From a virus: 35,841 bases of DNA. Positions 1-35,841 of this stretch are shown here, in pieces. The stretch's first letter is position 1. Each line of letters begins with the position of its first letter. The translations under genes were made by a program, and so were the position numbers. Where the stretch lies: the IMG/VR virus record IMGVR_UViG_3300011126_000024, positions 1 to 35,841 of that record; one strand, given 5' to 3'. A model generated the notes under the pieces. It was not told the DNA's origin and did no database searches. It worked only from the letters and a program-made list of their open reading frames with translations.

Positions 1-278
1 TGGTTATATCTTTCCCCTCCTGCGGTTGTCTCTCTAACCTTTGCTAACTTCATTCCTGCGAAGTTTCTATTAGCCTTGTATAGTTTGCTTGTCATATTAC
101 CGCTTTCTAATCTTATTTGTGCTAGTACTATATTAGGGTGTTTTACTTCTTGTCGGATCAATTCCTTTAGTACTTCCTCTTTAGTTTGTGCTTTTACTTT
201 CAATCCTAGCAATAGTAAAATGACTACTGCAAAGAATAGCGGTAATTTATAACCGCCCTCTATTAATTTATTTCTCAT
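1..278 (-). CDS. Glucosaminidase, N-terminal part (continues at 35841 across the contig ends)
   Basis: This is a peptidoglycan hydrolase of the endo-beta-N-acetylglucosaminidase type. The ATG is at 278-276. Residues 8-30 form a hydrophobic signal segment ending in KVKA-Q, so the enzyme is probably exported to the periplasm. Residues LAQIRLESGN carry the glutamate expected for the catalytic acid of this family, and NRNFAGMK matches its usual N-x-FG-x-K motif. The frame is open to position 1 and, if the contig is circular, continues through codon CAC into 35840-35694 to give 141 residues, a normal single-domain length. It could act in lysis beside the M15 enzyme, or be carried in the virion. 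It lies after the early genes, far from the main lysis group. Confidence 0.85.
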   Translation of the reverse strand, partial: MRNKLIEGGYKLPLFFAVVILLLLGLKVKAQTKEEVLKELIRQEVKHPNIVLAQIRLESGNMTSKLYKANRNFAGMKLAKVRETTAGGERYN

Positions 279-332
279 TTGTACAAAATTTTGTTTACTT
301 AATTATTAATTTGTAAAGTGTTTTTGTTACAG

Positions 333-354
333 GGTAAAGCATTAAAACGCTACC
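333..354 (+). repeat. Octamer dyad element A (AGC-ATTAAAAC-GCT)
   Basis: The core ATTAAAAC is at 341-348, flanked by AGC and GCT. With a two-base bulge the arms extend to GGT (333-335) and ACC (352-354). It is followed by CCTACTTTGGT, which is also found downstream of copy B on the other strand. It lies between the stop of the 371-604 gene and the glucosaminidase start. This is one of five related elements; the function is unknown. Confidence 0.7.
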
Positions 355-370
355 TACTTTGGTATTGTAT

Positions 371-604
371 TTAAGTTTTAATAACTCTTAAAAAAGCCCT
401 ATCGCCATTATGTTGTATTTGTATTTTAATCAATCCTTGTTCCTCTAATTCTTTTGCGTTTAAAAATGTGCTATTATATTTTCCACTTTTCATATAAGGA
501 GTGTTTTTTTTAGGATTGTCAATATATTCCCAAATATTAATATCAGCACATTTTTTGCTGTGGGTTCTTATTAAGTATTGATATAGTTTTTCTGCTTTGT
601 TCAT
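371..604 (-). CDS. Small possibly winged-helix protein flanked by octamer dyads
   Basis: A 77-residue protein. An in-frame ATG at 637 exists, but 604 is preferred because the protein from there (MNKAEKLYQYL) begins with a normal soluble helix, whereas the extra 11 residues look untranslated. The predicted order is helix (2-14), helix (about 45-57, LNAKELEEQGLI) and a beta-hairpin ending in RAFLRVIKT. This resembles a small winged helix-turn-helix, but I cannot name a family. Octamer dyads lie on both sides of the gene: D and C upstream (641-698) and A downstream (333-354). That arrangement suggests an autoregulator binding its own sites. This role is inferred from position and fold impression only. 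Confidence 0.6.
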   Translation of the reverse strand: MNKAEKLYQYLIRTHSKKCADINIWEYIDNPKKNTPYMKSGKYNSTFLNAKELEEQGLIKIQIQHNGDRAFLRVIKT

Positions 605-640
605 TGATGAAAAGTTATTAAAACATAAATATAACATTAT

Positions 641-698
641 TTATAAAGCATTAAAACGCTTTATAACTGATTAGAGATAGCATTAAAACGCTACATCT
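641..698 (+). repeat. Paired octamer dyads D and C, 32 bp apart
   Basis: Copy D is a perfect 9-bp inverted repeat, TTATAAAGC (641-649) and GCTTTATAA (658-666), around ATTAAAAC (650-657). Copy C has ATTAAAAC at 682-689 with arms AGATAGC and GCT-ac-ATCT. The cores are exactly 32 bp apart. The stretch between them carries ATAAC (663-667) and AGATAG (675-680), both also present between copies E and B. The pair fills the 72-bp gap upstream of the 371-604 gene. Confidence 0.75.
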
Positions 699-709
699 AA
701 TTGCGTTAT

Positions 710-907
710 CTAAAATGTTAACTGGTTTAGTAATTCATTCTTTAAACCCTCAAAGCCGTAATTAGTGAAGAACTCCCAAAAGCACTTACCGTTATGCTCT
801 ACGTTTAATATCTCCACGTCATCTCCTGCGTGTACATCTTCTTCTCTATCGATAGTGTCATACTCTACTTCAAACTCTATACCGTTTAATTCTATTGTCT
901 TAATCAT
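710..907 (-). CDS. Small acidic phage protein, unknown function
   Basis: A 65-residue acidic protein that I do not recognise. It opens with a beta-hairpin-like stretch (MIKTIELNGIEFEVEY) and has a run of acidic residues (DREEDVHAGDDVEI) before a helical C-terminus. Its ATG lies inside the end of the small ORF at 900-1046, consistent with translational coupling. It is the last gene before the octamer dyad pair. Confidence 0.7.
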   Translation of the reverse strand: MIKTIELNGIEFEVEYDTIDREEDVHAGDDVEILNVEHNGKCFWEFFTNYGFEGLKNELLNQLTF

Positions 908-1046
908 AATAATTGTTTTCTTTGTTTCTATCTGTGTTTAATCTTAAACTTCCATTCTTAAAAAAGTAGTTCCTTGAATACTTCAACAAGTATAAAGTTG
1001 CTCTAAGTCTGTTAATACTATTCTTTTTAACTCTATACTTCTTCAT
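900..1046 (-). CDS. Small basic ORF overlapping both neighbours
   Basis: A 48-residue basic ORF starting MKKYRVKKNSINRL and ending NNYYD. The ATG at 1046 lies inside the end of the DUF3310 gene (14-bp overlap) and the stop overlaps the next start by 8 bp. It exactly fills a 125-bp gap that would otherwise be non-coding in a tightly packed operon. No family is recognised. Coding status rests on fit and composition only. Confidence 0.5.
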   Translation of the reverse strand: MKKYRVKKNSINRLRATLYLLKYSRNYFFKNGSLRLNTDRNKENNYYD

Positions 1047-1425
1047 TGTTCAAGTGTTTTAGTTCTCTTTTTGCGTAGTCTATTATCTTCTCTAAGTCTT
1101 GCTTGTCTTGTCCTTTATCTCTAAGTAGGTACTTTAATATATTACCCTCGTTAAAGTTTAAATTCCAATGCTTAACTAGGTCGATAACATCTAAACCGTC
1201 AACCGTTCTAGTTGTGTAGTGTTGTGGTTTGTCGTTTTTGCAAGACATTATCTCTGCGAATTTGCCGTCCCATAAACAGTATTCATAATCATCATCACTA
1301 AGACAGAACCACGCTTCATCAAATTCTTGTACGTGATTAACTCCTTCAAATTCAGTTCCGAATACACTTACTACTTTCTTAGCATCCTTAAAATACTCTT
1401 TTACTTCTTCTAGTGTTGGTTTCAT
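1033..1425 (-). CDS. DUF3310-domain protein
   Basis: A 130-residue protein. Its C-terminal half (HYTTRTVDGLDVIDLVKHWNL, then NILKYLLRDKG and a helical DLEKIIDYAKREL) matches the DUF3310 pattern common in phages: a histidine, an xDVI-type helix, an N-x-x-KYL-x-R segment and a closing helix. The N-terminal 65 residues are acidic and aromatic and I do not recognise them. The molecular role of DUF3310 is not established; it is often found with nucleotide metabolism genes. A structured RNA (1440-1541) and a promoter-like box (1554-1561) precede this gene, so it may be under RNA-level control. It heads a short operon with two small ORFs. Confidence 0.75.
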   Translation of the reverse strand: MKPTLEEVKEYFKDAKKVVSVFGTEFEGVNHVQEFDEAWFCLSDDDYEYCLWDGKFAEIMSCKNDKPQHYTTRTVDGLDVIDLVKHWNLNFNEGNILKYLLRDKGQDKQDLEKIIDYAKRELKHLNNEEV

Positions 1426-1439
1426 AATCTAATATTTAA

Positions 1440-1541
1440 AACCTCCCTAGCCACTTTAACGAATTGATTGCACTTTGCAGATTCGAGGCTTAATAAAATG
1501 AGTTTATGCTTTTGGCTTTAAATCTCGTGGCTAGGTTGGTT
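1440..1541 (-). ncRNA. Structured RNA leader upstream of the DUF3310 gene (candidate cis-regulatory RNA)
   Basis: A 9-bp perfect stem joins 1446-1454 with 1527-1535. Across a 2x2 internal loop it is extended by AACC (1440-1443) with GGTT (1538-1541). Inside are a hairpin with GAAT/ATTC and TGCA/TGCA pairings (1461-1484) and a second with ATAAA/TTTAT (1493-1507). The layout suggests a branched fold closed by one long stem. It starts a few bases after the expected start site of the 1554-1561 promoter and ends 14 bases before the ATG at 1425. No T-run follows, so a plain terminator is less likely. I do not recognise a known riboswitch or tRNA. Confidence 0.55.
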
Positions 1542-1553
1542 AATTTCTTAATA

Positions 1554-1561
1554 CAAATGTA
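1554..1561 (-). promoter_or_regulatory. Bacteroidetes-type -7 box (TACATTTG)
   Basis: The minus strand reads TACATTTG, a full match to the TAnnTTTG consensus of Bacteroidetes housekeeping promoters. No TTG is seen at the usual -33 distance. Instead the paired TTACCG element lies 26 bp upstream. Expected start near 1547, just before the structured leader. Confidence 0.55.
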
Positions 1562-1587
1562 ATATAATTTTCTTTACTACTACTAAA

Positions 1588-1625
1588 AAAGTGACAAGCG
1601 GTAATATAGGTTTATAAGTGGTAAG
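1588..1625 (-). promoter_or_regulatory. Paired TTACCG element, copy 1
   Basis: On the minus strand box 1 is CTTACCACTTATAAACCT (1625-1608) and box 2 is ATTACCGCTTGTCACTTT (1605-1588), starting exactly 20 bp apart. Box 1 overlaps the stop codon of the cytosine methyltransferase gene. The same two-box layout, with the better-conserved GTCA box second, recurs at 10781-10818 and 7933-7970. Confidence 0.6.
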
Positions 1626-2259
1626 ATAGTATCTCCTTACATAGTTCTACTGGCATTTTACTTCTCTCGTGGTTATTCTTTAAACCCTGCGTTCCTGTCT
1701 TTGATCCTCTTGGTGCGCTTTCGTGGTGGCAGTTCTTATTACCATTCCAACACATCGGGCGAGGTTTCCACCCTAAAGGATTAAATAAAGGTGTATAGAT
1801 ATTGTTACTCCATATGTCAGTAGGCTTAGCTCTAAAGTCTCCATAAGTACAATACCAAACAGTTGCCCTGTGTAGTTGTTTCATCTGTGGCATATTTCTA
1901 AGACACCCTCTAGGATTTTCAAAGTACCATTTTAAATTAGGATTAATCAATAATAAATCTGCTATCAACTTTAAATTGTGATTCAATAATCTATCTGACT
2001 TTTTAGCGAAGTCGCTTATTGGTTCTATGCCGTTTCTTCTGTGGTGGCTAATACCTGCCAAACTCCAAGACGTGCAAGGAATACCCAACCAAATCACATC
2101 GGGTATAAATGGCAGCATATCAATAGTTAACTCTTCTATATCTATCACTATGTCAATATCTCCAAACTGCTTTATATCTACGCTGCAAACATCAAAGCCT
2201 AATTTATCCGCTTCCTTTCCTATGCTTCTTGATCCTGCGTATAATTCTAATAACTTCAT
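1612..2259 (-). CDS. C5-cytosine DNA methyltransferase-like protein
   Basis: A 215-residue protein expected to methylate cytosine in phage DNA. Visible motifs are ELYAGSRSIG near the N-terminus (S-adenosylmethionine binding, motif I), GIPCTSWSLAG with the catalytic Pro-Cys pair (motif IV) and WYFENPRG (motif VI, ENP). It is shorter than typical C5 enzymes (300 or more residues), leaving little room for a target-recognition domain; the CWNGNKNCHHESAPRGS stretch may serve this or bind metal. It lies alone between a small unknown gene and the TTACCG element that overlaps its stop. The likely role is protection from host restriction, alongside the second methyltransferase at 5692-7875. Confidence 0.8.
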   Translation of the reverse strand: MKLLELYAGSRSIGKEADKLGFDVCSVDIKQFGDIDIVIDIEELTIDMLPFIPDVIWLGIPCTSWSLAGISHHRRNGIEPISDFAKKSDRLLNHNLKLIADLLLINPNLKWYFENPRGCLRNMPQMKQLHRATVWYCTYGDFRAKPTDIWSNNIYTPLFNPLGWKPRPMCWNGNKNCHHESAPRGSKTGTQGLKNNHERSKMPVELCKEILSYHL

Positions 2260-2325
2260 AATTTCAATCTATTAAACTATCCATACTAGGGAACTCTAAA
2301 GTAACCCCTCTATCACTAAAGAACT

Positions 2326-2682
2326 TTAATCTAGTTTACCTTTGTAATGCTCTATTATCTTTTCCATCTCTAAAGCATAGAACTCTTTGAAAGTTTCCTT
2401 TTGCTCAATCTGACCCCAATAAACGAATAAAGTATTTCTTAACCTTTGGCTTTTAGTCTTACCCTCTATCTCTAAATCAATACTATCTAATTCGTCTAGT
2501 TCGCTGGTTGTTAATACTCCGTTACTTTTAAAATATAATAAACCATTATTATCTAGTAGTTCATCTATCTCGCTAAATTGATCCGTACTTTGCTCTAATG
2601 AAGTAATAAAAGTTAGTGATACGCTTTTATCTTTTCTTCTTGTCGCTCTATCTAGTGTAACTTGTCTTAGTAGGTTGGTCAT
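2326..2682 (-). CDS. Conserved-looking phage protein, unknown function
   Basis: A 118-residue protein beginning MTNLLRQVTLDRATRRKDKS, with a central acidic region (SELDELDSIDLEIEGKTKSQRLRN) and an aromatic C-terminal helix (FKEFYALEMEKIIEHYKG). It starts 4 bp inside the end of ninG, so it is probably translationally coupled. Position in a ninG-type recombination and replication block suggests a DNA-metabolism role, but no motif shows one. The 66 bp after it, before the methyltransferase start, hold nothing I can support. Confidence 0.75.
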   Translation of the reverse strand: MTNLLRQVTLDRATRRKDKSVSLTFITSLEQSTDQFSEIDELLDNNGLLYFKSNGVLTTSELDELDSIDLEIEGKTKSQRLRNTLFVYWGQIEQKETFKEFYALEMEKIIEHYKGKLD

Positions 2683-3191
2683 AACTCTTTTATTTTTTGT
2701 TTGTAATATTCTTTTAACTCTTTTAACTCTTCAATAGTGTAGTGTTTAGGCTCGTGGTGTATCTCTAACCAATCAACTAAAGCAAGGCTGCACCGTTCTA
2801 TTAAACCTAGCCTGTAATTTATTAGATTGCCAGATAAATACATATTGCATCTTATACATTGTCCGTGTACGTTATCCTCACAAAATCTAAGTTCGGGGCA
2901 ACTTCCAACACTTCGATAGTGTCCTGCTTGCTCTGCTTTGCCCGAGTTCTTACCGCAACTTATACAAGGCTCGTCTTTATCTCTTAATCTTATGTACTTA
3001 TTAAAAACTACCTGCAATTCTTTTAGATAATCTTTTTTAGTTTTAAGGGCTTCTTTTTTCTTTTGCTTGGTCTTTGTCCACTTTTGCGCTTTAACTTCCT
3101 TAGAATGCTTTAAAATACATTCTACGTTTACGCAAGTCTTTTGATTAAAGTACTTAGGTTCAAATTTTATCTTACACACTTTACACTTCAT
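2679..3191 (-). CDS. ninG: NinG-like recombination protein
   Basis: A 170-residue protein with the NinG (Rap) layout: an N-terminal zinc-ribbon-like pair (C3, C6, then C20 and C25), a long basic helix (residues 30-60), and an HNH-like zinc region with CISCG (76-80), AGHYRS (89-94) and CIRCNMYLSGN (112-122). Lambda NinG is a structure-specific endonuclease that acts on recombination intermediates. Together with ERF and the SSB-like protein it would form the phage recombination set. It overlaps its neighbours by 1 and 4 bp. Confidence 0.85.
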   Translation of the reverse strand: MKCKVCKIKFEPKYFNQKTCVNVECILKHSKEVKAQKWTKTKQKKKEALKTKKDYLKELQVVFNKYIRLRDKDEPCISCGKNSGKAEQAGHYRSVGSCPELRFCEDNVHGQCIRCNMYLSGNLINYRLGLIERCSLALVDWLEIHHEPKHYTIEELKELKEYYKQKIKEL

Positions 3192-3502
3192 TAAAAACCA
3201 TTTAAAACTTTATCTATCTTACTTTGCATTTCTATATTTAGTTGCTCTAGTTCTTTGTTTCTCTTTTCCAAAGATAGTAATTTAATTTTAGCCTGCTTTG
3301 TATCAATGGCTTTTTTTAGATCTTCTTTAAAATTAACCCTTATCACTTCGTCCTTTTCATCTGATAACTTAATTAGTAAGTCTATTGCTAGTATTCCATC
3401 TCTTAAAAAAGATTTATAAGCGTTCCACTCTTCGTTTAATTTACTGCTTTCAAGTTTATTTAGAAATATCTCTAAATTGTTTTTTGTTATTGTTGCGTTC
3501 AT
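3191..3502 (-). CDS. Coiled-coil protein of the replication block, unknown function
   Basis: A 103-residue, mostly helical protein. Residues about 60-100 (KEDLKKAIDTKQAKIKLLSL, then RNKELEQLNIEMQSKIDKVL) show heptad-like spacing of leucine and isoleucine, suggesting a coiled coil. No catalytic motif is visible. It lies between the DnaB-like helicase and ninG, nine bases after the helicase stop, so it may be a helicase partner, but that is guesswork from position. Confidence 0.7.
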   Translation of the reverse strand: MNATITKNNLEIFLNKLESSKLNEEWNAYKSFLRDGILAIDLLIKLSDEKDEVIRVNFKEDLKKAIDTKQAKIKLLSLEKRNKELEQLNIEMQSKIDKVLNGF

Positions 3503-3511
3503 AGTTTTGGT

Positions 3512-4588
3512 TTATTGTTCCCAAGGCTCTTTATAATTTAAAAAGTCCTCCTCTGGTTTGTAATCTTTGTTTAACTCAATCTTTTTTACTTCTACTTTTG
3601 GCGGTGGAGGTGTAACATCATCAAAGGCTAAGTTAGGTTGAATAACCTCTTTAGGCTTGTCTAGTATCTTTGGTTCATATTCTCCACGGTTTGCATAAAC
3701 ACGTTTACCAAAGTCATCTACATAGTACCTACTTCTTTGCAAATCATAATGTAAATTGTATGTTCCGTTTTTTGAAGTTCCTTTAGGTTTTGTTTTGGAT
3801 ATGTTTAAAACCATTTGATTATTATCATAGGGTCTACCGTTGTCATCCATTAAACCAACTGGAGGTCTCCAAGGAATTAAAACACTCATACCTTTTCTAT
3901 ACCAAACTTGACCGCCTGCAAAGTCTCTAGCGTGTGCCATTGGAAAGTATCGTATATTGTTTTGTGTTAGCATTGCTTGGTCTCTTACGTGTGTAACTAT
4001 GCAGTTATGTCTATTTGTCTTTCTTGCGTTCTTTCTTACCGTTCCAAGTATTCTACTTAAATATTTATCTTCACGCCCTAAGTCTGCTGGTACATAGTTT
4101 TCTGTTAACTCATTCCAAGGGTCAATAGTTGTAGTATTAAATTTAGTACCTAATTCATTTTCTATATCTTCAACTTTCTTGTAAAACATATCGATAGTTA
4201 AATCTTCATCTACTGGATCAATTATAATAAAATGTTCGTCTATAAACATTTCTGCGTATGCTTTTTCTGTTTCATCCATTCTCCCTTCTCCTAAATACGG
4301 TTTACCTACAAACTTATGACAAAGTTCTGAATAAATGTCTTTTGGTTCTCCTGTTTCTGGACTGAAAATAATATGCTTCCAACCGTGTAAACAAGATAAG
4401 TTAAGTAATATCTCAAACCAAAACTCTGTTTTACCACTTGCAGGGGCTGCGCCTATGTAGGTAGTACTACCCTCTTTAACTGTGTAAGGGAATAGCGACC
4501 AATCCCATCCTACACTTTTACCTCTTTGCACTCCGTTGTTTCTTAGGTCGTTTAGTTCGGTGCTTATATGACTTAATTTTTTATACAT
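3512..4588 (-). CDS. DnaB-like replicative helicase ATPase
   Basis: A 358-residue RecA-fold ATPase expected to unwind phage DNA at the fork. Walker A is GAAPASGKT (46-54), followed by SPETGEP (76-82), a Walker B-like TTTIDPWNE (152-160) and an IVTHVRD motif with the histidine (H200) typical of DnaB family motif H3. The N-terminal DnaB domain that contacts primase is absent, so this is a motor-only version. The last 50 residues are proline- and lysine-rich and probably disordered. Its start overlaps the stop of the DUF6291-type gene upstream (TAATG), a pairing that suggests loader plus helicase. No separate primase is recognised in the genome. Confidence 0.8.
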   Translation of the reverse strand: MYKKLSHISTELNDLRNNGVQRGKSVGWDWSLFPYTVKEGSTTYIGAAPASGKTEFWFEILLNLSCLHGWKHIIFSPETGEPKDIYSELCHKFVGKPYLGEGRMDETEKAYAEMFIDEHFIIIDPVDEDLTIDMFYKKVEDIENELGTKFNTTTIDPWNELTENYVPADLGREDKYLSRILGTVRKNARKTNRHNCIVTHVRDQAMLTQNNIRYFPMAHARDFAGGQVWYRKGMSVLIPWRPPVGLMDDNGRPYDNNQMVLNISKTKPKGTSKNGTYNLHYDLQRSRYYVDDFGKRVYANRGEYEPKILDKPKEVIQPNLAFDDVTPPPPKVEVKKIELNKDYKPEEDFLNYKEPWEQ

Positions 4589-5286
4589 TAGTTTGCTGGT
4601 AGATTAAGTGAAATTTTGTTATTAGTATCTTCTTGGTTTAAGTACTTAGTGAAATTATCAATTCTAAGAAAGTGAGCAGGTATTATCATATTTTCATCTA
4701 TTGCCCATTTAGACTTAGTTAACATTTTTAAAGCGTGTCCGAACTCTTGACGGTTGTAAACATCGTTTAGTTTTTTAAAGTTGTTTAAGTCAGTCTTTGA
4801 CATAGTTCTAGTTTTACCTTTTGAGTTAGTGTAATACTCTTTGCCTTTGTTAAACCATTCTAAAAACTCCTTTTGTGTATTGAAGGCTTTAGCCTTTATA
4901 TTAATATCTTTATCTTTTACTTTATCATTAACTGTTACATTAACATTCTCTTTTACTGTTGATTTTGTTGAAGTGTGTTCAACACTTTTAACACTTGTTA
5001 AATTTGTTGGCGTTTGTTCCTTTTTGTTGCGCCTTGCTTTTGCGCTTGCTTTACCCGCTTCACTTCTCTTTATTTTAGTTTGTTCAAACTTCTTTAAGTC
5101 CCTCTTTAACTGTTGTTTAATAGGCGTGAATGCAAGTTTTAATAGAATGTCGTTTGTATCTGGGTTTTCATCATTAACATAACTAAAAATATGCTTAATT
5201 AATTCCCCTGCTTTGTCGTTTGGTAGTTGGTCGAATAACTCTTTTTGATCTGCATAGAGTATAAAACCTTTTTTATCTGTTGCCAT
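4588..5286 (-). CDS. DUF6291-type replication protein (possible helicase loader or initiator)
   Basis: A 232-residue protein in two parts. Residues 1-85 (KKGFILYADQKELFDQLPND, then GELIKHIFSYVN) match the DUF6291 pattern that opens many phage replication proteins and is followed by a basic RRSEAGKASAKARR-like stretch. After a lysine- and threonine-rich linker, residues 140-220 (EFLEWFNKGKEYY, FKKLNDVYNRQEF) look like the DnaD-like C-terminal part. It lies directly upstream of the DnaB-like helicase and is coupled to it. Replisome organiser is an inference from architecture and neighbourhood. Confidence 0.7.
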   Translation of the reverse strand: MATDKKGFILYADQKELFDQLPNDKAGELIKHIFSYVNDENPDTNDILLKLAFTPIKQQLKRDLKKFEQTKIKRSEAGKASAKARRNKKEQTPTNLTSVKSVEHTSTKSTVKENVNVTVNDKVKDKDINIKAKAFNTQKEFLEWFNKGKEYYTNSKGKTRTMSKTDLNNFKKLNDVYNRQEFGHALKMLTKSKWAIDENMIIPAHFLRIDNFTKYLNQEDTNNKISLNLPAN

Positions 5287-5306
5287 AGTATTAATATTAA
5301 ATATAA

Positions 5307-5349
5307 AACCCCTGTACAGGAGGAGGACAGTCCAACCTATACAAGGGTT
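5307..5349 (-). terminator. Long hairpin between mazG-like and DUF6291-type genes (terminator or attenuator)
   Basis: A 14-bp stem with two G-U pairs (AACCCTTGTATAGG with CCTGTACAGGGGTT on the minus strand) encloses a 15-base loop that itself contains GGACTGTCC. It is followed by TTATATTT. It ends about 20 bases before the ATG at 5286, so it may stop readthrough from the helicase-methyltransferase unit or regulate translation of the replication genes. Confidence 0.6.
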
Positions 5350-5402
5350 ATTAAAAATACTTCTTTAATCCTGTCCGATTAATAAATACGAAGTTAATTA
5401 TT

Positions 5403-5690
5403 TTATTCGTCTTTTACAAAGATTCCGTTAACCTTTTTACCTGTTCTATTTTTTATGACGTTATAAGCATCTTTTAAACACTCGTCTAAATCATATCCTA
5501 ACTGGCTAGAAAGTATAATTAAAACTACTTGTATATCTCCTAAAGCGTCTTTAACTTCTGTTTGATTATCTTTAAGGATAGCAGACGATAACTCGCCTAC
5601 TTCCTCCATTAGTTTAATTAATTGATTTCTTTGGTTGCCTTGAACTAATAAACCTCGTTTATCAGCCCATTCTAGTATTAACTCTTTCAT
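5403..5690 (-). CDS. MazG-like NTP pyrophosphohydrolase
   Basis: A 95-residue all-alpha protein. Residues 29-33 (EEVGE) and 45-52 (EVKDALGD) give the ExxE...ExxD metal-binding pattern of MazG-like nucleotide pyrophosphohydrolases, and the length fits a single-domain phage form. The expected activity is hydrolysis of nucleoside triphosphates to monophosphates and pyrophosphate, which could adjust nucleotide pools or lower alarmone levels during infection. It follows the helicase-methyltransferase gene with one base between stop and start. Confidence 0.8.
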   Translation of the reverse strand: MKELILEWADKRGLLVQGNQRNQLIKLMEEVGELSSAILKDNQTEVKDALGDIQVVLIILSSQLGYDLDECLKDAYNVIKNRTGKKVNGIFVKDE

Positions 5691-5691
5691 A

Positions 5692-7875
5692 TTAAAATAG
5701 TTTTAATGTTGATTCCATTTCCTCTACACAAGCCTTATGGTTTTTAGCATTTAATGAAAAATAACTTTCTTTTAATTCTATACTTATAGACTTCCTATTC
5801 ATTTTCATTGCTTGAAACCCCTCACTACCAATACCTCCAAATGGGCTAAATACTGTTTCTCCTTCGTTACTATACAAATGTATTATTCTTTCAATAGTAT
5901 CTAATTGCAAAGGACAAATGTGTTTCTCGTCATTACCATCTCTACCACTTCTATACTGCAATGTTCTTGAATAGTCAATATCATACCATACTGGACTTGC
6001 ATATTTTTGCCACAAGTCAACAGGTAAATAGTCTAGTCCATTTTGATCAGTATCTTGATGAGTTATTGGAGTTTCATTTTCTCCTTCATTTCTGAAAAAC
6101 AAAACATAATCTGGAATACCTACTCTAGTCATTACACTATCCTTTTTAATTGTCTTGTGCAATAGTCCTAGTGCTTTAGTTCTTTGCATTTCAGTTACTG
6201 GATTCTTCCAAATTGTAACCTTTGAATGATAAATAAAACCTTCATTTTGAAACCAATCTATAAGCATTCCGCTAAAGTCTCTCAATCCAATATAACCCTC
6301 TTTACCTTTTTGAATTGGCAAGTCCATACAATGTACTCCGCATATCCTACCACTTTTTAAAACCCTCTTTAGTTCTGGTATTAAGTATTTAAAGTGCTTT
6401 TCAAACTCCTTATAATTACTTACGTTACCCATATCCTCTTCTTTGTCTGAATAAACATATAACTCTGCAAATGGTGGGCTAAATACAACTAAGTCAGCTG
6501 AATTATCATCTAACTTTTTGCTCTCTTGTACGCAATCCCCATTTAATAAGTGATACTTATCTGTTTTAATTTCTCTTTGATTAATCATAAATTTAGATTT
6601 ATTTGTTTTGTAATTTGATTCGCTTGAATATTTAGACATTTCTTGTATCATTTCAAGGTGTCTTTGTGCTTTTTCTAAAATTGTTTTTCTAACATTAACT
6701 TGTGATTCTGGTACAAGAATATGAACTTTAACTTTATTCTTTTGACCAAACCTATAACAACGTCTAACCGCTTGATAAAATGCTTCAAATTTAAAATCAT
6801 AAGAAGTAAATACCATATTACTACATTGCTGGTAGTTCATTCCAAATGATGCTATTGAAGTTTTAGTAATTAAGTTTTGAAATTCATTTTTTGCAAATCC
6901 ATTCAAATTCTTTGCTTTAACTTCTGGCTTATCTGAACCTTGAACATTAATAGAGTTATTAATTACTTTATTTAATTCTTTCGCTTCATCATTTTTCAAA
7001 GTCCATATTATCCACTGTTCATCAGATCCATTAACTAGTTCCTTAGTTTTCTCAATTCTTAATTGATAACTTCTTTTAAGGTCTTTATGTAGGTCAGTAG
7101 CACTTACTGCAACATCTCCAAATAATGTATTAGTATTGTTTTCTACTGGTATAATATGTTCTATAAACTCTATATCTGGTAAGTTATATCCTTCAACTTC
7201 AAATCCTAGTGTTGCAGGTTTATCACAAGCCATAGACCAAGTGCATACATAATTCCAGAATACATCCTTAGCGTGCTTTCTTAATCTCCATTTACTTGTT
7301 TCCCCTCCATCGTGTACAAAGAACATTGCTAGCATTTCTAAATAACTCATAGCCCCTAAAAATTCACTATGCTGACCTAACTCCATATGGTCGTTTGGAG
7401 ATGGTGTAGCAGTACAAGCCAACTTATAAGGAGTTGATTTAAAGTTATTAATTATAAGGCTTGATAGTTTTCCGTCTTTACCTTTTAATATACTACTCTC
7501 ATCAATTACTACACCTCCATAAATAGAGCAATCTATATTTTTTAATTGATCAAAATTAATAATATCAAAACTATCTAAATTAACATTGAATTTATTAGCC
7601 TCTTCCTTAGTTTGTTCTACTACTGCTAATGGTGCCAGTATTAATACTTTCTTTTTTGTATGGTTGAAAACTGCATCAGCCCAACTTAACTGCATTAATG
7701 TTTTACCTAAACCACAATCAAAGAACAATGCAAACCTACCCTTTGATAATGCCGTTTTAACTGCATACTTTTGAAAGTCAAATAGATTAGAGTTTAATTG
7801 ATTCTCATCAATTTCAAATCCACTTTCTATAAAAGTCTTTCTTTTTGTTTTTAAAAAATCTTTGTAATCTGTCAT
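5692..7875 (-). CDS. Fused SNF2-type helicase and N4/N6 DNA methyltransferase
   Basis: A 727-residue two-domain protein. Residues 30-400 form an SF2 helicase-like motor: Q-like FDFQKYAV (32-39), Walker A DCGLGKT (53-59), VIDESS (123-128), CTATPSP (154-160) and the motif VI QAVRRCYRFGQ (368-378). Residues 440-720 are a beta-class amino-methyltransferase with motif IV SPPF (466-469) before motif I FSPFGGIG (676-683); SPPF favours N4-cytosine, but N6-adenine is possible. No nuclease motif is seen, so modification or anti-restriction is more likely than restriction. It has its own promoter-like box (7904-7910) and a TTACCG element upstream, and is followed by the mazG-like gene. Confidence 0.85.
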   Translation of the reverse strand: MTDYKDFLKTKRKTFIESGFEIDENQLNSNLFDFQKYAVKTALSKGRFALFFDCGLGKTLMQLSWADAVFNHTKKKVLILAPLAVVEQTKEEANKFNVNLDSFDIINFDQLKNIDCSIYGGVVIDESSILKGKDGKLSSLIINNFKSTPYKLACTATPSPNDHMELGQHSEFLGAMSYLEMLAMFFVHDGGETSKWRLRKHAKDVFWNYVCTWSMACDKPATLGFEVEGYNLPDIEFIEHIIPVENNTNTLFGDVAVSATDLHKDLKRSYQLRIEKTKELVNGSDEQWIIWTLKNDEAKELNKVINNSINVQGSDKPEVKAKNLNGFAKNEFQNLITKTSIASFGMNYQQCSNMVFTSYDFKFEAFYQAVRRCYRFGQKNKVKVHILVPESQVNVRKTILEKAQRHLEMIQEMSKYSSESNYKTNKSKFMINQREIKTDKYHLLNGDCVQESKKLDDNSADLVVFSPPFAELYVYSDKEEDMGNVSNYKEFEKHFKYLIPELKRVLKSGRICGVHCMDLPIQKGKEGYIGLRDFSGMLIDWFQNEGFIYHSKVTIWKNPVTEMQRTKALGLLHKTIKKDSVMTRVGIPDYVLFFRNEGENETPITHQDTDQNGLDYLPVDLWQKYASPVWYDIDYSRTLQYRSGRDGNDEKHICPLQLDTIERIIHLYSNEGETVFSPFGGIGSEGFQAMKMNRKSISIELKESYFSLNAKNHKACVEEMESTLKLF

Positions 7876-7903
7876 TTTGTTATTGTTTTAATTTTTGTTA
7901 ATA

Positions 7904-7910
7904 CAAAGTA
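7904..7910 (-). promoter_or_regulatory. Promoter-like -7 box (TACTTTG)
   Basis: The minus strand reads TACTTTG, one base shorter than TAnnTTTG. The same heptamer occurs in octamer elements A and B. It is 28 bp upstream of the helicase-methyltransferase ATG, with the TTACCG pair 22 bp further upstream. Confidence 0.4.
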
Positions 7911-7932
7911 AGTAAAAGTAATTCAATATATT

Positions 7933-7970
7933 ATTACCGTCTATACTTTTATATTACCGTTCGTCATTTA
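7933..7970 (+). promoter_or_regulatory. Paired TTACCG element, copy 2 (opposite orientation)
   Basis: On the plus strand box 1 is ATTACCGTCTATACTTTT (7933-7950) and box 2 is ATTACCGTTCGTCATTTA (7953-7970), exactly 20 bp apart. Box 2 overlaps the stop codon of the 7964-8260 gene. Relative to transcription this copy is inverted compared with the other two. Confidence 0.6.
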
Positions 7971-8260
7971 ATTGTCACTACATCGTTTATACTCAACTCC
8001 TTAAAAGTATCTATTTGATATTGATATGCTTCTACTATTGTCATTATCATATCTTCATCTACATTAAAAAGCCTTTCTAGCATTGTTTTGTATTTCTTTG
8101 TTATGATCTTCTCAACTTCTTTAAATACTGGTTTAGTACTGTTTAAAATACTTTCTATTTCTTTAGGTACTTTATCATTTTGTAGGTCGTCAATAGTATA
8201 AACTGCACTTTGTAATAAGGCAATTAATTTAATTAGTTTTAGACTAGTTTCCTCTTTCAT
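7964..8260 (-). CDS. Small helical protein, unknown function
   Basis: A 98-residue, mostly helical protein (KLIKLIALLQSAVYTIDDLQ, then EVEKIITKKYKTMLERLF). No domain is recognised. Its start overlaps the end of the DnaA-like gene by 17 bp, so the two are probably translated together, and its stop lies within a TTACCG box. It could be a partner of the DnaA-like protein, but only position supports this. Confidence 0.7.
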   Translation of the reverse strand: MKEETSLKLIKLIALLQSAVYTIDDLQNDKVPKEIESILNSTKPVFKEVEKIITKKYKTMLERLFNVDEDMIMTIVEAYQYQIDTFKELSINDVVTIK

Positions 8261-8636
8261 TTCTTTCTTCTATTTTAGTTTCTATCTCCTCTAGTTCTTT
8301 TATCACTTGCTTGTCATAACTTAGCCAGTCTTTAACTGTATTGTTAGCGTGTATTACTGTTGCGTGATGTCTATAAACTACATCTCCTACTTCTGTTAGT
8401 GTAGATTCAGTTAGTAACTTGGAAAGGTAACAATAGTAGAACCTTGCTATCTTAGTTCTAAGCATTCTGTTTTTACTCTTTACATCACTAACGTTAACAC
8501 AAAGGTACTTACAAACCTCATCTAAAATAGTTTCAAGTTCTTTATTATATTGTATTCTCTTATTTTTAATCTCGTTTGCTTTCCTTACGTGGAATTGTTG
8601 AGTATCTGGTAAACCTGCAAATGTAATTGCTTTCAT
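8244..8636 (-). CDS. DnaA domain IV-like DNA-binding protein
   Basis: A 130-residue protein resembling the C-terminal DNA-binding domain of DnaA (domain IV). Residues about 30-105 carry a helix followed by SKNRMLRTKIARFYY, LTESTLTEVGDVV and YRHHATVIHANNTV. The last matches the DnaA signature G-R-D-H-T-T-V-x-H-A, with the central histidines kept. There is no AAA+ domain. It may bind repeats at the phage origin or act as a regulator; the paired TTACCG elements are candidate sites. The C-terminus is a charged helix. Its leader is a 23-bp copy of the one before the next gene upstream. Confidence 0.75.
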   Translation of the reverse strand: MKAITFAGLPDTQQFHVRKANEIKNKRIQYNKELETILDEVCKYLCVNVSDVKSKNRMLRTKIARFYYCYLSKLLTESTLTEVGDVVYRHHATVIHANNTVKDWLSYDKQVIKELEEIETKIEERNERGN

Positions 8637-8656
8637 AATTTTAATTTTGTTTAGTT
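8634..8656 (-). repeat. Duplicated 23-bp gene leader, copy 1
   Basis: The 23 bp at 8634-8656, covering the start codon and leader of the DnaA-like gene, are identical to 8973-8995 before the next upstream gene. On the minus strand they read AACTAAACAAAATTAAAATT then ATG. An A-rich leader suits Bacteroidetes translation initiation. Confidence 0.7.
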
Positions 8657-8975
8657 AAAGTTTAAGTATTTTTTTTATTTCAGAATAACTAAACGTACTA
8701 CTTTTAAATTGATTTTTATCAGCAGGGTTATACTTGCCTATTTTATGGCAATCTCTTTGTACGTGATATAATAAATCTCCAGTAGCGTATAAACTGCCAT
8801 CTTTGTTTATGTTGTAAACTATACCATCTTTTACCGTGTATAAATCTCTCCTTGCAACATAATCTCTACCACAATATCTCAAAGATATTTCAGCAAATAA
8901 TCCCCCTTCAAGTTCTTCACTTATTTTTAAGTTATCAGATAACTCTGTTTCTATTAAGTTGTTTTCGTAGTTCAT
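8655..8975 (-). CDS. Small phage protein, unknown function
   Basis: A 106-residue protein I do not recognise. The central part is rich in beta-type segments (GGLFAEISLRYCGRDYVARR, DGIVYNINKDGSLYATGD), and the C-terminus is a basic helix (YSEIKKILKL). It lies between the terminator after the SSB-like gene and the DnaA-like gene, with a duplicated leader. A role in early DNA metabolism is possible from position only. Confidence 0.7.
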   Translation of the reverse strand: MNYENNLIETELSDNLKISEELEGGLFAEISLRYCGRDYVARRDLYTVKDGIVYNINKDGSLYATGDLLYHVQRDCHKIGKYNPADKNQFKSSTFSYSEIKKILKL

Positions 8976-8995
8976 AATTTTAATTTTGTTTAGTT
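8973..8995 (-). repeat. Duplicated 23-bp gene leader, copy 2
   Basis: Identical to 8634-8656. It contains the start codon of the 8655-8975 gene and its A-rich leader. Two identical leaders 339 bp apart suggest local duplication or selection for the same initiation signal. Confidence 0.7.
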
Positions 8996-8996
8996 T

Positions 8997-9026
8997 AAAA
9001 ATAGCCCCCTAAACTAATAGAGGGCT
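8997..9026 (-). terminator. Intrinsic terminator after the SSB-like gene
   Basis: On the minus strand a 9-bp stem (AGCCCTCTA with TAGGGGGCT, one G-U pair) and a 6-base loop are followed by ATTTTTAAA. It lies 10 bases after the SSB-like stop and probably reduces transcription into the following genes. Confidence 0.7.
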
Positions 9027-9035
9027 TTGTTGATT

Positions 9036-9380
9036 TTAGAAAGGAAGATCATCCTCTTCAGTAGTTGCTATTACCTCTCCTACTTCTTGTTTAGTTGGAG
9101 CGTTTGCACCGTCTGCTTTAGCAATATACCAAGCCTGTAAGTTAACATAGTATTTACTATTGTACTCGTTACCTCTTACATTAAACTTTACATCTACTAC
9201 ATCTCCAACCTTGTTAAACTTATCGAAGTCTGTTGCTTTGTCTTTTACAACTTCAAACTTTACATCCTGTGGATATTGTTCGTTAGTGGTAATTACAAAT
9301 TCTCTTTTTACAAACCCACTATCAAAAGTTTGTAGTTCGTTTACTAACTTAATAGTTCCTGTTAATTTTAATTCACTCAT
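9036..9380 (-). CDS. ssb: DUF3127-type single-stranded DNA-binding protein
   Basis: A 114-residue OB-fold-like protein. From MSELKLTGTIKLVNELQTF it runs through KREFVITTNEQYPQDVKFEV and ends in EEDDLPF, the acidic hydrophobic tip that SSB proteins use to recruit partners. DUF3127 is a Bacteroidetes family related to SSB. An upstream GTG at 9404 would add eight residues (VATKRKTI), but the ATG at 9380 gives the natural N-terminus and has an A-rich leader. Expected role: coat single strands during replication and ERF annealing. Confidence 0.8.
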   Translation of the reverse strand: MSELKLTGTIKLVNELQTFDSGFVKREFVITTNEQYPQDVKFEVVKDKATDFDKFNKVGDVVDVKFNVRGNEYNSKYYVNLQAWYIAKADGANAPTKQEVGEVIATTEEDDLPF

Positions 9381-9403
9381 AATTGTTTTGCGTTTAGTCG
9401 CCA

Positions 9404-9628
9404 CTATTTATTACTAATTAATACTTCTCCGTTAAATATTTCAAATAAAGCCATATTCCAGTTGTTGGAATAGTCTCCTATTTTTAAATCATAAATATTA
9501 CAACTATTAACTAAAGTTCCGCAATTATCACTTACAAATAATACTACTTCGGTACTATAATTTGTCATAACCATTAATCTAGGGTAGTCGTGTCCGTTTT
9601 TTTCATTTTGCAACTTACTATTTACCAT
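9404..9628 (-). CDS. Small phage protein, unknown function
   Basis: A 74-residue protein, beta-rich in appearance (PRLMVMTNYSTEVVLFVSDN, then NMALFEIFNGEVLISNK) with two cysteines (NCGTLVNSC). No family is recognised. It lies between two other small early genes and the SSB-like gene in the first early operon, with a two-base gap to the gene before it. Confidence 0.7.
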   Translation of the reverse strand: MVNSKLQNEKNGHDYPRLMVMTNYSTEVVLFVSDNCGTLVNSCNIYDLKIGDYSNNWNMALFEIFNGEVLISNK

Positions 9629-9630
9629 TT

Positions 9631-9852
9631 TTATTTGTTTTTATTTCTATAATCGAACTCAATCTTTTTGAGTTTCTTAAATTCCTTATCACTTACTTTT
9701 TTTTGTGCTACCCATAACTCACTCTCTGAATAGTCTATATTTTCAACGTCTATAAATTTAATCTCCATAGATGACTTAATATAGTCTGGTAGGTCGTGAT
9801 AGTCTGGCGTCGACATTCTCACGTTTATAAATTCCTCTTTACTTGTTGCCAT
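9631..9852 (-). CDS. Small charged phage protein, unknown function
   Basis: A 73-residue protein with an acidic middle (FIDVENIDYSESELW) and a lysine-rich C-terminal helix (DKEFKKLKKIEFDYRNKNK). It overlaps the end of the ERF gene by 14 bp, indicating coupling. No domain is recognised. Confidence 0.7.
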   Translation of the reverse strand: MATSKEEFINVRMSTPDYHDLPDYIKSSMEIKFIDVENIDYSESELWVAQKKVSDKEFKKLKKIEFDYRNKNK

Positions 9853-10348
9853 CTTTTAACTCTTTTCCTCTGTTAGTAATTGCTTCTTTTTGTTCTGTTG
9901 TTAAGTCAAAAGTAGACATAATATTTCTAAGTTCTTCTATACTACCATTTAACAAAGCCCCTTCTAAATACCCTTCAACCATCTTAGGCTTTGGCGTTGG
10001 TCTACTCGCTCTATTACCATCATCATCTTCCTCCGCTATTGCTAAAAGACTTTTTAAAGTGTATCTTCTAAAGTAGGTAATTTGACTACCCATTTTTTGT
10101 GGGTCTGTCATTGGTGCTAAAGTTAAACTACTGCTTGCTATTACCTCTCCTGTTTCACTATCTAATATTGCAGTCGTTACGCTATCTCCTGCTAATGGTT
10201 GTATCAATACTAACCCCTCCGCATTTAGTAGCGGTGTAACGTGTTGAATAATTGTAGTTAAGTCTAGGTATTGACTTTTAAAAAAAGGGTTCTTAGCGTT
10301 CTTGCTAAGTGTTCCTATCTCCTGTTGTACTTTTAATAATCTTTTCAT
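9839..10348 (-). CDS. erf: ERF-family single-strand annealing protein
   Basis: A 169-residue protein of the ERF superfamily. Residues 15-50 (KNAKNPFFKSQYLDLTTI, then PLLNAEGLVLIQP) and 84-112 (QKMGSQITYFRRYTLKSLLA, IAEEDDDGN) carry the typical ERF core, including the G-S-x-I-T-Y-x-R-R-Y signature. ERF proteins anneal complementary single strands in phage recombination and can circularise genomes with redundant ends. The C-terminus (after about 120) is a charged tail. It starts inside the stop of the 50-residue ORF upstream (ATGA). It works with the SSB-like protein and NinG. Confidence 0.9.
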   Translation of the reverse strand: MKRLLKVQQEIGTLSKNAKNPFFKSQYLDLTTIIQHVTPLLNAEGLVLIQPLAGDSVTTAILDSETGEVIASSSLTLAPMTDPQKMGSQITYFRRYTLKSLLAIAEEDDDGNRASRPTPKPKMVEGYLEGALLNGSIEELRNIMSTFDLTTEQKEAITNRGKELKDGNK

Positions 10349-10497
10349 TTGTTTATTTTGTTAGTTGTTATTACTCTTTGTGCTTTAATGTGGATTAACC
10401 ACTCTTGAAAGTCTTTACTTCTTATCGTCTCTGCATTACTTACCGCTTTTTGTGTTAGTAGTGCTAGCCATTTGTGTACTGGTAGTTGTATTCTCAT
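10345..10497 (-). CDS. Small ORF coupled to both neighbours
   Basis: A 50-residue ORF: MRIQLPVHKWLALLTQKAVS to QRVITTNKINK. The start overlaps the upstream stop as ATGA and its stop overlaps the ERF start as ATGA. It exactly fills a 145-bp space in a tightly packed operon, which supports coding. It is mainly helical and basic, with no recognised domain. Confidence 0.65.
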   Translation of the reverse strand: MRIQLPVHKWLALLTQKAVSNAETIRSKDFQEWLIHIKAQRVITTNKINK

Positions 10498-10715
10498 TTG
10501 ATTTCGTTTAAAATTAACTCGTAACCATAGTTTAATAATACTAGCCTATCCTCTGTAAACTTAATAGACTTATCTAAAAAAGTGGCTTTCTCGAAAATGT
10601 CGTCTAGGCTTTCTAGTTTCTCCTTTTGGGCTTTCATTCCTTGCAAGTCCTTGTTAAGTGAGTTGATTAACTCCGCTACATCTAGTAGTCTTTCAATAGT
10701 TTCTAAATCTTTCAT
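10494..10715 (-). CDS. Coiled-coil protein, first gene of the early operon
   Basis: A 73-residue helical protein (MKDLETIERLLDVAELINSL, then a lysine- and glutamate-rich middle and RLVLLNYGYELILNEIK). The heptad pattern suggests a coiled-coil dimer. The longer reading from 10748 is rejected because it would place the start inside the promoter box TATATTTG (10745-10738); ATG at 10715 leaves about a 16-base leader. As the first early gene it may act on the host, but nothing in the sequence shows how. Confidence 0.7.
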   Translation of the reverse strand: MKDLETIERLLDVAELINSLNKDLQGMKAQKEKLESLDDIFEKATFLDKSIKFTEDRLVLLNYGYELILNEIK

Positions 10716-10737
10716 ATTGTTTTCTTTTTGTTGAGTA

Positions 10738-10770
10738 CAAATATACACATATTATTTATGTTGATAACAT
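10738..10770 (-). promoter_or_regulatory. Main early promoter with palindrome
   Basis: The minus strand reads TATATTTG (10745-10738), a full TAnnTTTG match, 22 bp before the first early start codon. Upstream, 10770-10758 is the palindrome ATGTTATCAACAT, in the place of a -33 box; it may be an operator. The TTACCG pair lies just beyond. Together they occupy the gap between the end of the late region and the first early gene. Confidence 0.65.
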
Positions 10771-10780
10771 TTTTTTTGAT

Positions 10781-10818
10781 TAAATGACAAACGGTAAATA
10801 ATAATGATAAGCGGTAAA
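10781..10818 (-). promoter_or_regulatory. Paired TTACCG element, copy 3
   Basis: On the minus strand box 1 is TTTACCGCTTATCATTAT (10818-10801) and box 2 is TTTACCGTTTGTCATTTA (10798-10781), exactly 20 bp apart. This is the best-conserved copy. It lies between the late terminator and the early promoter. Confidence 0.65.
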
Positions 10819-10819
10819 C

Positions 10820-10847
10820 AAAAAAAGCCCAGTATCTCTACTAGGCT
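10820..10847 (-). terminator. Late-region terminator
   Basis: On the minus strand AGCCTAGTA and TACTGGGCT form a 9-bp stem with one G-U pair around a GAGA (GNRA) tetraloop, followed by TTTTTTTG. It lies 39 bp after the last lysis gene and directly before the early regulatory region, so it closes the transcription circuit. Confidence 0.85.
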
Positions 10848-10885
10848 CTCTTAACAAAAATTAAAACTTAAACTATGAAAAATTA

Positions 10886-11224
10886 TTACAGGACAAATAT
10901 ACTAATAACAAAACCAATTACACCACTTACAATTGAGAATTTATAAACATTCAACCGCCTTTTAATTAACTCCTTTCTATCTTCCTCTATTACTTCCTTT
11001 AATTCGTGGTTCGCGAATTGCAAATTATTAATAATAGTATCTGCACTTCTTACTTGTACTTTATATTCATTTATTAAACTATCCTTTAAAGTGGACTGCA
11101 TTAAACATTTAAGGCAATTTAAGTCTTGTTGTGTAGTATAATAAACACTATCGGGGGTTGTAGATTGCCCTAAGACTGTCCCGCTTAATACGATCCAAAG
11201 GAATACTAACTTTATTAATCTCAT
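10886..11224 (-). CDS. Spanin candidate with signal peptide and C-terminal membrane segment
   Basis: A 112-residue protein. Residues 1-19 (MRLIKLVFLWIVLSGTVLG) look like a signal peptide; residues 50-90 are a helical, charged periplasmic stretch (NNLQFANHELKEVIEEDRKE); residues 93-112 (VYKFSIVSGVIGFVISIFVL) are a membrane helix. A signal at one end and a membrane anchor at the other is the layout of a unimolecular spanin, but no lipobox cysteine is present, only C37 and C40. Its start lies 77 bp inside the preceding gene, the nested arrangement common for spanin pairs. The job would be disruption of the outer membrane at lysis. Confidence 0.55.
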   Translation of the reverse strand: MRLIKLVFLWIVLSGTVLGQSTTPDSVYYTTQQDLNCLKCLMQSTLKDSLINEYKVQVRSADTIINNLQFANHELKEVIEEDRKELIKRRLNVYKFSIVSGVIGFVISIFVL

Positions 11225-11384
11225 CTTCTATATTTTTAATTGTTTCTGTTCTTTCTATGTATTTAATTATTGGCGTGTGAGTTACACATTCGTTACATTT
11301 AACACTATATCGACCTAAAAGAAACGATAAAGTAACACAAACTATTGATAGGCTTATTACTGCTATTATTGACTTCATAATCAT
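11148..11384 (-). CDS. Inner-membrane spanin (Rz-like) candidate
   Basis: A 78-residue protein with an N-terminal membrane helix (about residues 5-24, SIIAVISLSIVCVTLSFLLG) followed by a periplasmic charged helix (RTETIKNIEDEINKVSIPLD). This is the plan of an i-spanin, though shorter than usual. The start overlaps the endolysin stop as ATGA, and its end overlaps the next gene by 77 bp. It is part of the lysis group. Confidence 0.55.
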   Translation of the reverse strand: MIMKSIIAVISLSIVCVTLSFLLGRYSVKCNECVTHTPIIKYIERTETIKNIEDEINKVSIPLDRIKRDSLRAIYNPR

Positions 11385-11770
11385 TTTATTTGAAAGTGTG
11401 GTAAATCTTTAAAGTTACGCCAGTTGCCACCCCATTCTAAATCTACATTAAATTTATCTTTAGCAACTTTAATAATATGCTTTGCAATTTCTGTTAAGTG
11501 TTCTTTATCCCAACTTGCATTACCGTCTACATAAGCGAATATATCAAAAGCCTTTCCTGTTTGGTGGTATGACTTCTTTTTAAAGCCGTCTGCTCTACTT
11601 CTACCTTTTAAGTATAGTTTATATTGTTCCTCTTCTGTTCTCATTCCTCCGCTTCTGGGAATGCCAAAATCATAAGGGCTTTCTTTTATTGCTTCTGTTG
11701 CTATTGCTATTAAAATAGCATCCACACCGTTAAGGCGTTCGTAACTTCTTTTACTTAATTTATAACTCAT
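11381..11770 (-). CDS. M15-type endolysin (L-alanyl-D-glutamate or D-Ala-D-Ala peptidase)
   Basis: A 129-residue zinc peptidase. The metal ligands are visible as H69 and D76 in SYHQTGKAFDIFAY and H125 in KDLPHFQIK; W113 and N116 lie in the EWGGNWRNF stretch typical of the family. It has no signal peptide, so it should need the holin encoded upstream to reach the cell wall. It cleaves peptide links of peptidoglycan. The gene overlaps the metallophosphoesterase end (ATGA) and the spanin candidate start. Confidence 0.9.
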   Translation of the reverse strand: MSYKLSKRSYERLNGVDAILIAIATEAIKESPYDFGIPRSGGMRTEEEQYKLYLKGRSRADGFKKKSYHQTGKAFDIFAYVDGNASWDKEHLTEIAKHIIKVAKDKFNVDLEWGGNWRNFKDLPHFQIK

Positions 11771-12963
11771 AAAAATATAGGTTTAATATTTACATCTAAA
11801 TCGTTCCAAGTTTCTAATACAAAGCCACGTCTACCTTTTTTAAAGTTGTTTTGCACCCATTGTGAACTTGGACTAAGTGCAGGGTAATTAAAATAATAGA
11901 AGTCATCACTTGTACACATATCGAATAACGCTTGGTGGCTATCTCCTTTTTTAAATACTATCTTTTTAGCGTGTTTGTAAATATCGTTTTGTTTACAGTA
12001 TTGGTCTATCTTCTCTAATCCTTTACTATCTAGTTGCGGTTTAAAACCAAACTTTAAAGTTTCGTCATCTTTACCGTGTGAAATGATAAAGCAAATATCT
12101 CCCATAAAATAATGATTAATAAATTGCCTGTGGTTAGTTACTGTTACATTTTCAAATTTATTCTCTATGTAGTTCTTTGCTGCTGAGTTAACAAAGTACC
12201 CAAATGCGCCTGCGTGGTTATCATTACAAATATTATTGACTATAACTGTTTTAAAGTGTTTAGATAGCCCTGCAATTAATTGTATTTTAAAGTTCAACCC
12301 CATATCAAAAACCTCTTCGTTAGTCATATTCTGCGGTAACTTATGACCACCTCTAGTGGTGTAACCGTTAAAGCCGTCTAAAAAGTCTCCTAGTTCGTCT
12401 ATTACTAAAGTGTTAGACTTCTTTTGTCTCGCTACTTCCTGCACCATATTACGTAAAGAATCATAAATTGCTTCTCCATTCCACTCTGTTGCGTACATTG
12501 AATTACCTTTACTATCTGTGTCCATTCCGATATGTAAATCTGAATAAGTAAGTACGTCAAAATCCTTAGTCATAACTTCAACTAAAGTACCTAAGTTACA
12601 TAACTCTTCAAAGTTCTTATACTTACTTAGTATCTTATCAAAGTCTATGCTTTCAACTCCTGCAACTTCTCTAAATACAATATTAAAGAAAGGCGTGCCT
12701 GTATGCGTTACTAATTTATAACTGCTTATATCCGCTTTTGGTAGGTTGTAATAAAGACAATATTCATCTATATTCATTAACTTACCTTTGTCATTTAATG
12801 CGCTTAGAACTCCTTTATCTTTGTAGTCGTTGCTATCTGTTTTTGATTTAACTTTTACTTGGTTGGCTTGATCTTCTGAAATTCTGTAACGCTTACTTTT
12901 GTTTAAAGTTAAACCTAACTTTTTAGCATCTTTGTCGCTTAGTCTTAATCTTTTACTACTCAT
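11767..12963 (-). CDS. Calcineurin-like metallophosphoesterase
   Basis: A 398-residue protein with the metal-binding motifs of metallophosphoesterases in order: YSDLHIGM (D-x-H, about 140), DELGDFLDG (GD-like, about 190), NICNDNHAG (N-x-x-H, about 245), ISHGKDD (H, about 293) and GDSHQ (about 341). The first 45 residues are basic (KNLRLSDKDAKKLGLTLN-like with RYRISEDQ) and resemble a small HTH or linker. Substrate is unknown; relatives act on nucleic acids, nucleotides or phosphoproteins. It has its own promoter-like box (12984-12991) and lies between holin and endolysin, an odd place for a DNA repair enzyme, so it may act late in infection. Confidence 0.75.
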   Translation of the reverse strand: MSSKRLRLSDKDAKKLGLTLNKSKRYRISEDQANQVKVKSKTDSNDYKDKGVLSALNDKGKLMNIDEYCLYYNLPKADISSYKLVTHTGTPFFNIVFREVAGVESIDFDKILSKYKNFEELCNLGTLVEVMTKDFDVLTYSDLHIGMDTDSKGNSMYATEWNGEAIYDSLRNMVQEVARQKKSNTLVIDELGDFLDGFNGYTTRGGHKLPQNMTNEEVFDMGLNFKIQLIAGLSKHFKTVIVNNICNDNHAGAFGYFVNSAAKNYIENKFENVTVTNHRQFINHYFMGDICFIISHGKDDETLKFGFKPQLDSKGLEKIDQYCKQNDIYKHAKKIVFKKGDSHQALFDMCTSDDFYYFNYPALSPSSQWVQNNFKKGRRGFVLETWNDLDVNIKPIFL

Positions 12964-12983
12964 AGTTTAATTTTTAGTTTCCG

Positions 12984-12991
12984 CAAATATA
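12984..12991 (-). promoter_or_regulatory. Bacteroidetes-type -7 box (TATATTTG) before the metallophosphoesterase
   Basis: The minus strand reads TATATTTG, 20 bp before the ATG at 12963, in a 40-bp gap between holin and metallophosphoesterase. No clear -33 TTG is visible. It may give a late or constitutive transcript for the last four genes. Confidence 0.5.
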
Positions 12992-13003
12992 AACTATTTT
13001 TTT

Positions 13004-13474
13004 TTAATCGTCCTTTCTTAACGCCTTTTTATTTTCTTTGTATTTTTGTAGTAACTCGTTAAACCTTTCTAAAAGTCCTTTACCTGTTGCCGTTTTAAAT
13101 GATTCGTCTATACTAAAGAACTCAATAGAAATTAATATAACTGCAACTATTTTAGTCATAGCGTAGTCAACGTCTATAAATTGCTTTACAATATCATTAA
13201 CTATAAAATGCCCTAATATAAAAAAGGTTATTACCGTTAATTGATACACTAGCATTTTATTAACTAAGCCCTCTCTTAATCGTTTACTATTCCAATCTTC
13301 TTTTATTACTTTCGCTTTCCATAAACCTATTACGGTGTCAAGTATCACAAAAGCCCCTACTGCAATAAGCACTCCGAAAATAGGACTAATAAAAGAAATT
13401 AATACTGCGAAAATTTGAGCAAAGTAAAAACTCATCTTTTCAAAAAGGTTATTTAAGGCTGTTCTGTGTGGCAT
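13004..13474 (-). CDS. Holin-like membrane protein
   Basis: A 156-residue protein with three to four membrane segments (about 15-50 FYFAQIFAVLISFISPIFGV and VGAFVILDTVIGLW, 75-93 and 105-118) and a charged, lysine-rich C-terminus (LLQKYKENKKALRKDD). The LDTVIGLWKAK motif resembles the toxin-secretion/phage lysis holin family. It would form the inner-membrane lesion that lets the M15 endolysin out. It follows the carbohydrate esterase with one base between. A later start at M14 is possible. Confidence 0.75.
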   Translation of the reverse strand: MPHRTALNNLFEKMSFYFAQIFAVLISFISPIFGVLIAVGAFVILDTVIGLWKAKVIKEDWNSKRLREGLVNKMLVYQLTVITFFILGHFIVNDIVKQFIDVDYAMTKIVAVILISIEFFSIDESFKTATGKGLLERFNELLQKYKENKKALRKDD

Positions 13475-13475
13475 T

Positions 13476-14234
13476 TTATAAGTCTGCTATTATTAAAGGT
13501 TTTTGATAGTCATCCCATATTTTCAAATAACCATCTACGCTAGGGTGCTTATCGTCTATATTCCAATCTATTACTGTTGGAGTAAATAACCTTCTGTTGT
13601 TAGTATCTAAATTAGTAAATGCTAATTTACCTGAATTCACTTCTGCTTTATATGGTCTACCTAAACTTGGCGGATCAATAATATCATATTGATAAATCTT
13701 TAAATTAGCGTTGCCAGTTTCTGTTACAATATCATTAAAAAGGTTTGTTAAATTAGTTTGATAAGCGTTAGCATCTACTAGCGTTTTACTGTCTTGCTCT
13801 CCTTGCCACCAAATTAACCCCTCAAATATATAAGACTTGCCCCTATTATCCATCCATGTTTTAGCGTTCTGTATTGCTGCTATTGCTTCATCATACAACT
13901 CTGCTACACTGGCTACATTCCAATCTACTATCCCTGCATCTTGTGCTAATCCTGCTCCACCTTTGGCGCATTTAACTATATAAACATCTCTACCTAATAA
14001 ATCTGCAATATCTTTAAAGTAGAACTCAATAGAACAACCGTTATTTTTATAAGCTAACGGAAATTGATTATTATTTAAAGTTGAGTCAATACAGGAAAAA
14101 TTAACTCCGTCTTTTAGTATTCTAGTGTTGATTTGTAATCCTGTATACTCCGCTTGTAAATCTAGTATTCCGTCAGTCTGTCCTGCACTCCAACTTTGTC
14201 CCATCGAAAGCCATATTTTATTCACTTGTGCCAT
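13476..14234 (-). CDS. SGNH/SASA-type carbohydrate esterase
   Basis: A 252-residue esterase. GQSWSAGQ (residues 12-19) carries the block I serine S14; WWQGEQD (142-148) matches the W-x-Q-G-E-x-D motif of sialate O-acetylesterase-like SASA enzymes; DDKHPS (227-232) supplies the catalytic histidine H230. The reaction would be removal of acetyl groups from cell-surface polysaccharide. Located after a LamG-like protein at the end of the structural block, it is probably a virion enzyme that opens the capsule or exopolysaccharide during adsorption. It has no signal peptide. Confidence 0.8.
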   Translation of the reverse strand: MAQVNKIWLSMGQSWSAGQTDGILDLQAEYTGLQINTRILKDGVNFSCIDSTLNNNQFPLAYKNNGCSIEFYFKDIADLLGRDVYIVKCAKGGAGLAQDAGIVDWNVASVAELYDEAIAAIQNAKTWMDNRGKSYIFEGLIWWQGEQDSKTLVDANAYQTNLTNLFNDIVTETGNANLKIYQYDIIDPPSLGRPYKAEVNSGKLAFTNLDTNNRRLFTPTVIDWNIDDKHPSVDGYLKIWDDYQKPLIIADL

Positions 14235-14236
14235 AA

Positions 14237-15007
14237 TTAATAAGGGTTTTCGTTACAATCTTTATCTATTGCGCTAACATTCACGCTAATTCCATCATTT
14301 GTAGATACACTATCTAATAAAGTCCAATCTGTTCCGTCAAAAGTATCATTATCGAAAATATATTGTTGTACCATATTGTCTAAAACATCACTTGTAATTC
14401 TCGGACTACCGCTATTGTTTAATGTCGCTGCTTCTGTGCTTGTTATTACGTCATTTGTCCATCCTACTTGGTTATAATAACCCTCGAAAAACTTAAAAGG
14501 TGCGGTTAAAAGCCTTGTAGTTCCGTATGTTGTAGGCAAAGCATTATTATATACTGTTGTTGGTATTGTTGTTGAAGTTCCTGCATCAGCTACACCATCA
14601 ACAAAGCAAGTCACAACACCATTGTTATAAGTTAGTATCAAATCATAAAAATCAGTCGTATTATTAAATTCTTTGACTGTTTTATAATTGCCAGAATTAG
14701 CCGAGCCATCACTAGATAGTGTCAGTGTTAAAGTATTGTCAACATTTAAAGTTCCTACAAATTGTTTTAAGTTTCCAGATACTTGAAAATTGCCAAATAA
14801 ATACTCTTGCGTTGCTACTCTTAACCTCCTAAATACAATTCTAACGCTCCATGTTTTACCAGTTCCACCTACTAAATCAGTAGTGGTTGTAGTTCCTTGC
14901 AAATAACTGTCCGTACCGTTTAAATAATAACTGCAATAGGTCTTATTAAAGTTAGGTGTAGAATTAATTACATTCCTTAAATTATCACTAAAATAATATC
15001 CATACAT
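14237..15007 (-). CDS. LamG/concanavalin-like virion protein
   Basis: A 256-residue beta-rich protein. Repeated strands such as GKTWSVRIVFRRLR, DFYDLILTYNNGVVTCFVDG and RLLTAPFKFFEGYYNQVGW are typical of the concanavalin/LamG jelly-roll fold, in which the D-G turn after a T-Y-N strand recurs. This fold binds sugars. It is rich in threonine and asparagine like other fibre proteins. It is next to the carbohydrate esterase, so the two may form a sugar-recognition and deacetylation unit on the particle. No signal peptide. Confidence 0.65.
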   Translation of the reverse strand: MYGYYFSDNLRNVINSTPNFNKTYCSYYLNGTDSYLQGTTTTTDLVGGTGKTWSVRIVFRRLRVATQEYLFGNFQVSGNLKQFVGTLNVDNTLTLTLSSDGSANSGNYKTVKEFNNTTDFYDLILTYNNGVVTCFVDGVADAGTSTTIPTTVYNNALPTTYGTTRLLTAPFKFFEGYYNQVGWTNDVITSTEAATLNNSGSPRITSDVLDNMVQQYIFDNDTFDGTDWTLLDSVSTNDGISVNVSAIDKDCNENPY

Positions 15008-15008
15008 A

Positions 15009-15290
15009 CTAGGCTACTATTAATGCGACAGAACCGCTAGTTAATGTAATTGCGCTAAATACGTCATCACCGAAAGAAGTAACTAAAACGCCTGCTTTTA
15101 TTCCTGTTGCTGGTGTTGTAATATAGTTAGCGGTAACATCTGCCACTACTCCGTTAACTTCTAAATTACCTATTACTGTATCTTCTGAAACGTAAAAGGC
15201 GTTAAATCTTTTTGCGGTGTAAGCGGTTGTATCATTTACTACTACTACTCCATCTTCTGCTGCCATTAAGGCTGTGTGTTGTTTGTTCAT
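15009..15290 (-). CDS. Small structural protein, possible decoration or adaptor
   Basis: A 93-residue beta-rich protein (EDGVVVVNDTTAYTAKRFNA, then GNLEVNGVVADVTANYI and a valine-rich end). It looks like a small virion protein such as a head decoration or tail adaptor. I do not recognise a family. It lies in a packed row between the tail-completion candidate and the LamG-like gene. Confidence 0.6.
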   Translation of the reverse strand: MNKQHTALMAAEDGVVVVNDTTAYTAKRFNAFYVSEDTVIGNLEVNGVVADVTANYITTPATGIKAGVLVTSFGDDVFSAITLTSGSVALIVA

Positions 15291-15300
15291 TTTTTTTATA

Positions 15301-15765
15301 TTATGTTAAAGGTATATTGCATTTGTTATAGTCGAAAGGTGTTCTAAATGTTACAGTCATTACCCACCCTGCTAACTCATCGTTAAACCTCTCTGTAAAA
15401 CTAGATAAACTACTACTCCTTACAATGTCGAATTTAATTCTATCTCCATCTACATCATAAAGAACAGTTCTATCAAAGTAGGCTAAATAGTCTAATAGTA
15501 TTTGGTGCATACTAGATTTTACAAAAACCTCGTTTTCTTCTCCATTCAATACTTGATCCATAACCAAAATATTAAAATTAAAAGTAACCGCTTTATCTTG
15601 TACACTACTACCGCTATCTTCTAACCAAAGTAACGGATAGTTGAAAGGTTGTAACTTGTCTCTCTCCACAACCTCCCACATATTACCATTACCAAAACTA
15701 TTAATTTGTAAATGGTTATCTGCGAAAGTATTACTTTCTAGTATTATCTTTTGGTAGTTTAGCAT
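15301..15765 (-). CDS. Neck or tail-completion protein candidate
   Basis: A 154-residue protein with alternating strands (KAVTFNFNILVMDQVLNG, GWVMTVTFRTPFDYNKCNIP) and a central helix (VKSSMHQILLDYLAYFDRTV). This is the usual pattern of phage tail-terminator or head-tail joining proteins. It follows the DUF6712-like connector candidate, supporting a neck role. The assignment is by position and fold impression. Confidence 0.55.
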   Translation of the reverse strand: MLNYQKIILESNTFADNHLQINSFGNGNMWEVVERDKLQPFNYPLLWLEDSGSSVQDKAVTFNFNILVMDQVLNGEENEVFVKSSMHQILLDYLAYFDRTVLYDVDGDRIKFDIVRSSSLSSFTERFNDELAGWVMTVTFRTPFDYNKCNIPLT

Positions 15766-15795
15766 TAAAATACTTTTTTAGTTTTTTGTCTATGT

Positions 15796-16353
15796 TTACA
15801 AACTTCCTCGAAGTTTCAGACGTTGTTTTTTTTCTTCCCACGATTCTGTACCTAAGTAAAAAGGGTTAGTAAATGCGTTAGTATCTGGTATAATATCCCA
15901 CGTATTAGGGCTTTGTAAGTAAGTAGGAAATAAAGATGTATTACCGCACAAATAATCTATTAAACGCTTCTTATAGAATTGTGCTTTGTTATCCCATCTA
16001 TCCATTAAATAGCGCATATCTGTATAAGATACACTAGAACTATTTTCGCTAGATTTCTTCATTACCCCCTTGTCTCTATATTTATAAAGTAGGTCGGTGC
16101 TAAGTTCCATTTGTACGAACTTAACTAACATAGGTGCTATGTAATCACTAATTAAAGTGTCCTCGTCTGCGTTGGTAGTTGCTGCTTCTATCTTTGTTTT
16201 CAAGTCCTCGTATAAAGCAGAACCTAAACACGGTAAAAGGTGCATCTCTTGCGCATCTGCAATAGATGGAAGTATCTCTTTTACATCTACGTTCTCGTCA
16301 ATGCTAGTATTCTCTTTTAAATACTCCTCACTTATAAATAATACGTTCGCCAT
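15796..16353 (-). CDS. Head-tail connector candidate (DUF6712-like)
   Basis: A 185-residue, mostly helical protein. The opening (MANVLFISEEYLKENTSIDE, then DVKEILPSIADAQEMHLLPC) and the middle (YIAPMLVKFVQMELSTDLL) fit the adaptor proteins that dock under the portal (gp6 type), and resemble the Bacteroidetes DUF6712 family. The C-terminus ends in SWEEKKQRLKLRGSL. It lies between a short basic gene after the portal and the tail-completion candidate. Confidence 0.65.
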   Translation of the reverse strand: MANVLFISEEYLKENTSIDENVDVKEILPSIADAQEMHLLPCLGSALYEDLKTKIEAATTNADEDTLISDYIAPMLVKFVQMELSTDLLYKYRDKGVMKKSSENSSSVSYTDMRYLMDRWDNKAQFYKKRLIDYLCGNTSLFPTYLQSPNTWDIIPDTNAFTNPFYLGTESWEEKKQRLKLRGSL

Positions 16354-16520
16354 TACATTAAATCATTTTCTAATTTGTAGTTAAGTCTAAAACCTTTTGC
16401 TTCGCTGCTATGTGGTCTTTCTATCATTGCTTCAACTCCATTAGAATAGTATTCTAACTTGCGCTTTAACTTTTGATAAGAACTTATTTTTTCTTTTTTC
16501 TTACTAATCTGCTTTCCCAT
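16353..16520 (-). CDS. Short basic protein overlapping the portal end
   Basis: A 55-residue, strongly basic protein from ATG 16520 (MGKQISKKKEKISSYQKLKR). An alternative ATG at 16571 gives 72 residues but would overlap the portal by 88 bp; 16520 still overlaps by 37 bp. No family recognised. The stop overlaps the connector start, so it is probably translated in series. Confidence 0.55.
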   Translation of the reverse strand: MGKQISKKKEKISSYQKLKRKLEYYSNGVEAMIERPHSSEAKGFRLNYKLENDLM

Positions 16521-18379
16521 GTGTGTCTGCAATACGGTATTCTTATATTTGTCCCCTTTCTTGTGTACCATCCTCCACGTGATACAAAGACATCCAATCC
16601 TTGCCCATTACGAAGTCTGCTAATATCCTCAATAGTCCAAGACTTAACAGAAGATAAAGCCATTAACTGCTTACAAAAAGGTCTGCTACCTTTTCCATTA
16701 GGGTCTAAACTTGGTGCGCCTGCTCTCTCTACATATTTATAAACTATAAATACTTCATCCTCATTAGCATTATCTACACCCTCTTTAGTTACCTCTACTT
16801 CTCCCTCATTAATAGTTACTAAACCCTCTTTAGACATTCTATCTAATTCTGACATAATAGTTTCGGGCTTCTCTTTTAAAACCTTTGCTACTTCCTCTAT
16901 TGGTGTATTAGGGTTATCTTTTAAGATACCTAGTATAGCACCTTGCAACTCTGTAACCTCTGCAAATTTAAACTTTTCCGCTTCCTCAATACTTCCAAAC
17001 ATTACCTCCTTACTATCTAGTAACTCGTAGTCCTCGTCATTAACTCCACACTCTCCAAAGTGTTGTAGTATTAAACTATCTGTATCTTCACTAGAAAATG
17101 AAGTAGTATTAGTAGTTATTACTTCCTGCTTTATCTCTGCACCTTGCAAACCTATTAACGCTCTTATCTCGCTATTAGTCATATTGTCTAATATCTTAGT
17201 AGCAACTAATGGAGACAACTGCCCTAACGCTAAAGCCACTTCATTAACTTGCTCTGTCTCTCCGTACGGTGTAGCCTCTATAATATTTATCTTTGCATCT
17301 GCACCTTTAAAATATAGTAAGTCATTCCAAAACTTTTCTAAGATTCTTTGACGGTTTGCTGTGTAGGTGTTTTGCATTAACTCAAACGCTTCTACCATTT
17401 CAGTACGTCCGCCTAATTGCCCTGCTTCTTTAACTCCAAATAACATTGGAGAAGTAATATTGTGAGAAGTAAACAAGTTATCTCTAACCGCTTCTTTTAA
17501 AGTGTTAAACCTATCATCGTGTCCGTTAGTAGGAATTGGAATTATCTCTGCGTTCTTACTGTCTGGATCATTAAAGTTAAGTACAAAAGAACCCCCTGCT
17601 CCATCTCCTCCAAACTTCTTTTTAATCTGTCTTTCTATTTCTTGCTTTTGCTCTGGCTCTGGATGACCGTTATAAAAGTTAATTAAAAAACCTGCACTAA
17701 ATCCATTCTTTACATTTTGAAGTAAGTAGTTCCCTATTCTCCAATCTAACTCAATGTAACCATTAGCAGCCAAATAGTCGGGCAATGCGTAAGGCTCGTT
17801 CCCTGCTCTGTAAATAGAATAATCTACCAAGTAATTAACTCCGCTTTTAAACTCTCCCTCGAACGTTCTAAACTCTTTAAAATCTTCGTTTTGTTGTGGC
17901 TTTCTACATTCCCAATCACTAGTATAATACCATCTGTCTGCATCCTCTTTATCTCTTCTAATATTGCTAAAAGATAAATGACAAGCGTTAACTCCTTTAC
18001 CGTCTTTAGTTTGAATTAACTCTACATAAAAACCGCCAAATATAACTAAGTCAGTACTTAACTTTCTGTTTAAATCGTCTGCATCTTCGTACTCGTTTAC
18101 ACTTCTAATAGTTGCCTTTGCTAGTGCTAGACTTGCTACATCTGTATAATGCTTAACCTCTAAACCATTACCCACAATATAGTTAATCTTACCGTTACAT
18201 ATTGCTGCGTGTGTTGGGGACTTATCGTAGTTGTCTTGTAAGTATCTAGGGTAGTTATTTACATAACCCTCTCCATCTCCAAATATGATCCAGTCAACAT
18301 TTTTCTTTTCAAAAATTACAGGCGGTTTATGTGCATCAAAAGAGATGAAACTAAAACTATATTTTTCTTTATTATCCAT
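16484..18379 (-). CDS. Portal protein with winged-helix-like and MuF-like C-terminal extension
   Basis: A 631-residue protein. Residues 1-420 are portal-like: WIIFGDGEGYVNNYPRYL (30-47), the DLVIFGGFYVELI strand (110-122) and the stem region SPMLFGVKEAGQLGGRTEM (310-328). Residues about 478-534 (LQGAILGILKDNPNTPIEEV through GLVTINEGEVEVTKEG) form a winged-helix-like domain. Residues 546-622 carry RPFCKQLM, RGGWYTRKG and PYCRHTW, the cysteine and histidine pattern of MuF/gp7-type minor head proteins. The portal ring is the DNA entry gate; the extension may combine portal and minor head functions. It overlaps the upstream gene by 8 bp. Confidence 0.8.
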   Translation of the reverse strand: MDNKEKYSFSFISFDAHKPPVIFEKKNVDWIIFGDGEGYVNNYPRYLQDNYDKSPTHAAICNGKINYIVGNGLEVKHYTDVASLALAKATIRSVNEYEDADDLNRKLSTDLVIFGGFYVELIQTKDGKGVNACHLSFSNIRRDKEDADRWYYTSDWECRKPQQNEDFKEFRTFEGEFKSGVNYLVDYSIYRAGNEPYALPDYLAANGYIELDWRIGNYLLQNVKNGFSAGFLINFYNGHPEPEQKQEIERQIKKKFGGDGAGGSFVLNFNDPDSKNAEIIPIPTNGHDDRFNTLKEAVRDNLFTSHNITSPMLFGVKEAGQLGGRTEMVEAFELMQNTYTANRQRILEKFWNDLLYFKGADAKINIIEATPYGETEQVNEVALALGQLSPLVATKILDNMTNSEIRALIGLQGAEIKQEVITTNTTSFSSEDTDSLILQHFGECGVNDEDYELLDSKEVMFGSIEEAEKFKFAEVTELQGAILGILKDNPNTPIEEVAKVLKEKPETIMSELDRMSKEGLVTINEGEVEVTKEGVDNANEDEVFIVYKYVERAGAPSLDPNGKGSRPFCKQLMALSSVKSWTIEDISRLRNGQGLDVFVSRGGWYTRKGTNIRIPYCRHTWESRLVRKKKK

Positions 18380-18734
18380 TGTAAACTACGTATGTTTTGC
18401 CATTTAAGGCGGTTGGTGTTGTCGGTGCGGTTCTAGTATCAAAGACTTTCATAAAGCCATCACAAAGTAGATTCTCATTTAAGGTAATATCTTCAACCTC
18501 GTATAACTCCCATTCGTATTGACCTTTATTAGTAAAAGTAATATCCGTACCCTCTGTTATTTCAAAGGTGTATCTATTACCTGCAATAGTAGGAACGAGT
18601 GTAAGCGTTTGAGTTACCTTAGTACTACCACCTATAAAACTAAATTTGTAAGTCCTAGCGGTGTAAATAGATTTATCCAAGATATTAGATAAAGCAAATT
18701 CATTTAATATACCTTTATGAATTGCTATTGTCAT
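18372..18734 (-). CDS. Small structural-type protein, unknown function
   Basis: A 120-residue beta-rich protein (TYKFSFIGGSTKVTQTLTLV, NRYTFEITEGTDITFTNKGQ, YEWELYEVEDI). It resembles an immunoglobulin-like or beta-sandwich virion component. The C-terminus (PTALNGKTYVVYNG) is unremarkable. It overlaps the 61-residue gene upstream and the portal downstream, placing it in the second head-gene operon. Confidence 0.65.
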   Translation of the reverse strand: MTIAIHKGILNEFALSNILDKSIYTARTYKFSFIGGSTKVTQTLTLVPTIAGNRYTFEITEGTDITFTNKGQYEWELYEVEDITLNENLLCDGFMKVFDTRTAPTTPTALNGKTYVVYNG

Positions 18735-18900
18735 CTTCTTTATCTTCTTTAATTCCTTTAAATTTCTTTGCTTTCTTTTCTTTCTTGAAAACGTCTGCTC
18801 CTAACTTAATTAGTAAGTCTTTATTCTCTTCGCAAATAAGAATACCTCTGTACCCTTTGCCGTTGAAATTATGCCCTAGTAAATTATCTTTAAACTCCAT
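18715..18900 (-). CDS. Small basic/acidic protein, first gene after the octamer dyads
   Basis: A 61-residue protein from ATG 18900: an N-terminal part (MEFKDNLLGHNFNGKGYRGI) and a lysine-rich then acidic tail (KKEKKAKKFKGIKEDKEDDN). A longer reading from a TTG at 18987 is rejected because that codon overlaps the promoter-like box TACTTTG. The start of this protein resembles small portal-operon proteins that end in a charged linker. Function unknown. Confidence 0.6.
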   Translation of the reverse strand: MEFKDNLLGHNFNGKGYRGILICEENKDLLIKLGADVFKKEKKAKKFKGIKEDKEDDNSNS

Positions 18901-18984
18901 ACTAGTAAAGTATAAAAAATAATTAAAAATGATTTTTATTAGGAATTGTAAAATATTATTTAATATATTTGTGTTCGATAACAC

Positions 18985-18991
18985 CAAAGTA
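18985..18991 (-). promoter_or_regulatory. Promoter-like box TACTTTG adjoining octamer copy B
   Basis: On the minus strand TACTTTG (18991-18985) directly follows copy B, within CCTACTTTGGT, a block shared with element A. It lies 85 bp upstream of the ATG at 18900 and after the terminator at 19056-19090, so it is the likely start of the portal-connector-lysis transcript. Confidence 0.45.
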
Positions 18992-19043
18992 GGGAGCGTT
19001 TTAATGCTATCTACTGACTGTTATGCACCGTTTTAATGGTGCA
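18989..19043 (-). repeat. Paired octamer dyads E and B, 32 bp apart
   Basis: On the minus strand copy E is TGCACC-ATTAAAAC-GGTGCA (19043-19024), a 6-bp perfect dyad, and copy B is CTAC-at-AGC... with core ATTAAAAC at 19005-18998 and arms AGC/GCT extended by GTAG/CTAC. Cores are 32 bp apart, as for D and C, but in the opposite genome orientation. The stretch between keeps ATAAC and AGATAG. E has different arms from the other copies, yet they stay complementary. Confidence 0.75.
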
Positions 19044-19055
19044 AGTATTAAACAT

Positions 19056-19090
19056 AAAAGCCTTACCCAAATTAATGAGTAAGGCTTTTT
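19056..19090 (-). terminator. Terminator after the tail-tube candidate (possibly bidirectional)
   Basis: AAAAGCCTTAC (19056-19066) and GTAAGGCTTTT (19079-19089) form an 11-bp stem with a 12-base loop. T-runs occur on both strands. It lies 24 bp after the stop of the 19114-19638 gene, and separates the capsid block from the portal block. Confidence 0.75.
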
Positions 19091-19113
19091 AGATTTACAC
19101 CCTCCTTTATTGT

Positions 19114-19638
19114 TTATGCAATAGTTAACCCTGCAACTACTCCCGAATCAACGAAGTAAGGGTAGTGAGATTCTTTAGCAGTTAAACCGATAGTATAACC
19201 TTGCTTGTCTCCGTATGCTTTACCTGTTGCCGCTTGGTTAGTTCCTCCCTGCTTCATCGCTCCTCTATCAAAACCTAAAGCAACAAACTGTCCATCTGAC
19301 AACTTAGCAATAGCAACTAACTTTCTAGCCGTTGCCATAAGTTTTAACTCTTCGCTTTTTGCTGCGCTTAGTTTGTCAATAGTGAAGTTTAGAACATTCT
19401 CAACAAAGAAAGTACCGTTTTCTGCGCTTCTGTTTTCAGTTGCAGTTAAATCAGCATCTTCTTGCTCTAATTCATATTTGTAAAAAGAAGTTACTCCCTC
19501 TTGTGCAATTGCAGATATAGTACCTGCTGCCTCTGTGAATGAAGTAATCTCCGAAAAGTTACCTAAAAGGATATACTCAATACCTCCTACATTGTCGGCA
19601 CAGTCTAAAGTAAATCCGCTTGTTAATAAACACGCCAT
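19114..19638 (-). CDS. Tail-tube (major tail protein) candidate
   Basis: A 174-residue protein starting MACLLTSGFTLDCADNVGGI. It is rich in strands and small residues, with FYKYELEQEDADLTATENRS, NGTFFVENVLNFTIDKL and a helix rich in alanine and lysine. The pattern fits tail-tube proteins of Bacteroidetes phages, in which a C-x-x-x-x-G-G-I start and an E-N-G-T-x-F-x-E strand recur. It is enclosed by terminators on both sides, right after the major capsid gene, as expected for a highly expressed structural protein. An alternative is a head decoration protein. Confidence 0.6.
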   Translation of the reverse strand: MACLLTSGFTLDCADNVGGIEYILLGNFSEITSFTEAAGTISAIAQEGVTSFYKYELEQEDADLTATENRSAENGTFFVENVLNFTIDKLSAAKSEELKLMATARKLVAIAKLSDGQFVALGFDRGAMKQGGTNQAATGKAYGDKQGYTIGLTAKESHYPYFVDSGVVAGLTIA

Positions 19639-19657
19639 ATTATTTTATATTTTTTAT

Positions 19658-19689
19658 AAAAAAAGGGTAGTAGTACATTACCACCACCC
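19658..19689 (-). terminator. Strong terminator after the major capsid gene
   Basis: On the minus strand GGGTGGTGGTA and TACTACTACCC form an 11-bp stem with two G-U pairs around a 3-base loop, followed by TTTTTTT. It lies between the major capsid and tail-tube candidate genes and may set their relative dosage. Confidence 0.85.
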
Positions 19690-19714
19690 TCTTCTATTAG
19701 TTATTATTTAGTTA

Positions 19715-20650
19715 TTAAGGTACTAAAGTAAATTCTACAACCTCTTCTGTAAAGAATACTTGTGTTCCTCTTTTGAAGTTACAGTCAAAGAAAATGTTCT
19801 TTTCAGTAACAGGATCCAATCTTACTTCTAAGTTATCTTGCTCTTCGTCTCCATCCATTCCGATAACTAAGTTACCATTCCAAGTAAGAAACATTCTATC
19901 CAATCCTACTAAACCATCTGTTGGTCTAATTGCTACGTTGGTTCCGTGTAGTTTTGTTACACCGTCCTCTCCTACATAGTGGTAAAGGTTAGCGTTAATC
20001 AAAGCAATTACGTAATAATCGTACCACTCTCTAGGTAAGAACAAAGACAAATCTTCTCTACCTCTAATGTTTTGAGGAATAGATAAAAACATTCCTTGCA
20101 ATAAAGAAATGATGTTAGTAGTAGAAACTCCTGTTGCAACTGTTACCGCTCCTGTGTTTCCGTCTACTGGAGAACCTGCATCTATCTGCTTAACCCAACC
20201 ATCATAGTAAGATAAATTGTTCGTTCCGCTTCCAGTATCGCCAGCCCAATCGCTAACTTCTAATTGCTTTTTGATACCTTCCATTTTTTGCTGCATAAAT
20301 GCTGCATCAACTTCCGCAGGCAATACTTTGTCTCCTGCTGCACCTTGTGCCATATAAATTTGAGCATATTTACCTACTAGGTCTTTAGCACAAAGGTTTT
20401 CATAAATAGCAACATCACCTACTGTGATAGTTCTATCTGTTAAAGTTGTAGTTCCACTTGCTGAACGTGTACAGTTAGCACCGTCTTGGAATACTACATC
20501 AGAAGTAAGATAGTGCATTTTAGAACTACCCTTGATTCCTAATTGTTTAGTCGCTAGGGCTGCCGTATCAGAAGATACTTGAACCGCTGCTATTAATGGA
20601 AAGTCTGCGTTTTCGATATACGCGCTTAATCCTGCTACATTAAAACTCAT
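19715..20650 (-). CDS. Major capsid protein (HK97-fold type)
   Basis: A 311-residue protein with the composition and position of a major capsid protein: protease and scaffold-like genes directly upstream, a strong terminator downstream. The sequence has a short N-terminal arm (MSFNVAGLSAYIENADFPLI), a long helical and loop segment (EVDAAFMQQKMEGIKKQLEV), the P-domain-like REWYDYYVIALINANLYHY and a closing strand (RGTQVFFTEEVVEFTLVP). I do not see a specific family signature by eye, so the fold is inferred from layout. Confidence 0.75.
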   Translation of the reverse strand: MSFNVAGLSAYIENADFPLIAAVQVSSDTAALATKQLGIKGSSKMHYLTSDVVFQDGANCTRSASGTTTLTDRTITVGDVAIYENLCAKDLVGKYAQIYMAQGAAGDKVLPAEVDAAFMQQKMEGIKKQLEVSDWAGDTGSGTNNLSYYDGWVKQIDAGSPVDGNTGAVTVATGVSTTNIISLLQGMFLSIPQNIRGREDLSLFLPREWYDYYVIALINANLYHYVGEDGVTKLHGTNVAIRPTDGLVGLDRMFLTWNGNLVIGMDGDEEQDNLEVRLDPVTEKNIFFDCNFKRGTQVFFTEEVVEFTLVP

Positions 20651-20661
20651 AATTGTTTTTT

Positions 20662-21240
20662 TTATTTAATGAATAAATTTGTTTTTTTCTTAATTGCCTT
20701 AGGCTTTTCTGTTGCTTCCTTTTTTGGTGTTTCTCCAAACTCTACAAAAGAATTAAAAACGATGTCTTTAATCTCATTCTTTGCTTTGCTTAGTTCCTCA
20801 CTAAAAAGGTTTTTAAGTTCTTCTACTGCTTTGTTAACCATCTCTTCACTTGCGAAGTGTGATTCTTTAACAATAGATTCAACTACTTTCTTAACCTTTT
20901 GCTCTTGTGTTTCCGTTGGCTCTTCTGCCATTGGTACCTCTTCCTCTACTTCCGCTTCTTCTTCCATTGGTATAATTTCAGTTATAACCCCTTCAACTGT
21001 TACGATCTTATCGCCACCTGCTAAAATATGTTCTGCATCTGGTGCAGCCATTGGGTTACCTTCTGCATCAATTACCACTACTGCTGCTCCTATTTCTAGT
21101 GCAGGCTCAATGTTAACCAATGTACCATCTTCGAGTGAAGCCTCCATAAATTCAGACTTGATTACAGGTACTACCGTTTCTGGTGTTTCTTCTCCGTAAA
21201 TCATTTTTTTGATTTTGTCTATTAATGTTGGTTCGTTCAT
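20662..21240 (-). CDS. Scaffold-like acidic protein
   Basis: A 192-residue protein with a beta-rich front part (GTLVNIEPALEIGAAVVVID, GGDKIVTVEGVITEIIP), a very acidic hinge (MEEEAEVEEEVPMAEEPTET) and a helical, lysine-rich C-terminal half (VNKAVEELKNLFSEELSKAK ending KPKAIKKKTNLFIK). An acidic, coiled-coil protein with a basic end lying between protease and major capsid genes is the usual scaffold pattern. The basic C-terminus would bind the capsid protein. Confidence 0.7.
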   Translation of the reverse strand: MNEPTLIDKIKKMIYGEETPETVVPVIKSEFMEASLEDGTLVNIEPALEIGAAVVVIDAEGNPMAAPDAEHILAGGDKIVTVEGVITEIIPMEEEAEVEEEVPMAEEPTETQEQKVKKVVESIVKESHFASEEMVNKAVEELKNLFSEELSKAKNEIKDIVFNSFVEFGETPKKEATEKPKAIKKKTNLFIK

Positions 21241-21263
21241 ATTAGTAAAATATAAATTATTAA

Positions 21264-21890
21264 TTATTGTGTAATATTTTTTAAAAGTTTTTTTATACTC
21301 TCCTCTTTTGTAAAGTCATCTAGGTTAGAATTTAAAACCTCTTTAATGCTTCTTAGTGTTTGCTCTTCATTATCTTGAACGTAAGAAAAGAACCCCTCTA
21401 CACTAAAGCCTTTAAACTTTCCCTCTTTAATTAAACTCCAAACCTTATCATTTTCTACTCTCATAGAACCCCACCAACTTCCATCGGGTGCATCTTCAAA
21501 TCCGTTAGGCGGTGTTACTCCCCTTTCTCTGTCAATTAGTAAAGATTCAAAAATGAACACGTCAGATAGTTTTAAATTCTCATCATGCATAAGGTTTGTA
21601 TTTGCATTAAACCCATTAGCCATAAATTTAAAAACTATGTCCTTAATTACTTCTGCTCTGAATATTACGTTATGCTCTCCTAGTTGGTCGTTATTTCTGT
21701 AAATAGGTTTATCCGCTATCATAAAGTAGCCACTTACTATTCTCTTGTCCTCGTCTTGAACTTTAAAAGATTGCTTAATCTCTTTGAATGCTTGCCAATC
21801 GCTTTCTATTGCTGGTCTATCTACTAAGGCTACATAGTCAACTCCTCCCTTTGCATCCTCTTTGTTAATTACTAAATCGTATGTTTTCAT
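21264..21890 (-). CDS. XkdF-like prohead protease
   Basis: A 208-residue protein resembling the XkdF-type putative phage serine protease. Features seen: opening KTYDLVINKEDAKGGVDYVA with LVDRPAIESDW, GYFMIADKPIYR, NLMHDENL with the histidine expected for catalysis, ESLLIDRERG, and GSMRVENDKVWSLIKEGKFK with GFSVEGFF. It would process the scaffold and prohead. It lies between the tape measure (with a terminator and small RNA candidate) and the scaffold-like gene. Confidence 0.75.
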   Translation of the reverse strand: MKTYDLVINKEDAKGGVDYVALVDRPAIESDWQAFKEIKQSFKVQDEDKRIVSGYFMIADKPIYRNNDQLGEHNVIFRAEVIKDIVFKFMANGFNANTNLMHDENLKLSDVFIFESLLIDRERGVTPPNGFEDAPDGSWWGSMRVENDKVWSLIKEGKFKGFSVEGFFSYVQDNEEQTLRSIKEVLNSNLDDFTKEESIKKLLKNITQ

Positions 21891-21911
21891 TATTTTATTA
21901 TATTATTTTAT

Positions 21912-21941
21912 TTTGTATATTAAAAAAGTTTTCTATATTTG
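21912..21941 (+). promoter_or_regulatory. Rightward Bacteroidetes-type promoter
   Basis: On the plus strand TTTG (21912-21915) is followed after 18 bp by TATATTTG (21934-21941), matching both the -33 and -7 consensus boxes. Expected start near 21947. No gene lies to the right on this strand. Confidence 0.5.
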
Positions 21942-21946
21942 TAAAG

Positions 21947-22018
21947 AATTGCTATCCATTCTAAGCGATTTAAGGTTAATAATTTAAAGCCGTGTATTGG
22001 TAGTACACGGCTTTTTTT
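21947..22018 (+). ncRNA. Candidate plus-strand small RNA
   Basis: About 72 nt lie between the promoter-like boxes at 21912-21941 and the end of a terminator. The 5' end forms a 7-bp hairpin with one G-U pair (AATTGCT 21947-21953 with AGCGATT 21964-21970); then comes an AU-rich linker, then the terminator hairpin. Hairpin, unpaired linker and terminator with a U-run is the usual layout of regulatory RNAs. It is antisense to nothing coding in the window except the gap itself. Expression is not shown. Confidence 0.4.
21986..22018. terminator. Bidirectional terminator after the tape measure gene
   Basis: AAAGCCGTGTA and TACACGGCTTT form an 11-bp stem with a 7-base loop. The plus strand has TTTTTTT after the stem, a strong signal; the minus strand has TTTAAATT, a weaker one. 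It begins two bases after the tape measure stop, so it can end the tail transcript and the plus-strand small RNA. Confidence 0.8.
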
Positions 22019-22019
22019 A

Positions 22020-24095
22020 TTAAATTGTGGCTTGCGCTTCGTTAACGCTTACCTTGTTTTGTGTGTTGCTTATATCTTGCTCTGTTACATAAACCCTCGT
22101 AGGCTCTCCAATAGTTGTAGTAGTATTTGTTACTTGTCCTACGTTAGCACCTCCAGAACCCCTTGAAGTATTCCCCAAAGAACTTGGTACGCTACCACCG
22201 CCACCACTACCCTCGAATTGGGTACGTGCTATTTTGGTTATATTTGCTAATGCGGTTGCTCCGTTAATTGCTGCTAGTGCAATATTAAAAGGGAAAGGAG
22301 ATGCTAAAGCAGACTGTACGGCTTGAATACCTGTTATAGTTGCTTCTGCTATCTTCAACGCTTTATCTCTTGCAAATGCTTTCTTTCTTATCTCTTGTTT
22401 CTTTTGCTCGTTATCTCCTGCACCTGCCAACTCTGCTTCAAGTGCGGTATTGTTTAACGTGGTTAATGATCCGATTAAGTTAGCAGCGTTATCTAAATCT
22501 TCTCTAAGTTTCTCTTGTCTCTCTAACCTTGCTTGCTCCCTTGCATCATCTATCTTTTTTTGATTCTCTAAATATATTGCCAGTAACTCTTCATTGGTTT
22601 TTTTGGTAGTTAGTATTTCTTGCTTACCTAGTGCAATGTTTTCTAACTTCTTTTTTTCAAACCTTTCCTCTATTACTTTATCGTTTATCTTTTCTATATC
22701 CTTTGCGGCATCTCTTGCTAATCTTCTTTGCTCAATATGGAATACTTCCAAATCTTGCAACATTGCGTTAATGTTTTCTTTCTGTGCTTCCTGTTGTGCT
22801 TTGTACGCTTCAATATTTGCAGCAACTAAACCAGCCATTGCACCCTTTGAAAATTCTAACTCTTTAGCCTTTGCTGCTATCTTTTGGTTTATTAATTCTA
22901 TTTCTTTTCTAGCAGATTCTATTAGTATTTTAATTTTTTGCTCTTCTAGTTCTGCGGTGTCCTCTCCTGCGGCTTGTCTTTTTCTAAGTTCAAAATCTAG
23001 TGCAGCCGTTACTTCATCTGTCAGTTTCTTATTTGCTTCAATCTCCTTATTAATTAAGTCCATCTTAGCCTTTGCTTCCTGCTCTCTTTGTTTAATCTCT
23101 CTAGCGTGTAGGGCTTTCCTTTTCTTTGCTTCCTCTGTTTCTTTTAATCCTAGAAATTCAAGTGCAGAAATAACTAAGTCTATTTGTGGCTTAAATGATT
23201 TATAAATAAAGTCAACTACTTTACCCATTGCTTCCTTAACCTTGTCAAAGTTGGCAATTAATAAACCTAACGCTACAATTATAGCCCCTATACCTGTAGC
23301 TATTAACGCTAATCTAAATAGTTTAGTTGCTGCGGTTGCTGCGGTTGTCGCTACTGTTGCTCCTGCGGTTGCTGCTCCTCTAGCGGTTTCACTTGCTGCT
23401 AGTTGTGCGTTGGTTGCAAATGCTCCAACCTTTACAAAGTTGCTTAACTTCTCTACTCCTATGGCTGCGGTTGTAACTATTATACCCTCTTTGCTTACTA
23501 AGTTCCTAGCCTTTTCCGCTAATGTTTGAATTTTAGTAGAGTTAGTTAATAGTTTACGTGCAGAACTTACGCCCTCTATTGCACCTTTTAACCCCATAGA
23601 AAGACCCATAGCAAGTTCTATATTCTTTGCTACTTCTTGTAATGTTTCGCTATCATCTCCTAATAGAATAAAAGCTGCGCTTACATCTCCGACTGCACCT
23701 GCCACGCTGCCCAATTCGCTGGCAACTTGCTCGTTGTCTAGTGCTTCAAAAGATAACTCTAAGTTTTTAACTTTCCTTTCTGCTTGTGCTATTTCTGTTG
23801 CTAGGTCGTTAAATTCTTTACTACCTACTTTTAAGTCAGTAAGTCTGCCTTTCATTAACTCTAGTTCGTGGTTCATACCCCCTAAAGTTCCAGACCTTTT
23901 TTCTATAACCTTTCCTAGTGCTTCTGAATTTTTCTCTAACTGTTGGAATAGTTTACTACCCTCTCTCCCTTTTAGTCGTAACTCCTCTAAAGATTCATTT
24001 AACTTATTAAAATCTTTTTCTAATTCCCCTAGAGACTTTTCAGCTGCTCCAGATTCTACTTGTATTTTTAACTTAACGTCTGTACTACTTGCCAT
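22020..24095 (-). CDS. Tape measure protein
   Basis: A 691-residue protein. The first 120 residues are coiled coil (KSLGELEKDFNKLNESLEEL, LKGREGSKLFQQLEKN), then come alanine- and glycine-rich segments with a membrane stretch (RLALIATGIGAIIVALGLLI, about 261-280), and a long helical region with glutamate and lysine (340-540). It ends in a glycine-rich part (EGSGGGGSVPSSLGNTS). This is the tape measure layout that sets tail length; at about 0.15 nm per residue a tail of roughly 100 nm is predicted, consistent with a siphovirus. It follows a small membrane protein gene and is followed by a terminator. Confidence 0.9.
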   Translation of the reverse strand: MASSTDVKLKIQVESGAAEKSLGELEKDFNKLNESLEELRLKGREGSKLFQQLEKNSEALGKVIEKRSGTLGGMNHELELMKGRLTDLKVGSKEFNDLATEIAQAERKVKNLELSFEALDNEQVASELGSVAGAVGDVSAAFILLGDDSETLQEVAKNIELAMGLSMGLKGAIEGVSSARKLLTNSTKIQTLAEKARNLVSKEGIIVTTAAIGVEKLSNFVKVGAFATNAQLAASETARGAATAGATVATTAATAATKLFRLALIATGIGAIIVALGLLIANFDKVKEAMGKVVDFIYKSFKPQIDLVISALEFLGLKETEEAKKRKALHAREIKQREQEAKAKMDLINKEIEANKKLTDEVTAALDFELRKRQAAGEDTAELEEQKIKILIESARKEIELINQKIAAKAKELEFSKGAMAGLVAANIEAYKAQQEAQKENINAMLQDLEVFHIEQRRLARDAAKDIEKINDKVIEERFEKKKLENIALGKQEILTTKKTNEELLAIYLENQKKIDDAREQARLERQEKLREDLDNAANLIGSLTTLNNTALEAELAGAGDNEQKKQEIRKKAFARDKALKIAEATITGIQAVQSALASPFPFNIALAAINGATALANITKIARTQFEGSGGGGSVPSSLGNTSRGSGGANVGQVTNTTTTIGEPTRVYVTEQDISNTQNKVSVNEAQATI

Positions 24096-24429
24096 GCTCC
24101 TCTTGTTTAACTGCGTTTAGTGTGTGTTCCTTTTCAATGGTATCTAAAAACCATCTCCAAAACTTACCGAAAGTAGTAAGTGAATTGTCTAAATAGTTTC
24201 TACCAATTACATAACTAATAGTTTGATCCTCATTTCCAAACTTGTAACCCCACTTTTTAATTAGTGTTAAATTCATAAATACCGACATTATTACATTAGC
24301 GGTTTGGTCTTTACTAATTGCTACTGTAACTAGATAGTCCTTTTTCCAAAAGCCAAACAATAACCCCAACGGCTCTAATAATAAAACCGATACTGTGCTA
24401 ATTAAATATAATATTATTCCTCTTATCAT
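24085..24429 (-). CDS. Small membrane protein before the tape measure
   Basis: A 114-residue protein with one clear N-terminal membrane helix (RGIILYLISTVSVLLLEPLG) and a second weak one. The middle (KWGYKFGNEDQTISYVIGRN, then LTTFGKFWRWFLDTIEKEHT) is aromatic. It overlaps the tape measure start by 11 bp and the upstream gene by one base. The family is not recognised. It may be involved in DNA entry or assembly, but only position suggests that. Confidence 0.65.
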   Translation of the reverse strand: MIRGIILYLISTVSVLLLEPLGLLFGFWKKDYLVTVAISKDQTANVIMSVFMNLTLIKKWGYKFGNEDQTISYVIGRNYLDNSLTTFGKFWRWFLDTIEKEHTLNAVKQEEHGK

Positions 24430-24725
24430 TATCTTAGTGCCGTTATTTTGTTAAATAAATCTACATTGTCAGTAGGTGCTATTCCGTCTATTGTGTCAAC
24501 GATAAAAGCACCAGTAGTAGTAGTGTAACTCAAAGACCAATCTCTAACAGTTATAGCATCCTCCATTTTTACGTGAACAATAGAGTCGTCTTTTTCAATC
24601 CATACTATTGAAATATGCTCTACTTTATACGATGCTTTTCTACCGTCTACATTGTCGGAAACTACATAGTCCCCGAAGTCAACTATCACACTATTACCGC
24701 TTTTTGATATTGTTATATTAGCCAT
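24429..24725 (-). CDS. Small beta-rich virion protein candidate
   Basis: A 98-residue beta-rich protein (MANITISKSGNSVIVDFGDY, HISIVWIEKDDSIVHVKMED, SLSYTTTTGAFIVDTIDGIA). It looks like a small tail or fibre accessory protein. It follows the 404-residue virion protein and precedes the membrane protein gene. Confidence 0.6.
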   Translation of the reverse strand: MANITISKSGNSVIVDFGDYVVSDNVDGRKASYKVEHISIVWIEKDDSIVHVKMEDAITVRDWSLSYTTTTGAFIVDTIDGIAPTDNVDLFNKITALR

Positions 24726-24729
24726 ATTT

Positions 24730-25944
24730 TTATATTAATTCTCTCCAAGTTATACTACCATAAATATCTAGGTTACTACTCAAAGGATTAGCAGTTAATA
24801 CTATTGTGTCTAGTGTGCCGTCTAAATCCATTCCAAGTCTTATAGCGTTCTCAATGCTTAGTCTTACTGAATTTTGAGCAACCATATAACCACTATCTAA
24901 TAAAGTTCCACCAGTTACTGTGTTAGTTCCTCCTGTTGATCCTTTTGCTACTTGAACTCCGCTATTAGTTACACTATTATAAGTAAACGTACCTGCTACC
25001 GTTGGATTAAGCCAAACCTCCCAAAGTACATTATCATTAGTAGCGCTTAATAAAGACAATGTTAAAAGGTCTACCATAGTGCCAACATTAGCACTGTTTA
25101 ACCTTATACCTAGAACAGCATATTTATTAGATGTGTTATTTGCGTTAATAAAAGAAGTGCCTACGTTACTACTAAATAATTTACCTATTTGATTCAAACT
25201 ACCTTCACTATTTACACTAGCGCAAATTAAATTCAAACTCCCTGCTGTTACAGCGTTCTGTCTTAATTCCCATCTTAGGGGCTTGTTAGGACTTGACATA
25301 TAAACGTTGGTAGTATTTGTGAAACCTACACTGTGAAAAGGAATAAAAGCACCGTCTTTAACCACGTAAAATCTAACTCTACCAACTCCCAACCATTCAA
25401 AATCAACAGCCATAATAGTATTGTCGTCAAAGTCGTGAGTAACTCCACTATCCCCTGTACCATCTAAAGGGTCATTCCAAGAACTTCTATTCACGCTTGA
25501 CACTGCCGTTCCCGTTCTATAAATGTTTACACTTAAATTTGTACCGTCTGACTGTAAAAATATACCGTCTAAATTTGCGGTATAAGGTGCAGAAGTTGAA
25601 CTACTAAAATAACCTACTTTTTTATTAACCCCTGCTTGGTTATCCATATTGTTAAAAGTCCAAAACAACAACTGACTTTTACCGCTTTGATAATTAAACC
25701 TTTGTTTAGTTTGCATTATAGCGTAGTCTCCACTTGATGTAGTTGCTAAAGCAGTTTGTGCTAAAGTAGTGCTATGTGTAGCAGTTGCAGAACCGTTTAA
25801 AACCTCGTCAACAAATAGCGGTAACTTGTCGTAAACTTGTTTACTATCGTACTGGGTTGTGACCTGTGAAACTCTAGCACGTCCAAAAGCATCTACATTA
25901 CCTGTGTCCTGCCACTTTATATTTACATCTTCGAAATAACTCAT
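24730..25944 (-). CDS. Virion structural protein with beta-sandwich fold
   Basis: A 404-residue protein beginning MSYFEDVNIKWQDTGNVDAF with GRARVSQVTTQYDSKQVYD. Typical of this phage structural family are RFNYQSGKSQLLFWTFNNMD, EWLGVGRVRFYVVKDGAF and SSPNKPLRWELRQN, seen in many large virion proteins with a jelly-roll core. It lies between the tail hub or fibre gene and small tail genes, and may be a receptor-binding or baseplate component. Rich in serine, threonine and asparagine. Confidence 0.7.
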   Translation of the reverse strand: MSYFEDVNIKWQDTGNVDAFGRARVSQVTTQYDSKQVYDKLPLFVDEVLNGSATATHSTTLAQTALATTSSGDYAIMQTKQRFNYQSGKSQLLFWTFNNMDNQAGVNKKVGYFSSSTSAPYTANLDGIFLQSDGTNLSVNIYRTGTAVSSVNRSSWNDPLDGTGDSGVTHDFDDNTIMAVDFEWLGVGRVRFYVVKDGAFIPFHSVGFTNTTNVYMSSPNKPLRWELRQNAVTAGSLNLICASVNSEGSLNQIGKLFSSNVGTSFINANNTSNKYAVLGIRLNSANVGTMVDLLTLSLLSATNDNVLWEVWLNPTVAGTFTYNSVTNSGVQVAKGSTGGTNTVTGGTLLDSGYMVAQNSVRLSIENAIRLGMDLDGTLDTIVLTANPLSSNLDIYGSITWRELI

Positions 25945-28871
25945 TATAATATTATAAAATTAGTACCGTCAAACTGTACGGCTGCATTAGTGTTTAAAGC
26001 GGTAATAACTGCGCTAGTAGTTCCGTCTATTGTTGCTCCTCCGCTTGGTGTTAATTCCATATTATTACTACTACTCATTTTCTTAAAGTTCCAAACTTTA
26101 CCTGTGTTACTTGTTGTAGGGTCTAAACTTACTATAACACTTCCTCCGCTTGTGTCTACCTCATAAGTTAATATATCATTCGCTGCCTTGAAGTTTGCGC
26201 TTTGCTCTTCTACTGTTCCGCCTCCTCCGCTTACTGTCTTTACTCCGTCAATATAAACTACGTTATCTTCATCTATTGTTAACCCATCACTATTAATTAA
26301 AGTAACATTATTTGATAAAATTGTATTATTATTAGAGTTGATTAAAGTAACGTCTGTTAGATAACCACCTACTCTATTATTATCTCCTGTGATATTAACA
26401 TTCTTTGCCGAATAGTCAACATAGTTATTACTCCCTGCTATCATTCCGCTTTTAGCATTTGATATATTACCGTTCTTAGGTTGTATAAATTCAGTTAACG
26501 GCAAAGGCTCGGTAGTTTCTACCCCTCCATCAAAACCACTAGCGATAGTATCAAAGCCACCGTTAACCCATTCAGTAATAGCAGTAAAAGGATTAACATT
26601 AATAACCTTTAGAAAATAACATTTAGTTAGTCTTTTGTTAGGATCGTAGTTCTCAATCTTGTATAATCTGAAATAACTGTTTTTAAAGAAATACAACTTT
26701 CTAAAACTCAACTGTGCAATGTCAGACGGCTTTAAATAAAACATACCGCTTACTAGTTTACTATCTCTATTTGCTATCTGTTGAAGTCTAGGTAAATGAT
26801 AAGTGTTAAATAGGTTAGCGTTAGTTATATTAATATCATTAAAAGTATTATCGTAATACAACTTTTTAGGTAGTCCAAAATTAATATCTAAAGTAGGGTT
26901 AAAAGGGTCGTCGAAATGCCCAGCGTAAGGGTAACTAGTGTAATCCGTAGAAGTTCCAAAGTTACTACTCAAACTCCACACCGTAGAAGTGCTTTTTAAA
27001 CCACCATAATAAAGTATTCTAATATTGTGGGCTGTTGTATTATATCCATTACTATCATTCTTTATAATCGTAGGAACTATTAAATCTAAATCACTTTGAC
27101 CAACTATTGGAGTAGGGCTAAATATAACCTCTGTTGTAGTTAGTTTCTTTACAAAATCGTTATCAATTAAACCGCTTCTTTGTCCGTAGGTCTCGTTAAA
27201 TTCTCCCTCGTAGCTTGCGTTATAATAGTCTTTGTCGTTTTTAAATTTATACAAGTATTCAGACGCTTCTAACAAGCCCATAGGTTCGTAAATCAACTCA
27301 CTATTATTATCTATCTTGTGTTGCCAATCTCTCGCTCCACTTTGGTAGAAGGGTGTATAAGGTTCTATAATATAATTATTCGGGTCGTCCTTATCTGTCT
27401 CAATCTCTAAACCAAACATATTAAATATACTTGTTAAGAAGTCTTTTTGCTTTATGTTTTGAGGGATGACTTGATACATATCGATAGTACCTGTTTCCTG
27501 TACTGCACTATTAGAACTGTTGTTTAAAAACTTACCGCTATTAATAGTCACATCAACCGTACCGCTAAAGAAGTTACCTGCATTATCTGTGAAGTAATCA
27601 GAACTGCTATACCTTTGTTGCGGTGCGTTGTAATATCTTACTTTTACCTCTACTGTCTCGCCTGCAATTAATGGACGGTTTAAAACTGTTGTAGGTAAAT
27701 TACTAGCAGGGTTGGTTTTCTTAATATCTTCATAAGTCATTACGCCACCTGTAACAGATGCTATTCCCGTTCCGTGTGCATCACTTGGATAGGCTACATC
27801 CGTTCCTGTGTCATAGGTTGCAGCTGGTGCTATTGCTACTGTTGTATCTCCTAATACAATCTTACTAGAACTCTCCGCTACACCGTTTACAAATATCGAA
27901 ACTTGTGCAAATACAGGTCTATTAATATAAACGTCTACTGCGTTCCCACTTGGTGTATATTCTGCTTTTATATCTAGTATGCTTGTGAAGTCGTAATAAC
28001 CCGCCTCCTGTACTGTGTAAATACCTGTTGTATGGTCGTAACTACCTCCAGCATCTAGCACTTCATTAGGGAATATAATAGTCTCAAATACTGCTAAACT
28101 AGAAAGGGTTACGCTTGCACTATCTGCTCTAAATAAATCTAAGTCTAATTGCGCTTGTGTCTTATGTATTTCAGTTCCGTTAAAAGGTATTATTAAATGC
28201 TTGAATAAACTACTATTAAAAAATGCGCTTGTATAAGTCTTACCTGCATCTGTAAATATTCCGTCTATGTATTCTTTTGCATAGATAGCAGGCATTAAAT
28301 GGCTTACGTTATACTCTTGCAAATCTGAATTAAAACCATAGTCTAAAAGTGGATAAACATAACCTTTACCATAAGCAAATGCTACGGGGCTACCATTCTC
28401 TTCTACTGACGTATCCCAACTATTAACTTGGTTTTGTGTAACTCTACCGTGATTATATTTGTCTAACCCTGTAATATCTGTTAACTCATTCTCTCCAATA
28501 TTATTAAATAAGTCGCCTACCTTACCAAATATAGAGACTTTGTATTCTATTTTATTACGATCATTTATAACAACCTCATCTAACTTTAAATAACCCTCTA
28601 ACTGTACTTGCTCATCTGCTAAGTAAGTTATCTCTGTTTTCTTATTTGGGTTGAAGTCTAAAGTTTCTACGTTTATTTCGAAGATGTCATTAAACAACTT
28701 ATCTAACTCTTTAGAACTTGGCAGAGTTATAGTTTTACTATAATCACTTTTACGCTTACTAGGGTCTTTTAAATCATTAACCGCATAAGTTATAGCAGGG
28801 CGTAAACTTTCTTTTAAAGTTATTTGATAGTTACCACTTGTTACTTTAAATATTAATTTCTCTGTTATCAT
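25944..28871 (-). CDS. Large tail tip / receptor-binding protein
   Basis: A 975-residue protein, the longest in the genome. The N-terminal 500 residues (SGNYQITLKESLRPAITYAV, DPSKRKSDYSKTITLPSSKE) resemble the tail hub proteins of Bacteroidetes phages. Residues about 800-880 contain repeated short strands with asparagine and isoleucine (MIAGSNNYVDYSAKNVNITG, DNNRVGGYLTDVTLINSNNN), a beta-helix-like pattern used in fibres. The last 100 residues are a fibre tip-like sandwich (DGTTSAVITALNTNAAVQFDG). It probably joins the tail to the host surface. It is preceded by a distal-tail candidate gene. Confidence 0.7.
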   Translation of the reverse strand: MITEKLIFKVTSGNYQITLKESLRPAITYAVNDLKDPSKRKSDYSKTITLPSSKELDKLFNDIFEINVETLDFNPNKKTEITYLADEQVQLEGYLKLDEVVINDRNKIEYKVSIFGKVGDLFNNIGENELTDITGLDKYNHGRVTQNQVNSWDTSVEENGSPVAFAYGKGYVYPLLDYGFNSDLQEYNVSHLMPAIYAKEYIDGIFTDAGKTYTSAFFNSSLFKHLIIPFNGTEIHKTQAQLDLDLFRADSASVTLSSLAVFETIIFPNEVLDAGGSYDHTTGIYTVQEAGYYDFTSILDIKAEYTPSGNAVDVYINRPVFAQVSIFVNGVAESSSKIVLGDTTVAIAPAATYDTGTDVAYPSDAHGTGIASVTGGVMTYEDIKKTNPASNLPTTVLNRPLIAGETVEVKVRYYNAPQQRYSSSDYFTDNAGNFFSGTVDVTINSGKFLNNSSNSAVQETGTIDMYQVIPQNIKQKDFLTSIFNMFGLEIETDKDDPNNYIIEPYTPFYQSGARDWQHKIDNNSELIYEPMGLLEASEYLYKFKNDKDYYNASYEGEFNETYGQRSGLIDNDFVKKLTTTEVIFSPTPIVGQSDLDLIVPTIIKNDSNGYNTTAHNIRILYYGGLKSTSTVWSLSSNFGTSTDYTSYPYAGHFDDPFNPTLDINFGLPKKLYYDNTFNDINITNANLFNTYHLPRLQQIANRDSKLVSGMFYLKPSDIAQLSFRKLYFFKNSYFRLYKIENYDPNKRLTKCYFLKVINVNPFTAITEWVNGGFDTIASGFDGGVETTEPLPLTEFIQPKNGNISNAKSGMIAGSNNYVDYSAKNVNITGDNNRVGGYLTDVTLINSNNNTILSNNVTLINSDGLTIDEDNVVYIDGVKTVSGGGGTVEEQSANFKAANDILTYEVDTSGGSVIVSLDPTTSNTGKVWNFKKMSSSNNMELTPSGGATIDGTTSAVITALNTNAAVQFDGTNFIIL

Positions 28872-28872
28872 T

Positions 28873-30051
28873 CTAGTATCTTTGTCTGTAACTATCTACT
28901 GAATATTCTATCTCTACTTCTATATTAAATATCTCGTCAAACTCCTCGTATTTTTGTTGATAGTCAGTAACCTTTAAAACTACTGCGTAAAACTCTCCAT
29001 CCTTTTGTAAATAGATTTCTGGACTAGAAAATAACTCTCTTAACCATTCGCTCTCCTCTGAACTAATCCAGTTACTTATTAATCTAGTCTTTTGCTTTTG
29101 GTTAGTGTAGTTTTGTACTACCTCTCTATCCATATTAGAAAACACGTAAGTGCCATCGCTTTGGATTCTTAAAGGATCTTGTTTATAATATTCCTTTTCA
29201 AACGTATAACTATCTTTAGCCACTTGGAAAGGAAAACTATCAAACCCTCCTAAGTCATTTAAAAAGTGAAGTGTTGCAGGTGTGCAATAGTCAACTACAT
29301 TAAAAGTATAGTTTTGAGATACTACCGCTCCATCCTCTGCAAATATTACATAACTAAAAATATCCGTATCTATTAAAGGTTGTACTCCTGTTGCTAAAGT
29401 TGCAGCGTTAAGGCTTGCAGGGTTACAAGGGAACATAGCAATATAAGACGTAGCAGCGTTTGTAATAGTTGCTGTTTGGTCTATACTTCCATCGCTAAAG
29501 TATGTTTGTATTTTAATGTTAGCAGGCGGTGTATAGTTTGCAAAAGTCATATACCCCTCATCTGTTCTATCTACTGTCCTAGTCTCTATGTTAGTCATAA
29601 AATGGCTAGAAGTTCCTGCTAACTCGTAATCATCAAAATCAAAAGTAATATAGTCTCTATAAAGTAAACTAGCATTTATACAATTTTTTGATGCAGTAGT
29701 TAAATTAAGGAATTGAGTAATAACACCTGCTACTTCATATTCCTCTCCAAATCTAATATTATAATCGTAAAAAGAATTATCACAGTCTTTAAATTCTGTA
29801 CCTGCTAAGTTCTTAAAAAAGTCAGTACCTAAGTAACTCTCTAAAACTCTTCCAACATCTACCACCCCGTAAGAATAGTTAATCTCTGGCGGTATGCGCA
29901 AAGTTCTTAATAGTGTAGTGTTAGTTCCATCGTAAACCTCAAAGATAAAGTTAAATTTAGGCTGCGCTACGTTTGTACTAGATACAGTAAAAACTACTGG
30001 GTTATAAACAGGAGAACCGCTTATAGGTTGCTGCTTTTTAGTTATTGCCAT
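28873..30051 (-). CDS. Distal tail protein candidate
   Basis: A 392-residue beta-rich protein (KFNFIFEVYDGTNTTLLRTL, DYITFDFDDYELAGTSSHFM) with a distinctive block HFLNDLGGFDSFPFQV (about 265-280) seen in Bacteroidetes phage tail proteins. The end is acidic strands (FDEIFNIEVEIEYSVDSYRQ). It lies between the gp10-like gene and the large tail-tip protein, where distal tail proteins sit. Start and stop overlap the upstream gene by one base. Confidence 0.6.
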   Translation of the reverse strand: MAITKKQQPISGSPVYNPVVFTVSSTNVAQPKFNFIFEVYDGTNTTLLRTLRIPPEINYSYGVVDVGRVLESYLGTDFFKNLAGTEFKDCDNSFYDYNIRFGEEYEVAGVITQFLNLTTASKNCINASLLYRDYITFDFDDYELAGTSSHFMTNIETRTVDRTDEGYMTFANYTPPANIKIQTYFSDGSIDQTATITNAATSYIAMFPCNPASLNAATLATGVQPLIDTDIFSYVIFAEDGAVVSQNYTFNVVDYCTPATLHFLNDLGGFDSFPFQVAKDSYTFEKEYYKQDPLRIQSDGTYVFSNMDREVVQNYTNQKQKTRLISNWISSEESEWLRELFSSPEIYLQKDGEFYAVVLKVTDYQQKYEEFDEIFNIEVEIEYSVDSYRQRY

Positions 30052-30623
30052 TATACTCTTTTAATTTTATTATCTGTAAATCTCTCTATCATAACAAAGG
30101 CTAGTTTCTTACCTATCTCTTCCTCTAGTTCTTCAATCCTACCATCTGTTACTACATCACTAAACCAGTAACTAGGTTTAATACCAAACATCTTTATTTT
30201 ACGTGCTGCCAAATAACCAAACCTTTTAACATCTTTCTCCTCTGTTATTCCTAAAGCATCTTTTAAACGTGCGTAACGCTCCATTGGTTTGATAGGTAAC
30301 TTACTACTTTCTTTGTAACTGAAAGGACTGTTAAACTTTCTTTTAGTACCGCTTACCCCTTGATCTAAATAAGTACCGTATTGCTCTAACTCTAAAGCGT
30401 AAATAATAGCGTTGTCTGTTTCTACTATCTTAGGTGCTATACTTAAATCTTTCATTAAAGTACCTGCTGCGGTGTAGTGTCCTTTATTCTTAGCTGACTG
30501 TGTTAAATCACTTTGTAACTTATTAGCGAAGTCTAATAGCAAGCCTTGAATAGAACCGTCTAAAAAGTCGCTCGTCAAATCTAAGTCATCAAAACCGCCC
30601 TCTATATTAATACCGTCTGCCAT
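30051..30623 (-). CDS. HK97 gp10-like tail-completion protein
   Basis: A 190-residue protein. ELEQYGTYLDQGVSGTKRKF (about 77-96) has the Y-x-x-x-L-D-x-G-V-x-G pattern of tail-completion (gp10/gpU-like) proteins; G-Y-L-A-A-R-K-I-K (around 140) and IKPSYWFSDV follow the family pattern in which a final tryptophan and phenylalanine occur. The rest is helical. It is the first gene after the terminator at 30663-30693 and precedes the distal tail gene. Confidence 0.6.
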   Translation of the reverse strand: MADGINIEGGFDDLDLTSDFLDGSIQGLLLDFANKLQSDLTQSAKNKGHYTAAGTLMKDLSIAPKIVETDNAIIYALELEQYGTYLDQGVSGTKRKFNSPFSYKESSKLPIKPMERYARLKDALGITEEKDVKRFGYLAARKIKMFGIKPSYWFSDVVTDGRIEELEEEIGKKLAFVMIERFTDNKIKRV

Positions 30624-30662
30624 TACCTATAAAGTATAAAAATTAATTAAAGTTGTAGAAAC

Positions 30663-30693
30663 AAAAAAGCCCTATCAAATTAATGATAAGGCT
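30663..30693 (-). terminator. Terminator between lipoprotein block and tail genes
   Basis: On the minus strand AGCCTTATCA and TGATAGGGCT form a 10-bp stem with one G-U pair and a TTAATT loop, followed by TTTTTTG. It lies 24 bp after the stop of the 30717-31028 gene. Confidence 0.8.
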
Positions 30694-30716
30694 AAGTCTA
30701 ACTAATCCGCATTTCG

Positions 30717-31028
30717 TTAGGCTAACATTTCTGCGTGCATAGCAGCCTCTTCTAAAGTTTCATACTCATATAAATCTATTCTCATACCCTCCTTAAAATT
30801 TAAGTCTGCATTGAGTAACTCAAAATTCTCTACCTCTCCTATTAAGTCAGCAGCATTAGAAGTGATTAAAATTCTATCCACTAAATTACTACTCATATAA
30901 TAATAACCTTTATCTACGCTGTGTTTTACTATGTGGTAAACATCTTTTTTAACATCTTCAAAATTGTCAAATTCAGCAATACTAAACTGTGTATCTGCAA
31001 TTTTACTTACAATCATTTCTATCTTCAT
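30717..31028 (-). CDS. Small acidic protein, unknown function
   Basis: A 103-residue acidic protein (FSIAEFDNFEDVKKDVYHIV, YYYMSSNLVDRILITSNAAD, and an end rich in glutamate YEYETLEEAAMHAEML). No family recognised. It follows the lipoprotein gene with a 6-base gap and ends at a terminator, forming a two-gene tail to the terminase-chaperone transcript. A host-interaction role would fit an isolated position but is not shown. Confidence 0.65.
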   Translation of the reverse strand: MKIEMIVSKIADTQFSIAEFDNFEDVKKDVYHIVKHSVDKGYYYMSSNLVDRILITSNAADLIGEVENFELLNADLNFKEGMRIDLYEYETLEEAAMHAEMLA

Positions 31029-31034
31029 ATTTAT

Positions 31035-31451
31035 TTATTTTACTAAGTGTTTAAACATTCCGCAGTCATCACTATAAAACATATTGTAATTACCTGCCGT
31101 CTTATTAACTGTTAACTCTCCATTCTCATAAGTTACAACCGCTTCAAAGTCTAAGACCGTTGGATAACCTTGTACATCATTACTGTAAAACTGTACTCTA
31201 TACTCGTCTCCATCATTAAATGTTGCGTCCATATCTGAACAACTATAAAGTTGCCACATTAAAGGAGGCATAGGCTCGCTCGCTAATCCTATCTTACCTT
31301 TAATACTCCATTTATAATCTTGACTAAAGTAAAAGGTTTTAGGCTCGTAACTTGTTGCCGTTGTAGTTGTAGTTTCCTTTGCTACTACTGGCTCTTCTTT
31401 CTTGCAACTTAATAAACTAAGTAGTGCAAATACTGTCATAATCTTTTTCAT
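31035..31451 (-). CDS. Surface-exposed lipoprotein (superinfection-exclusion candidate)
   Basis: A 138-residue lipoprotein. The signal peptide (MKKIMTVFALLSLLSC) has a lipobox L-L-S-C with C16 as the acylated residue. C16 is followed by KKEE, which fits the lysine plus two acidic residues of the Bacteroidetes lipoprotein export signal that sends lipoproteins to the outer face of the outer membrane. The mature part is a threonine-rich linker then a beta-rich domain with two cysteines (YSCSDMDATF, SDDCGMF). Phage-coded surface lipoproteins in other systems block receptors against later phages, so exclusion is the leading hypothesis. Confidence 0.75.
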   Translation of the reverse strand: MKKIMTVFALLSLLSCKKEEPVVAKETTTTTATSYEPKTFYFSQDYKWSIKGKIGLASEPMPPLMWQLYSCSDMDATFNDGDEYRVQFYSNDVQGYPTVLDFEAVVTYENGELTVNKTAGNYNMFYSDDCGMFKHLVK

Positions 31452-31475
31452 ATTGTTTAATTTTAGGCTAAGATA

Positions 31476-31748
31476 CTATTTATTTTTTAATTCTGCTAAT
31501 CTTCTTTGTCTTTCTTGCTCTTTTTGTTTGTCCTTATGATAAGCACACACGTTTAAAAACTCTATAACATTTAACTCTGTGAAGTAATGCCACTTGTCAG
31601 AATTACCGTTACTAAGGTTATCTAACGTTATTATCCAGCCCCATTGTTCAAATCCTTTTGCACCTCCGTAAGTTCTTCCTGTATCTTGCTTAGTGTCCTT
31701 GTCGAATAGTCGTCTATAATTGGTGTTAAGTGTTTCGAGAGATTGCAA
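31476..31748 (-). CDS. Tail-chaperone -1 frameshift extension (gpT-like)
   Basis: A 90-codon stretch with no ATG anywhere; its only upstream start is a TTG inside the slip region. It overlaps the 205-residue chaperone ORF by 118 bp in the -1 frame. If ribosomes slip at the T9 run (31755-31747), a 257-residue fusion results: 167 residues of the chaperone plus 90. The extension contains GFEQWGWIITLDNLSNGNSD and ends in a charged helix (QKEQERQRRLAELKNK). The W-G-W-x-x-x-x-D-x-L-x-x-G pattern is common in Bacteroidetes chaperone extensions. Confidence 0.7.
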   Translation of the reverse strand: MQSLETLNTNYRRLFDKDTKQDTGRTYGGAKGFEQWGWIITLDNLSNGNSDKWHYFTELNVIEFLNVCAYHKDKQKEQERQRRLAELKNK

Positions 31749-32248
31749 AAAAAAACACAGATAGGGTATGCAACTTCCATCGATAACCCGTTATAAAAGT
31801 CCTCCGCTATCTGCATCCTGTCAATATCATAGTTAACCCATTTAAACCATTTACGCTTTATAGGTTGAACTACCTGCGCTAAGATAATATGTAAATTCTT
31901 TTCTATCTTCTCGGGATCATTAGCAAGGTCTTGGAATAAATGCATAGTAGTAATGTAACTACCTGCGCTCATCTTGTTAGCGTTTGGCTCTACTCTATAC
32001 CTTACACCGTTTAGTTTAAACGTGGCTTTATAATGCTCCTTTGGTAGTTCATTTAAAAAGTCTAGTTTGCTATTTAGTTCTTTTGCTTGGTCGATAGATA
32101 ACTTTCTTATCTCGTCTTTGCTTTGCTCTGTCAAAATAGATAAGGAGTGTATTACCTTTTCTACTTCATTCATTCCTTTGTACGATGACGGTAAAAGGTT
32201 AATGTATTGTCCTATGGTTATATCTTTCCAGTTTCTTGGTAAATTCAT
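31631..32248 (-). CDS. Tail assembly chaperone (gpG-like)
   Basis: A 205-residue helical protein, first after the large terminase (start overlaps by 4 bp). The opening LPRNWKDITIGQYINLLP and middle (ATFKLNGVRYRVEPNANKMS, GSYITTMHLFQDLA) match the tail-chaperone proteins of Bacteroidetes phages, which hold the tape measure during tail assembly. After F167 the zero frame runs on for 38 residues; the -1 frame gives the extension described at 31476-31748. It is far from the tape measure gene (22020), unusual for this pair. Confidence 0.7.
   Translation of the reverse strand: MNLPRNWKDITIGQYINLLPSSYKGMNEVEKVIHSLSILTEQSKDEIRKLSIDQAKELNSKLDFLNELPKEHYKATFKLNGVRYRVEPNANKMSAGSYITTMHLFQDLANDPEKIEKNLHIILAQVVQPIKRKWFKWVNYDIDRMQIAEDFYNGLSMEVAYPICVFFCNLSKHLTPIIDDYSTRTLSKIQEELTEVQKDLNNGAG
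31745..31756 (-). promoter_or_regulatory. Programmed -1 frameshift site (T9 slippery run)
   Basis: The minus strand reads GTTTTTTTTTGC: codons GTT TTT TTT TGC in the zero frame. A tandem slip of the type T-TTT-TTT by one base puts the ribosome on TTG CAA, the frame of 31476-31748. Nine Ts in a row in a coding region are otherwise disfavoured. Confidence 0.65.
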
Positions 32249-33438
32249 ATTATACTGTATATTCCTGTGTTTCTATGTGCTAAATGAATTATAGCAGCAT
32301 ATCTTACCGCATCCATTCCGTGATTAAATTTGTCTATTGGTTTACCTACGCTATTACCTGTCTTATCTGTTGCCCATTTATAACTCCTAAACTCTTTACG
32401 CAAGTTAGATGAGGTATTAAGTACATTGATATTAAAACGCTTTAAAACGTCTATACCGTTGTTTATACTATCCTTTCCTTTCTTAGTTGGTTTGGCGTTT
32501 ATTCTTTGCCTGTAAAGTTCCTCTATACTTTTAGGTTCTGCACTATCGCAAATAATCTCATCTTGCATAGTATAACCTAAAGACTTTAAACGGTTTGCTA
32601 TATCTTCATTAGTTAACCCTGTCTCGTATATTATTTCTTTTAAGTATAAATCTTTGTCGTGTTTATAAACTTCAATACAAGCGGTAGGATCATTAGTAAA
32701 ACCAAAGTCTAAACCTGTACAAACCTTTTTAGCGTTGTCTGGTATTGAGTTAACTATGTTTACATTTTCATAAATCAACCCTGTTATATTACCGTATTCT
32801 CCTAAACCGTATATCTTCCAAAACTCGGGGTCTGTCTTTTGTAGGTATTCAATCTCTTCTACTAAAGCAATAGGTAAAAAAGTATTGTCTTTGTATGTGC
32901 TTACTATTGTCTCAACATCTCCCTTGTCTAGTGTTCTTCTCTTCTCTAGTTCTGTGTTAATCCAAATATCTTCATCGTCTGGGTTAAAGTCTATAAATAT
33001 CTTATCTGTGGTTCTCATTAACAACTGAAAGAACTCGCTACGATATTCTAACTCATTCGCTTCATTACAGTATAGTATATTCCTTTTTGCTCCTCTTAAC
33101 TTCTGTTGGTCATCTGCTCCAAAGAACTCAACCATCCGTCCGCTAAATTGATAAGTCTTTTTAGTTTTGTTGTGGTCTATTTGATTATAAAAGCCGTTAT
33201 CTTGTAGTATCTCCTCAAAGTCTCTTACTACTGTTTTCTCTAAAGTTGTTTGATGCTTTCTAACTGTTGACCATACCCCTTTCATAATGTAGTTACCTTT
33301 ACCGCATTCTCCTGTCATTAACCACAAAGCACAAAGTTGCGCAATAGAATAGGTTTTACTACTTCTAGTTCCTCCTCTATTAACAACTATCTTTTTATCT
33401 GTTAGTCTATTCTTTGTGAATACTGGCGTTACTTCCAT
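32245..33438 (-). CDS. terL: Terminase large subunit
   Basis: A 397-residue DNA packaging motor. The ATPase half has Walker A GGTRSSKT (22-29) and Walker B ILYCNEANE (121-129). The nuclease half has GLDFGFTNDPT (D244), EIICDSAEP (D298) and NHGMDAVRY (D376), the acidic metal ligands of the RNase H-like fold. This matches the Terminase_3 (PBSX-like) type. It cuts and pumps DNA into the prohead with the small subunit, whose stop it overlaps by one base. Confidence 0.95.
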   Translation of the reverse strand: MEVTPVFTKNRLTDKKIVVNRGGTRSSKTYSIAQLCALWLMTGECGKGNYIMKGVWSTVRKHQTTLEKTVVRDFEEILQDNGFYNQIDHNKTKKTYQFSGRMVEFFGADDQQKLRGAKRNILYCNEANELEYRSEFFQLLMRTTDKIFIDFNPDDEDIWINTELEKRRTLDKGDVETIVSTYKDNTFLPIALVEEIEYLQKTDPEFWKIYGLGEYGNITGLIYENVNIVNSIPDNAKKVCTGLDFGFTNDPTACIEVYKHDKDLYLKEIIYETGLTNEDIANRLKSLGYTMQDEIICDSAEPKSIEELYRQRINAKPTKKGKDSINNGIDVLKRFNINVLNTSSNLRKEFRSYKWATDKTGNSVGKPIDKFNHGMDAVRYAAIIHLAHRNTGIYSII

Positions 33439-33893
33439 TAGTCTCTTGACTTCTCTACTATTTCTATTGTCTGCTTAACATTGCTTTCCTCTGGTGCATT
33501 CAACCCTAGCATCTTAGCCAACTGCTCTAACGCTCTTAACTTATCCGTGTTCTTAGTTTGTTGCATTATTCTATAAAAGGCTTTACCATCCTCCTTAGAT
33601 AGTTTATTATCCTTACCTAGATTGAAAGTATAGTCAGCATCTGAAATGATTTCTAATAGACCTTTAACTATAAAATCTCTAGTTATACAATGCTCTTCTT
33701 TAACCTCGTTTCTAAGTTCCTCTACCCTCGTTATAATCTCGTTATCTTGTAATAACTTGTAAGCGTTGTTTTGGCAAGTCTCTGCCTTTGTATTTGCTTT
33801 GACGTTATACGCTTGTCTGTATGCTTCTGCACCGTTTCCAAGTTCAATATAAAGATGACAAAATTTAGTCTGCTTGTCTGTTAGTCCTGCCAT
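33438..33893 (-). CDS. terS: Terminase small subunit
   Basis: A 151-residue protein of the Terminase_2 type. The opening LTDKQTKFCHLYIELGNGAE then AYRQAYNVKANTKAETCQNN and AYKLLQDNEIITRVEELRNE show the usual helix-turn-helix N-terminal module and central oligomerisation helices. It recognises the packaging start site. The upstream small gene overlaps it by 13 bp. Confidence 0.9.
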   Translation of the reverse strand: MAGLTDKQTKFCHLYIELGNGAEAYRQAYNVKANTKAETCQNNAYKLLQDNEIITRVEELRNEVKEEHCITRDFIVKGLLEIISDADYTFNLGKDNKLSKEDGKAFYRIMQQTKNTDKLRALEQLAKMLGLNAPEESNVKQTIEIVEKSRD

Positions 33894-34081
33894 ATCTCTA
33901 CTATGTGATTAATGTTAAAATATCTCTTTTCACTACTCCACTCTGTTAACTTAACTACATTAACATCTAATAGCACAAAGTTAATTCCTAAACTATCGTG
34001 CTTACCTATTACCTGAATTAGTTCCTTTACTGTGCAGTTGTTAACTCTATACTTGTCTCCTGTGGTTAGTTTTATATTCAT
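33881..34081 (-). CDS. Small phage protein, unknown function
   Basis: A 66-residue protein with strands and one helix (MNIKLTTGDKYRVNNCTVKE, LIQVIGKHDSLGINFVLLDV, EKRYFNINHIVEIWQD). No family recognised. It lies just before terS, overlapping by 13 bp, and after another small gene with a 4-bp overlap. Probably translated with the packaging genes. Confidence 0.65.
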   Translation of the reverse strand: MNIKLTTGDKYRVNNCTVKELIQVIGKHDSLGINFVLLDVNVVKLTEWSSEKRYFNINHIVEIWQD

Positions 34082-34263
34082 AACTTACGTAAATACTTTT
34101 TAATGTTCTTATAGGTAACGTCCTGCACTTTGGTAACTTCCCCTTGCTCATTAGTTACATTAACTTTCATTACTATATCGGTATCTTTAACCTTATAACC
34201 TACTCTTTTAAGTTTGTTAATGGTCTGCCATACCTTAGCAATAGTTCTCTTGTCTAAATTCAT
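34078..34263 (-). CDS. Small basic phage protein, unknown function
   Basis: A 61-residue basic protein (MNLDKRTIAKVWQTINKLKR, VGYKVKDTDIVMKVNVTNEQ, YKNIKKYLRKL). It could be a small nucleic-acid-binding protein. It overlaps both neighbours by 4 bp (ATGA). No domain recognised. Confidence 0.65.
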   Translation of the reverse strand: MNLDKRTIAKVWQTINKLKRVGYKVKDTDIVMKVNVTNEQGEVTKVQDVTYKNIKKYLRKL

Positions 34264-34439
34264 TCCTCTTCTTCTTCGTTAATCTCATAAATAAATAACA
34301 TATCTAAAGTGCTATCAGTTCTTAAAAATTGTACCTCTACTTCTGCTATGCCGTCAGCATACAAAAAAGCATCATCCCCTATATTTAGGATTAACTGCCC
34401 ATCCTCTCTTACTTCTAGTCTTTCAGTACTGGTTAACAT
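34260..34439 (-). CDS. Small acidic phage protein, unknown function
   Basis: A 59-residue protein from ATG 34439, one base after the upstream stop. It is beta-rich and acidic (LEVREDGQLILNIGDDAFLY, GIAEVEVQFLRTDSTLDMLF, and a string of glutamates). A longer frame to 34703 exists but is antiparallel in style, lying inside the 99-residue gene at 34441-34740 in another frame, so it is rejected. Confidence 0.65.
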   Translation of the reverse strand: MLTSTERLEVREDGQLILNIGDDAFLYADGIAEVEVQFLRTDSTLDMLFIYEINEEEEE

Positions 34440-34440
34440 A

Positions 34441-34740
34441 TTATTTTTTCTTACGTGGTCTACCTCGTTTCTTCTTTGGTTGTGTAGTTCTACTTTCCGC
34501 TTTAGGCTTTCTATCTTCAACATACGATACGAGGGTATCAATATGCACAACAAACCTTGCCATAGCCTTACGGATGCACGCATCACAACCCCCAGAGTTT
34601 GCTTTATAAAGAGGTATATCCATAGGAATAAGTTGATCGTGTAACTTAATAATAAACTCCCTGTCGTTTTTATCAATCGAGTGATAACTTTTATTCTTTG
34701 CATAGTGTTGTACTACCTCTATTACTTTCTCTAATTCCAT
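34441..34740 (-). CDS. Basic protein with AT-hook-like tail
   Basis: A 99-residue protein. The N-terminal 50 residues are helical (MELEKVIEVVQHYAKNKSYH), followed by CDACIRKAMARFVVHID. The C-terminus (QPKKKRGRPRKKK) contains the core G-R-P flanked by lysine and arginine, the AT-hook pattern for the minor groove of AT-rich DNA. In an AT-rich genome, near packaging genes, it may coat or bend phage DNA or bind the terminase site. Role inferred. Confidence 0.65.
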   Translation of the reverse strand: MELEKVIEVVQHYAKNKSYHSIDKNDREFIIKLHDQLIPMDIPLYKANSGGCDACIRKAMARFVVHIDTLVSYVEDRKPKAESRTTQPKKKRGRPRKKK

Positions 34741-34985
34741 TATAATTTTATTCTATTGTAAATACTATTCACTAAGTAAAGTATAATAAATATTGGATTT
34801 TGTGTAACCAATACTAAAAGCACTCCTAACCACCAACTTAAACACGTTTCACAGTTAAAAGGTTTATAGGGTATTAACTCCCTACCTACCATATTGGGTA
34901 ATTCATTACACCATACTTGTATTAATGTTAAAGCAATAAGCAGTAAACCTATTTGCTCAACTCCTAATTTTATCAAAAATTGCAT
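34740..34985 (-). CDS. Small two-helix membrane protein
   Basis: An 81-residue protein with two membrane helices (about 8-26 GVEQIGLLLIALTLIQVWC and about 50-72 WWLGVLLVLVTQNPIFIILY) separated by a short loop with KPFNCETC. A P-F-N-C-x-x-C motif before the second helix is common in small phage and bacterial membrane proteins. It starts 29 bp inside the sigma-like gene. Function unknown. Confidence 0.65.
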   Translation of the reverse strand: MQFLIKLGVEQIGLLLIALTLIQVWCNELPNMVGRELIPYKPFNCETCLSWWLGVLLVLVTQNPIFIILYLVNSIYNRIKL

Positions 34986-35460
34986 CTAATCTTATTTTTA
35001 AATTACTTCTACTTATTCCTGTGTTATTTGCTAGGTTAGACATAGTTAAATTCAAAGCCATATACTCTTGTAAGGTTCTACGCTCTAAAGTAGATAAGGT
35101 TTTGAATATCTCATTAACTCTGTCTCTTGGCGTTTGCTCTATCTCTCTAGTAAAGTTGTGTACATCTTCTAACTCCACACTATTTATTATTTGATAGTCT
35201 CGGTAAATTGCTTTAAAGTTGGAATTGTTAACCCCTCCTACTGGTACTCCGTTATTGCTATTCCATTTAAACCACGCTATCCTAAAAGCATAGTCGAGTA
35301 ACTTCCCTCTATTATGTAAATCTATAATATCTCCCTCCTCTTTCTCTAGTAGTACAAGTAGAACCTCCTGCGCTAGGTCGTCTTTTAGTTGGTTGTTATT
35401 GCTAACTACCTTGCAAATCTTATAGACCTCTTTACTAATCTCTGCTATTATTTCTTTCAC
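34957..35460 (-). CDS. Sigma-factor-like transcription regulator
   Basis: A 167-residue protein with a sigma-70-like plan. Residues 5-40 (IAEISKEVYKICKVVSNNNQ, then LKDDLAQEVLLVLLEKEEGD) fit region 2; residues 120-165 (LSTLERRTLQEYMALNLTMS, NLANNTGISRSNLKIRLDAI) form a helix-turn-helix like region 4. The start is GTG (35460); the promoter-like box is so close that the mRNA may be leaderless. It heads the late region (packaging and structure genes), so it is the likely switch for late transcription, perhaps acting on promoters of the TACTTTG type. Confidence 0.75.
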   Translation of the reverse strand: MKEIIAEISKEVYKICKVVSNNNQLKDDLAQEVLLVLLEKEEGDIIDLHNRGKLLDYAFRIAWFKWNSNNGVPVGGVNNSNFKAIYRDYQIINSVELEDVHNFTREIEQTPRDRVNEIFKTLSTLERRTLQEYMALNLTMSNLANNTGISRSNLKIRLDAIFDKIRS

Positions 35461-35465
35461 GTTGT

Positions 35466-35473
35466 CAAATATA
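35466..35473 (-). promoter_or_regulatory. Bacteroidetes-type -7 box (TATATTTG) before the sigma-like gene
   Basis: The minus strand reads TATATTTG only six bases before the GTG start. The expected transcript start coincides with the first codon, giving a leaderless or very short-leader message. A chance match is possible in AT-rich DNA. Confidence 0.45.
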
Positions 35474-35503
35474 CGTAAAAGGTTTAAATAGGTTTAGTAG
35501 TGT

Positions 35504-35692
35504 TTATAACTTCTCTAAACTACCTTTAAACCTTAAACATGGGTTGCTCTCTCCGTTGTAATCTAAAGGAGGTGTAACATCAAATAGTACTAAGTAAATA
35601 GTGCTTTGCCCGTCTTGACTAGTTATAACTTTCATAACCTCTCCTTTACCTAAAAAGTCATCTAGTACTAAATCTCCTTTCTTTATAAACAT
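35504..35692 (-). CDS. Small phage protein, unknown function
   Basis: A 62-residue protein with a beta-barrel-like composition (MFIKKGDLVLDDFLGKGEVM, TSQDGQSTIYLVLFDVTPPL, CLRFKGSLEKL). The K-G-D-x-V-x-D pattern suggests a small SH3-like fold, but no family is certain. It starts one base after the glucosaminidase stop, in the same transcript, and precedes the sigma-like gene. Confidence 0.6.
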   Translation of the reverse strand: MFIKKGDLVLDDFLGKGEVMKVITSQDGQSTIYLVLFDVTPPLDYNGESNPCLRFKGSLEKL

Positions 35693-35693
35693 C

Positions 35694-35841
35694 TTAAAAC
35701 TCTTTTAACTTCTCTATGTATGTTTTACTCTCTGCGTAACCTATCTCTTCTAAGAACTCGTAATAGTCTCCACCATCATAATAGCAGTCTTGCCATATCT
35801 TTAAATCTTTAACACAGTCTTGCCAGTTGTTATACCAAGCG
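35694..35841 (-). CDS. Glucosaminidase, C-terminal part (joins 1-278)
   Basis: The frame is open from the right edge to TAA at 35696-35694: WYNNWQDCVKDLKIWQDCYY, a D-G-G-D-Y-Y-E-F-L-E-E-I-G-Y-A stretch, and YIEKLKEF. The W-x-x-S/N-W-x-x-C-V-x-D and G-Y-A-x-x-x-x-Y-x-x-x-L pattern is the C-terminal half of glucosaminidases. It fits in frame onto the left-end fragment with codon CAC at the join. Confidence 0.85.
   Translation of the reverse strand, partial: AWYNNWQDCVKDLKIWQDCYYDGGDYYEFLEEIGYAESKTYIEKLKEF

Follow-up and report, generated by a model that had tools for sequence, protein, structure and literature searches.

A conserved three-way-junction RNA, probably a new family of leader elements, upstream of differing genes in uncultured tailed phages of Flavobacteriia-like hosts

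Three-way-junction riboswitch aptamers (e.g. the purine riboswitch) lie in the 5′ leader and consist of a closing stem (P1), two inner hairpins and conserved junctions. The put antiterminator RNA of phage HK022 is likewise structured, and it lies near early phage promoters and is gene-independent. T4-type phages have mobile regulatory cassettes (Arbiol et al. 2010, as cited in PMC4177764). In these, an early promoter and an RNA stem-loop reportedly stand upstream of exchangeable genes. To our knowledge, structured regulatory RNAs of Bacteroidota phages are scarcely catalogued.

Here we describe an RNA element at 1440–1541 (minus strand) of an uncultured phage genome. It shared with three-way-junction riboswitches P1, two inner hairpins, conserved junction strands and placement before a start codon, but had no Rfam riboswitch match, and its downstream genes did not belong to one pathway. 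As reported for the T4-type cassettes, an RNA structure stood upstream of exchangeable genes; unlike them, the element had a conserved core within a three-way junction, was found in unrelated phages and sometimes lacked the promoter. With put it had in common a structured RNA near early promoters and gene independence, a likeness of layout. The element is thus like a leader switch in layout, yet outside every known class searched (Rfam 15).

The window, that is the whole stretch of DNA analysed, was an IMG/VR virus record of 35,841 bases with nearly all genes on the minus strand. A 141-aa gene ran across the joined window ends (35692–35841 plus 1–280, minus strand), indicating that the genome was circularly closed in the assembly. 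Minus-strand genes encoded terminase, portal, tail proteins, endolysin, Erf, SSB, a helicase-methylase fusion, a DnaB-like protein, NinG and a methylase, and the gene order at the locus was NinG, methylase, then the element and DUF3310. Terminase relatives (~40% identity) were from Bacteroides, Parabacteroides and Flavobacterium phages, and helicase relatives from Flavobacterium and Riemerella phages. The gene at 5692–7875 (minus strand) encoded a SNF2/ResIII-type helicase and an N6/N4 methylase as one protein; in L250, one of the contigs described below, a helicase and a methylase-like protein were encoded by adjacent genes. The gene at 34957–35460 (minus strand) gave a weak match to the phage sigma-factor family phrog_1740 (E 1.7e-06).

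Upstream of the DUF3310 protein gene (1033–1425, minus strand; 130 aa; PF11753, E 1.1e-08), a Bacteroidota −7 promoter box, TACATTTG, was recognised in the sequence at 1554–1561 (minus strand). The box has its last G at −5 in F. johnsoniae (PMC6847099). With this distance borrowed for the window, transcription would start at ~1549, eight nt ahead of P1, giving a leader of ~124 nt. All parts of the element were on the minus strand. The 5′ arm of P1 (1527–1541), supported by fold and covariation, started 12 nt after TACATTTG and was followed by the P2 hairpin (1500–1526, from the fold), which had a GNRA tetraloop in 7 of the 10 distinct copies, the window's own not among them. Next came J2/3 (1486–1499), a conserved single strand with the family consensus AnUUUrUUAAGmCU following ACUC, and the P3 hairpin (1460–1485), comprising the covarying P3a and P3b, a loop AnAGU and a 4-nt 3′ bulge. 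J3/1 (1455–1459), UUAAA, was invariant in all copies, and the 3′ arm of P1 (1440–1454) led into a run of four U. The translation initiation region, from P1 to the AUG, occupied 1426–1439 (14 nt; 12–18 nt across the 11 copies), with the start codon at 1425. A first-pass annotation had described a leader of about 120 nt between the box and the ATG at 1425, with a 13-bp closing stem, at least two inner hairpins, the start site just 5′ of the stem and the start codon just 3′ of it. This geometry was borne out in each part, P1 (1527–1541/1440–1454) having 13 bp, arranged as 9 + 4 bp around a 2×2 internal mismatch (AACC-AA-CCUAGCCAC / GUGGCUAGG-GA-GGUU).

The fold of the window sequence was more stable than 200 of 200 shuffles (z −2.93). 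In the alignment of all copies, which was fitted to the model and so leans towards the structure, 94.5% of cells were paired. Compensatory (both-side) changes occurred in 17 of the 31 pairs, not all of them independent since the copies were few and related; despite this kinship, P1 was represented by four distinct sequences and P3a by six. When partners were slid by 1–3 columns, only 30–48% of cells were paired, and the double changes fell from 52 to no more than 6. None of 500 shuffles reached the observed value for paired cells, for double changes or for the covariation score. RNAalifold run on an unfitted plain MAFFT alignment recovered P1, P3 and the tip of P2. Both sides changed in all five P3a pairs and two of the three P3b pairs, and 9 of 15 P1 pairs covaried. 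P2 was nearly invariant, so that the evidence for it was conservation, one double change (in L002) and the tip loop. The outer four pairs of P1 were predicted to close with a probability of ~0.4–0.5 in the window context, against 0.5–1.0 in the relatives. Invariant or nearly so were ACUCA, UUU[A/G]UUAAG[A/C]CU, the P3 loop AnAGU and UUAAA. The first-pass annotation had staked its proposal on conservation of the stem in relatives, and the fold was indeed kept there with compensatory changes. G-U cells outnumbered A-C cells in the alignment (10 versus 2), which together with the GNRA-type loops indicated that the functional RNA strand was that of the genes; an antisense RNA or a DNA-only palindrome was disfavoured on the same grounds. 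The element is therefore a conserved, structured RNA of the sense strand.

Eleven copies (10 distinct) were found, all in uncultured phage contigs, with one clear copy per contig. A search with the DUF3310 protein led to L002, in which the leader stems differed and the layout was the same. Scanning viral contigs for patterns yielded L077, L050, L125, L277, L285, L250, L280, L407 and L411; a paired 8-mer pattern returned mainly chance palindromes, plus L077 and L050. Seven copies went into a covariance model (R1), with N put at gap positions to hold the alignment register. L002, absent from the model, was recovered at 74.9 bits (E 6e-15, R1 E-values being rough), and L411 and L407 scored 102.5 and 92.9 bits. 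BLAST with the element detected no relatives in cultured phages and plasmids. Host genomes at family (0/397), order (0/396) and phylum level (0/395) contained none under strict filters, a weak test run without a cellular positive control. A pattern scan of genome contigs yielded, among the matches listed, no locus that was a member when rescanned with the model, and a literature search of titles and abstracts, with subscription journals mostly uncovered, gave no description of the element. These results strongly supported a real, uncatalogued structured leader RNA. Our main reading, to which we give a probability of about 0.55 as a whole, is that the element belongs to a new RNA family in tailed phages of Flavobacteriia-like hosts and is a cis-acting leader that works through P1, the state of its core setting downstream expression.

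Rfam 15 gave no hit at the gathering threshold for the window, and for those copies that were searched at E ≤10, only low scores were obtained, below every gathering score and inconsistent between copies. A known riboswitch or ribozyme was rejected as having no Rfam support, e.g. SAM_alpha (11.4 bits, E 5.7) was not repeated in the relatives, and no tRNA was found by ARAGORN. The first-pass annotation had matched no known class by eye and had proposed an Infernal search with Rfam; this search agreed with it, as no family reached threshold. It had further likened the geometry to that of a riboswitch or protein-binding leader. The layout was compatible with either. A conserved aptamer-like domain was present in the 5′ leader, as expected of a riboswitch, but the downstream genes had no common metabolic theme. 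P1 was followed by 4–5 U, as in an intrinsic terminator, but in place of a short unconserved loop there was a core of ~70 nt with invariant unpaired blocks.

The gene downstream of the element encoded a DUF3310 protein in the window and L002, a 59-aa KYGTTL protein in L077, an N6/N4 methylase in L125 and L407, a SNF2-type helicase in L250 and L411, a DnaA C-terminal-domain (DnaA_C) protein in L277 and L280, and a product of 136 aa in L285; in L050 it was unassigned, the contig stopping there. Thus, no fewer than five unrelated types of gene followed the element, which was portable between genes, with all copies lying among replication and DNA-modification genes. Three related contigs, those of L003, L004 and L005, had DUF3310 homologues with no element in front, because their copy sits before a methylase gene, a gene of 136 aa or a SNF2-type helicase gene. 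The helicase encoded in the window itself, 34% identical to the L250 one, had a promoter region of similar kind (ACTTTGTATTAACAAAA) but lacked the element, and L050 contained a methylase and a DnaA_C-like gene, both without one. A DUF3310-specific riboswitch was therefore rejected, and the earlier suggestion that a ligand could point to the role of DUF3310 found no support. The element appears to be a new, portable gene-control element that lies ahead of widely differing DNA-handling genes, and its presence once per genome before differing genes raises the question of which infection event needs one such RNA, whatever gene follows. Single copies among replication and DNA-modification genes would also suit an origin of replication that employs its transcript or its fold a single time in each genome. 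We regard this as very improbable, since the sense-RNA signals (G-U pairs, GNRA loops) and the nearly constant start-codon spacing argue against it; GC skew across the window, with all genes pointing one way, was uninformative and showed no switch.

A promoter box, TAnnTTTG, lay 12–25 nt upstream of the element in 7 of the 11 copies; the other four lay 5–12 nt after a stop codon without an adjacent box. The gap from P1 to the start codon was 12–18 nt in all 11 and left no space for a promoter, indicating that transcription from upstream must cross the element. This narrow spacing, together with placement after a promoter or a stop codon, suggests that the element acts on the next gene. A serious rival, which we consider unlikely, is a phage trans-acting small RNA of ~110–125 nt that would have its own promoter and be terminated by P1 and the U run. 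Such an RNA would fit the single clear copy in each contig, the circularly closed genome of the window among them, as well as a downstream gene that is not fixed, the promoter box in 7 of 11 and the terminator-like 3′ end. These points have to be set against the four copies just past a stop codon and against the gene start, which is always ≤18 nt away with no promoter between, so that full termination would silence the gene. A candidate RNA that acts in cis on RNA polymerase, for antitermination or control of elongation by analogy with put or nut, would also fit the occurrence once per genome, just past promoters or between early genes, whatever the gene; no known antiterminator RNA in Rfam was related to the element, and we think this quite improbable.

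The elements of L077 and L050 were identical, and in L050 ~1.1 kb of small genes lay between promoter and element. This difference in spacing from the same promoter indicated that element and promoter are separate modules. Such free combination of promoter, element and gene would also be expected of a structured 5′ leader with a passive role, either as a stabiliser that protects mRNA ends or as a shuffling cassette that marks recombination joints of modules, without sensing anything. For a stabiliser, a stem alone would do, but here the unpaired junction and loop positions were conserved and the stems variable, making this explanation improbable.

In the cis-acting leader that we favour, a variable P1 would hold the conserved three-way-junction core (P2, J2/3, P3, J3/1). 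A phage or host protein, or less probably a metabolite, would set how the core folds; this would decide whether P1 closes, and closed P1 would lower expression of the next gene through termination at the U run or hindered initiation. The differing gene partners, and a family seemingly confined to one phage group, make a protein the likelier signal. The 4–5 U into which P1 ran stood immediately ahead of the translation initiation region. A plain terminator-like hairpin of L285 had the same outer flanks (AACTAACTAAAGCC / GGCTTTTTAATTAAAC) as P1 of L125. The window had a simple terminator-like hairpin after SSB, with no promoter ahead of the next start codon, in the position that the element occupies in L125 and L280. 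In P1, U run and flanks the element thus resembled these phages' own simple intrinsic terminators but had a structured, conserved core of ~70 nt in place of the short loop, suggesting that P1 may plausibly serve as a partial terminator whose loop holds the core. The shortness of the U runs (4–5) and the modest predicted closing of the outer P1 pairs in the window context count against this reading, and a competing antiterminator pairing was looked for and not found. Structure near the start codon lowers initiation in Flavobacterium (PMC6847099), so that translation control by P1 is equally plausible. A single clear copy per contig and changing downstream genes would be unusual for a gene-specific switch. 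More tentatively, the family may be a phage-only class of sensor RNA, present once per genome and moving between replication and DNA-modification genes, in which the core in the loop of a terminator stem would combine sensor and terminator in one fold. Rfam has no model for the family, and its strong covariation, conserved junction residues and defined position make it ready for direct testing.

Two operator-like repeats (TTACCRCTTRT) lay upstream of the promoter at 1594–1604 and 1614–1624 (minus strand), and a second such pair at 10787–10817 (minus strand); both pairs were spaced 20 bases. With at most one mismatch the motif had 13 matches in the window, against 4.45 expected, and L002, L077, L285, L250, L407 and L411 also had similar repeats ahead of the element. 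Judged from the sequence, such pairs near promoters in the window and its relatives are possibly binding sites of a phage regulator.

Two other gaps of the window were predicted to be structured. Before the DUF6291 gene, 5287–5402 (minus strand) contained a 14-bp terminator-like hairpin (z −3.3) whose inner CUGUCC was complementary to GGACAG in the loop of an upstream hairpin; this gap may hold an attenuator of another kind. The structure at 18988–19113 (minus strand) was very stable (z −6.3), with a 14-bp terminator-like hairpin and, after it, small hairpins. AGCATTAAAACGCT was repeated exactly, with clustering near the left end (338–351, 647–660 and 679–692, plus strand) and at 19.0 kb (18995–19008, minus strand); within two mismatches it had 6 matches against 0.5 expected.
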